Assembly (NCBI GenBank): GCA_020445665.1
Contig: JAGRGD010000138.1
Location: forward strand, 1-44,983
Reading direction: 5' to 3'
Source: Rhodocyclaceae bacterium
GTDB taxonomy: Bacteria; Pseudomonadota; Gammaproteobacteria; Burkholderiales; Rhodocyclaceae
DNA: 44,983 bases
The position numbers and the translations under genes are program-made. This document shows, one piece after another, positions 1 through 44,983 of this stretch; the first letter of the stretch is position 1, and every line of letters begins with the position of its first letter. The notes under the pieces are model-generated. The model saw only the letters and a list, made by a program, of their open reading frames with translations, had not been told where the DNA came from and made no database searches.

Positions 1-1
1 C

Positions 2-3000
2 ACCGTCGATGACGGCAATGGCGGCACCGACACGGCGACCGTGACGATCAACGTCAATCCGGTGAATGACGCACCTGTCGCCAACGACGACAGCGGCACG
101 ACCCAGGAAGACGTCCCGGTCACCTTCACGGCGGCCGAGTTGCTGGCGAACGATAGCGACATCGATGGCGACACGCTGACCATCGACAGCGTCGGTCCGG
201 CCACCAACGGCACCGTGGTGCTGAACCCGGACGGCACGGTGACCTTCACGCCGACGGCCAACTTCAATGGCACGGCGAGCTTCGTCTACACGGTCAGTGA
301 CGGCAACGGCGGAACGGACACCGCGACCGTGACGCTGACGGTGGATCCGGACAACGACCCGCCTGTGGTTGTCGGCGGGAGCGCCGAGGGCCTGGAGGAC
401 ACGCCGGTGCAGATCGCCTGGGATGCGTTCGGTGTCACCGACATCGATTCGCCCCTCGCCGGCATGTCGATCCAGATTGCCTCGCCGCCCTCCGATGGCC
501 AACTGCAGGCCTTTACTGGGGGCAACTGGACGGCGGTGACCATTGGCCAGGAGATTTCCCAGAGCGAGATCGAAGCGGGCAACCTGCGTTTCGTCCCCGA
601 TACCCACGAGTCCGGCGATGATGGCTTTGGCGGCGCCGGCACCGGCGACCAGCAAGCGGATTACGCGCAGTTCGCCTTCGTCGTGAATGACGGCGATGGC
701 GCTGGCACGTCGGGAACCGTCAGTATCGACATCCACCCGGTCGCTGACGCACCCACGCTGGGCCTGGGCCCGACGAGCGTTGATCTGGATGGCAACTTTG
801 CCCTGCCCACCGGCAATGGCCTGCGGCTGGATGCCTATACCAATGTGCCTGGCGTCGACCGCGGCACGGCTGTCGACGCGGGCATTCTCGAGACCATCCT
901 GCCGACCCTGACGCCGGACAGCTCCACCCTGGTCAGCGATCTCGGTACCGGCTCCACCGCGGCAACGGCGCCCGATGTTCCGCTCGATGGCGCCTTCCGC
1001 CTCACCGGGCTGATCTACCTGGAGGCCGGCCATAGCTACGATGTCACGGGCTACCGCGACGATACCTTCCACGTGGAGATCGGCGGGACCACCGTCATCT
1101 CGCAGGGGCACAACAACTGGGGTGCCTACACGGCGACCTCGTTCGTGCCGACGGAAACCGGCTACTACACCTTCGAGATGTATGTCTATAACGGCGATGG
1201 TGTGGGTGATGTCAGCGTCCTGATTGCCGAGGATGGCGGGGCGGCCCAGACCCTCTCGAACTACCTCCTGTTCGCTGACACCCAGTCCGTTGCTGCCGCC
1301 GGGGGACAGTTCTCGGCCTTCGTCGGTACGGACGATGGCGGTTACTACCCGGTTCGCCTCAATGAGGGGCTGGAGGACACGCCGATTCAGTTGCAGGACG
1401 TGAGCGCCGCATTGGTGGACACCGATGGTTCGGAGGTGCTGACGGTAACGGCCAGTGGACTGCCTGCCGGTGCGACCCTCAGCGATGGGACCAACAGCGC
1501 TTCGTCGGTCGGATCGATCGACATCTCTGGCTGGGATCTCACACAACTCACCGTGACCCCCCCCAGCGGATTCGTCGGCACTTTCAGTTTCGACGTGACG
1601 GCGACCTCGACTGAGACGTCCAACGGCGACGTGGCCACGACCAGCTTGCCGATGGCCGTCACGGTCCTGCCGGTGAACGATGCACCGGTGGCGAGCGGCA
1701 GCGCCATCAGCCTGTCCGAGGATGTCCCGCACGTCTTTACCTGGAGCGAGTTCGGCGTCAGCGATGTCGATTCGCCGGATGCCTCGCTACAGGTCCAGAT
1801 CGGCGCCCTGCCAGCCAACGGCACATTGCAGTACCTGGATGGCGGGGTGTGGGTCGCCGCGTCGGCGAGCCAGGTCTTCACCAAGGCGGAGATCGATGGA
1901 GGTGTGCTGCGCTTCGTGCCGGCAGCGGACGCGTCGAACACGTCGGGCGACTATGCCAGCGTGTCGTTCATTGCAAGCGACGGGGACGCGACCAGTGCGC
2001 TTTCCGCCATCACGATCGATGTCGCGCCGGCAGCGGATGCGCCGACGCTGCATGCCCATCTCAGTCCCTTGCAGGGGACCGGGGAGGAGGTGTTCTCGGA
2101 GCGCTTCTCTGCGGGCTCGGGCTCGATCAGCACCTGGACCCGCGTTCAGCTGTTCGACAACACCTACACGGAGCAGCCGGGCTCCGGCAAGACCCTGACC
2201 GAGAGCGAGCTGTTCGATGCCGTCGCGTGGAACGGGCAGACCAGTACGGACGAATGGAACAGCTTCTGGACGGTGCGCTCCTCTGCGATCTCGTCGAACT
2301 CGCTGTACTTCAACCGGAACGGCGCGAATGGCTCGGAGGACGCCCATGGCATGCTCGCCTACCAGAACCTGTCGGTCAGCGATCGGGCGCTGACGAGCTA
2401 CTCGCTGTCTGCCGACATGTGGGGCAATACCGGTTCGCAGCAGAACAACGGGATCGGCCTCGTCTTCGGCTATCAGGACTCGCAGAACTACTTCCTGGTT
2501 CGCTGGGAGAACATGGGCACCCAGTACCAGCCGGGCGGCTCGCTGTTCGACAGTTATCCGGGTCAGGCCAACCAGCTCTCGCTGGTGCAGATGGTCAATG
2601 GCAACCCGGTGGACCTGGGTGTGCTCAATGGCTTCAACACCGCATCGTGGTTCAATCTGCGCGTCGAGGTCACGGCCGACGGGATACGCGTGTACGCTGA
2701 CGACAATACCGCAACCTACAACGGCACGACGCCACAGATCACCTACACGTATGGCAGCGTGCCAGGTGGTGCGACCACAGCACCGACCCTGTCCACGATC
2801 GGTCTGTGGGTCTTCGACAACGATGCCGGCGTCGCCTTCGACAACATCGCGATCAACGCCATCGACTACACCTATCAGCTCGATCTTCAGGCCTTCCTGA
2901 ACGATACCGACGGCAGCGAAACCCTCTCGCCGGTCACGCTGACCAATCTGCCCGACGGCGTGACGCTGACGGCCTCGGATGGCAGCGTCGTGCCGGTGTC

Positions 3001-3640
3001 CGGCGGGTCGGCGACGATCCCGGTCACCTCCGGCGTGGAGACGACGGTCACCGTGCATGCACCGGCCGAACTGAGCCCGGACCAGATCAATGGCATCACG
3101 GCCAGCGTGACGGCAACGGAGCTCGCCGGCGGATCTGCGACTACATCGGAGAGCGTGCGGGTCGAGCTGATCGGTACCGGCAGCGGCGAAACCCTGACGG
3201 GGACGGCCGCGGACGAGTGGATCGAAGGGGGTGGCGGCAACGACACGATCATCGGTGGTGGCGGCGATGACGTGCTCCTGGGCGGTCTCGGCTCGGACAC
3301 CTTTGTCTGGCGTCTCGCCGATGCCGGTCCGGCCGGCGCGCCCGCAGAAGATGCGGTGGTCGACTTCAATCCGGCCAGCGGTGGTGATGTACTCGATCTG
3401 CGCGATCTGCTGCAGGGCGAGAACAGCGGCAACCTCGCAAACTACCTGCACTTCGAGCAGACCGATGCGGGCACGGTGGTGCATGTGAGCAGCAGCGGCG
3501 GTTTCGCGGCCGGCTACAATGCCTCGCAGGAGAACCAGAGCATTACCCTCGAAGGGGTCGATCTGTTCAGCGGCGGGCTCTCCACCGACCAGCAGGTCAT
3601 CCAGGATCTCCTGTCGCGGGGCAAGCTGATCACCGACTGA
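2..3640 (+). CDS. LapA-type RTX adhesin, type I secreted (C-terminal part, 5' end outside window)
   Basis: The reading frame is open to the left window edge, so only the last 1212 or so residues are seen. Tandem-95/cadherin-like units come first (VNDAPVANDD, DGNGGTDTATVT). T1SS-143-like repeats follow, each opening with an EDxP motif, around nt 370-740, 1360-1680 and 1690-2040. Between them a segment around nt 790-1240 looks PA14/GLEYA-like. A segment around nt 2220-2860 looks like a concanavalin/LamG-type lectin fold. Near the end are RTX calcium-binding nonapeptides (GGGGNDTIIGGGGDDVLLGG, about nt 3227-3290), then a C-terminal type I secretion signal of the VCA0849 type. It should be a cell-surface adhesin exported by an ABC transporter/MFP/TolC system. 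The nearby LapD, LapG and TolC-like genes support a LapA-type role. The LapG cleavage site would be in the unseen N-terminus. The domain order is read by eye. The secreted RTX call is firm, the lectin and PA14 calls less so. Confidence 0.9.
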   Translation, partial: TVDDGNGGTDTATVTINVNPVNDAPVANDDSGTTQEDVPVTFTAAELLANDSDIDGDTLTIDSVGPATNGTVVLNPDGTVTFTPTANFNGTASFVYTVSDGNGGTDTATVTLTVDPDNDPPVVVGGSAEGLEDTPVQIAWDAFGVTDIDSPLAGMSIQIASPPSDGQLQAFTGGNWTAVTIGQEISQSEIEAGNLRFVPDTHESGDDGFGGAGTGDQQADYAQFAFVVNDGDGAGTSGTVSIDIHPVADAPTLGLGPTSVDLDGNFALPTGNGLRLDAYTNVPGVDRGTAVDAGILETILPTLTPDSSTLVSDLGTGSTAATAPDVPLDGAFRLTGLIYLEAGHSYDVTGYRDDTFHVEIGGTTVISQGHNNWGAYTATSFVPTETGYYTFEMYVYNGDGVGDVSVLIAEDGGAAQTLSNYLLFADTQSVAAAGGQFSAFVGTDDGGYYPVRLNEGLEDTPIQLQDVSAALVDTDGSEVLTVTASGLPAGATLSDGTNSASSVGSIDISGWDLTQLTVTPPSGFVGTFSFDVTATSTETSNGDVATTSLPMAVTVLPVNDAPVASGSAISLSEDVPHVFTWSEFGVSDVDSPDASLQVQIGALPANGTLQYLDGGVWVAASASQVFTKAEIDGGVLRFVPAADASNTSGDYASVSFIASDGDATSALSAITIDVAPAADAPTLHAHLSPLQGTGEEVFSERFSAGSGSISTWTRVQLFDNTYTEQPGSGKTLTESELFDAVAWNGQTSTDEWNSFWTVRSSAISSNSLYFNRNGANGSEDAHGMLAYQNLSVSDRALTSYSLSADMWGNTGSQQNNGIGLVFGYQDSQNYFLVRWENMGTQYQPGGSLFDSYPGQANQLSLVQMVNGNPVDLGVLNGFNTASWFNLRVEVTADGIRVYADDNTATYNGTTPQITYTYGSVPGGATTAPTLSTIGLWVFDNDAGVAFDNIAINAIDYTYQLDLQAFLNDTDGSETLSPVTLTNLPDGVTLTASDGSVVPVSGGSATIPVTSGVETTVTVHAPAELSPDQINGITASVTATELAGGSATTSESVRVELIGTGSGETLTGTAADEWIEGGGGNDTIIGGGGDDVLLGGLGSDTFVWRLADAGPAGAPAEDAVVDFNPASGGDVLDLRDLLQGENSGNLANYLHFEQTDAGTVVHVSSSGGFAAGYNASQENQSITLEGVDLFSGGLSTDQQVIQDLLSRGKLITD
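11..334 (+). repeat. Two copies of an adhesin repeat segment, 288 bp apart
   Basis: A 36-bp stretch at 11-46 recurs at 299-334 with four mismatches. Both copies encode the DGNGGTDTATVT end of a tandem-95/cadherin-like unit. The spacing is 96 codons, so the window opens inside a tandem array of roughly 96-residue modules. Confidence 0.7.
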
Positions 3641-3645
3641 CGCAA

Positions 3646-3675
3646 CGAGGGGTGGCTCGTAAGGGCCACCCCTCG
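3646..3675 (+). terminator. Strong hairpin after the adhesin gene
   Basis: An 11-bp perfect stem (3646-3656 with 3665-3675) and 8-nt loop lies 5 nt after the adhesin stop. There is no T-run, so it may stabilise the mRNA 3' end or attenuate read-through into the next gene rather than act as a classical terminator. Confidence 0.5.
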
Positions 3676-3692
3676 ATTCACGGGAGCACAAG

Positions 3693-4016
3693 ATGGTCTA
3701 TGTCAGACGGGATGCCTCAGGATCCGTCCTGTCGGTCAGCGCCGAGGCGGACGACCTGCACCCGGAAGCTGCCGACGCCCATGCGCCAGAGGTGCAGGCG
3801 TTTCTCGGGCGTCTGGGCGATGATAACCCGCTCGCGGGTACCGATCTGGGGCTGGTTCGGGTCATCGAGGATCTGATCGATCTCCTGATCGCCCGCGACC
3901 TGATCCGCTTCACCGACCTGCCCGATGCGGCGCAGGAAAAGCTGATGGCGCGGCGGACGATGCGGCGCAGCGCCGGCTCGCTCGATCTGATCAACGGCGA
4001 CAACGAGGTCTTGTAG
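3693..4016 (+). CDS. Small conserved protein of the 'tryptophan synthase subunit beta-like' family, 107 aa
   Basis: The start is set by GGGAG 6 nt before the ATG. The protein is small, soluble and acidic in its first half. It has no signal peptide, membrane segment or cofactor motif. The conserved-looking core runs from about residue 48: LGLVRVIEDLIDLLIARDLI, then RFTDLPDAAQEKLMARR. From memory this matches short gammaproteobacterial proteins that databases call 'tryptophan synthase subunit beta like'. It is far too short to be TrpB (about 400 aa) and lacks the PLP lysine region, so that name should not be read as a function. It lies between the adhesin gene and the convergent lapD-like gene, separated from the adhesin by a hairpin. 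A role in adhesin biology is only a guess from position. Confidence 0.75.
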   Translation: MVYVRRDASGSVLSVSAEADDLHPEAADAHAPEVQAFLGRLGDDNPLAGTDLGLVRVIEDLIDLLIARDLIRFTDLPDAAQEKLMARRTMRRSAGSLDLINGDNEVL

Positions 4017-4041
4017 CGGGCAGTGCTCGCGCGGGCCACGG

Positions 4042-4063
4042 GCGGGGGCCTTGCGGCCGCCGC
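4042..4063. terminator. GC-rich hairpin between convergent genes
   Basis: A 9-bp stem with one mismatch (4042-4050 with 4055-4063) and TTGC loop lies in the 70-nt gap between the 107-aa gene and the lapD-like gene. It has no T-run on either side. Confidence 0.3.
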
Positions 4064-4086
4064 GAGGGGCCGTCGTGTCCTGCGGA

Positions 4087-6003
4087 TCAGTCGAGGCGGA
4101 TAGCCGGACCCGTCAGGGCATCGAAACCGATCGACTTGAGCTGGCTGGCTTCCTGCTCGCTGGCAACCCCTTCGGCGATCATCAGGATGCCCATCGCGTG
4201 GGAGATCGTCGCCAGGCCTCTGAGGAAGGTCTGGTTCCCAGGGTTGCCATCGATCCCCCGGATCACGGCGCTGCCGATCTTGAGATAGTCGAGACCCACG
4301 TCGTGCAGTTCGCCGAGGCGGCAGATGTACTGCCCGGCATGCTCCAGTCCGATCCGGCAGCCCAGGGGCTTGAGCAGGTCGCACAGGCGACGGAACGCCG
4401 GCCCATGCTTGAAGGCTGCGGATTCCGGCAGGTCCAGCCAGATGCGCCGTCCGGCGGCAGGTTGGCGCCGCAGCCGCACCGCGAGGCGTTGCACGGTGTC
4501 CTCGTCACAGACCGAATCCGACGAGAGGTTGATGCAGATTCCGCCCGGGCCGTCGTCCAGCAACTGCAATGCCCGATCGAGGACCGCTTCGTCGATGCGC
4601 GCAATGTATCCGGAGCGGGCGGCCCACGGCATGAACTCGCCGGCGGTGAGCCACTCGCCTTCGTCAGCGAGCTTGAGGCGAGCCGGTGCCTCCAGGTGAA
4701 GAAGCGAGCCGTCCGACTGGACCACGGGGAAGGTCTTGAGGGTCAGGCGGCCCGCGTCGAGCGCGGCGCCGATTGCCTCGCCCCAGGCCATGCGATCGGC
4801 CGGCGGATGGGCCTCGATGTCCACATTCTCGACGACCGGCTGGCCGTCGCCGTTCTGGGCTGATTTGCCGAGCGCCAGGTCGGCATGGGCGAGCACCTGC
4901 GAGAGGGCGTCGCCGCGACGGTAGGCCGCGATCCCGATCGGCATGGCCTGGCCGGTATCCTCGACGAGTCGGCCGACGGCGATATCGGCCGCCGAGAAGA
5001 TCTCGTCCGAAAGGCTCGCGGGGTCGGCCGCGCCCGAGACCAGCAGGGCGATGTCGCTTCCGCCCAGGCGTCCGGTGACGCGGCGTTCGTCGTCGCCCCG
5101 CAACAGTTCGATCGCGTCGGCCAGGCGTCGCAGCACCGCATCTCCGGCCTCACGACCCTGGCTGGCGTTGATCGCGGCCAGGTCCGGAATGCGGATGACC
5201 GCCAGGTGACCATCGGTGGCTGCGTTCTCGTCCGCGATGATGGCGGCCGCCTGGGCCAGGAAATGCTCCCGGTTGGGCAGGCCGGTCAGGCTGTCCACCT
5301 GCGCCTCGCGGCGGACCGTGTCGAGCCGGGCGGACTCCTCCTCCAGCATCGAGCGCACCCGATCGGCGAGGGAGTTCATGGCTCGGACCACGGCTTTCAG
5401 TTCGCGGGTGCGGGGCTCGCGCACCGTGAGGAAGCGGCGTTCGCCCATGGCCTCGGCCTGCTTGACCACGTCGTTGAGCGGCCCGACGACCCGCTTCAGC
5501 AGCAAGCTGCCCAGCAGACCGCAGGCCAGGCCGCCGGCGAGGAACCACTTCAGAAGACTGAGGGTGCCGTCCCACAGGCTGCGATAGACAAAACGACTGT
5601 GGCTGCGGACCTGCAAGGTGCCAAACTGGTTCCAGCCGTCCTGCACCTGGGCGATGCCCTCGTTGGCGTCGATCGGGATCATGTCGGTGAACCACTCGGG
5701 GACTTCGGTCACCGGGGCGGTGCTCTCCCGGGCGATGAGGGTCCTGCCTTCCGGGTCGGTCAGGCGGATGTACTCGTAGTGCCCCGCATCGAACTGGGCG
5801 GATATCAGCAACTCGAGCGTGACCGGGTCTTTGGGCAGCTGCGACATGGACAGTGCCAGTGAGTTGGCATTGTCGATGTTCTTCACGTGCAGCTGCTGCT
5901 CCAGATAGTGGCGTGCCGACAGCGTGCTGACCACCAGGCTGCCGCCCAGGGCCAGCAGGGCGACGATCGCGGTCGCGATCCAGAGTTGTTTGATCATGGA
6001 CAT
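4087..6003 (-). CDS. lapD: LapD-like c-di-GMP receptor with degenerate GGDEF-EAL domains
   Basis: 638 aa. A first membrane helix (about 8-27) is followed by a periplasmic LapD/MoxY N-terminal domain (about 28-145), a second helix (about 148-170), a HAMP-like linker, then GGDEF (about 235-390) and EAL (about 400-638) domains. Both catalytic signatures are broken: GGSDI replaces GGDEF at 314-318, and the EAL motif reads EAP at 438-440. The protein should therefore bind c-di-GMP without making or degrading it, as known for LapD. A periplasmic GW motif (GWNQFGTL, Trp124) sits where Pseudomonas LapD carries the tryptophan that docks LapG. The known mechanism is inside-out signalling: high c-di-GMP lets LapD hold LapG and so keep the adhesin on the surface. 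The gene follows the lapG-like gene on the same strand after a 296-nt gap. A second in-frame ATG lies two codons downstream. Confidence 0.9.
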   Translation of the reverse strand: MSMIKQLWIATAIVALLALGGSLVVSTLSARHYLEQQLHVKNIDNANSLALSMSQLPKDPVTLELLISAQFDAGHYEYIRLTDPEGRTLIARESTAPVTEVPEWFTDMIPIDANEGIAQVQDGWNQFGTLQVRSHSRFVYRSLWDGTLSLLKWFLAGGLACGLLGSLLLKRVVGPLNDVVKQAEAMGERRFLTVREPRTRELKAVVRAMNSLADRVRSMLEEESARLDTVRREAQVDSLTGLPNREHFLAQAAAIIADENAATDGHLAVIRIPDLAAINASQGREAGDAVLRRLADAIELLRGDDERRVTGRLGGSDIALLVSGAADPASLSDEIFSAADIAVGRLVEDTGQAMPIGIAAYRRGDALSQVLAHADLALGKSAQNGDGQPVVENVDIEAHPPADRMAWGEAIGAALDAGRLTLKTFPVVQSDGSLLHLEAPARLKLADEGEWLTAGEFMPWAARSGYIARIDEAVLDRALQLLDDGPGGICINLSSDSVCDEDTVQRLAVRLRRQPAAGRRIWLDLPESAAFKHGPAFRRLCDLLKPLGCRIGLEHAGQYICRLGELHDVGLDYLKIGSAVIRGIDGNPGNQTFLRGLATISHAMGILMIAEGVASEQEASQLKSIGFDALTGPAIRLD

Positions 6004-6299
6004 AGGTCAGTCATCCTCGTGCCGACGGCGCAGGGTGTGTTCGCAGTGTCTGTGCCGGATCACGGTAAGCCCGAATGGGTTTCGTACAGGGCGTGCGACG
6101 TGGCACAGGTTTGTCCCCATTGCCAGGAGCATAACGTCCTGGCGGGCGCATCCGGGCACAACTCGCGGGGCTCGCCTGGTCCGGCGGCCATGCTCGCGAT
6201 GCATGCCCTTGGTTCGGGTCCACCCGGGCCACGGCGAAGCGCCTTGTCCTGAGCACCTGGACAGGCGAGTGCGACAGACGAGGCCACCGTGAGCACGCT
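6004..6299. other. 296-nt gap between the lapG-like and lapD-like genes
   Basis: No convincing gene is seen. It holds a 7-bp inverted repeat (6122-6128 with 6137-6143, 8-nt loop). It also holds a 15-bp element at 6147-6161 that recurs with one mismatch at 7059-7073, upstream of the lapG-like gene and in the same orientation. The gap is long for a simple two-gene operon, so a separate promoter for the lapD-like gene is plausible. Confidence 0.4.
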
Positions 6300-7073
6300 C
6301 TAGTCAAAGCCATCCTCGCGCATTCGTGCCAGCAAGTCACGCCAGCGGGATAGTCGCTCGGTGGGGTCGGCGCTGGATTGGCCTGCACCACCGACCCACA
6401 GCCCCTCGCCGTTGAAGCTGAAGACCGGCGCAAGATCCGAGCGTCGCGATGCGGGCCGGATCTCGCCGATCAGGTTGTCGAGCACCAGCGGCTCTGCCGT
6501 CGGGCTCGGGTAGTAGCCAAGCACCATGTGCGCCTGGAAGAGCGTGCTCGTCGGCCCGCCGGTGCGTGCCTTCACGTAGATCAGCCGCATCTGGTCGGAG
6601 GCGACACCGAGCAGCTTGAGGGTGGTGTATTTGGCGATCGAGAAGTCCTCGCAGTCCCCGGCCCCGCGCCCGAGGGTCTCGAGCGGGGTGGCCCAGTAGT
6701 CCGGTTGCTGCCAGAGGCTGAGATCGTCGGTGAACTGCACCCGCCGATTGAAGAAGTCGTTCACCAGGGCGAGCTTTTCGGGGGTTTCCAGTCCCATGGC
6801 ATACTCGACGAGCTGCTGCCACTCGGCCATCGCGTGGCCGCCCTGGGTGCCGAAACGCTGCGTGGCAAGGGCGACCAGGTTGCCAAGGTCGGCGGCGACC
6901 GAGATGAGGGTGGCACAGGTGAGGATCGTGACCACTGACACCCGCCTCGCATGGGCGCCGAAAAGCGCGCCAATGCTCGCCATGCGGGCGACGACGGCGG
7001 CGCGGGCGGTGGGCTTGCCGTGGGCAGCCCCGACAATGTCCACTCGTGTGCGGTATGACGCACCCGGGCACAA
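6147..7073 (-). promoter_or_regulatory. 15-bp element repeated upstream of lapD-like and lapG-like genes
   Basis: The sites are 6147-6161 and 7059-7073, with 14 of 15 bases identical. On the minus strand the core reads TTGTGCCCGG. They lie about 145 and 76 nt upstream of the two start codons. TTGTGC could be a weak -35, but no consensus -10 follows at the usual distance. The alternative is a shared regulator site. Confidence 0.25.
6300..6983 (-). CDS. lapG: LapG-like periplasmic transglutaminase-fold cysteine protease
   Basis: 227 aa from the ATG chosen here. The frame is open further upstream, but this start puts a hydrophobic signal or anchor segment (about 14-32) right at the N-terminus, as in LapG. 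The bacterial transglutaminase-like (BTLCP) domain carries the expected triad: Cys111 in GAGDCEDFSIAKY, His152 in QAHMVLGYY and Asp169 in LVLDNL. In the known Lap system this Ca2+-dependent protease cuts the adhesin N-terminal region behind its retention module and releases it, unless LapD sequesters it. It is divergent from the tolC-like gene and upstream of the lapD-like gene. No clear ribosome binding site is seen, so the exact start is uncertain; another ATG at 7115 is possible. Confidence 0.88.
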   Translation of the reverse strand: MASIGALFGAHARRVSVVTILTCATLISVAADLGNLVALATQRFGTQGGHAMAEWQQLVEYAMGLETPEKLALVNDFFNRRVQFTDDLSLWQQPDYWATPLETLGRGAGDCEDFSIAKYTTLKLLGVASDQMRLIYVKARTGGPTSTLFQAHMVLGYYPSPTAEPLVLDNLIGEIRPASRRSDLAPVFSFNGEGLWVGGAGQSSADPTERLSRWRDLLARMREDGFD

Positions 7074-7173
7074 TCTTTTGCCCCGCCACGGTTGCTCGGC
7101 TATCGCCTTCGGCATAGCCTCCTCGGCCAAATTCATCAAATGTTTAACGGCTGTGCCAGGGGAAGATAAAGGG

Positions 7174-8991
7174 ATGCGTTTCAAACTGAGGGGCGCGGTA
7201 GTCGCACTGGCGTGCTGCCTGCCGGTCCTGGCAGCGGGGCAGGGTGGGCCGGTCGGGCTGGCCGACGGGGCCGCGCGGGCGATTGCAAGCAACCCGGAAG
7301 TGGAGGCACGCTGGCACGCCTTCCTGGCGTCGCGTCAGGAGCAGAAGGTCGCGCGCGGCGGCTTTCTTCCCCAGGTGAACCTCAGCGCACAGGCCGGTGC
7401 CGAATGGCGACGGCGGCCCAGTGTCGACGACAACGACTTCGACCGGCACGGGGCGACCCTGTCTTTGAGTCAGATGCTCTATGACGGCTTTGCGACCAGT
7501 TCCGAGGTCTCCCGGCTGGGCTTTGTCAGTCTTTCGCGCTACTACGAACTGCTCGATGCCGCAGAGAATACGGCGCTGGAGGCCGCTCGCGCTCACATCG
7601 ACGTTCTGCGCTACCGCGCGCTCGCGGACCTCGCCAAGGACAACTATGTCCAGCACCGGCAGGTCTATGACCAGATCGAGCAACGGGTCAAGGCCGGGGT
7701 CGGCCGTCGCGTCGACCTGGAGCAGGCCAGCGGTCGTCTGGCCCTTGCCGAGGCGAACCTGCTCACTGAATCGAGCAACCTGCACGACGTCAGCGCGCGG
7801 TATCAGCGGGTGATCGGTGATGTACCGCAAGCGGCGATGGGCGCCGGTGAGGTGCCGGCCGACGGCCTGCCGGCTTCGATCGATCTGGCTCTCGGCGCTG
7901 CCTACCAGGGCAGCCCGGCTCTGGCCGCAGCCCAGGAAAACCTCCGGGCAGCCAAGGCGGAGGCGCGCGGCAAGCGCGCCGGCTTCCACCCGCGGCTCGA
8001 CCTGCGCGCCAGCGAACAGGTCGGCTTTGACACCGACGGCATCGACGGCCGCCACCGGGACCGGGTCGTGGAGGTGGTGCTGAGCATGAACCTGTTCAGC
8101 GGCGGGTCGGACAGCGCCCGCGTCAAGCAATATGCCGAACAGATCGGTGTGGCCCAGGAACTGCGCGACAAGAGTTGTCGCGATCTGCGCCAGACCCTGG
8201 CAATTGCCTACAACGATGTGGGCCGGCTCGGCGAACAGCTCGAGTATCTGGACCAGCATCAGCTCTCCATCGCAAAGGCGCGTGAGGCCTACCGCCGCCA
8301 GTTCGATATCGGCCAGCGCACCCTGCTCGATCTGCTCGATACGGAGAATGAGTACTTCGAGTCCCGTCGGGCCTATGTCAACGCACTTCACGAGCGGGAG
8401 ATCGCCAAGGCCCGGACGCTGGCTTCGATGGGGGGCCTGCTCAAGGCCCTGTCGCTCAGCCGTGCCGAGCTACCGACGCCTGAGGAACTGGGCCAGGATG
8501 GCGAGGCCATCGATGTTGCCTCGGCCTGCCCGGCCACGGCACCCCTGCCGCAGCGCATCGACAAGCAGGCGCTGCTGGCCGACGCGCGTGCCGCCCGGGC
8601 GCCGGTGACGCCGGTGGTGGTAGCGCCCGTCCGGCCGGATTCGTCCGCGGCCATCGATGCGGCGCTGACCGAACGGGCGCAGGCCTGGGCCGCTGCCTGG
8701 TCGGCCCGCGACGTGCCGGCCTACCTGGCGTTCTACGGCACCGGATTCGCGCCCGAGGGCGGGCTGAGCCGCGCTGCCTGGGAAGCCAACCGCCGTCGGC
8801 TGGTCGGCAAGCCGAGCCCGATTCGCGTTGAGATCGAGAATCTGCAGGTGGCGCGGCTGGGCGCTGAACATGCCGTCACGACCTTCCGCCAGCGTTACGC
8901 GTCGGGTGACTATCGCGACGTGGTCGAAAAGCGCCTGGAATGGGCGCGTGAGGCCGGCACGTGGCGGATTGTCGGCGAGGTCGCGCGCTAG
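7174..8991 (+). CDS. TolC/LapE-family outer membrane channel with C-terminal NTF2-like domain
   Basis: 605 aa. The start is the ATG after a purine-rich GGGGAAGATAAAGGG stretch. A signal peptide (about 1-22) ends in VLAAG. The TolC fold with two outer-membrane-efflux repeats spans about 25-425, with typical FSGGSD and GQRTLLDLLDTENEYFESRR motifs. After a proline/alanine-rich linker, residues about 490-605 form a separate domain (AAIDAALTERAQAWAAAW ... WRIVGEVAR) with the pattern of the NTF2/SnoaL-like or Cds6 C-terminal fold. Ordinary TolC proteins are about 420-490 aa and lack it. With the adhesin and the LapD/LapG genes around it, this is most likely the outer-membrane exit of the adhesin's type I secretion system (LapE role). 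The ABC transporter and fusion protein are not in the window. Confidence 0.9.
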   Translation: MRFKLRGAVVALACCLPVLAAGQGGPVGLADGAARAIASNPEVEARWHAFLASRQEQKVARGGFLPQVNLSAQAGAEWRRRPSVDDNDFDRHGATLSLSQMLYDGFATSSEVSRLGFVSLSRYYELLDAAENTALEAARAHIDVLRYRALADLAKDNYVQHRQVYDQIEQRVKAGVGRRVDLEQASGRLALAEANLLTESSNLHDVSARYQRVIGDVPQAAMGAGEVPADGLPASIDLALGAAYQGSPALAAAQENLRAAKAEARGKRAGFHPRLDLRASEQVGFDTDGIDGRHRDRVVEVVLSMNLFSGGSDSARVKQYAEQIGVAQELRDKSCRDLRQTLAIAYNDVGRLGEQLEYLDQHQLSIAKAREAYRRQFDIGQRTLLDLLDTENEYFESRRAYVNALHEREIAKARTLASMGGLLKALSLSRAELPTPEELGQDGEAIDVASACPATAPLPQRIDKQALLADARAARAPVTPVVVAPVRPDSSAAIDAALTERAQAWAAAWSARDVPAYLAFYGTGFAPEGGLSRAAWEANRRRLVGKPSPIRVEIENLQVARLGAEHAVTTFRQRYASGDYRDVVEKRLEWAREAGTWRIVGEVAR

Positions 8992-9272
8992 CGACTGACA
9001 GGTTCCGGCACAGGGTGCGCCGTCATCGGGCCCGGCAAACCCCTTCCCAATGGGTTGCTTCTGGGCCCGCGCCTTCGGATGGCGCTCGCCGCGAGGGGTG
9101 AAGCGGGGCGGTCCAGGGCACGGCGTTCGCGTTATCTCAGGCTGGGCGCTCTTGAAAGCGCGTCAAGAAGCCTACCCCTGGCAGGGTCGCGCGGCTCGTG
9201 GCGGGTATCCGGACGTCGCGCGCGACACCCATGGCTGCAGACCCTGGGCTGAATTGTTGGCTGCCGCGCACG
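8992..9272. other. Gene-free convergent gap, 281 nt
   Basis: It lies between the convergent tolC-like and glnE genes. Short open frames here lack family features and ribosome binding sites. The only clear structure is the bipartite hairpin at 9027-9069. Confidence 0.4.
9027..9069. terminator. Bipartite hairpin, candidate terminator of the tolC-like gene
   Basis: The outer stem is 7 bp (9027-9033 with 9063-9069). The inner stem (9035-9042 with 9052-9058) has a one-base bulge. It starts 36 nt after the tolC-like stop. It lacks a T-run, so a terminator role is only probable. Confidence 0.4.
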
Positions 9273-11975
9273 TCACGTACCGCTGCGATGACCCGCGTCG
9301 CCGAAGACAGCCTGCCACAGGGTCCGCACTGCGGTGATCTCGCCGCTGATGCGATCCCGCGACAGGCTCGACTGTCCGCTTGCCAGGCGCAGCGCGTGCT
9401 GGTGCTTGCGCAGGCTACGGTAGGCGTCAGCGGCGGCGTCGGCCTGGGCCGGCTCGATCAGGCCGAGACTGGCCGCGCGGGCCAGCAGCGCGATGTTGCC
9501 GAGGTTCTCGGTCAGTCCGGGGTGGTCGTGAGCGTGTCCGAGCACCAGATACTGGACGAGGAATTCCACGTCCACGAGGCCGCCGAAGTCGTGCTTGAGG
9601 TTGAATTGTTCGCGCTCTCCTCCATGGGCGTCGAACATCTTCTGGCGCATCTCGATGACATCGGCGCGGAGGGCTTCCCTGTCCCTGGGCAACTGCAGCA
9701 CCTCATTGCGGATTGCCTCGAAGGCCAGTCCCACGCGGGTGTCTCCCGCACTGAAGCGGGCCCTGGTCAGGGCCTGGTGCTCCCAGGTCCAGGCCGACTC
9801 GAGCTGGTACTTGCGGAATGCCGCGATCGAAGTGACAAGCAATCCGGAATCGCCGTTCGGCCGCAGTCTCAGATCGGTTTCATAGAGTTGGCCTGATGCG
9901 GTCTGACTCGACAGCCAGGTGCTGATCCGCTGGCCCAGGCGGGCGTAGTTCTCGGCGGCTTCCGGGGCGTCGTCGTCGCACAGGAAAACCAGATCGAGGT
10001 CGGAGGAGTAGCCCAGCTCCTTGCCACCGTGTTTGCCGTAGCTGATCACGGCGAAAGCCGGCTCCTCGCGATGGCGCTTGCGCAGCTTCGACCAGCACAC
10101 CGGGATCGTCGACGCCAGGACGATGTCGGCGAGGGCCGAGAGATGGTCGGCGAGGGCCTCGACACTGAGCTTGCCGCCGAGATCCTGGGTCAGCAGGCGA
10201 AACACCTGTGTGTGATGCAACTCGCGCATCAGATCCATCTGCCGCTCCATGTCCTCGCCGTGCTGGGCCATCTCGCTGTCCACGTCCGAGCGGAACGCAT
10301 CCCAGTCGGGCCGGGTATCGAGTTGCCGGCCATCGAGCAACTCATCGAGCAGGATCGGGTGGCGAATCAGGTAGCTGGTCGCCCACTGGGAGGCACTGAC
10401 CAGGTCGGCCAAGCGGCTCAGCGCCTGGGGGTACTGCTGCAATAGCGCGAGGTAGGAGGCCCGGCGGGATATTGCGGCGAGGAGGTCGAGCAGGCGGGCG
10501 AGGGTCTGATCGGAGTTCTCCGTCGCTGCCGCCGCCTCGAGCACGCGGGGCATCACGCCGTCGAAGCGGGCCCGGATGCCCGGTGGCATGTGGCGGTAGC
10601 GGCTGCTTGCGCGCAGCTCGGACAGACTCGCCGCAGCCTGCCCGGCTTCCCGGAATCCCAGCTTGGCGAGGCCGGCGGTGCAACCGCTGGGGTCGCCGCA
10701 CTGGCTCCAGGTGTCGTCCAGCGGGTGGTCCGCCTCGGTGGGATCCTCGAACACGGCATCGAAACGCGCGCTGACGCGGGTCCGGTGGAGGTTCAGGGCA
10801 TCCCGCAGACCGGCGTAGTCGGCGAAGCCCATGGACTCGGCGAGCAGGGCGCGGTCGCCTTCGCTCTGTGGCAGCATGTGGGTCTGCGCGTCGTCGAGGT
10901 ACTGCAGGCGGTGCTCGAGACGCCGGAGGAAATCGTAGGCCGCGCTCAGTTCGGATACCGCTTCGGCGCTGAGGAGTGCCTTTTCGCGGACCTGGGCAAG
11001 CACCTTGAGCGTGGCCTTGATCTGCAAGTCCGGATCTCGCCCGCCGCGAATCAGCTGAAACACCTGGGCAATGAACTCGATCTCGCGGATACCGCCCGGG
11101 CCGAGCTTGATGTTGTCGGCGGTCTCCCGGCGCGACACCTCGCGGCGGATCTGGGCGTGCAGCTCGCGCATCGCGTTGATTGCGCCGAAATCGAGGTACT
11201 TGCGAAACACGAAGGGACGCGAGACGGCGAGCAGGGCATCCTCGTTGCCCCCAATCATCAGGCGCGCCTTGATCCAGGCATATCGCTCCCACTCTCGCCC
11301 CTGGCTGATGAAATAGTTCTCGAGCATGTCGAGACTGCAGACCAGGGGGCCCGAATCGCCATTGGGCCGCAACCGCATATCCACCCGGAACACCTGGCCC
11401 TCGGCGGTGATCTCGTTGAGGGCACCGATGAGGCGTCGGCCGAGTCGTGTGAAAAACTCGAAGTTGGTGATCGGGCGTGGTCCGTCGGTTTCGCCGTCAT
11501 CGGGGAAGACAAAGATGAAATCCACGTCGGACGAGACATTGAGCTCCCGTCCGCCCAGTTTGCCCATGCCGATCACCATCAGGTTCTGCACCGTCCCATC
11601 TGCAGCGCGTGGCTGGCCGTGGCGTGCGACAAGTTCGGGCAGGAGCGTGTCGTGGGCGGCCCGGACGACGACATCGGCCAGCACCGTCATCGTCTCCGTA
11701 ACCTCGGTCAGGTCGGCCAGTCCGCCGATGTCGCGAACCACCAGATGGCACAGGACCCAGGCCCGCAGGCGGCGCAGCAGATCGGGCAGCGTGTGCTCGT
11801 CGAGGCCCTGTTCGTCCAGCCATTGGCGCAGGGCGTCAGCGTCGAGCGGGCCGTCCCAGTGGGACTGGATCTGTTCGGCCAGCCAGTCGCGCGAGGCCAG
11901 TTGCCGTTCGAGAAATCGGGAATGACGGCAAGCGTGCAGAAGTCGATCGTTGGCGGGCGTGGCTGGCAGGGGCAT
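9273..11975 (-). CDS. glnE: Bifunctional glutamine synthetase adenylyltransferase/adenylyl-removing enzyme
   Basis: 900 aa, somewhat shorter than the usual 940-990 of this family. Two nucleotidyltransferase domains are visible. The N-terminal adenylyl-removing domain has GMGKLGGRELNVSSDVDF around 136-153. The C-terminal adenylylating domain has YGKHGGKELGYSSDLDLVF around 640-665. Helical PII-responsive linkers lie between and after. The enzyme adds AMP to, or removes it from, a tyrosine of glutamine synthetase in response to PII status, so it acts directly on the product of glnA at the right end of this window. It is transcribed divergently from yhdP, with 155 nt between the two start codons. 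The key acidic pairs of both active sites look intact. Confidence 0.96.
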   Translation of the reverse strand: MPLPATPANDRLLHACRHSRFLERQLASRDWLAEQIQSHWDGPLDADALRQWLDEQGLDEHTLPDLLRRLRAWVLCHLVVRDIGGLADLTEVTETMTVLADVVVRAAHDTLLPELVARHGQPRAADGTVQNLMVIGMGKLGGRELNVSSDVDFIFVFPDDGETDGPRPITNFEFFTRLGRRLIGALNEITAEGQVFRVDMRLRPNGDSGPLVCSLDMLENYFISQGREWERYAWIKARLMIGGNEDALLAVSRPFVFRKYLDFGAINAMRELHAQIRREVSRRETADNIKLGPGGIREIEFIAQVFQLIRGGRDPDLQIKATLKVLAQVREKALLSAEAVSELSAAYDFLRRLEHRLQYLDDAQTHMLPQSEGDRALLAESMGFADYAGLRDALNLHRTRVSARFDAVFEDPTEADHPLDDTWSQCGDPSGCTAGLAKLGFREAGQAAASLSELRASSRYRHMPPGIRARFDGVMPRVLEAAAATENSDQTLARLLDLLAAISRRASYLALLQQYPQALSRLADLVSASQWATSYLIRHPILLDELLDGRQLDTRPDWDAFRSDVDSEMAQHGEDMERQMDLMRELHHTQVFRLLTQDLGGKLSVEALADHLSALADIVLASTIPVCWSKLRKRHREEPAFAVISYGKHGGKELGYSSDLDLVFLCDDDAPEAAENYARLGQRISTWLSSQTASGQLYETDLRLRPNGDSGLLVTSIAAFRKYQLESAWTWEHQALTRARFSAGDTRVGLAFEAIRNEVLQLPRDREALRADVIEMRQKMFDAHGGEREQFNLKHDFGGLVDVEFLVQYLVLGHAHDHPGLTENLGNIALLARAASLGLIEPAQADAAADAYRSLRKHQHALRLASGQSSLSRDRISGEITAVRTLWQAVFGDAGHRSGT

Positions 11976-12081
11976 GGTGCGGTCCGACTGCTAGAATGGA
12001 GGGTCTCTCCGGCGCTGCGTTCGGCACGCCGGACAATTACTCGATATCGTCTCACGATGCCCGCATTCGATGTTAGCCGCA

Positions 12082-12118
12082 GCCTCCCGGGCGACCGCCC
12101 GTGCATCGGGCGGGAGGC
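12082..12118 (+). promoter_or_regulatory. Leader hairpin covering the yhdP ribosome binding site
   Basis: 7 bp (12082-12088 with 12112-12118) stack on an inner 5-bp stem (12097-12101 with 12107-12111), leaving an 8-nt bulge on the left. The GGGAGG at 12112-12117, the only candidate Shine-Dalgarno for yhdP, is inside the stem. Translational control is possible but unproven. Confidence 0.3.
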
Positions 12119-12130
12119 CGTCTGACGCCC

Positions 12131-15100
12131 ATGAGCGACGACCGCGTCGAATCCGGTCCGGCACGGCGAGGACTCTGGCGGCGGCTCCTGTCGCTGGGTC
12201 TGATCCTCTATTTCGTGGCCGGCGGGGCCATTCTTGCCCTGCGCTACATCGTGCTGCCCAATGCCGACAGTTTCCGCCCCCGGATCGTCGAGTCGGTGTC
12301 TTCCGCCCTCGGTCTGCCGGTGGAGATCGGACGGGTCGAGGCGGCGTGGGATGGTCTGGCACCCCGGCTCAGCCTGTCGGACGTGGTGCTCAAGGATCTC
12401 CGGGGGCGTCCGGCACTGGCACTGTCGCGGGTCGAGGCCCTGCTGTCCTGGCAGTCCCTCGAGCGGGGCTATCCGGTTTTCCGACGGCTGATCGTCGAGC
12501 GGCCCGAACTTGATGTCCGCCGCGAGCGGGATGGCGAGTTGCTGGTTGCCGGCATTCCCATTGGCGCCGGCGAGGACGACGGGCAGTTCGGCCGCTGGCT
12601 GGCTGACCAGCCCGAGATCGTCATAGCCGACGCGACCGTCGCGTGGACCGATGCGGCGCGCGATGTCCCGCCCCTGGTGCTCGACCGGGCCAATCTCCGC
12701 ATTGTCCGGGACGGCGCGGGTCATCGCTTCGGGCTGACCGCCGCCCCCCCTGCGACGCACGCCTCGGCCCTCGAACTTCGTGGTGAGCTGCGGGGGCTTG
12801 GCAGTAGCAAGGCGTACCCGATTGGCGAGGTGTTCGTTCGCCTTGAGCGAGCGGATCTGTCGATATGGCGCAACTGGGTGGACTACCCGGTGCCGGTGGC
12901 CGGCCTGGGTGGCGCGAACGTGTGGCTGACCCTCGAGCCGGACGGCCGCTACTCGGTACGTGCCGATCTCGCCCTGCGCAACGCCCGAACGCAGCTGCGG
13001 CCCAACCTGCCCGAACTGGAACTCGACCGCCTCGAAGGGACGCTGCTGGCCGCGCGCGATGGCACCGAGATGCGTGTCGAACTGCAGGATCTGAAGGTGC
13101 TCGCCGCAGACGGTATGGAGACGGTGCTAAATGCCCGGCTCGGCTATCGGCCTGACAGTGAAGGGCAGTCGGGGGAAGGGCATTTCGAGACCGACAGGCT
13201 CGATATCGGCGTCCTGGCCCGGCTGGCCGCGCACCTGCCCTTTGACGCCGAGGCCCTGGCCCAACTGGCGCAACATGCGCCGGAGGGCGTGGTGGAGTCC
13301 CTGGCCTATCGCTGGTCGGGGACCGAGGAAGCGCCCAGTCAATGGACCCTGGCCGGCCGTGTGGCGGGGCTGACGCTGCGGCCGTCGGCCGGCTGGCCCG
13401 GTCTGGCGGGAATGGCAGCGGACTTTGAGGGCGACCAGTCGAGCGGGCGGTTCAGCCTGTCGGGCACGGGCGCCCAGCTACGCCTGCCGGACATCTTCGA
13501 TGAGGCCGATATCGCCCTCGCTCGGGTCGAAGCCGTCGGAGGATGGACGGCGGACGGCGATGCTCTGGCGATTCGGGTCGAGCATGCGGTCTTCGAGAAT
13601 TCGGACGCGGCGGGCTCGCTGAGCGGCACCTATTGGCCCGAGGCGGGCACGCCGGGGCGGATCGATCTGGTGGCGGAAGTCGACCGGGCCGATGCGCGGG
13701 CGGTCTGGCGTTACCTGCCGAAGGTCATTGGCCCCGAAACCCGGGACTGGCTGAAAGATGCGCTCCAGGCCGGGGAAGGGCGGCGGGGGCGGGTCGAACT
13801 CCAGGGGGCTCTGGCTGACTTCCCATTCTCGCGCAAGGATAGCGGACGATTCCTCGTCGACATCGACGTGTCGGGCGGGCGCCTGGCGTTCGTGCCGGGC
13901 TGGCCGGAGATCACTGGCATCGATGGCAAGCTTCGCTTCGAGGGCAAGCGCATGCGAATCGACGCCCGTCGCGGCCAGACGGCGGGCGCGGCACTGACGC
14001 GTACCGTGGCCGAGATTGCAGACCTCGCCAGCCCCGACCCCACGCTGGCCATACGCGGTGAGGCCCGCGGCCCGAGTGCCGCATTTCTCCAGTACCTGAA
14101 GGACACCCCGATCGGCGAATGGATCGGCGGCGCGACGCGGGATTTTCGGGCGTCCGGCGATGGCGCCCTGTCGCTGCGCCTGTCACTGCCCCTGAACCGG
14201 CTGGCCGAAAGCGGGGTCGAGGGCGAATACCGTTTCAGCGGGAATGACCTGATCCTGGTGCCGGGCCTGCCCGGGCTGGAGCGGGCGTCCGGCCGGCTGG
14301 CGTTCACCGAGCGGGGCATCGCGATCCACGACGCGTACGCGACACTGATGGGGCAGCCGGTCGCAGCGGTTGCGAACACCGACGAGGACGGGCGCATCGA
14401 GATCCGTGCCGCCGGTACGGCGCAGGCGGCCGCACTGGCGCGGGAGACGGGCCTGCCGATGCTCGAGCGGGTCACCGGCCTGGCGGGGTGGACTGCGCGG
14501 GTTGCCTTTGGTGATGGCGTCGGCCATGTCCTCGTGCAGAGCGACCTGGTCGGGATCGGTTCGAGCCTGCCACTCCCCCTGGCCAAGGCGCCCGAGCTGC
14601 GTTTGCCCTTGCGCATCGACCTGGATCTTGTCGATGACTGGCAGATGCAGCGCTGGGATGTTCGCCTTGCCGACGACCGGCGAGCCCGCTTCGACGTGAC
14701 GCGGGACGGCGATGGTGCCTGGGGCCTGTTGCGCGGGGGATTCGCGGTGGCTGCGCCGCTGCGGGAGGCAGACCGGGGCCTGATGGCGGCGATCCAGATG
14801 CCGGAACTCGATCTGGATGCCTGGCGCCGCCTGGGCAGCGGCGGTGGGCGTGGACCGCTGCTTGCCGGAATCGCCCTGCGGGCCGATCGTTTGCGGCTCT
14901 TCGGCGAGACCTTCGAGCAGGTGGACCTGCGCGGCGTTGCCGATCCAGACGGCTGGAAGGGGCGGATCGAGAGCCCGGCGGTGGCCGGCGAGTTTGACTG
15001 GCGCAGCCGCAATGAGGGCGCCCTCAGCGGGCGCTTCGAGCGGCTGCTGATCGGCAGCCGCGCCGGCGCGCCGGGAGGCTGGGACGACGTCGAGCCCGAA

Positions 15101-15940
15101 ACCCTGGAGGCCTTGCCGGCGCTCGACGTGGTGGCCGAGCAGTTCGAACTCCGGGGCATGGATCTGGGCCAGCTGATCCTCAAGGCCCGCAACGTGGATG
15201 GCGAATGGCAACTCGATGCGCTGGAAATGCGCCAGCCCAGCGGGGCCGTCGTGGCCGAGGGGCATTGGCTGCCGGGCGGGACCACCGAGCTGGCCTTCAT
15301 GGCCGAGGTGGCGGACGTGGGTGCCTACCTGTCGGCGATCGGCTATCCCGAGGCGGTGCGGCAGGGGACGGCGACCCTGGAGGGCAAGCTGGGGTGGCAT
15401 GGGGCACCGACCGAAGTGGACTACCCGAGCCTCAATGGCCGTCTGGTGGTCAATGTCGAGGAGGGCCAGTTCAGCAAACTCGAGCCCGGCGTCGGCAGGT
15501 TGCTGGGCGTCCTCAGCCTGCAGGCACTGCCACGGCGGGTCACCCTCGACTTCCGCGATGTCTTCAGCGATGGCTTCGCCTTCGACAGCATCGCCGGCGG
15601 TGTCGATGTGAGCGCCGGCGTGATGCGGTCGGATGGGCTCGACATCCGTGGGCCGGCCGCGCGCATCCGCCTCACCGGGACGGTCGACCTGGCCTCCGAG
15701 TCGCAGGCGCTCCGGGTCGCCGTGCAGCCGACGCTGACGGAGTCCGTGGCGGTCGGTGCTGCCCTGGCCAACTCGGCTACCGGGCTGATCAACCCGGTGG
15801 CCGGGCTGGTGACCTACCTGGCCCAGAAGCTGATGCAGGATCCGATCGAGAAGCTCTTCTCCTACGAATATGCTGTGACCGGCGGCTGGAGTAATCCCGA
15901 GGTCGCCAAACTGGCGTCCGAAGCGGCCTCCGCGCAGTAG
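12131..15940 (+). CDS. yhdP: YhdP-family AsmA-like phospholipid transport protein
   Basis: 1269 aa, the normal size for YhdP (about 1270). A short basic N-terminus is followed by one membrane anchor (about 20-40, SLGLILYFVAGGAILALRYI). A long beta-rich periplasmic body (DUF3971-like region, then the AsmA-like C-terminal region) runs to the end. In E. coli, YhdP, TamB and YdbH are bridge-like proteins that move phospholipid from inner to outer membrane. I chose the ATG preceded by a GGGAGG 13 nt upstream; an in-frame GTG lies ten codons earlier. It is followed by the amidase gene after 131 nt, and tldD comes next, a familiar gammaproteobacterial neighbourhood for this family. Confidence 0.93.
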   Translation: MSDDRVESGPARRGLWRRLLSLGLILYFVAGGAILALRYIVLPNADSFRPRIVESVSSALGLPVEIGRVEAAWDGLAPRLSLSDVVLKDLRGRPALALSRVEALLSWQSLERGYPVFRRLIVERPELDVRRERDGELLVAGIPIGAGEDDGQFGRWLADQPEIVIADATVAWTDAARDVPPLVLDRANLRIVRDGAGHRFGLTAAPPATHASALELRGELRGLGSSKAYPIGEVFVRLERADLSIWRNWVDYPVPVAGLGGANVWLTLEPDGRYSVRADLALRNARTQLRPNLPELELDRLEGTLLAARDGTEMRVELQDLKVLAADGMETVLNARLGYRPDSEGQSGEGHFETDRLDIGVLARLAAHLPFDAEALAQLAQHAPEGVVESLAYRWSGTEEAPSQWTLAGRVAGLTLRPSAGWPGLAGMAADFEGDQSSGRFSLSGTGAQLRLPDIFDEADIALARVEAVGGWTADGDALAIRVEHAVFENSDAAGSLSGTYWPEAGTPGRIDLVAEVDRADARAVWRYLPKVIGPETRDWLKDALQAGEGRRGRVELQGALADFPFSRKDSGRFLVDIDVSGGRLAFVPGWPEITGIDGKLRFEGKRMRIDARRGQTAGAALTRTVAEIADLASPDPTLAIRGEARGPSAAFLQYLKDTPIGEWIGGATRDFRASGDGALSLRLSLPLNRLAESGVEGEYRFSGNDLILVPGLPGLERASGRLAFTERGIAIHDAYATLMGQPVAAVANTDEDGRIEIRAAGTAQAAALARETGLPMLERVTGLAGWTARVAFGDGVGHVLVQSDLVGIGSSLPLPLAKAPELRLPLRIDLDLVDDWQMQRWDVRLADDRRARFDVTRDGDGAWGLLRGGFAVAAPLREADRGLMAAIQMPELDLDAWRRLGSGGGRGPLLAGIALRADRLRLFGETFEQVDLRGVADPDGWKGRIESPAVAGEFDWRSRNEGALSGRFERLLIGSRAGAPGGWDDVEPETLEALPALDVVAEQFELRGMDLGQLILKARNVDGEWQLDALEMRQPSGAVVAEGHWLPGGTTELAFMAEVADVGAYLSAIGYPEAVRQGTATLEGKLGWHGAPTEVDYPSLNGRLVVNVEEGQFSKLEPGVGRLLGVLSLQALPRRVTLDFRDVFSDGFAFDSIAGGVDVSAGVMRSDGLDIRGPAARIRLTGTVDLASESQALRVAVQPTLTESVAVGAALANSATGLINPVAGLVTYLAQKLMQDPIEKLFSYEYAVTGGWSNPEVAKLASEAASAQ

Positions 15941-16071
15941 TTGTTCCCTTCGTCGCCGGCTTCCATTCGCGCTCCGGCGTCGGCCGCCCGGCTACCGGCG
16001 GAGCGGACTTGCGCAGGGGCCGTGCCGAGTGCGATACCCTTGGCGAACCTTGCCCGAAGGAGAGCACAGCA

Positions 16072-16896
16072 ATGAGTGAGATGCCCGGCAGTGGCGCATA
16101 CCGAGTGGCCGCGATCCAGACCGTCTCCGGCCCCGACCCCGAGCAGAACATGGCGCGGATCGCGCGCCTGGTGGCCGAGGCCGCTGGCGCCGGCGCGCAG
16201 TTGATCGCCCTGCCGGAGTACTTTGCGCTGATGAGTCCCGATGAGCGCGCCAAGGTGGCCGCGCGGGAGCGGGACAACGACGGTCCGATTCAGGATTTTC
16301 TTCGCGAGACGGCCCGACGCAACGGCGTCTGGCTGATCGGCGGGACCGTGCCCCTCGAGTGCCCGGACCCGGAGCGGGTCTTCAACAGCTGCCTGGTGTT
16401 CGACGACCGGGGCGAACGTGTGGCGCGCTACGACAAGATGCATCTCTTCGGCTTCAGCAAGGGGGATGAGCACTACGACGAATCCCAGACCATCATGGCC
16501 GGTCGCGAGGTGGTGAATTTCGAGGCGCCCTGCGGGCACGTCGGACTCTCGGTCTGCTACGACCTGCGCTTCCCCGAGCTGTATCGCGCGCTGGGCCGGG
16601 TGGAACTGATCGTCGTCCCCGCTGCCTTCACCTATACGACGGGTAGTGCCCACTGGGAGGTGCTGCTTCGGGCCCGCGCCATCGAGAACCAGTGCTACGT
16701 GCTGGCGCCCGCCCAGGGCGGCCGTCACCCTGGCGGGCGGCGGACGTTCGGCGACAGCATGATCATCGACCCCTGGGGCGAGGTGCTGGCCCGCCGCGCG
16801 GAAGGCGATGGCGTCGTGATTGCCGACATGGAACCCGAACGCCTGGCCAGTGTCCGTGCCAGCCTGCCCGCCCTTCAACACCGGAAGATTCACTGA
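16072..16896 (+). CDS. Carbon-nitrogen hydrolase of the Nit1/Nit2 type (probable deaminated-glutathione amidase)
   Basis: 274 aa. The start is fixed by GAAGGAGA ending about 8 nt before the ATG. The nitrilase triad is complete: Glu49 (ALPEYF), Lys122 ([10 protein letters not shown]) and Cys162 ([13 protein letters not shown]). The DKMHLFGF and CYDLRFPE contexts are typical of the Nit branch, which in characterised members hydrolyses the side product deaminated glutathione, a metabolite repair reaction in the cytoplasm. Other omega-amidase substrates cannot be excluded. It is followed 10 nt later by tldD, so the two are probably co-transcribed. A weak candidate promoter (TTGCGC at about 16008, GATACC 18 nt later) precedes it. 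Confidence 0.88.
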
Positions 16897-16906
16897 GATA
16901 CACGCA

Positions 16907-18352
<1,446 letters not shown>

Positions 18353-18376
18353 GTGGTCGGAGTTTTGTGAAAAAGT

Positions 18377-18406
18377 TTGACATGGCTTAATGAAATGACG
18401 CATTGA
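18377..18406 (+). promoter_or_regulatory. Candidate sigma-70 promoter for the PilJ-domain gene
   Basis: A perfect TTGACA lies at 18377-18382. The -10 is poor (CATTGA at 18401-18406, 18-nt spacer). It sits in an AT-rich patch between tldD and the next gene, and transcription from it would start at about 18412, favouring the ATG at 18450. Confidence 0.3.
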
Positions 18407-18449
18407 TAGGGGGATGGTTTCCGTTGTCCTAACGAACGATAGCCACGTC

Positions 18450-19262
18450 ATGTCAAATACCCGAAGCCGCCGTGCGTTCATCGCCAGTCTCGGCAGTCTG
18501 GGCCTCGCGCTCGCCGTTTCGCCAGCCTGGGCGCAGACTGCTCCGGCTGCTCCCGAATCCATCAGCCTCGCCGCGGCCATCAACAAGGCCGGCCGCCAGC
18601 GCATGCTGTCCCAGCGCTGCGCCAAGTGCTGGCTCATGATTTCCGAGGGTGTCCTCGCCGACCGTGCCGGCAAGTGGCTGGAGCAGTCCATCGCCCTGTT
18701 TGAGGATGGGATGACCAGCCTGAGTACCCTGCAGCCCAGCCCGGAGATTCGTGAGTCGCTTGCGCAGCTTGAAGCGGCCTGGCGACCTTACCTCGCCACC
18801 CTTTTGCAGTCGCCGTCGAAGGCCAAGGCAAAGGCCGTGTTCGACGCCAGCGACGAGGTGCTGGCCATCGCGCATCAGACAACCAAGGCGTATGAGGCCC
18901 AGGCGTCCAGCGCGGTCGGGAACCTGATCAATATCGCCGGACGCCAGCGCATGCTGTCCCAGCGAATGGCGAAGTTCTACTTCTTCGAACGCATCGGCGT
19001 CGAAGCCGATGCGTCACGGCTGGCTCTCGAGAAAGCGGCCCATGAGTTCGTCGACGCCATGAAGGTGCTGCGCGAATCGAGCGAAACCACCGAGGCGATC
19101 GCGGCAGAGCTCGCTCTGGCCGACCAGCAGTGGTTCTTCTTCGACGCAGCGATCCGGGAGCCGGTCGGTGAGCGCGCCGCGCGGAACATCGCGACCACCA
19201 GCGAACGGATCCTGCAGCAGCTTGATCTGGTCGTCTCGCGCTACGAGGCCCTCGCGGGCTGA
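18450..19262 (+). CDS. Tat-exported protein with duplicated PilJ/type IV pili chemotaxis sensor motif
   Basis: 270 aa from the second in-frame ATG; an earlier ATG at 18414 would add 12 residues before the signal. The N-terminus is a twin-arginine signal (SRRAFIASLG, hydrophobic stretch, cleavage near AWAQT). Two PilJ N-terminal-type motifs follow: AGRQRMLSQRCAKCWLM (about 47-63) and AGRQRMLSQRMAKFYFF (about 163-179). Each heads a helical bundle segment. In PilJ and NarX-like sensors this motif is part of a periplasmic ligand-sensing four-helix bundle. Here there is no transmembrane helix after the signal, no HAMP domain and no signalling domain, so it looks like a free periplasmic or secreted sensor or binding module. 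The first copy has two cysteines (RCAKC) absent from the second. Function unknown. Confidence 0.8.
   Translation: MSNTRSRRAFIASLGSLGLALAVSPAWAQTAPAAPESISLAAAINKAGRQRMLSQRCAKCWLMISEGVLADRAGKWLEQSIALFEDGMTSLSTLQPSPEIRESLAQLEAAWRPYLATLLQSPSKAKAKAVFDASDEVLAIAHQTTKAYEAQASSAVGNLINIAGRQRMLSQRMAKFYFFERIGVEADASRLALEKAAHEFVDAMKVLRESSETTEAIAAELALADQQWFFFDAAIREPVGERAARNIATTSERILQQLDLVVSRYEALAG
18594..18964 (+). repeat. Perfect 23-bp direct repeat encoding the PilJ motif
   Basis: The copies are 18594-18616 and 18942-18964, 348 bp (116 codons) apart and in the same frame. Both encode RQRMLSQR. The protein-level similarity extends beyond them, pointing to internal duplication of a roughly 116-residue unit. 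Confidence 0.75.
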
Positions 19263-19279
19263 GCCAGCTCTCGGCTCAG
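19259..19279. terminator. Hairpin overlapping both convergent stop codons
   Basis: A 7-bp stem (19259-19265 with 19273-19279) and 7-nt loop includes the stop of the PilJ-domain gene (19260-19262) and the stop of ftsX (19276-19278). There is no T-run. It may limit read-through between two convergent genes only 13 nt apart. Confidence 0.3.
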
Positions 19280-20175
19280 GCCGCCTCGCGCAGGTGCCGG
19301 TCTACCGACAGGGCGGCGCCAGCGAAGCCCAGGGCGACTGCCACCCCGAGGAGGGTCGCCACCTCCGCCAGAGAGGGCTGACCCAGGGCGAAACTCGCGC
19401 CGTAGCTGGTCGCCAGGTTGGCGACCGGCTCGCGCAGCGTGTTGATCATTGCCGACACCAGCAGCCAGGCCACCAGGCCCCCGAGCAGTCCTTGCAGCAT
19501 GCCGGTCCACAGGTAGGGGCGGCGGATGAAGTTGTCGGTGGCGCCGAGCAGTCTGCTCACTTCGATCTCGGTGCGCTGGGTCATGAGCTGCAATCGGATC
19601 GTATTGAACGTGACGACGACGAGGGCGGCGGCGAGAATCGCAGCGAGCAGCGTGAAGGCCTGTCGCCCGAGGTCGATCAGGGCGTGGATGCGTTCGACCC
19701 AGGCCGAGTCGAGCTGAACGGTATGGACTCCGGGCCAGGCGCGAAACTGCTCGGCCAGCTCGTCGAACGCAGCGGGGTCGTTGCCGGCCGGCGTCACCAC
19801 GAAGGCGTCGGGCAAAGGATTGGTCGCCAGGTCGCTGACCACGTCCTGCAGGCCACCGGCGGCGAGTTGCTCAAGGGCCTCTTCGCGGGGGACGTAGCGG
19901 AAGGAGGACAGGCTCGGCAGATCCGTCAGGCGCCGCTCCACCTCGGCCGACTGGGCGGCATCGGGCGGCATGTTCATGAAGATGCTGATCTCGGGCTTTT
20001 CACCCACGTCGCCGACGACCCGGTTGGCGTTTTCGAGCAATAGCAGGCCGCCCGCCGGCAGGGCCAGGGCGATGCCGATCACGATGGCGGTCAGCAGGCT
20101 GCCCAATGGATTGCGGCCCAGGTGCCGGAGGGCACGGACGATGGCGCCGGCCTGTTGATGCAGCCACCCTTTCAT
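19276..20175 (-). CDS. ftsX: Cell division protein FtsX
   Basis: 299 aa. The topology is typical: a cytoplasmic N-terminus, TM1 (about 26-48), a large extracytoplasmic loop (about 50-165, containing KPEISIFMNMPPDA and a VPREEALEQL motif), then three further helices (about 172-195, 220-245, 268-290). FtsX is the permease-like subunit of the FtsEX complex. That complex links the divisome to peptidoglycan hydrolase activation through EnvC-type partners. The start codon overlaps the ftsE stop by 4 nt (ATGA), so translation is coupled. The order ftsY-ftsE-ftsX is the standard proteobacterial operon. Confidence 0.96.
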   Translation of the reverse strand: MKGWLHQQAGAIVRALRHLGRNPLGSLLTAIVIGIALALPAGGLLLLENANRVVGDVGEKPEISIFMNMPPDAAQSAEVERRLTDLPSLSSFRYVPREEALEQLAAGGLQDVVSDLATNPLPDAFVVTPAGNDPAAFDELAEQFRAWPGVHTVQLDSAWVERIHALIDLGRQAFTLLAAILAAALVVVTFNTIRLQLMTQRTEIEVSRLLGATDNFIRRPYLWTGMLQGLLGGLVAWLLVSAMINTLREPVANLATSYGASFALGQPSLAEVATLLGVAVALGFAGAALSVDRHLREAA

Positions 20176-20831
20176 GCGACCTCCGCCAGTTGGCCGTGGC
20201 TCATCACCAGGCGCCGGGGGGCCGCGTCGTCGAACAGGCTCGAGTCGTGGGTCGCGACCAGGACGGTGACGCCAGCGGCGTGAAAGGAGCGGAACAGGGC
20301 GGCGATGTCGCCGGCGTAGTCGGCATCGAGGTGGGCCGTGGGTTCATCCGCGACCAGGATCGACGGGCGATTGACCACCGCCCGGGCGATGGCCACGCGC
20401 TGCTGCTCGCCGCCGGACAGGGACAGGGGCATCTCGCCGCCGCGACCGCCCAGGCCCACGCGCTCGAGCGCCGCCTGGACGCGCCGGCTCGCGTCGGCGG
20501 GCGGGTGTCCGGTGATCGTGAGAGGCAGCAGCACGTTGTCGAAGACGCTGCGATCGAGGAGCAGGCGGATTTCCTGCAGGACGAGGCCGATGTTCCGGCG
20601 CAGATAGGGAATCGCCTGGCGGGGCAGGGCGCCGACATCCTCGCCGCCGACCGTGACGGTCCCAGCGCTCGGGCGCTCGATGGCGGCGATCAGCTTGAGT
20701 AGCGAGGTCTTGCCTGCGCCCGAGTGGCCGCTGAGGACCGCCAGTTCTCCCCGTTCGAGGCGGAAGCTGACGTCGGTGAGGCCACCCTGGCCGCCCGGGT
20801 AGTGCAGTGAAACCCGATCGAACGCGATCAT
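20172..20831 (-). CDS. ftsE: Cell division ATP-binding protein FtsE
   Basis: 219 aa, usual length. All ABC ATPase motifs are present: Walker A SGHSGAGKTSLLKL (about 35-48), signature LSGGEQQRVAIARA (about 136-149) and Walker B SILVADEPT (about 157-165), then the H-loop histidine in VATHD. It works on the cytoplasmic face with FtsX. It starts 6 nt after the ftsY stop and ends overlapping ftsX. Confidence 0.97.
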   Translation of the reverse strand: MIAFDRVSLHYPGGQGGLTDVSFRLERGELAVLSGHSGAGKTSLLKLIAAIERPSAGTVTVGGEDVGALPRQAIPYLRRNIGLVLQEIRLLLDRSVFDNVLLPLTITGHPPADASRRVQAALERVGLGGRGGEMPLSLSGGEQQRVAIARAVVNRPSILVADEPTAHLDADYAGDIAALFRSFHAAGVTVLVATHDSSLFDDAAPRRLVMSHGQLAEVA

Positions 20832-20837
20832 TCCGGC

Positions 20838-22070
20838 TCAGTGCCCCGCGGCCGGTGTCTTGATGTCAAGCAGCGCATTCACGAACTCGCGGGCCCTGAA
20901 GGGCTGCAGGTCGTCGATGCCCTCGCCGACCCCGATGAAGCGCAGCGGCTTCGGGCACTGGCGGGCGATCGCCGCGACGACGCCGCCCTTGGCGGTACCG
21001 TCAAGCTTGGTGACGACCAGCCCGGTGACGCCGATCGCGGCGTCGAAGGCCTTGACCTGGGCGAGGGCGTTCTGGCCGATGTTGGAGTCGAGCACCAGCA
21101 GGACCTCGTGGGGCCCGGTGGGGTCGGCCTTGGCGATCACCCGCTTGACCTTGGCGATCTCCTCCATCAGGTGCAGCTGGGTTGGCAGGCGACCGGCGGT
21201 GTCGGCCAGTACCACGTCGATGCCACGGGCGCGGGCGGCATTGACCGCATCGAACATGACCGCTGCCGGGTCGCCACTCTCCTGGGCGATGACGGCCACG
21301 CCATTGCGCTCGCCCCAGGTCTGGAGCTGTTCGCGGGCGGCTGCGCGGAAGGTGTCGCCGGCGGCGAGCAGGACGCTCTTGCCCCGCGACTGATACCACT
21401 TGGCGAGCTTGCCGATCGAGGTCGTCTTGCCCGAGCCGTTGACACCGGCGAGCATGATCACGAACGGCGTGTGACCATCGACATCGAGGGGCTGCTCCAG
21501 GGGCTCGAGGATGCGCACCAGTTCGGTGGCCAGCGTGTCCTGCAACTGGTCGGTGGTCTCGAGGCGCTCCTTCTTCCAGCGCTGGCGCAGGGTGTCGAGC
21601 AGGTGGGTCGTCGCGTCGACGCCGCAGTCGGCCATCAACAGCGTGGTCTCGAGTTCTTCGAGGAAGTCCTCGTCGATCTTGCGGCGGCCGAACAGGCCCG
21701 AAAGCCCACCACCGAGCTGACTGCGCGTGCGGGACAGGCCGGCGCGGAGGCGATCCGCCCACGAGCGCTTTGCGGGGGCGGCGGCTTCGAAGGCCGCAGG
21801 CGGCGCTGCCGGCATGTCGGGCTCGGCGACAGGCGGTGGCGCTTCCGGCTCGGCCTCGGTCTTGGCGGCGTGCGGAGGCGGTGCATCGCTCGGTGCCGAG
21901 GTGGTCTCAGGCGAAGGCTCGGTGACCGTCGGCGCCCCGTCGTCGGCGAGCCGGTCGTCGGCGGGCGCTTCCGACCGCGCATCTGCAATCGTCGCGTCCC
22001 GATCGTCCGCAGCGGGCGGGTTCGCCTTGTCGGCGGGCTGGGCAGGCTTTTTCTTCAGGAAACCAAACAT
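20838..22070 (-). CDS. ftsY: Signal recognition particle receptor FtsY
   Basis: 410 aa from the ATG giving MFGFLKKK; a GTG five codons upstream is also in frame. The acidic, proline/alanine-rich A domain (about 8-115) is of the usual variable kind. The NG domain follows: helical N region (from about 120), G1 GVNGSGKTTSIGKLAKW, DTAGR, and TKLDGTAKGG near the end. FtsY is the membrane-associated GTPase that receives SRP-ribosome complexes. It is the first gene of ftsY-ftsE-ftsX and divergent from the first M16 peptidase gene, with 141 nt between the start codons. Confidence 0.96.
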   Translation of the reverse strand: MFGFLKKKPAQPADKANPPAADDRDATIADARSEAPADDRLADDGAPTVTEPSPETTSAPSDAPPPHAAKTEAEPEAPPPVAEPDMPAAPPAAFEAAAPAKRSWADRLRAGLSRTRSQLGGGLSGLFGRRKIDEDFLEELETTLLMADCGVDATTHLLDTLRQRWKKERLETTDQLQDTLATELVRILEPLEQPLDVDGHTPFVIMLAGVNGSGKTTSIGKLAKWYQSRGKSVLLAAGDTFRAAAREQLQTWGERNGVAVIAQESGDPAAVMFDAVNAARARGIDVVLADTAGRLPTQLHLMEEIAKVKRVIAKADPTGPHEVLLVLDSNIGQNALAQVKAFDAAIGVTGLVVTKLDGTAKGGVVAAIARQCPKPLRFIGVGEGIDDLQPFRAREFVNALLDIKTPAAGH

Positions 22071-22211
22071 TCGGGGTCCGGTCACAGGCTAGGTTCGAGA
22101 GATCCCGGCTGACAGGTCCGGCGCATGCCGCTAAGATGCGGCGCGCCCCTGAAGGGCCGCCGACGGGCCGGGAAAATAGCCGCAAATTCTAACAGAAGCA
22201 GGATATTGCCA

Positions 22212-23582
22212 ATGAAGCATGGACGCGTTTCCGTGGTTTTAAGCGTTGCTGTCGTGGCCGGAAGCCTCTCCCTTCCGGCATCGGCGAATCCGTTCGAGAC
22301 CACGCTCGACAACGGCCTGAAGGTGGTGGTCAAGGAAGATCGCCGGGCGCCTTCGGTGGTCAATATGGTGTGGTACCGGGTCGGCGCCATCGACGAGATC
22401 GACGGCTCCACCGGTGTGGCCCACGTGCTGGAGCACATGATGTTCAAGGGCACGGATTCGCTGCCCGCCGGTGAGTTCAACAAGCGCGTCGCCGGCATGG
22501 GGGGCAAGGACAATGCCTTCACCAGCCGCGACTACACGGCCTACTTCCAGCAGGTCCCGGCTGCGCGCATCGGCGACGTCATCGCGCTCGAGGCCGACCG
22601 CATGCGCCACCTTAACTTCTCCGACGACGACTTCGCCAAGGAGATCGAGGTGGTCAAGGAGGAGCGCCGGCTTCGCACCGATGACAAGCCGCACTCGCTC
22701 GTCTATGAGCAGCTGATGGCCACCGCCTTCGTCGCCCACCCGTATCGCCGGCCGGTGATCGGCTGGATGACCGATCTGGACCGGATGAAGGCCGACGACG
22801 CCCGTGACTGGTACGCGACCTGGTATGCACCCAACAATGCGACCGTGGTGGTGGTGGGCGACGTGGATCACGAGGAAATCTTCGCCAAGGTCCGGGAGGC
22901 GTTCGGCGATTTCAAGGCCGAGGCCCTGCCGGACCGGCGCGAGATCGTCGAGCCGGCCCAGGCCGGCCCGCGCCGTAGCGTCGTCCGTGCCCCGGCCGAG
23001 TTGCCCTATGTGGCGATGGCCTGGCGGGCACCGACGCTGCGGGACATCGACAAGGATCGTGACGTCTATGCGCTCCAGGTGCTGGCGGCCGTGCTCGATG
23101 GCCACGAAGGGGCGCGAATCCCCAAGCACGTGGTGCGGGGCAGTCAGGTGGCCGTGTCGGCCGGTGCCGGCTACGACGGCACCGGGCGGGGCGAGTCGGT
23201 GTTCATCGTCGATGGGACACCGTCGCAGGGCAAGACCGTCGCCGATGTCGAGGCGGCGCTGGTGGCGGAGATCGCCCGGGTGCGCGACGAGGGGATCAGC
23301 GATGCGGAACTGAGCCGGGTCAAGGCCCAGGTCATCGCCGGCCAGGTCTATAAACGCGACTCCCTGATGGGGCAGGCGATGGAGATCGGTGCCATGGACG
23401 CCATCGGCATGTCCTGGCAGGACGACGAGCGCATGATCGAGATGCTGCGCAGCGTGACCGCGGAAGAGGTCAAGGCGGTGGCCGGGCGCTACTTCTCGGA
23501 CGACAGCCTCTCGGTGGCGGTGCTCGAGCCGCAGCCCGTCGAGAACAAGCCCCGCACCCGCCTTGCCGGCGCACGTCACTGA
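22212..23582 (+). CDS. M16 family zinc metallopeptidase, catalytic member of a pair
   Basis: 456 aa. A signal peptide (about 1-25, ending PASA) exports it to the periplasm. The inverted zinc motif is intact: His71-Val-Leu-Glu74-His75, with the third ligand Glu near 151 in VKEERRL. Two homologous M16 halves are recognisable. The second half lacks the RxxxGxxY-type arginine/tyrosine pair, which is present in the next gene's product. This is the usual bacterial two-gene arrangement, in which one subunit carries zinc and the other completes the substrate chamber. The natural substrate is unknown. The start is supported by AGGA 11 nt upstream and the signal peptide. The next gene follows after 10 nt. 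Confidence 0.92.
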   Translation: MKHGRVSVVLSVAVVAGSLSLPASANPFETTLDNGLKVVVKEDRRAPSVVNMVWYRVGAIDEIDGSTGVAHVLEHMMFKGTDSLPAGEFNKRVAGMGGKDNAFTSRDYTAYFQQVPAARIGDVIALEADRMRHLNFSDDDFAKEIEVVKEERRLRTDDKPHSLVYEQLMATAFVAHPYRRPVIGWMTDLDRMKADDARDWYATWYAPNNATVVVVGDVDHEEIFAKVREAFGDFKAEALPDRREIVEPAQAGPRRSVVRAPAELPYVAMAWRAPTLRDIDKDRDVYALQVLAAVLDGHEGARIPKHVVRGSQVAVSAGAGYDGTGRGESVFIVDGTPSQGKTVADVEAALVAEIARVRDEGISDAELSRVKAQVIAGQVYKRDSLMGQAMEIGAMDAIGMSWQDDERMIEMLRSVTAEEVKAVAGRYFSDDSLSVAVLEPQPVENKPRTRLAGARH

Positions 23583-23592
23583 GGTTGCCCGT

Positions 23593-24920
23593 ATGCAGAA
23601 GCTTTCCACATTCCTGATCGCCCTGACTTTCGTGCTGCTCTCGGGCATGGCCCGGGCCGGCCTCGACATCCAGCTCTGGACGACGCCGGAGGGCGCCCGC
23701 GTCTATTTCGTGCAGACCGATGCGTTGCCGATCCTCGACGTGCAGGTGGACTTCGCCGCCGGCAGCGCGTTCGATCCGGCCGGCAAGGCCTCGCTGGCCA
23801 GTTTCACCCGCGGTCTCCTCGACAGCGGCGCGGGCGAACTCGATGAGGACGCCATTGCCAACCGGCTCGCCGACGTGGGTGCGCAGATGGGCGGGGGCGT
23901 CGATGACGACCGGGCGAGCGTCTCGTTGCGGACCCTGTCATCGAAGGCGGAACGGGACGGCGCGGTGAATCTGCTGGTGACCCTGCTGCAGCAGCCGACA
24001 TTTCCGGCGGCCGTGCTCGAGCGGGAGAAGAAACGCGCCGTCGCTGACCTGCAGCAGGCGCTGACGCAACCGGGGACCATCGCATCGCGGCGTTTCACCG
24101 AGGCCATCTATGGCACCCACCCGTATGGCCGACTTGCGACGGCGGCATCGATTGATGAGGTTTCGCGGGAAGACGTGGTGGGCTTCTACAAGACCCACTA
24201 CACGGTCGAACGGTCGTCGATTTCGATGGTGGGCGATCTCTCCCGGAGCGAAGCGGAGGCCCTTGCCGCCCGCATCTCCGCTGGCCTGCCCAGGGGCGGT
24301 GCCGACGATGGGATACCACCGGTTCCGATGTCCGCGGCCGCGGATATCCGTGTGCCCCACCCGTCGGCCCAGGCACACATCATGATCGGCATGCCCGGCA
24401 TCAAGCGGGAGGATCCCGACTACTATCCGCTCCTGATCGGCAACTACGTGCTCGGCGGTGGTGGCTTCGTGTCCCGCCTGATGGAGGAGGTTCGGGAGAA
24501 GCGGGGCTACGCCTACAGCGCGTACTCCTATTTTGCGCCCCAGCAGGAAGCCGGCCCGTTCCAGATCGGCTTGCAGACCAAGGGCAGCCAGGTGGACGAT
24601 GCGCTCGCGGTGGTCGCCCAGACGCTGAAGGATTTCATTGCCGATGGACCGACCGAGGAAGAGCTCGCTGCCGCGCGCGATTACACCATCAACGGCTTCG
24701 GCCTGCGCCTGGACTCCAATCGCAAGGTGCTCGGCTACGTCGCGGTGATCGGTTTCTACCAGTTGCCCCTCGATTGGCTCGATCAGTATCCGCAGCGCGT
24801 GGCCGAACTGACGGTCGCGCAGGTGCGCGATGCGTTCCAGCGCCGGGTGAAGCCCGAGCACCTTGTCCGGGTGGTGGTTGGTGGCGACGGTGACACGACG
24901 CAGGCGACAGCTGCCGCTCA

Positions 24921-24924
<4 letters not shown>
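23593..24924 (+). CDS. M16 family peptidase homologue, non-catalytic partner
   Basis: 443 aa with a signal peptide (about 1-22, MARAG). The M16 fold is clear, but no HxxEH is present; the equivalent stretch reads ASLASFTRGLLD. It does keep the C-terminal-half EVREKRGYAYSAYSYF motif, whose Arg and Tyr bind substrate in active M16 enzymes. It is therefore expected to pair with the preceding catalytic subunit in the periplasm, like the alpha and beta subunits of mitochondrial processing peptidase. GAGG lies about 10 nt before the ATG. Its stop overlaps the rsmD start by 4 nt. Confidence 0.9.
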
Positions 24925-26223
<1,299 letters not shown>

Positions 26224-26240
26224 GCGCCAGCCCCGGTGAA

Positions 26241-26278
26241 ACAAGAAAAAGTCCCGCAAGCTTGCGGGGCTTTCTTGT
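26241..26278. terminator. Bidirectional terminator between ferredoxin and dynamin genes
   Basis: A perfect GC-rich palindrome (CCCGCAAGCTTGCGGG, 26253-26268) is flanked by an A-run on the left and a T-rich run on the right. The extended arms (ACAAGAAA and TTTCTTGT) also pair. It can end transcripts arriving from either side. Confidence 0.85.
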
Positions 26279-26299
26279 TGACGTTGTCCGGCGTTGCGC

Positions 26300-28267
26300 T
26301 CAGGCGGCCCGGATGGCCGTGTCGTCGGTGTCGCCGACCAGCAGATCGACGCCGAACTCGCGGTGGATGGCGTTGGCCAACTCGTTCAGTTCCTCGATCT
26401 GCTGCAGCACGCCCTGCTCCGACTGCTGCAACTCGACAATGCGGTCTTCGAGGGTGTCGGTTGCCTGGTGGATGCGCTTGACGCTGTCGAGGCGACGCTT
26501 GAGCTGCAACTGATACTCGCGTACCTGTGTTTCGAGCGGCGACATGACCGCGCGCAGCCAGTTCTCGACGTCCCGGTTGGCCACCTCGAAGGTCTTGCGC
26601 GCCTGAATTGCGATGGTTTCGAAGAACTTCTGGGTCAGCGTGTGCTGACCGGTGGTAACGATCGTCAGTACGGTGTTGAACTGGTCGTTGAAGGCCTTTT
26701 CGAGGCGGTCTATTTCCTTCTGGTAGCGCAGGGTCGAGAACGAACTGGGAGAAGACAGCTTCAGGCCGTGCTCGACGCTGAAGCGCTTGTACATCGCGTC
26801 CAGCATCTTGGTGATTTCGGTGATCTCGCCGCTGGAGCGCTGCAGGTTGGAACGGATGTTGTTGAAGAACTCGCGCATCGCACCCTGCAGGCCGCGGGAG
26901 AACGAGGCCTCGAGCATCGCCTCGCGGGTCTTGCGGGTTTCGTCGCGCAGCGCGTCCAGGCCCAGATGGGCGAGCAGGTTGTTGGTGAGGTTCGAGAAGA
27001 CGCTGCGCACCGCGTAGTACTTCTGGAGCCCCTGCTCGAACTCGTCCTTCTCGGTCTTGACCTTGCGCATCATGTATTCGATAACGCTCTGGTTCTTGCC
27101 GCGCAATTCAGTCAACTCGTGGAGTTGCTCTCGGATGCCGGTGAGACGGGCAGAGAGCAGTTCGCGGGTGTGTTGAACGAGGTCGTCGGCCTCGCCCAGG
27201 GTGCTCTCGCGCACGATCTCCTGTTTGGTGGGCAGCAGGTCGGAGACCAGGGCGCTTTCCAGGCTGCCGAGACGGCTCTTGGCGAACAGGGCGGTATCGC
27301 CATTAATGCGACTGACGAGTGCTTTCTGAGCCGAGATCGGGAAGACCTGGGTCGGCGGCACGTTGAGCGCACTGGAGACGCTGGTGACCTGCTTGTTGAT
27401 CTCGTGCTCGATGCGGCTCTCGTCGCGCAGGCCATCCCACAGGCCGTCGATCTTGTTCAGGGCCACGAGGCGCCCGCGGCGCGATCCGTGGCTGGTGTCC
27501 ACATACTCGCGCCAGACTGCGAGATCCGACTGGGTCACGCCAGTGTCGGCGGCGAGCACGAACAGCACCGCATGAGCGTTCGGCAGCAGGGAGAGGGTCA
27601 GTTCCGGCTCGGCCCCGATGGCATTCAGGCCCGGCGTGTCGAGCACGACGAGGCCCTTCTCGAGCAGCGGGTGGGGGAAGCGGATGATGGCATGCCGCCA
27701 GCTGGGGATCTCGACGAGGTTGTCGGCGCCGGGTTTCAGACCCCGTTCTCCGGCGGGATCCACAGCAAAGCCCAGCCGCTCCGCTTCCTCAAGGGGCACC
27801 CATTTGGTCTCGCCCACTTTGGCCAGTGCGCCCTGCAGGCTCGTTGCCGAATTGGAATCCAGGGGCGTCGTGCGCCACTCGTCGTCGAAGCGCTTCAGTT
27901 CGGCCACCGTGGCATGGCTTCCGCGCGACTCGATCGGCAGAAGGCTGACACTCGGCCTGTCACCGGGCGACCATTGCAGCTCCGTCGGGCACATCGTTGT
28001 GCGGCCGGCGCTTGAAGGCAGGATGCGATCGCCATAGTCGCTGAAGAAGATGGCGTTGATCAGTTCGGACTTGCCGCGGGAGAACTCGGCCACGAAGGCC
28101 ACCGTCAGCTGGTCTTCGCGCAGACGGTCCAGGGCGTACTGAAGGCGCAACTCGCCTTGGGCATCGCCCAGGCGGTTGTGATCCAGCCAGGTCTTCAGGT
28201 TATCGACCGTGGCGGCTGCACGATTGCGCCACTCACTGTAGGCGGAAAAACGATCGATCAGGCTCAT
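26300..28267 (-). CDS. Dynamin-family GTPase
   Basis: 655 aa from the ATG giving MSLIDRF; an upstream ATG at 28291 adds eight residues. The GTPase motifs are: P-loop VAEFSRGKSELINAIF (about 59-74, with Ala replacing the usual first Gly), G3 DTPGLN (210-215) and G4 NKID (271-274). The remaining half is long, helical and coiled-coil-like with no clear membrane span, as in bacterial dynamin-like proteins that remodel or protect membranes. The G2 threonine is probably in GRTTMCPTEL (about 88-97). No second dynamin gene is adjacent, so it may act alone. It follows mutM on the same strand after a gap of about 150 nt that contains a hairpin. Confidence 0.88.
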   Translation of the reverse strand: MSLIDRFSAYSEWRNRAAATVDNLKTWLDHNRLGDAQGELRLQYALDRLREDQLTVAFVAEFSRGKSELINAIFFSDYGDRILPSSAGRTTMCPTELQWSPGDRPSVSLLPIESRGSHATVAELKRFDDEWRTTPLDSNSATSLQGALAKVGETKWVPLEEAERLGFAVDPAGERGLKPGADNLVEIPSWRHAIIRFPHPLLEKGLVVLDTPGLNAIGAEPELTLSLLPNAHAVLFVLAADTGVTQSDLAVWREYVDTSHGSRRGRLVALNKIDGLWDGLRDESRIEHEINKQVTSVSSALNVPPTQVFPISAQKALVSRINGDTALFAKSRLGSLESALVSDLLPTKQEIVRESTLGEADDLVQHTRELLSARLTGIREQLHELTELRGKNQSVIEYMMRKVKTEKDEFEQGLQKYYAVRSVFSNLTNNLLAHLGLDALRDETRKTREAMLEASFSRGLQGAMREFFNNIRSNLQRSSGEITEITKMLDAMYKRFSVEHGLKLSSPSSFSTLRYQKEIDRLEKAFNDQFNTVLTIVTTGQHTLTQKFFETIAIQARKTFEVANRDVENWLRAVMSPLETQVREYQLQLKRRLDSVKRIHQATDTLEDRIVELQQSEQGVLQQIEELNELANAIHREFGVDLLVGDTDDTAIRAA

Positions 28268-28293
28268 GGCGGTCCCGTCTCGGTTGTTCATAC

Positions 28294-28317
28294 GGACCCG
28301 TGTGCGCGCACGGGTCC
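28294..28317 (-). promoter_or_regulatory. Perfect hairpin just upstream of the dynamin gene
   Basis: A 9-bp perfect stem (28294-28302 with 28309-28317) with a 6-nt GC-rich loop. It ends 3 nt before the upstream candidate ATG (28291) and 27 nt before the preferred ATG (28267). There is no T-run, so it is more likely a 5' leader structure than a mutM terminator. Confidence 0.4.
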
Positions 28318-28423
28318 AACGAGAAATGCAGAATATCGTGATTCACGTCACCGCCAGCGCAATTCTTGAGTTCTCCCGCCCGAAGGTGGCTGCGGCTGAC
28401 GAGCGGGGCGTCATGCCCTTTGC

Positions 28424-29239
28424 TTATCGCCGTTGGCATGCCGGGCAATGGTAGGTTGCACGCTGGCCCATCACGCTCCGCCTGACCGGTCCGCCGCACA
28501 CCGGGCACGGTGCGTCGGCACGACCATAGACCGCATGGCTGTGCTGGAAGTAGCCGGCGCGACCATCTCCCCCGACGAAATCGCGCAGTGTGCTGCCGCC
28601 CGCACGGATGGCTTCCTCAAGGGTTTCCCGGACCGCTGCGGCCAGCCGCTCGCAGCGAGCGGGCCCCAGCTTGCCGGCTGGCGTTGCCGGATGGATGCGT
28701 GCCCGAAAGAGGCTCTCGGAAGCGTAGATGTTGCCCACCCCCACGATCCGGTGGGTGTCCATCAGGAACAGCTTGATGGGTGTCCGCAGCGTTCGTGTCG
28801 CGAGGTGGAGCCAGCGTCCGTCGAAGGCGCCCTCGAGGGGTTCGATGCCGAGATTGCGATACTGAGCAGGGGGACCGTCCTGCGGGGCGAACCAGGTAAC
28901 TAGGCCAAAGCGCCTCGGATCACGGTAGCGCAATGTCTGAGTGCCCATGACGATGTCAACGTGGTCGTGGCGGCCCGGAGGGGTGGCGGCGGGTTCGATG
29001 CGAAGGCTGCCGGACATGCCCAGATGGATCAACAGCGCATCGCGCTCGAGATCGAGCTGGAGGTATTTGCCACGCCGCCGGACCGTCGCGATGCGCTGGC
29101 CGACCACGCGCGCCGCGATGTCGCCCGGCACCGGAATGCGCAGCCGCGCTTCTCGCACCGCGACTGCTGTCACGATCTGGTCCGAGACGTGAGGCGCGAT
29201 GCCGCGCCGGGTTGTTTCGACCTCTGGCAGTTCCGGCAT
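28424..29239 (-). CDS. mutM: Formamidopyrimidine-DNA glycosylase (Fpg)
   Basis: 271 aa. The start is certain because MPELPEVE supplies the catalytic Pro2 and Glu3 after methionine removal. Lys near 58 (GKYLQLDL) and the C-terminal zinc finger (CPVCGG ... CPACQRR) are intact. It excises 8-oxoguanine and formamidopyrimidines and nicks the abasic site. It is divergent from the TPR gene, with 187 nt between the starts. The zinc-finger end falls right at the C-terminus, as usual. Confidence 0.97.
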   Translation of the reverse strand: MPELPEVETTRRGIAPHVSDQIVTAVAVREARLRIPVPGDIAARVVGQRIATVRRRGKYLQLDLERDALLIHLGMSGSLRIEPAATPPGRHDHVDIVMGTQTLRYRDPRRFGLVTWFAPQDGPPAQYRNLGIEPLEGAFDGRWLHLATRTLRTPIKLFLMDTHRIVGVGNIYASESLFRARIHPATPAGKLGPARCERLAAAVRETLEEAIRAGGSTLRDFVGGDGRAGYFQHSHAVYGRADAPCPVCGGPVRRSVMGQRATYHCPACQRR

Positions 29240-29426
29240 CCCCGCTCCTTGTCGCTTGCTTGCCGCGCTAGTTGAAAGTACCTAACATCCGTTCGGAACA
29301 GGCGTCGAGCCGAAATCTTCGCCCCGGCGAACCATATTGTATTTCGACGCTCAAACCGTCGTTGTCGGATCTCGCGGCGTCCCCGTCCCCCCGGGGATCC
29401 CGACTGGCAGAACCCGGGGAATTCTG

Positions 29427-31127
29427 ATGCACCCATTTCGCAAAACCCTCGTCATGACTGCGCTGGTCGCGGGCATGATGTCCGCTGGCGTCGTGTCAGC
29501 CGAAGCACCCGCTGCCCAGGGGAGTCCGCCGCCGGGAGAGGAATCCCTGTCTGCGCAGACGCTCTACCAGTTTCTGCTCGCCGAGATCGCCGGCTCGCGG
29601 GGCCGGCTCGACGTTTCGGTGCAGGCCTACATGGAACTGGCTCGGCGGACCCGAGACCCCCGCATCGCCAAGCGGGCGGCGGAGATTGCGCTGTTTGCCC
29701 GCAACATGGGGGCGGCGACCGAGGCGGCCCGACTGTGGAACGAGCTGGAGCCAGATTCGGAAGAGGCCCAGCGGGTCCTGTCCGGCGTGCTGATGCGCAC
29801 CGGGGCCCGGATCGAGGAACTCGAGGCCCACCTCGCCAAGGCGCTGGCCGGCGCTGGTGAGCGTCTGCCCCAGCACCTGCTCGGCCTCAACGGCGCGATG
29901 GTCCGGGTCGAGGACAAGGCGGCTGCTCGGGACGTGATCGATCGCGTGACCGAACCCTACCTGGCGCTTGGCGAGTCGTACTTTGCGCGGGCCCACGCTG
30001 CCTTCAACGCCAATGACTCCGCGGCAGCCCTGCGCCACCTCGACAGCGCGCTCGAGCGGCGGCCGGACTGGGAACCGGCGGTGTTGATGAAGGCGCAGTT
30101 GATGCAGCATGAGCAGCCGACCCAGGCCTTGATGCTGCTGAGGGACTTCACCAACAAGCACCCGGAGAGCCGGCAGGCCAGGCTGGTGCTGTCCCGCGCA
30201 CTGGCCGCAGGGAAGCTCTACCGGGAGGCTCGCGACAGTTTCGACATACTCCTTGAGACGACGCCCGATGACAGCGAGATGCTGAACTCATCGGCCCTGT
30301 TGTCGATGCAGATCGAGGACTGGGACGCGGCCGAGCGACGACTGCATGAATTGCTGCGGCTCAGCCCCGACGATGGCGACCGGATTCGCCTGCTCCTCGG
30401 TCAGGTGGCGGCCGGGCGCGGCAACGACAAGCTGGCCGAGCAGTACTACCGGGCCGTCGATTCGGGCGAGGAGTACGTTCAGGCGCGCTTCCTGATGGCG
30501 CAGGCGCAGGCGCGACAAGGTGATATCGAGGGCGCCCGCAAGACGCTGCAGGCGCTCGAAGGCGACGCTGCGCAGCGCGCCCGCGCGCGCGTCGCGGAAG
30601 CCCAGATCCTGCGTGATGCCGGGCAGTTGCAGGCAGCCTACGACTTGCTGGAGGCTGAACTGAGCAGCCGCGCCGATGATCCCGACCTGCTCTATGAGAC
30701 CGCGCTGCTCGCAGAGCGTCTGGGGCGGCCCGACGTCATGGAGGGGCGCCTGCGGATGTTGCTGGACGCGAACCCGGACAACGCCCATGCGCTCAATGCC
30801 CTCGGCTACTCGTTTGCCGATCGCGGTGTGCGGCTCGATGAAGCCTATTCCCTGATCAAGCGGGCCAATGAAATCCGCCCCGAGGACCCTTTCATCCTCG
30901 ACAGCCTTGGCTGGGTCTATTTCAAGAAGGGCGAACACGGCCGGGCCCTGGAGTTTCTGCAGCGGGCCTATGATCAGCGCAGCGATCCGGAGATTGCCGC
31001 CCACGTGGGTGAGGTCCTGTGGGCCATGGAGCGCCACGACGAGGCAAGGCAGGTCTGGAACGAGGCCCGGGAGCGTCATCCCGACAGCGAGGAACTGAAG
31101 GCCGTCATCAAGCGGCTTTCGAATTGA
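29427..31127 (+). CDS. Exported tetratricopeptide repeat protein
   Basis: 566 aa. The start is the ATG giving a signal peptide (MHPFRKTLVMTALVAGMMSA..., cleavage near VVSAEA), with GGGGA about 8 nt upstream. Several TPR units follow, clearest at about 240-345 and at the C-terminus (NAHALNALGYSFADRG, PEDPFILDSLGWVYFKKGEH). The gene sits directly before lolB and ispE, where many gammaproteobacteria carry a TPR gene of this size. It probably serves as a periplasmic or outer-membrane scaffold, but no specific role is established from sequence. Its stop overlaps a possible TTG start of lolB. Confidence 0.88.
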   Translation: MHPFRKTLVMTALVAGMMSAGVVSAEAPAAQGSPPPGEESLSAQTLYQFLLAEIAGSRGRLDVSVQAYMELARRTRDPRIAKRAAEIALFARNMGAATEAARLWNELEPDSEEAQRVLSGVLMRTGARIEELEAHLAKALAGAGERLPQHLLGLNGAMVRVEDKAAARDVIDRVTEPYLALGESYFARAHAAFNANDSAAALRHLDSALERRPDWEPAVLMKAQLMQHEQPTQALMLLRDFTNKHPESRQARLVLSRALAAGKLYREARDSFDILLETTPDDSEMLNSSALLSMQIEDWDAAERRLHELLRLSPDDGDRIRLLLGQVAAGRGNDKLAEQYYRAVDSGEEYVQARFLMAQAQARQGDIEGARKTLQALEGDAAQRARARVAEAQILRDAGQLQAAYDLLEAELSSRADDPDLLYETALLAERLGRPDVMEGRLRMLLDANPDNAHALNALGYSFADRGVRLDEAYSLIKRANEIRPEDPFILDSLGWVYFKKGEHGRALEFLQRAYDQRSDPEIAAHVGEVLWAMERHDEARQVWNEARERHPDSEELKAVIKRLSN

Positions 31128-31699
31128 ACCGCCGTGTCATGCGTGGCCTGGCGGTCGTGATCGCCAGCGGGGTGGTATTCGGATGTGCAACACCTTCGAG
31201 TCAGCCAGTGGCCGAGGTTCAGCGCACACAGGTGAATGACTTCCAGCTCGAGGCCCGCGTGTCGGTCCGGGATGGGTCGCGCAGTTCCGCGACAAGCATT
31301 TTCTGGAGTCACCGGCCGACCGCGGACGAGATTGATTTTCTCGCGCCGACCGGACAGGTCATGGGCCGTCTCGAGAGCAGCGCCGCAGGGGCCGTGCTTC
31401 AGTTGCCGGGCGGCGAAAGGCGCAGCGCCCCGACCCTCGATGCACTGGCAAGTGAGCTCTTCGGCATCGAGGTGCCCGTTTCCCGCTTGTCCCGCTGGGT
31501 CCAGGCCGCGCCCGGCACTGCGGCGAGGCGCCTGCGCAGCGACCAGACTGGGCGGCCGGCTCTGATTTCCGAGGGCGGCTGGGTCGTCGAGTATGTGAGC
31601 TACGCCGACGAATCGGCTCAAGCCCCGGTCCGACGCCTGGAGGCGCGCTGGGGCGAGGTGCAGATCCAGATGATCGTTGACGACTGGAGCGCACGGTGA
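31124..31699 (+). CDS. lolB: Outer membrane lipoprotein chaperone LolB
   Basis: 191 aa if translation begins at TTG 31124, which overlaps the TPR-gene stop and gives a basic n-region (NRRVMR). ATG 31139 would give a 186-aa form with a short 15-residue leader. The lipobox is VVFGC, with an unusual Phe at -2. The LolB fold is recognisable from FQLEARVSVRDGSRSSATSIFW through the LPGGERRSAPTLDAL loop to GWVVEYVSYAD. LolB receives lipoproteins from LolA and inserts them into the outer membrane. Its stop overlaps the GTG start of ispE. Context (lolB-ispE-tRNA-prs) supports the call strongly. Confidence 0.9.
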   Translation: MNRRVMRGLAVVIASGVVFGCATPSSQPVAEVQRTQVNDFQLEARVSVRDGSRSSATSIFWSHRPTADEIDFLAPTGQVMGRLESSAAGAVLQLPGGERRSAPTLDALASELFGIEVPVSRLSRWVQAAPGTAARRLRSDQTGRPALISEGGWVVEYVSYADESAQAPVRRLEARWGEVQIQMIVDDWSAR

Positions 31700-32538
31700 G
31701 CGAACGCCTGTGTTGCCCCGCGCCGGCCAAGATCAACCTGTTCCTGCATGTCGTCGGGCGTCGCGACGACGGCTACCATCTCTTGCAGTCCGTCTTCCGG
31801 CTCATCGACTGGGCCGACGAGATCACCGTCGCGGATCGTGATGATGGCCGCATCGCCCGGGTGCAGCCCTTGCCTGGCGTGGACGAATCCCTTGATCTGA
31901 CGATCCGCGCGGCACGCCTGCTGCAGCAGGCCACCGGCGTGCGCCGGGGCGCGACCATTGGCGTCGACAAGCGACTGCCCATGGGGGGCGGCATCGGCGG
32001 TGGCAGCAGTGACGCGGCAACGGTCATGCTGGCGCTCAATCGCCTCTGGGGGCTGGGGCTTCGGCGGTCAGAGTTGATGGCGCTCGGACTGAAGCTGGGT
32101 GCCGACGTGCCCTTCTTTCTTTTCGGTCGCGATGCGTTCGTGGAGGGCATCGGCGAGCAACTGAAAGCAGTGAATCTGGCACCGGCCTGGTATGTGGTGA
32201 TTGCGCCACAGGTGAGTGTGCCGACACCGGCGATATTTTCCGATCCAGACTTGACTCGCGATACCGCTCCAATCAGAATGGCGGACTTCGCAGCGAGCAC
32301 CACTCGCAACGATCTGGAACCTGTGGTCCGGCTTCGATACCCGGAAGTCGATCGCGCAATCCGTTGGCTGGAGCGATTTTCGCCGGCCCGAATGTCCGGA
32401 TCGGGGAGTTGCCTTTTTGCGCAGTTCCCATCGCAAGGTGACGCGCTGCAGGTCGTGGCCCAGTGCCCTGTGGAATGGACGGCAAAGTGTGTACAATCGC
32501 TGCCCGGTCATCCACTGCGGGATTGGGCGGACGACTGA
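31696..32538 (+). CDS. ispE: 4-diphosphocytidyl-2-C-methyl-D-erythritol kinase
   Basis: 280 aa with a GTG start overlapping the lolB stop (GTGA) and GGAG about 9 nt upstream. GHMP kinase motifs are PAPAKINLFLHV (8-19), the ATP loop PMGGGIGGGSSDAATVM and the C-terminal MSGSGSCLFAQF. It phosphorylates CDP-methylerythritol in the non-mevalonate isoprenoid pathway. Its last part carries a candidate promoter for the tRNA gene that follows. Confidence 0.96.
   Translation: MSERLCCPAPAKINLFLHVVGRRDDGYHLLQSVFRLIDWADEITVADRDDGRIARVQPLPGVDESLDLTIRAARLLQQATGVRRGATIGVDKRLPMGGGIGGGSSDAATVMLALNRLWGLGLRRSELMALGLKLGADVPFFLFGRDAFVEGIGEQLKAVNLAPAWYVVIAPQVSVPTPAIFSDPDLTRDTAPIRMADFAASTTRNDLEPVVRLRYPEVDRAIRWLERFSPARMSGSGSCLFAQFPSQGDALQVVAQCPVEWTAKCVQSLPGHPLRDWADD
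32469..32497 (+). promoter_or_regulatory. Candidate promoter for tRNA-Gln inside ispE
   Basis: A good -10 box (TACAAT, 32492-32497) is followed by a GC-rich discriminator, as expected for a stable-RNA promoter. The -35 (TGTGGA) is weak. Predicted initiation is about 45 nt before the tRNA. Confidence 0.35.
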
Positions 32539-32548
32539 ATGAGTTACT

Positions 32549-32625
32549 TGGGGAGTCGCCAAGTCGGTTAAGGCACCGGATTTTGATTCCGGCATTCGAG
32601 GGTTCGAATCCTTCCTCCCCAGCCA
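32549..32625 (+). tRNA. tRNA-Gln (anticodon TTG)
   Basis: 77 nt with encoded CCA. The acceptor stem pairs TGGGGAG (32549-32555) with CTCCCCA (32615-32621), leaving G as discriminator. The anticodon stem CCGGA/TCCGG encloses the loop TTTTGAT, giving anticodon TTG at 32583-32585. The T-loop is GGTTCGAATCC. The sequence closely matches known bacterial tRNA-Gln. It lies between ispE and prs, a conserved place for this tRNA in gammaproteobacteria. Confidence 0.97.
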
Positions 32626-32633
32626 AAATTCAT

Positions 32634-32665
32634 CGGGCAGGCGCCAAGCCTGCCCGAGTCGTTTT
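32634..32665 (+). terminator. Terminator after tRNA-Gln
   Basis: A 9-bp perfect stem (32634-32642 with 32648-32656) and 5-nt loop is followed by AGTCGTTTT. It can end the tRNA transcript before prs, perhaps partially. Confidence 0.7.
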
Positions 32666-32703
32666 GGTCGCACGCCGTATTCGTTGAGCATCGGAGTACC
32701 TCG

Positions 32704-33654
32704 ATGGCCTCTGGCAACCTGATGGTGTTCACGGGGAACGCCAACCCGAAACTCGCAGCTGATGTCGTCCGGCGTCTCGGCATGTCCCTCGGCGCCGCGA
32801 CCGTCGGTCGGTTCTCCGACGGCGAGGTCAATGTCGAGCTGCTGCAGAACGTTCGTGGCAAGGACGTCTTCGTCCTCCAGCCGACCGGCGCCCCGACCAA
32901 TGAGAATCTGATGGAACTCGTGATTCTCGTCGATGCGCTCAAGCGCGCGTCGGCGGGGCGGATCACGGCGGCCATTCCCTACTTCGGCTACGCCCGCCAG
33001 GATCGCCGGCCGCGCTCTGCGCGGGTGCCGATCACGGCCAAGGTGGTTGCCAACATGCTGCAGGCGGTCGGCGTGCAGCGGCTGCTGACCATGGACCTCC
33101 ACGCCGACCAGATCCAGGGCTTTTTCGATATCGCGGTCGACAACGTCTATGCGGCACCGGTATTGCTCGCCGACCTCGACAAGCAGAAGTACGACGACCT
33201 GCTCGTGGTCTCGCCCGACGTCGGCGGCGTGGTTCGGGCCCGGGCCTTCGCCAAGCGTCTCGAGTGCGACCTGGCGATCATCGACAAGCGCCGTCCGAAG
33301 GCCAACGTCTCCGAGGTGATGAACATCATCGGCGAGGTCAAGGACCGCACCTGCGTGATCATGGACGACATCGTCGATACCGCCGGCACGCTGTGCAAGG
33401 CGGCCCAGGCCTTGAAGGACAACGGTGCGCGCCGGGTACTCTCTTACTGTACCCACGCGGTGCTGTCGGGCGCCGCCGTGAGCCGCATCGCCGATTCGGC
33501 CCTCGACGAACTGGTCGTGACCGACACCTTGCCCCTGCGGGAAGACGCCAAGGCCTGCAGCCGGATCCGTCAGATTTCGGTGGCGTCGCTGCTGGCCGAT
33601 ACGATGCTGCGCATCAGCAACGAGGAGTCGGTCAGCTCGCTGTTCATGGAATAG
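32704..33654 (+). CDS. prs: Ribose-phosphate pyrophosphokinase
   Basis: 316 aa, usual length for class I PRPP synthetase. Motifs in order: [22 protein letters not shown], the flexible-loop [18 protein letters not shown] (about 97-114), [11 protein letters not shown] and the PRPP-binding [13 protein letters not shown] (about 218-230). It makes PRPP from ribose 5-phosphate and ATP for nucleotide, histidine, tryptophan and NAD synthesis. GGAG lies 9 nt before the ATG. rplY follows after 82 nt. Confidence 0.98.
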
Positions 33655-33665
33655 ATTTTTTGCGT

Positions 33666-33684
33666 CGTCGCCCAAGCGGCGACG
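33666..33684 (+). terminator. Hairpin between prs and rplY
   Basis: A 7-bp stem (33666-33672 with 33678-33684) and 5-nt loop lies just after the prs stop, preceded rather than followed by a T-run. It may be an attenuator or processing site. On the reverse strand it would resemble a terminator. Confidence 0.35.
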
Positions 33685-33736
33685 TGTGTCTGGCCCCGTC
33701 TGGTCGCGGTCGGGGTCTCTTTACTCAGGAGTCATC

Positions 33737-34351
33737 ATGGAAATCCAAATCAAAGCCAGCAAGCGCGAGGACCAGGGATCGGGTGCGAGCCGCCGCCTGC
33801 GTCGCGCCGGCATGCTGCCGGGCATCATCTATGGCGGTGACAAGGCGGCCACCCCGGTCACCTTCGATCACAACGATCTGTACCACCTGCTGCAGAAAGA
33901 GGCGTTCCACGCCTCGGTCCTGACCATCGACGTCGAGGGCACCAAGGAAACCGCCGTCCTGCGCGACAGCCAGTGGCACGCCTTCCGGCCGCAGGTTCTG
34001 CACCTGGATTTCCAGCGTGTCGACGCGACCCACAAGATTCACCTCAAGGTGCCGCTCCACTTTGTCAATGACGAGATCTGCCCGGGCGTGAAGCTCGAGG
34101 GCGGCATGGTCTCCCACGTCATTACCGAGCTCGACATCCAGTGCCTGCCGAAGGATCTGCCGGAGTTCATCGAGGTGGACCTTAAGGACCTGGCGGGCAA
34201 CAAGCCCATCCATGTATCCGAACTGGCCCTGCCGGCCGGCGTCGAACTGGCGCAGCACGGCGAAGGCGATCCGATCGTCGCGACGGTGCTGAAGACCGGC
34301 GGTGGCGAGACGACCGACGAGGGTGGCGACGAAGAGGGCTCTGCCGAGTAA
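33737..34351 (+). CDS. rplY: 50S ribosomal protein L25, long Ctc form
   Basis: 204 aa. The start is set by CAGGAG 6 nt upstream. The 5S-rRNA-binding L25 domain is about residues 1-95 ([26 protein letters not shown]). The TL5/Ctc C-terminal beta domain is about 96-190, with an acidic tail ([13 protein letters not shown]). It is the two-domain general-stress form rather than the 94-aa E. coli form. prs-rplY-pth-ychF is a conserved order. Confidence 0.96.
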
Positions 34352-34396
34352 GTCGCCCTGGGGGCGTGACATGAACCCCGCGCTTGAAGAGAGCCC

Positions 34397-35002
34397 ATGA
34401 CACGTCCCCCTCCACGCTTGATCGTCGGCCTCGGCAATCCCGGGGCCGACTATGACCAGACCCGGCACAACGCCGGGTTTTGGCTTTGTGAGCGGCTTGC
34501 CGCGTCCCACGGCGCCGCGTTCGCCACGGAAGCCCGCTTCCATGGTCGGGTCGCGAAGTGTCCGCCGGCCGGCGGCTGGGTGCTGATGCCCCAGACCTTC
34601 ATGAACCGGTCCGGCCAGGCGGTCGGCGCGCTGGCGCGCTTCTACCGCATCGATGCGGCCGAGATCCTCGTCGTTCATGACGAACTCGACATACCGCCGG
34701 GCCAGTTGCGGCTCAAGTTCGGCGGTGGCATGGGTGGCCACAACGGCCTCAAGGACATCACCGCCCATCTGGGCACCCAGGATTACTGGCGGCTGCGGAT
34801 CGGTATCGGTCATCCCGGCGATCGCAACGAGGTCATCAACTTCGTTTTGAAGCCCCCGCGACGCGAGGAGCAGGCCCTGATCGACGAAGCCATCGATCGC
34901 GCACTCGCAAACTGGCCGGACCTGGTCAAGGGCGACTGGAACCGCGCCGGCACCCGCCTCAACGCCCGCCCCGGCGGGAAGCAGAACAGCAAGGATGTGT
35001 GA
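34397..35002 (+). CDS. pth: Peptidyl-tRNA hydrolase
   Basis: 201 aa. The active-site elements are complete: GLGNPGADYDQTRHNAGFW (Asn and catalytic His about 12-26), FMNRSGQAVG, and the aspartate in LVVHDELDIPPG, followed by KFGGGMGGHNGLKDI. It recycles peptidyl-tRNA that drops off ribosomes. GAAGAGAG lies just before the ATG. ychF begins 3 nt after the stop. Confidence 0.97.
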   Translation: MTRPPPRLIVGLGNPGADYDQTRHNAGFWLCERLAASHGAAFATEARFHGRVAKCPPAGGWVLMPQTFMNRSGQAVGALARFYRIDAAEILVVHDELDIPPGQLRLKFGGGMGGHNGLKDITAHLGTQDYWRLRIGIGHPGDRNEVINFVLKPPRREEQALIDEAIDRALANWPDLVKGDWNRAGTRLNARPGGKQNSKDV

Positions 35003-35005
35003 GCT

Positions 35006-36097
35006 ATGAGTCTCCAATGCGGCATCGTCGGCCTGCCCAACGTCGGCAAGTCGACCCTTTTCAATGCACTGACCAAGGCCGGCATCCAGGCCGAGAACTA
35101 TCCCTTCTGCACGATCGAACCGAACGTCGGCATCGTCGAGGTGCCGGACCCGCGCCTCGATCAGCTGTCTGCGATCGTCAATCCCCAGCGCGTCCAGCCT
35201 GCCATCGTCGAATTCGTGGACATCGCCGGCCTGGTCGCCGGCGCGTCGAAGGGCGAAGGCCTGGGCAACCAGTTTCTGGCAAACATTCGCGAGACCGACG
35301 CGATCGTCAACGTGGTGCGCTGCTTCGACGACGAGAACGTGGTGCATGTGAATGGGCGCGTGGACCCGATCGCAGACATCGAGACAATCGGTACCGAACT
35401 CGCGCTGGCCGACCTGGCGACGGTCGAGAAAACCCTCAACCGGGAACAGAAGAAGGCCCGCGCGGGCGACAAGGAGGCGCAGAAACTGGCCGCCGTGCTC
35501 GAGCGCCTGCTGCCCCACCTGAACGAAGGCAAGCCGGCCCGCAGCGCCGGGCTGTCGGACGACGACAAGCTCATCGTCAAGTCCCTTTGCCTGCTCACCC
35601 TGAAGCCGGCGATGTACGTCGCCAACGTCGCCGAGGACGGTTTCGAGAACAACCCGCATCTGGATCGCCTGAAGGCGCTGGCGGATGGGGAGGGTGCGCC
35701 GGTGGTGGCCCTGTGCGCCGCCATCGAGGCCGAGATTGCCGACCTCGACGACGCCGACAAGGGCGACTTCCTGGCCTCGATGGGCCTCGAGGAGCCGGGC
35801 CTCGACCGCCTGATCCGCAGCGCCTACCGCCTGCTGGGCCTGCAGACCTATTTCACGGCCGGCGTGAAGGAGGTGCGGGCGTGGACGATCCACATCGGCG
35901 ACACCGCGCCCCAGGCCGCCGGCGTGATCCATACCGACTTTGAGCGCGGCTTCATCCGCGCCCAGACCATCGCCTTCGATGACTTCATCCAGTTCAAGGG
36001 TGAGACCGGCGCCAAGGAGGCGGGCAAAATGCGCGCCGAGGGCAAGGACTACGTGGTCAAGGACGGAGACGTCATGAACTTCCTGTTCAACGTCTGA
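35006..36097 (+). CDS. ychF: Ribosome-binding ATPase YchF (Obg/OLA1 family)
   Basis: 363 aa, same length as E. coli YchF. G1 is [18 protein letters not shown] (8-25) and G3 is [10 protein letters not shown]. The specificity motif reads NVAE instead of NKxD, which explains the known ATP preference. The helical insertion (about 130-175) and C-terminal TGS domain (about 280-363, ending [10 protein letters not shown]) are present. It ends the prs-rplY-pth-ychF run. Confidence 0.97.
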
Positions 36098-36115
36098 CCG
36101 GACTGGCTCAGCCGG

Positions 36116-36146
36116 AAAAAAGGCGCACCCACGGGTGCGCCTTTTT
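36116..36146. terminator. Strong bidirectional terminator between ychF and the aspartate kinase gene
   Basis: An 8-bp GC stem (36122-36129 with 36134-36141, CACG loop) is flanked by an A-run on the left and a T-run on the right. It can terminate the convergent transcripts from both sides. Confidence 0.92.
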
Positions 36147-36167
36147 CGTTCGCCTGGCCGGCGTTGC

Positions 36168-37574
36168 TCAGCCGGCCGGATTCACGCAGAGCGCCTGGTT
36201 GAGGGCCTTGATCGCGGTCTTGTAGTCGCCGCGGTCAATGACGAACTGCATGTTCACCTGGCGCAGGGGCTGGGAGACGCAATTGACGTTGACGCTGGCG
36301 TCCGCCAGGGCCTGGGCGGCGCGGGCCAGGACGCCGGGGATCGCGATGTTGGAGCCGATCGCGCAGACGATCGCGCTGGGCTTGACCGTGACGATCTGGT
36401 AGCGGGCCTCGAGCTCCGACACCAGCGCCTCGGTGACCGAGCTCTCCCACACCAGGTGGGCGATCGAGTTGGCGTTGGTGGCCTTGAGGATGTAGGACAC
36501 GTCGTGCTCGCACAGGATGCCCATCAGGTCGTGGTCGAAGCCCACGGCGCCGACCATGCCGGGGTCGTGGATCTCGAGCAGGGTGACCTTGTCCGAGCCG
36601 CTGATGATCTCGACGCGTGCCCGTTGGCCGACGAAATCCTTGGTGATCAGCGTACCGGGGTGGTCCGGCTCGAAGGTGTTCTTCAGGCGGATCGGGATGC
36701 CGGCCAGTTCCATCGGCTTGGCGGCCTTCGGGTGGATCGCCTCCATGCCTACGTCGGCGAGCTGATCGGCGACGTCATAGTTGGTGTTGCCGACCACGAT
36801 GGCGTTCTCGATGCCGACCAGGTTGGGATCCGCCGACGAGAGGTGGAACTCCTTGTGGATCACCGCCTCGGCCGGGCGGACCTCGACGGCGATCTTGCTG
36901 AAGGTGACCTCCGAGTAGCCCCGGTCGAACTCCCGCATGATGCCCTCGATGCCCTTGGTGTAGCCGGTGGCGACCACCACCGAATTGGCCAGGTCGAGGC
37001 CGGCGAAGCTCTTGTGGATGCGCTGGTCGATGGTCCAGGCCTCGTCGTCGTTGAAACCCGCCAGGTCCATCAGGGTCGCATTGACGCCGTTGGCCTTGAG
37101 GATCTCGACCGAGTTGAAGGCGCTGTGGGATTCGCCGATCGAGGCCAGCACCTCGCGGGCCGCCAGCAACACGTCCTTGCGGTCCAGGTAGCCGCTGGCC
37201 AGCACGTGGTGCATGGCCTCGAGGTAGGTGCGGGCCTGGGCGATCCGCTCATCCACGAAGCGGTCGGCGACGTCCAGTGGCAGCCCGAGGTCGGCATAGC
37301 CGGCGTTGAGCTTCTTGAGGCTCACGGCCAGTCCGTCGAGCGCGGTCTGATAGCCGGCGTCCTCGGCGAACAGGGCGTAGATGCCGCGCTCGCCGGTCTT
37401 CTTGTGCTCCAGCAGCTGATTGGTGACGCCGGAATAGGCCGATACGACGTAGATGCGGCCGGTGATGCGGGCCTTGTCGTAGAGCATGATGTGGCGCAGC
37501 ACGTCTCCGAAGGCCGTCATCGAGGTGCCGCCGATCTTCTCGACGGAGATCTGGGTCTGGGAGGGGTTTGCCAT
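36168..37574 (-). CDS. Aspartate kinase, Ask_Ect-like subtype
   Basis: 468 aa. The N-terminal kinase motif is VEKIGGTSM (11-19), not the usual VxKYGGTS. Other features are VVSAYSGVTNQLLEHKKTGE, GESHSAFNS, VVATGYT, FDRGYSEVTF, HKEFHLSSADPNLVG, TNYDVADQL and MEAIHPKAAK, followed by tandem ACT domains (about 340-460). From memory this set closely matches the specialised aspartokinase found in ectoine clusters (Ask_Ect). No ectABC genes are in the window, and the neighbours are unrelated. It phosphorylates aspartate, the first step toward lysine, threonine, methionine and ectoine. It may be the general enzyme here or serve osmolyte synthesis; the sequence alone does not decide. AGGAA lies about 9 nt upstream. 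It is divergent from gluQ. Confidence 0.9.
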   Translation of the reverse strand: MANPSQTQISVEKIGGTSMTAFGDVLRHIMLYDKARITGRIYVVSAYSGVTNQLLEHKKTGERGIYALFAEDAGYQTALDGLAVSLKKLNAGYADLGLPLDVADRFVDERIAQARTYLEAMHHVLASGYLDRKDVLLAAREVLASIGESHSAFNSVEILKANGVNATLMDLAGFNDDEAWTIDQRIHKSFAGLDLANSVVVATGYTKGIEGIMREFDRGYSEVTFSKIAVEVRPAEAVIHKEFHLSSADPNLVGIENAIVVGNTNYDVADQLADVGMEAIHPKAAKPMELAGIPIRLKNTFEPDHPGTLITKDFVGQRARVEIISGSDKVTLLEIHDPGMVGAVGFDHDLMGILCEHDVSYILKATNANSIAHLVWESSVTEALVSELEARYQIVTVKPSAIVCAIGSNIAIPGVLARAAQALADASVNVNCVSQPLRQVNMQFVIDRGDYKTAIKALNQALCVNPAG

Positions 37575-37724
37575 GCGTCGCGTTCCTGAATCGTGGGGAC
37601 CGGCGCGCGGGGCCCCGATCCGGACAAAAGACGCAATTGTCTCCGAGCTGGGCCGGAGTTTCCAGCCTCATGTATCGTTTCGGGGCTGGTCGGCTCAGGC
37701 CGGCCGTTAGAACCTCTCACCCGG

Positions 37725-38657
37725 ATGGAGGCCATGTCGCCACAGTACGTCGGACGCTTTGCGCCGTCGCCGACCGGCCCGCTGCACTTCGGGTCGCTGC
37801 TCGCCGCCGTGGGGAGCTATCTCGAGGCACGGGTCCGGCAGGGGCGCTGGTTGCTGCGCATCGAGGACGTGGACCGGCCCCGCACCGTGGCCGGCGCCGA
37901 GCATGCGATCCTGGCCACCCTCGAGCGTTTCGGCTTCGAATGGGACGGCCCGGTCTGGCGCCAGAGCGCGCGCGACGCGGTGTATGGCGAGGCCCTCGAG
38001 CGCCTGCGGCGCGATGGGCGGGTCTTCGACTGTGGCTGCACCCGGCGCGAGATTGCCGATTCGGCCGTCGGGCGCGACGGGGCGCCGCGCTATCCCGGAA
38101 CCTGCCGCAATGGGCTTCCACCGGGCCGTGCGGCCCGCACGGTGCGCCTCAGGACGGAGCCTGGCGCGGTGCTGTGCTTCGAGGATCGGGTCCTGGGCCG
38201 CATCTGCGAGGACGTCTTCTCGGACGTGGGCGACTTCATCCTGCGTCGGGCCGACGGCCTGTTTGCCTACCAGCTGGCCGTCGTCGTGGACGATGCGGCC
38301 AGCGGCGTGACCGACGTGGTGCGCGGGGCCGACCTGGTGGACTCCACCTGCCGACAGCTGTGGCTGCAACGCTGCCTGGGGCTACCGGCACCGAGCTACG
38401 CCCACCTGCCGGTGGGCACCAACGCCGCGGGTACCAAGCTCTCCAAGCAGACCTTCGCGCCGCCGCTCGATGACGACCGGCCGGGCCCCGCGCTCCATGC
38501 CGCACTGGCCTTCCTGGGCCAGGCGCCGCCGGCCGAACTCGCCGGCTGGCCGCCTGCTACCATCTGGGCGTGGGCGGCGGCGAACTGGCGTCTGTCGGCA
38601 GTGCCGAAGACACGGGCCGTTGTGGTGCCCGACGAATTTCAGGAGAACCCGGCGTGA
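37725..38657 (+). CDS. gluQ: Glutamyl-Q tRNA(Asp) synthetase
   Basis: 310 aa from the first ATG; ATG 37734 would give 307 aa. The protein is a GluRS catalytic core without the anticodon-binding domain: GRFAPSPTGPLHFGSL (HIGH-type motif, about 10-25), a zinc site CGC ... YPGTCR with Cys, Cys, Tyr, Cys ligands, and KLSKQ in place of KMSKS. It attaches glutamate to queuosine at the wobble base of tRNA-Asp. Neither start has a well-spaced ribosome binding site. The stop overlaps the GTG start of the next gene. Confidence 0.94.
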   Translation: MEAMSPQYVGRFAPSPTGPLHFGSLLAAVGSYLEARVRQGRWLLRIEDVDRPRTVAGAEHAILATLERFGFEWDGPVWRQSARDAVYGEALERLRRDGRVFDCGCTRREIADSAVGRDGAPRYPGTCRNGLPPGRAARTVRLRTEPGAVLCFEDRVLGRICEDVFSDVGDFILRRADGLFAYQLAVVVDDAASGVTDVVRGADLVDSTCRQLWLQRCLGLPAPSYAHLPVGTNAAGTKLSKQTFAPPLDDDRPGPALHAALAFLGQAPPAELAGWPPATIWAWAAANWRLSAVPKTRAVVVPDEFQENPA

Positions 38658-39142
38658 TCGACGACATTGCAGGTCTGCGGACGGTCTTGAGCGAGGACAC
38701 GGTGATTGCCGTGGTCGGCCTGTCGGCCCACTGGTATCGGCCGAGCTATTTCGCCGCCAAGTACATGCAGGAGCGGGGCTACCGGATCGTGCCGGTCAAT
38801 CCCTCCTACGGGGAAGTGCTCGGAGAGCGCTGCTATCCGTCCCTGCGGGACATCCCGCACCCGGTGGACATGGTCGACGTGTTTCGCCGTCCCGGTGACG
38901 TGGGGCCGGTCGTGGATGATGCCATCGCGATCGGCGCGCGCACCCTGTGGCTGCAGCTCGGCGTCATCAACGAGGCCGAGGCGGCGCGGGCGGAGGCGGC
39001 GGGTCTGCGGGTGGTGATGGACCGCTGCGTCAAGATCGAGTTTGGCCGCCTGTTCGGCGGCCTGGGCTGGTTCGGCGTCAATACCGGCGTGATCTCGGCC
39101 AAACGTCCGCCCCTGCCGCCACGGCCGCGCTCCCGCGGGTAG
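38654..39142 (+). CDS. CoA-binding (YccU-like) Rossmann-fold protein
   Basis: 162 aa. The GTG start overlaps the gluQ stop (GTGA) and is preceded by AGGAG at good spacing. The CoA-binding fold is clear: IAVVGLSAHWYRPSYFAAKYMQERGYRIVPVNP (about 18-50), DMVDVFRRPGDV, TLWLQLGVINEAEAARAEAAGL and VVMDRCVKIEFGRL. It is a stand-alone domain related to the nucleotide-binding part of succinyl-CoA synthetase, without the ligase part. Cellular role unknown. It is likely translated together with gluQ. Confidence 0.9.
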   Translation: MIDDIAGLRTVLSEDTVIAVVGLSAHWYRPSYFAAKYMQERGYRIVPVNPSYGEVLGERCYPSLRDIPHPVDMVDVFRRPGDVGPVVDDAIAIGARTLWLQLGVINEAEAARAEAAGLRVVMDRCVKIEFGRLFGGLGWFGVNTGVISAKRPPLPPRPRSRG

Positions 39143-39161
39143 CGCTGGCGGAGCGGCCGGC

Positions 39162-39920
39162 TCAGGCCGCCGGCCGCGGTTGCAGGGTCGCCGTGAGTGC
39201 GGCGTGATCCGAGATGCGCGCCCAGGGGCCACCGAAGTGGGCCTCGGCGCGGCGAATGTCGAAGCCGCGGACGTAGATGCGGTCGAGCCGGAAGACGGGC
39301 AGGGCACTGGGAAAGCTGCGCGCCGGGCGGCCACGCCCGCCGCAGAAGACCTCCTGCAGGCCGAGACGCTGGGCCAGCAAGCGGTCGGCATGGTTGCGCC
39401 AGTCGTTGAAGTCTCCGGCGATGATGATCGGCGCATCGTCGCCGGCGAGCACCTGCATCCGTTCGCACAGGGCCTCCATCTGGCGGCGGCGGCTGCCGGC
39501 GAAGAGGCCGAGATGGACGCACACCGCATGCAGCGGTGGCGAGTCTCCGGGAAGCGCGATCTCGCAGTGGAGCAGGCCGCGGCGTTCGAAGCGATGGTCC
39601 GAGACGTCCTGATTGGCCGAGGTGACAATCGGAAAACGGCTCAGGATCGCGTTGCCATGGTGACCGTGATCATAGATTGCGTTGCCGCCGTAGGCGGAAT
39701 CGATCCACATGCCCTCGGCCAGAAAATGGTGCTGGGGAATCGCGGGCCAGTCGGCGTGGCGCTGGGCGTGCTGCATGTGCATGCCCTGGACTTCCTGCAG
39801 GAAGACGATGTCCGCGTCCAGGGTGTGCAGGCGCTCACGCAGGTCGTGGATGACCAGACGGCGGTTGAACTGAGAGAATCCCTTGTGGATGTTGTACGTA
39901 CAGATGCGCAGTTCGGGCAT
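39162..39920 (-). CDS. Endonuclease/exonuclease/phosphatase family protein
   Basis: 252 aa from the ATG giving MPELRICTYNIHKG, with CGGAG about 9 nt upstream; ATG 39968 would add 16 unconserved residues and nearly abut the divergent gene. EEP-fold catalytic motifs are TYNIHKG, FLQEVQG, the AGDFNDW metal motif and the closing SDHAAL. No signal peptide is seen. It is similar to the YbhP group, whose substrate is not established; it may be a nuclease or a phosphodiesterase. Its start lies 65 nt from the divergent RuBisCO-like gene, so they may share a control region. Confidence 0.88.
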   Translation of the reverse strand: MPELRICTYNIHKGFSQFNRRLVIHDLRERLHTLDADIVFLQEVQGMHMQHAQRHADWPAIPQHHFLAEGMWIDSAYGGNAIYDHGHHGNAILSRFPIVTSANQDVSDHRFERRGLLHCEIALPGDSPPLHAVCVHLGLFAGSRRRQMEALCERMQVLAGDDAPIIIAGDFNDWRNHADRLLAQRLGLQEVFCGGRGRPARSFPSALPVFRLDRIYVRGFDIRRAEAHFGGPWARISDHAALTATLQPRPAA

Positions 39921-39985
39921 CCGGGCGGCTCCGGAGATGGACTGGGTCGGGGTGGCTTGCGGTGTCATTCTAAGAGCGGGACGGG

Positions 39986-41071
39986 ATGAAGGAACTTGAG
40001 GTTGTCTATCGCGTGACGTGCGATGCGGTCGAAATCGAGGCGCGGGCACGGGCGCTGGCGGTCGAGCAGAGCGTCGAGATGCCGCCGGGCGCGATTACCG
40101 ACGCCCATGTCCTCGAGCAGGTGGTCGGAGAGGTGGCGGACATCGCGCCCGCGCAGGGCGGCAGCTTCCGGGTGACGGTACGGCTGTCGGTGGATAGCAC
40201 CGGCCTCGAGGCCGGGCAGTTGCTCAACATGCTCTTCGGCAACAGCTCGCTGCAGCGCGAGATCATGCTCGAGGACTTCGACTTGCCGCGCGCCGCGACC
40301 GCCGACTTCGGCGGGCCGGCCAACGGCATCGCCGGTCTGCGCCGCCGCCTCGGGGTGTATCACGGGGCGATGACCTGCAGCGCCCTCAAACCCCTCGGAT
40401 CGTCGCCGGCCGCACTGGCGGACCTGGCGGTGCGCCTCGGGGCCGGAGGCATCGATGTCATCAAGGACGACCATGGCCTCGCGGACCAGCGCTTTGCGCC
40501 GTTTGCCAAGCGGGTCCGAGCGGTCCAGTCGGCGCTGCGCCGGGAGGGCCTGCGGGCGCGCTATGCACCAACGCTGTCCGGTGGGGCGATGGCGATCGCA
40601 AGCGGACTTGAGGTCCTGCGTGACGAAGGCGTCGAGATGGTGCTGCTTGCGCCGATGATCTGCGGCCTCGGCACAATGCACGAGCTGGCCCGGGGACGAC
40701 CGGAACTGGCGATCCTCGCCCACCCGGCCATGGCCGGCGCAGCACGCATCGCGCCCCCGACGCTGCTGGGCAAGCTCTTCCGGCTGTGCGGTGCCGATGC
40801 GACGATCTTCCCGAACCACGGCGGCCGCTTCAGCTACTCGGCCGACACTTGCCGGGCCCTGGCCGGCGCGGCGCGGGACCGCTGGCATGGCCTCGCGGCG
40901 AGCCTGCCGGTGCCGGCGGGCGGCATGCAGCCATCGCGGGTGGCAGAGATGCGTGCATTCTACGGCGACGATGTGATGCTGCTGATCGGCGGTGCGCTGC
41001 TGGAATCGCCGCTGGGTGTCGAAGCCGCGGCGCGGGACTTCGTCGACGCGGTGCGAGGTGCCCCGCAATGA
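39986..41071 (+). CDS. RuBisCO-like protein (form IV, non-carboxylating)
   Basis: 361 aa, shorter than true large subunits (about 460-480). The N-terminal domain is about 1-115 and includes GQLLNMLFGNSSLQ, and the TIM barrel is about 120-355. Active-site equivalents are TCSALKPLG (Lys135 for Lys175), IDVIKDDHG (Lys160 for the carbamylated Lys201, Asp162 for Asp203) and VPAGGM. Glu204 is replaced by His163. The loop-6 Lys334 is lost; that region reads HGGRFSYS. It therefore should not fix CO2. Known form IV proteins are enolases or isomerases in methionine salvage, a methylthioribulose-phosphate isomerase in R. rubrum, or transcarboxylase/hydrolases in apionate use. The overlapping cupin gene favours the R. 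rubrum-like possibility, by inference only. Divergent from the EEP-family gene. Confidence 0.93.
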   Translation: MKELEVVYRVTCDAVEIEARARALAVEQSVEMPPGAITDAHVLEQVVGEVADIAPAQGGSFRVTVRLSVDSTGLEAGQLLNMLFGNSSLQREIMLEDFDLPRAATADFGGPANGIAGLRRRLGVYHGAMTCSALKPLGSSPAALADLAVRLGAGGIDVIKDDHGLADQRFAPFAKRVRAVQSALRREGLRARYAPTLSGGAMAIASGLEVLRDEGVEMVLLAPMICGLGTMHELARGRPELAILAHPAMAGAARIAPPTLLGKLFRLCGADATIFPNHGGRFSYSADTCRALAGAARDRWHGLAASLPVPAGGMQPSRVAEMRAFYGDDVMLLIGGALLESPLGVEAAARDFVDAVRGAPQ

Positions 41072-41517
41072 GCGACGCCCCGATCCGCAAGGCGACCGCA
41101 GCCGGGCGCTGGGAGACCGTGCCGGTGCACGAGTACAAGCCGGAAGGGTCCGCGCCGTTTCGCGACGTGACCCGGCAGGTCCTGTTCAGCCGGCCAGAGC
41201 TGGCCTGCGAGTGGCGCTATTTCGAGGTGGCGGCCGGTGGGCATTCGACCCTCGAGCGCCATGAGCATGTGCATGGGGTGATGATCCTGAACGGGCGGGG
41301 GGCGTGTCTGGTCGGCCAGGAGGTTCGGAGCGTCGGCCCCCATGATCTGGTCGAGATCGCGCCTCACACCTGGCACCAGTTCCGCGCCACGGAGGCCGGG
41401 CCTCTCGGCTTTCTGTGCCTCGTCAATGTCGAGCGGGACCGGCCGGCGCTGCCGGATGAAGCGGATCTCGAAGCCCTGCGCGCCGATCCGCGGGTGGCGG
41501 CGTTCATCCGCGTCTGA
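41068..41517 (+). CDS. Small cupin protein coupled to the RuBisCO-like gene
   Basis: 149 aa. Its ATG overlaps the RuBisCO-like stop (ATGA). It is a single cupin domain: motif 1 has His65-Glu-His67 and His69 (LERHEHVHGVMILNGRG), and motif 2 has His100 and His103 (PHDLVEIAPHTWHQF). The usual motif-1 glutamate is missing, so the metal site is histidine-rich. In R. rubrum a cupin next to the RuBisCO-like gene is the methylsulfurylase that turns methylthioxylulose 5-phosphate into DXP and methanethiol. The same role is a reasonable hypothesis here but cannot be proved from sequence. A terminator follows. Confidence 0.85.
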   Translation: MSDAPIRKATAAGRWETVPVHEYKPEGSAPFRDVTRQVLFSRPELACEWRYFEVAAGGHSTLERHEHVHGVMILNGRGACLVGQEVRSVGPHDLVEIAPHTWHQFRATEAGPLGFLCLVNVERDRPALPDEADLEALRADPRVAAFIRV

Positions 41518-41528
41518 ACCCTGCCACG

Positions 41529-41558
41529 AAAAAGGGGCCGCCTGCCGGCGACCCCTTC
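41529..41558. terminator. Terminator between cupin and nadA
   Basis: The stem pairs AAGGGGCCGCC (41532-41542) with GGCGACCCCTT (41547-41557) with one mismatch, around a 4-nt loop. An A-run on its left serves as the T-run for the convergent nadA transcript. The right side is T-poor. Confidence 0.65.
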
Positions 41559-41581
41559 AGGTGCATGACGCCGGGCGGCGA

Positions 41582-42682
41582 TCAGGACACCGCCAGCATC
41601 CGGTCGAGCGCCAGGCGGGCCAGCTCGGCTTCGTGCTCCGGCACCTGAATACGATTGACGACGTTGCCCTCCACCAGGTTCTCGAGCGTCCAGGCCAGGT
41701 GCTGGGGGTCGATGCGCTGCATCGTCGAACACATGCAGACCGTGGGGGCCATGAACTCGACGACCACGCCGCGGGCCTTCTCCTCCTCGGCGAGGCGGCT
41801 CACCAGGTTGAGTTCGGTGCCGACCAGCCAGTGCGAATTGTCCGGCCCGGCCTTGATCGTCTTGATGATGTACTCCGTCGAGCCGACGTAGTCGGAGTGG
41901 ATGCAGACGTCGAGGTTGCTCTCCGGGTGGGAGATCACGAAACCCTCGGGGTGCTGCATGCGCCAACGGCGGATGTGGCTCTCCTGGAACATCTGGTGCA
42001 CCGAGCAGTGGCCCTTCCACAGCAGGATCTTCGCGCTCTTGATCTGCTCGTGCGTCAGGCCGCCGTACTCGAGGTCCGGATCCCAGACGTGCATGTCCTC
42101 GAGGGGGATACCCTTCTTGTAGCCGGTCCAGCGGCCCAGGTGCTGGTCGGGGAAGAACAGCACCTTCTCGCGCTGGCCGAAGGCCCAGTCGATGATGGTC
42201 GGGGCGTTGGTCGAGGTGCACACGATGCCGCCGTGCTCGCCGCAGAAGGCCTTCAGGTCGGCGGCCGAGTTGATGTAGGTGACCGGGGTGATCTGCTCGT
42301 CCGGCGTGCCGAGCACCTCGGCCAGCTCGCGCCAGCAGCGTTCGACCTTGGCGAGGTTCGCCATGTCCGCCATCGAGCAGCCGGCCGCCAGGTCCGGCAG
42401 GATCGCGACCTGATGGTCCTTCGACAGGATGTCGGCCACCTCGGCCATGAAATGCACGCCACAGAAGACGATGAACTCGGCGTCCGTCTCGGAGGCCAGC
42501 TTGGCCAGCTTGAGGGAGTCGCCGGTCAGGTCGGCATGCTGATAGACGTCGGCCCGCTGGTAGTGGTGGCAGAGCAGGACGGCGCGGTCGCCGAGCTTCT
42601 CGCGGGCGGCCCGGATGCGCGCCTGGGCCTGCTCGTCCTGCAGAACGTTGAACTGGTCGAAACTGATCGTGGCAACCTGCAT
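41582..42682 (-). CDS. nadA: Quinolinate synthase A
   Basis: 366 aa. The three cluster ligands are Cys74 (IVFCGVHFMAE), Cys226 (KGHCSVHQMF) and Cys316 or Cys318 (PTVCMCSTM). Other conserved parts are LLCHHYQRADVY, FFPDQHLGRWTGY and HPESNLDVC. It condenses iminoaspartate with dihydroxyacetone phosphate to quinolinate for NAD synthesis, using a labile [4Fe-4S] cluster. The start is the ATG with AGGA about 8 nt upstream; the frame stays open upstream without conserved sequence. It is preceded on the same strand, 31 nt away, by a rhodanese gene. Confidence 0.96.
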   Translation of the reverse strand: MQVATISFDQFNVLQDEQAQARIRAAREKLGDRAVLLCHHYQRADVYQHADLTGDSLKLAKLASETDAEFIVFCGVHFMAEVADILSKDHQVAILPDLAAGCSMADMANLAKVERCWRELAEVLGTPDEQITPVTYINSAADLKAFCGEHGGIVCTSTNAPTIIDWAFGQREKVLFFPDQHLGRWTGYKKGIPLEDMHVWDPDLEYGGLTHEQIKSAKILLWKGHCSVHQMFQESHIRRWRMQHPEGFVISHPESNLDVCIHSDYVGSTEYIIKTIKAGPDNSHWLVGTELNLVSRLAEEEKARGVVVEFMAPTVCMCSTMQRIDPQHLAWTLENLVEGNVVNRIQVPEHEAELARLALDRMLAVS

Positions 42683-42713
42683 GAGGGGTTCCTGCTGGAA
42701 AATGACGCGGGGC

Positions 42714-43166
42714 TCAGCCCTGGGTCCAGGGGAGGCCGGAGAATCGCCAGCCGCCCACCCGGTTGCGATGGCCTGCGGCGTCCTTGTCGCCTTCGAAGCC
42801 CTCGAGGACGTTATAGCAGTTCGTGTAACCGGCTTCCGCCGCTGCACTCGCCGCCGCATTGGAGCGGGCACCGCTTCGGCACATGAACATCACCAGCGCT
42901 TCCCGATCGACCTGGTGGGCGAGCTGGCTCAGGAAGTTCGGATTGGGCTGGCTGCCGGGATAGCTCAGCCACTCGATCTCCACCGCGTCCGGGACGCGGC
43001 CGACCCAGTCCCACTCGGCCTTGGTGCGCACATCCACGAGACGGGCGCCGGGGGCCAGTTGCCAGACCTCGTGAGCCTCCTTCGGGGTCAGCGCGCCAGC
43101 GTAGGGCAACTCCATCTCTTCGGCGCGAGCGTGCGCCAGCGAGAGCAAGGCGTTCAGTCTTCCCAT
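42714..43166 (-). CDS. Rhodanese-like sulfurtransferase, single domain
   Basis: 150 aa. The rhodanese domain spans about 25-145: ARLVDVRTKAEWDWVGRVP, and the active-site loop Cys96-RSGARS. The loop has the six-residue size typical of sulfurtransferases rather than Cdc25 phosphatases. No signal peptide, so it is cytoplasmic. It may relay persulfide sulfur. Its place directly before nadA, an Fe-S enzyme, is suggestive but not proof of a link. A candidate -10 (TATACT on the minus strand at 43203-43208) lies in the 56-nt gap to the divergent CDF gene. Confidence 0.9.
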   Translation of the reverse strand: MGRLNALLSLAHARAEEMELPYAGALTPKEAHEVWQLAPGARLVDVRTKAEWDWVGRVPDAVEIEWLSYPGSQPNPNFLSQLAHQVDREALVMFMCRSGARSNAAASAAAEAGYTNCYNVLEGFEGDKDAAGHRNRVGGWRFSGLPWTQG

Positions 43167-43222
43167 TTCGGTGTTTCCGGTCGATAGAATGGCGAACGTT
43201 CAAGTATACCCGGCCGACTCCC

Positions 43223-44416
43223 ATGGAGCCTAAAGACGGCGCCGCTGTTGCCCTCGATCCCCTGCAGCGCCAGCGGCGCATCCGCCGCGCCACGTTGACC
43301 GGCGTCGCCCTCAACCTCTCTCTGGTGGTGTCGCAGGTTGTCGTCGGCCTGATGGCCAACGCATTCAGCCTCGTGGCCGACGCCATGCACACCCTGGCCG
43401 ACCTGCTGGCGGACGGCCTGGTGCTGATTGCCAACAAGCGCGGCGGCGAGCCGGCCGACCGCAGCCACCCCTATGGTCACGGTCGTATCGAGACCGCGGC
43501 GTCCCTCGCACTCGGCGCGATGCTGGTGGCCGTCGGTGCCGGCTTCCTGGTCGCGGCCGTCGGCCGGATCGAACGGCTCGACAGTCTGCCGCCGCTGCAG
43601 CCGGCTGCCCTCTGGATGGCAGCACTGACGCTGCTCGCCAAGGAGGGGCTGTTTCGCTACCTGCGGCGGGTCGCACGCCAGGTCCGTTCGCCGATGGTGG
43701 AGGCCAACGCGTGGCACGCCCGCTCCGATGCCGCCTCGTCGCTGGTGGTGGCGATCGGCATCGCCGGTAGCCTGGCAGGACACCCGTTCCTCGAGCCGCT
43801 GGCCGCGATGGGGGTGGGGCTGCTGATCGCGCGGATGGGATTCCGGTTGGCGGCAGCAGCAGTACGGGAACTGATCGACACCGGCCTGGCCGCGTCGGAG
43901 ACCGAGGCCATGCGGCGCGCGCTGCTCGACTCGCCAGGGGTGATGGGGGTGCACGAACTGCGAACCCGGCGCATGGGGCCGCAGGTCCTCGTCGACGCCC
44001 ATGTCCAGGTGGACCCGCGGATCACCGTGTCGGAGGGACACCGCATCGCCGAGACGGCACGGGTGCGTTTGCTGCGGGCCCGTGACGACATTCAGGATGT
44101 TCTGGTCCACGTCGACGTCGAGGATGACATCGTGCCGCCGGCCGGGGCGCGCATCCCGCAGCGCGACGTGCTCGTCGCGACCGTGCTGGCGGCACTCGGT
44201 GAGCAAGCCCCTGCGCCGAACCGGGTCCAGTTGCACTACCTCGGTGGTCAGGTCGAGGTGGAACTGGTGCTCGCCCGCGAATGGCTCGAGGCCGAAGGAG
44301 CGGACATTGGCGCGCGGCTGGCGCAGGCTGTCGCCCACGAACCGGCGATCCGGAGTGTACGCCTGCTGGCTAGCGCACCGAACTGGTGCGTTAGTGACGG
44401 TAATGCACCGATTTAG
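43223..44416 (+). CDS. Cation diffusion facilitator family transporter
   Basis: 397 aa. The membrane domain (about 25-225) has six likely helices. TM2 carries Asp53 and Asp60 in [16 protein letters not shown], the loop has [10 protein letters not shown], and TM5 has His165 and Asp169 in [10 protein letters not shown]. The cytoplasmic C-terminal dimerisation domain (about 230-310, [17 protein letters not shown]) is followed by a further 85 residues or so that resemble a second such domain. It should export a divalent metal in exchange for protons. The metal cannot be fixed from these residues. Its last codons overlap an NtrC-type site upstream of glnA. Confidence 0.9.
44375..44389 (+). promoter_or_regulatory. 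NtrC-type binding dyad upstream of glnA
   Basis: GCACC-N5-GGTGC is a perfect 5+5 dyad matching the NtrC consensus core. It is centred about 128 nt before the predicted glnA transcription start and lies inside the end of the CDF transporter gene. Confidence 0.65.
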
Positions 44417-44444
44417 GGCGCATCTTCGGCGCGCTTTTGGTGCA
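44404..44444 (+). promoter_or_regulatory. Additional NtrC-like half sites
   Basis: TGCACC (44404-44409) and GGTGCA (44439-44444) are exact half sites with poor partner halves, roughly 104 and 69 nt before the predicted start. This resembles the mixed strong and weak sites known upstream of enterobacterial glnA. Confidence 0.45.
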
Positions 44445-44483
44445 GATGGGAGTGTGCGCGCGCGATTCCGTGTTTTTACCCCG

Positions 44484-44499
44484 TGGCACACTAAGTGCT
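44484..44499 (+). promoter_or_regulatory. Sigma-54 promoter of glnA
   Basis: TGGCAC-N5-GTGCT keeps the invariant GG (44485-44486) and GC (44497-44498) exactly 10 nt apart. The -24 element is perfect and the -12 element differs by one base from TTGCT. Initiation is expected near 44510, about 55 nt before the start codon. Confidence 0.75.
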
Positions 44500-44565
44500 A
44501 CGATTTCGCCCGACGAATTGCCTTCGTTTCATTCTGAACAACGCACTACAAACCAGGAGTCGAGC

Positions 44566-44983
44566 ATGTCCGCTGAGAACGTCATGAAGATGATCCAGGA
44601 AAACGAAGTCCGCTTCGTAGACCTGCGCTTTACCGACACCCGTGGCAAGGAGCAGCACGTCGGGCTGCCCGTGAGCGCCTTTGAAGAGGATCACTTCGAG
44701 TCCGGCCACCCGTTCGACGGATCGTCGATCGCGGGCTGGAAGGGCATTCAGGCCTCGGACATGATCCTGATGCCGGACGCTGACTCCGCCTACATCGACC
44801 CGTTCTTTGACGAGACCACGCTGGTCATCTCCTGCGACGTGGTCGAGCCGTCGGACGGCAAGGGCTACGACCGCGATCCGCGTTCGCTGGCCAAGCGTGC
44901 CGAGGCCTACCTGAAATCCACCGGCCTGGGCGACACCGCCTTCTTCGGCCCCGAGCCCGAGTTCTTCATCCTCGACTCGGTCG
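44566..44983 (+). CDS. glnA: Type I glutamine synthetase (N-terminal part, runs off the window)
   Basis: The first 139 residues are seen. The start is fixed by CCAGGAG 6 nt before the ATG. The beta-grasp N-terminal domain ([20 protein letters not shown], about 16-35), the latch FDGSSIAGW (about 60-68) and the start of the catalytic barrel with FGPEPEFF (about 126-133), which supplies metal ligands, all match proteobacterial GlnA. It makes glutamine from glutamate, ammonia and ATP. Activity is tuned by adenylylation by the glnE product encoded at the left of this window, and transcription by the sigma-54/NtrC elements just upstream. Confidence 0.97.

Follow-up and report, generated by a model that had tools for sequence, protein, structure and literature searches.

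A gene for a RuBisCO-like protein (RLP) that runs directly into a cupin gene in a Rhodocyclaceae bacterium raises the question of whether the two proteins carry out the methylthioadenosine (MTA)-isoprenoid shunt or some chemistry of their own. We examined this question for a stretch of 44,983 nucleotides (contig JAGRGD010000138.1, assembly GCA_020445665.1), referred to here as the window, together with related loci and whole genomes. The pair very probably represents the two-gene core of the shunt, as the original prediction had proposed. This reading is supported by the clade placement of the RLP, the identity of the cupin to Rru_A2000, the conserved pairing of the two genes, a natural fusion of both proteins, and the presence in the genome of mtnA and of a phosphorylase for MTA or methylthioinosine (MTI). 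All catalysis and metal binding discussed for this organism are predicted from characterised relatives. In Rhodospirillum rubrum, the cupin reaction uses glutathione and yields DXP and methylthio-glutathione, according to the available part of PMC5893883, and Rru_A2000 is described as an MTXu-5P sulfurylase in the available part of PMC4958253.

The overlap of the RLP stop codon with the cupin start codon was confirmed in the sequence (Table 1), and a GAGG lies nine bases 5' of the cupin start. Translation of the two genes is likely coupled through this overlap. An endonuclease/exonuclease/phosphatase-family gene lies 5' of the RLP gene on the opposite strand, and nadA is convergent on the 3' side of the pair. 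These flanking genes are also found in five related loci (L003, L004, L005, L007 and L075), all of them from Rhodocyclaceae MAGs and the nearest one included; neighbours conserved in this way indicate that the pair is long established in the lineage. As a separate observation, nadA and a rhodanese-domain gene adjoin on the same strand (window 41582-43163, minus strand), and both are kept in five related loci.

Table 1. Features of the RLP-cupin pair in the window.
Feature	Position	Strand	Description
RLP gene	39986..41071	+	ATG start, 361 aa; DeepYkr-type clade, predicted 5-methylthioribulose-1-P 1,3-isomerase
Cupin gene	41068..41517	+	ATG at 41068, stop at 41515-41517, 149 aa; predicted 1-methylthioxylulose-5-P methylsulfurylase
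ATGA stop/start overlap	41068..41071	+	RLP TGA (41069-41071) shares bases with the cupin ATG
KDDH motif, RLP residues 160-163	40463..40474	+	RuBisCO KDDE with E204 replaced by H

Neither gene is a chance open reading frame, given best matches in the PDB with E-values of 1.8e-102 (RLP) and 1.7e-53 (cupin). The RLP exceeds the cut-off of the Pfam RuBisCO_large model (55.4 bits, cut-off 30.1), and its best PDB match by far is 3qfw, with 53.0% identity over 349 residues of the aligned part; its assignment as a RuBisCO-like large-subunit protein therefore holds. The second match, 2oek, is named 2,3-diketo-5-methylthiopentyl-1-phosphate enolase (E 8e-33). We take 3qfw to be RLP1 of Rhodopseudomonas palustris and 3kgz, the best match of the cupin, to be the cupin of the same organism; a literature search found no paper on 3qfw. 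With the NCBIfam models, the RLP stays under the cut-off in every case, the best being the MtnW-type model PRK09549.

Phylogenetic placement provides the more specific information. In a tree of 112 rows, the window RLP falls inside a DeepYkr-type clade of 88 rows that also holds 3qfw (SH-aLRT 99; the tree was a quick one with this measure as its only support, and the fused protein from locus L061 sits on a long branch). The 88 rows had been preset as the deep set and comprise the best 80 of 90 relatives, L110, L111, L181-L184, the window protein and 3qfw; L109 was extracted and left out, PDB rows consist of aligned segments only, and the tree was built without the R. rubrum RLP and without a Photo-clade reference. 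The YkrW, OiaX-like and RuBisCO rows fall outside this clade, the first two as separate clades, so that the form IV placement suggested as a check on the original prediction groups the RLP with 3qfw and apart from the OiaX-like rows. The six RuBisCO rows comprise four of the 30 RuBisCO loci and the weak RLP matches L112 and L120. The label OiaX-like is our own and covers 14 rows; of eight that were scanned, L166 passes the OiaX cut-off and seven score 405-473 of 700 bits. The YkrW anchor, L180, passes PRK09549 (431 bits against 409) and fails TIGR03332 (368 bits against 513.6).

Two residue positions distinguish the clade, as defined in this analysis and not taken from a paper. The motif reads KDDH in 86 of the 88 clade rows (3qfw among them) and KEDH in the other two, and it is KDDE in all 24 remaining rows. 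The loop-6 column of Lys334 holds Arg throughout the clade (88/88), Lys in the RuBisCO (6/6) and OiaX-like rows (14/14), and Ser in the YkrW rows (4/4); K201, E204 and K334 are given in RuBisCO numbering. The window RLP thus has neither carboxylase mark, KDDE or loop-6 Lys334, and carries KDDH and Arg281 in their place. The replacement of Glu204 by His noted originally is real, and the reported absence of the loop-6 lysine is correct for the residue itself; the loop has not been lost, since Arg281 aligns at the Lys334 column. The idea that KDDH might indicate a different subgroup did not hold. As the common state of the clade, KDDH and loop-6 Arg mark the group and give no sign of a new one.

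The cupin leads to the same system. It exceeds the cut-off of Pfam Cupin_2 (37.7 bits, cut-off 27.2), matches no NCBIfam model at E 1e-5, and in the PDB finds 3kgz first, followed by 3jzv, deposited as Rru_A2000 (E 1e-52); the query for the Pfam and PDB searches began at 41065, one codon early, and so contained one extra residue. Identity is 61.4% to 3jzv over 145 aligned residues and 60.1% to 3kgz. The histidine-rich character claimed for this protein is borne out by H65, H67, H69 and H103, which all 64 aligned relatives share and which are likely metal ligands by analogy with characterised cupins of this kind. Cys117 is equally invariant (64/64), and our guess would be that it acts as a thiol carrier. 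The two structures 3jzv and 3kgz are 56.0% identical to each other, as would be expected if 3kgz is the cupin of R. palustris, since the R. rubrum and R. palustris cupins are given as 56% identical, and the RLPs as 53% identical, in the available part of PMC5893883. Measured against these values, the window pair (53.0% for the RLP, 61.4% and 60.1% for the cupin) is as near to the verified pairs as they are to each other.

To evaluate how consistently the two genes occur together, we scanned contigs and kept the best 80 of 90 RLP relatives. A cupin is present in the stretch around the RLP in 64 of these 80 loci and absent from the available stretch in 16. In 61 of the 64 it is a separate gene whose start lies at most 160 bases from the RLP stop; in the other three it is 3.2 kb away (L022), upstream (L073) or fused (L061). 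The fusion, in a distant locus, is a single 564-aa frame (L061:5884-7578, plus strand) that joins an RLP of the clade to a cupin, and it supports consecutive steps for the two proteins. The upstream case, on a Chloroflexi contig, has the reversed order with the cupin just before the RLP (L073:5555-5953, plus strand). Among 62 loci, L022 and L073 having been set aside, an overlapping cupin start is available in 36, a start within 30 bases in 23, one further away in two, and one is the fusion; these figures favour overlaps, as they rest on whichever cupin start is closest to the RLP stop. Many relatives offer a start at the -3 offset seen in the window.

Whole genomes show the same association. 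Among 31 genomes, the window's own included, an RLP is found in seven (E <=2.2e-113), each time with the cupin beside it (7/7, E <=8.1e-66), and in the 24 genomes without the RLP the cupin matches reach E 9.2e-7 at best. Weak RLP matches in eight further genomes of the 31 (best E 2.6e-10) were partly examined. When open reading frames were clustered across the 80 loci and the window, by a crude method, the widely shared families were the RLP (81 loci) and the cupin (64). A conserved third neighbour, such as a methylthio-glutathione reductase, was considered and rejected, as the remaining wide clusters overlie the RLP and cupin genes and look like antisense or shadow frames of GC-rich DNA. In ten of the 80 loci (L043, L048, L049, L051, L054, L056, L059, L070, L071 and L081) a metX-family gene (homoserine O-acyltransferase) lies about 1.5-4.4 kb 3' of the cupin, and the L056 copy is over the cut-off for MetX models. 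This gene might serve the final, methionine-forming part of the pathway, or its position may be plain synteny in view of the origin of the loci, eight of which are Burkholderiaceae or Burkholderiales and the other two Burkholderiaceae.

The genome of the window (93.65% complete, 341 contigs) carries the genes that would feed such a pair, on contigs other than that of the pair itself. The MTA entry enzymes for which the original prediction proposed a search are present: mtnA is found on contig C172 (385 bits, cut-off 279), and the single MTAP-family protein scores 393 bits with the S-methyl-5'-thioinosine phosphorylase model (cut-off 223) and 268.6-269.3 bits with the MTAP model, under its cut-off of 274.85. 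A hydrolase reaches 663 bits with NF006549 (cut-off 540), and its best PDB match is named 5-methylthioadenosine/S-adenosylhomocysteine deaminase (E 1.1e-152). The phosphorylase has 3ozb as its best PDB match (E 1.6e-77) and the hydrolase matches 4gbd and 4dyk; all three are presumably Pseudomonas aeruginosa enzymes. The hydrolase gene (L131:1489-2874, minus strand) is followed in the same direction by an OmpA-like frame, recognized by eye, and by ubiG (265 bits, cut-off 103). A class II aldolase gene follows mtnA, the two overlapping as ATGA (both genes within L128:9329-11031). The aldolase reaches 76.3 of 137.05 bits with the MtnB model and scores higher, also under cut-off, with fuculose/ribulose-1-P aldolase models. 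Of the 31 genomes, 21 carry mtnA, and 17 of these have such an aldolase near it; in one of the other four, G020, the sequence ends there at a contig end. The aldolase may be an Ald2-type enzyme of the DHAP shunt.

The search of the genome returned no match to acireductone dioxygenase (ARD, mtnD) and at most 25.8 bits with the mtnC model (cut-off 128.1); canonical oxygen-dependent salvage therefore seems absent, as far as an incomplete assembly can indicate. O-acetylhomoserine sulfhydrylase models are over cut-off at three of seven matched places, and dxs was found. Among the 31 genomes, 27 exceed the cut-off of the MTI phosphorylase model and 20 that of the mtnA model, so that both genes are traits of the wider group and not tied to genomes with the pair. 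Elsewhere in the assembly, contig C234 ends within a gene for a RuBisCO large subunit, of which it holds the N-terminal part; beside this gene, on the opposite strand, lies what by eye is a LysR-like regulator. CO2 fixation by the organism is therefore possible.

From these genes a route can be proposed. MTA would be deaminated to methylthioinosine and then cleaved by the MTI-type phosphorylase, or might undergo direct phosphorolysis, after which MtnA would form methylthioribulose-1-P. The RLP is predicted to convert 5-methylthioribulose-1-P to 1-methylthioxylulose-5-P by 1,3-isomerisation. The hallmark of a methylthioribulose-1-P 1,3-isomerase is 1,3-isomerase activity with a 3:1 xylulose to ribulose product. 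Using glutathione as its thiol, the metal-binding cupin would release DXP and methylthio-glutathione or methanethiol from 1-methylthioxylulose-5-P; DXP could feed isoprenoid synthesis and O-acetylhomoserine sulfhydrylase could return methanethiol to methionine. The aldolase beside mtnA would divert methylthioribulose-1-P to DHAP and 2-(methylthio)acetaldehyde, the reaction of Ald2 in R. palustris. Because of the gene set found, in which mtnD gave no match and mtnC stayed under its cut-off, MTA probably enters after deamination and the aldolase branch probably drains methylthioribulose-1-P in competition with the pair. The available part of PMC10663253 considers whether the shunt takes the place of Dxs in certain genomes. 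Since dxs is present here, isoprenoid synthesis does not depend on DXP from the pair, and sulfur salvage is the likelier use of the pair.

This arrangement combines features of several characterised organisms. R. rubrum (Rru_A1998 and Rru_A2000) likewise has a DeepYkr-type RLP and an Rru_A2000-type cupin, along with mtnA as in the window's genome, but its two genes do not have consecutive locus tags, whereas those of the window overlap. Entry in R. rubrum, as far as the available sources describe it, is through the MTA phosphorylase Rru_A0361, whereas here it seems to be through an MTI phosphorylase and a deaminase. In R. palustris, gene deletion and metabolite work assign the same two steps to RPA2169 and RPA2170 (PMC5893883, available part), and these genes (rlp1 and the cupin) are consecutive, as in the window. 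Elsewhere in its genome R. palustris has both mtnA and an aldolase of class II, there Ald2 (RPA4655) of the DHAP-methanethiol shunt, and therefore two outlets for methylthioribulose-1-P, as is probably the case here (PMC5893883, available part). The order differs: in R. palustris mtnP (RPA4821) adjoins mtnA (RPA4820) and ald2 lies apart, whereas here it is the aldolase gene that overlaps mtnA, with the phosphorylase gene on a different contig. The matches of the phosphorylase and hydrolase point to the route of P. aeruginosa, in which MTA deaminase is followed by MTI phosphorylase (PMC6302742, available part); in the window's genome, MtnA and the RLP-cupin pair are available downstream. Within a limited search of partly available literature, we met no description of the shunt together with an MTI-type entry, and we claim no priority for this.

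Other functions for the pair were also considered. The pair might have drifted from the shunt to another substrate, such as another 5-substituted 5-deoxyribulose-1-P: MTI-type phosphorylases may accept other 5'-modified nucleosides, as in the case of M. jannaschii MtiP (PMC6302742, available part), and 5'-deoxyadenosine would yield 5-deoxyribulose-1-P. We regard this as quite improbable, as the identities to the verified pairs, going by the partly available source, equal those between them, and a cupin would be useless with a 5-deoxy sugar yet accompanies the RLP in every RLP-bearing genome among the 31. A further reading, unlikely but somewhat easier to entertain, is that the RLP serves two salvage streams, one from MTA and one from 5'-deoxyadenosine, a waste product of radical-SAM enzymes, the latter passing through 5-deoxyribulose-1-P to DXP without the cupin; 5'-deoxyadenosine could share the path because entry is through a deaminase and an inosine-type phosphorylase. 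If true, the RLP would serve to turn spent SAM in general into an isoprenoid precursor. There is very little to recommend MtnW (2,3-diketo-5-methylthiopentyl-1-P enolase) of canonical methionine salvage with an acireductone-dioxygenase-like cupin as partner: acireductone dioxygenases are also cupins and the best NCBIfam model for the RLP is of MtnW type, but the scores of 154 of 409 and 107.6 of 513.6 bits are far too low, the YkrW rows form their own clade with KDDE and loop-6 Ser (4/4), the genome search gave no ARD match and mtnC did not exceed its cut-off, and the cupin matches Rru_A2000 with no ARD by name among its 27 PDB matches. An OiaX-kind transcarboxylase/hydrolase acting on a branched sugar acid is detectable as a model match of 54 bits in the RLP, against a cut-off of 700, and can practically be dismissed, as the 14 OiaX-like rows group in a clade of their own, in which every row has KDDE and loop-6 Lys.

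The MTA-isoprenoid shunt thus stands as the preferred reading for the pair, and the 16 cupin-less loci among the 80 relatives suggest what may happen where the second gene is missing. Six of them carry transketolase genes, and ten have neither cupin nor transketolase, although among these ten the available sequence is cut 3' of the RLP in L019 and 5' of it in L064 and L069. A gene for the C-terminal half of a transketolase lies directly 5' of the RLP in L063, L066, L078, L079, L080 and L082, and the N-terminal half was found in five of these six. Three halves were scanned, and transketolase models (for the C-halves dxs models too) match at most about half their length, under cut-off. Cupin and transketolase occur together in none of the 80 loci. 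An mtnA, MTAP-family or class II aldolase gene is close by in four of the six: mtnA is about 2-3 kb away in L063, L078 and L082, and an MTAP-family gene is directly 3' in L080. The split transketolase may be another way of processing methylthioxylulose-5-P, for which a natural hypothesis would be thiamine-dependent cleavage of 1-methylthioxylulose-5-P to glyceraldehyde-3-P. In the available part of PMC8102628, which has no occurrence of RuBisCO or cupin, a promiscuous transketolase acts in 5-deoxyadenosine salvage, and a transketolase-type step is said to have been suggested for M. jannaschii. A search of titles and abstract openings gave none on a link between RLPs and split transketolases among the matches listed, PMC8102628 coming closest.

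These results extend the shunt to a little-known Rhodocyclaceae-like lineage and suggest that it operates there alongside a deaminating entry and a competing aldolase. Through the methanethiol that they release, pathways of this kind may contribute sulfur gas in soil and freshwater (PMC5893883, available part). The clade survey provides two simple sequence marks for the group, KDDH and loop-6 Arg, and the natural RLP-cupin fusion ties both steps together. The pair itself is of an ordinary kind; what makes it interesting is mainly the accompanying enzymes and its odd distant relatives. The most surprising find is the cupin-less, transketolase-linked branch outside the window, which could hide an undescribed outcome.
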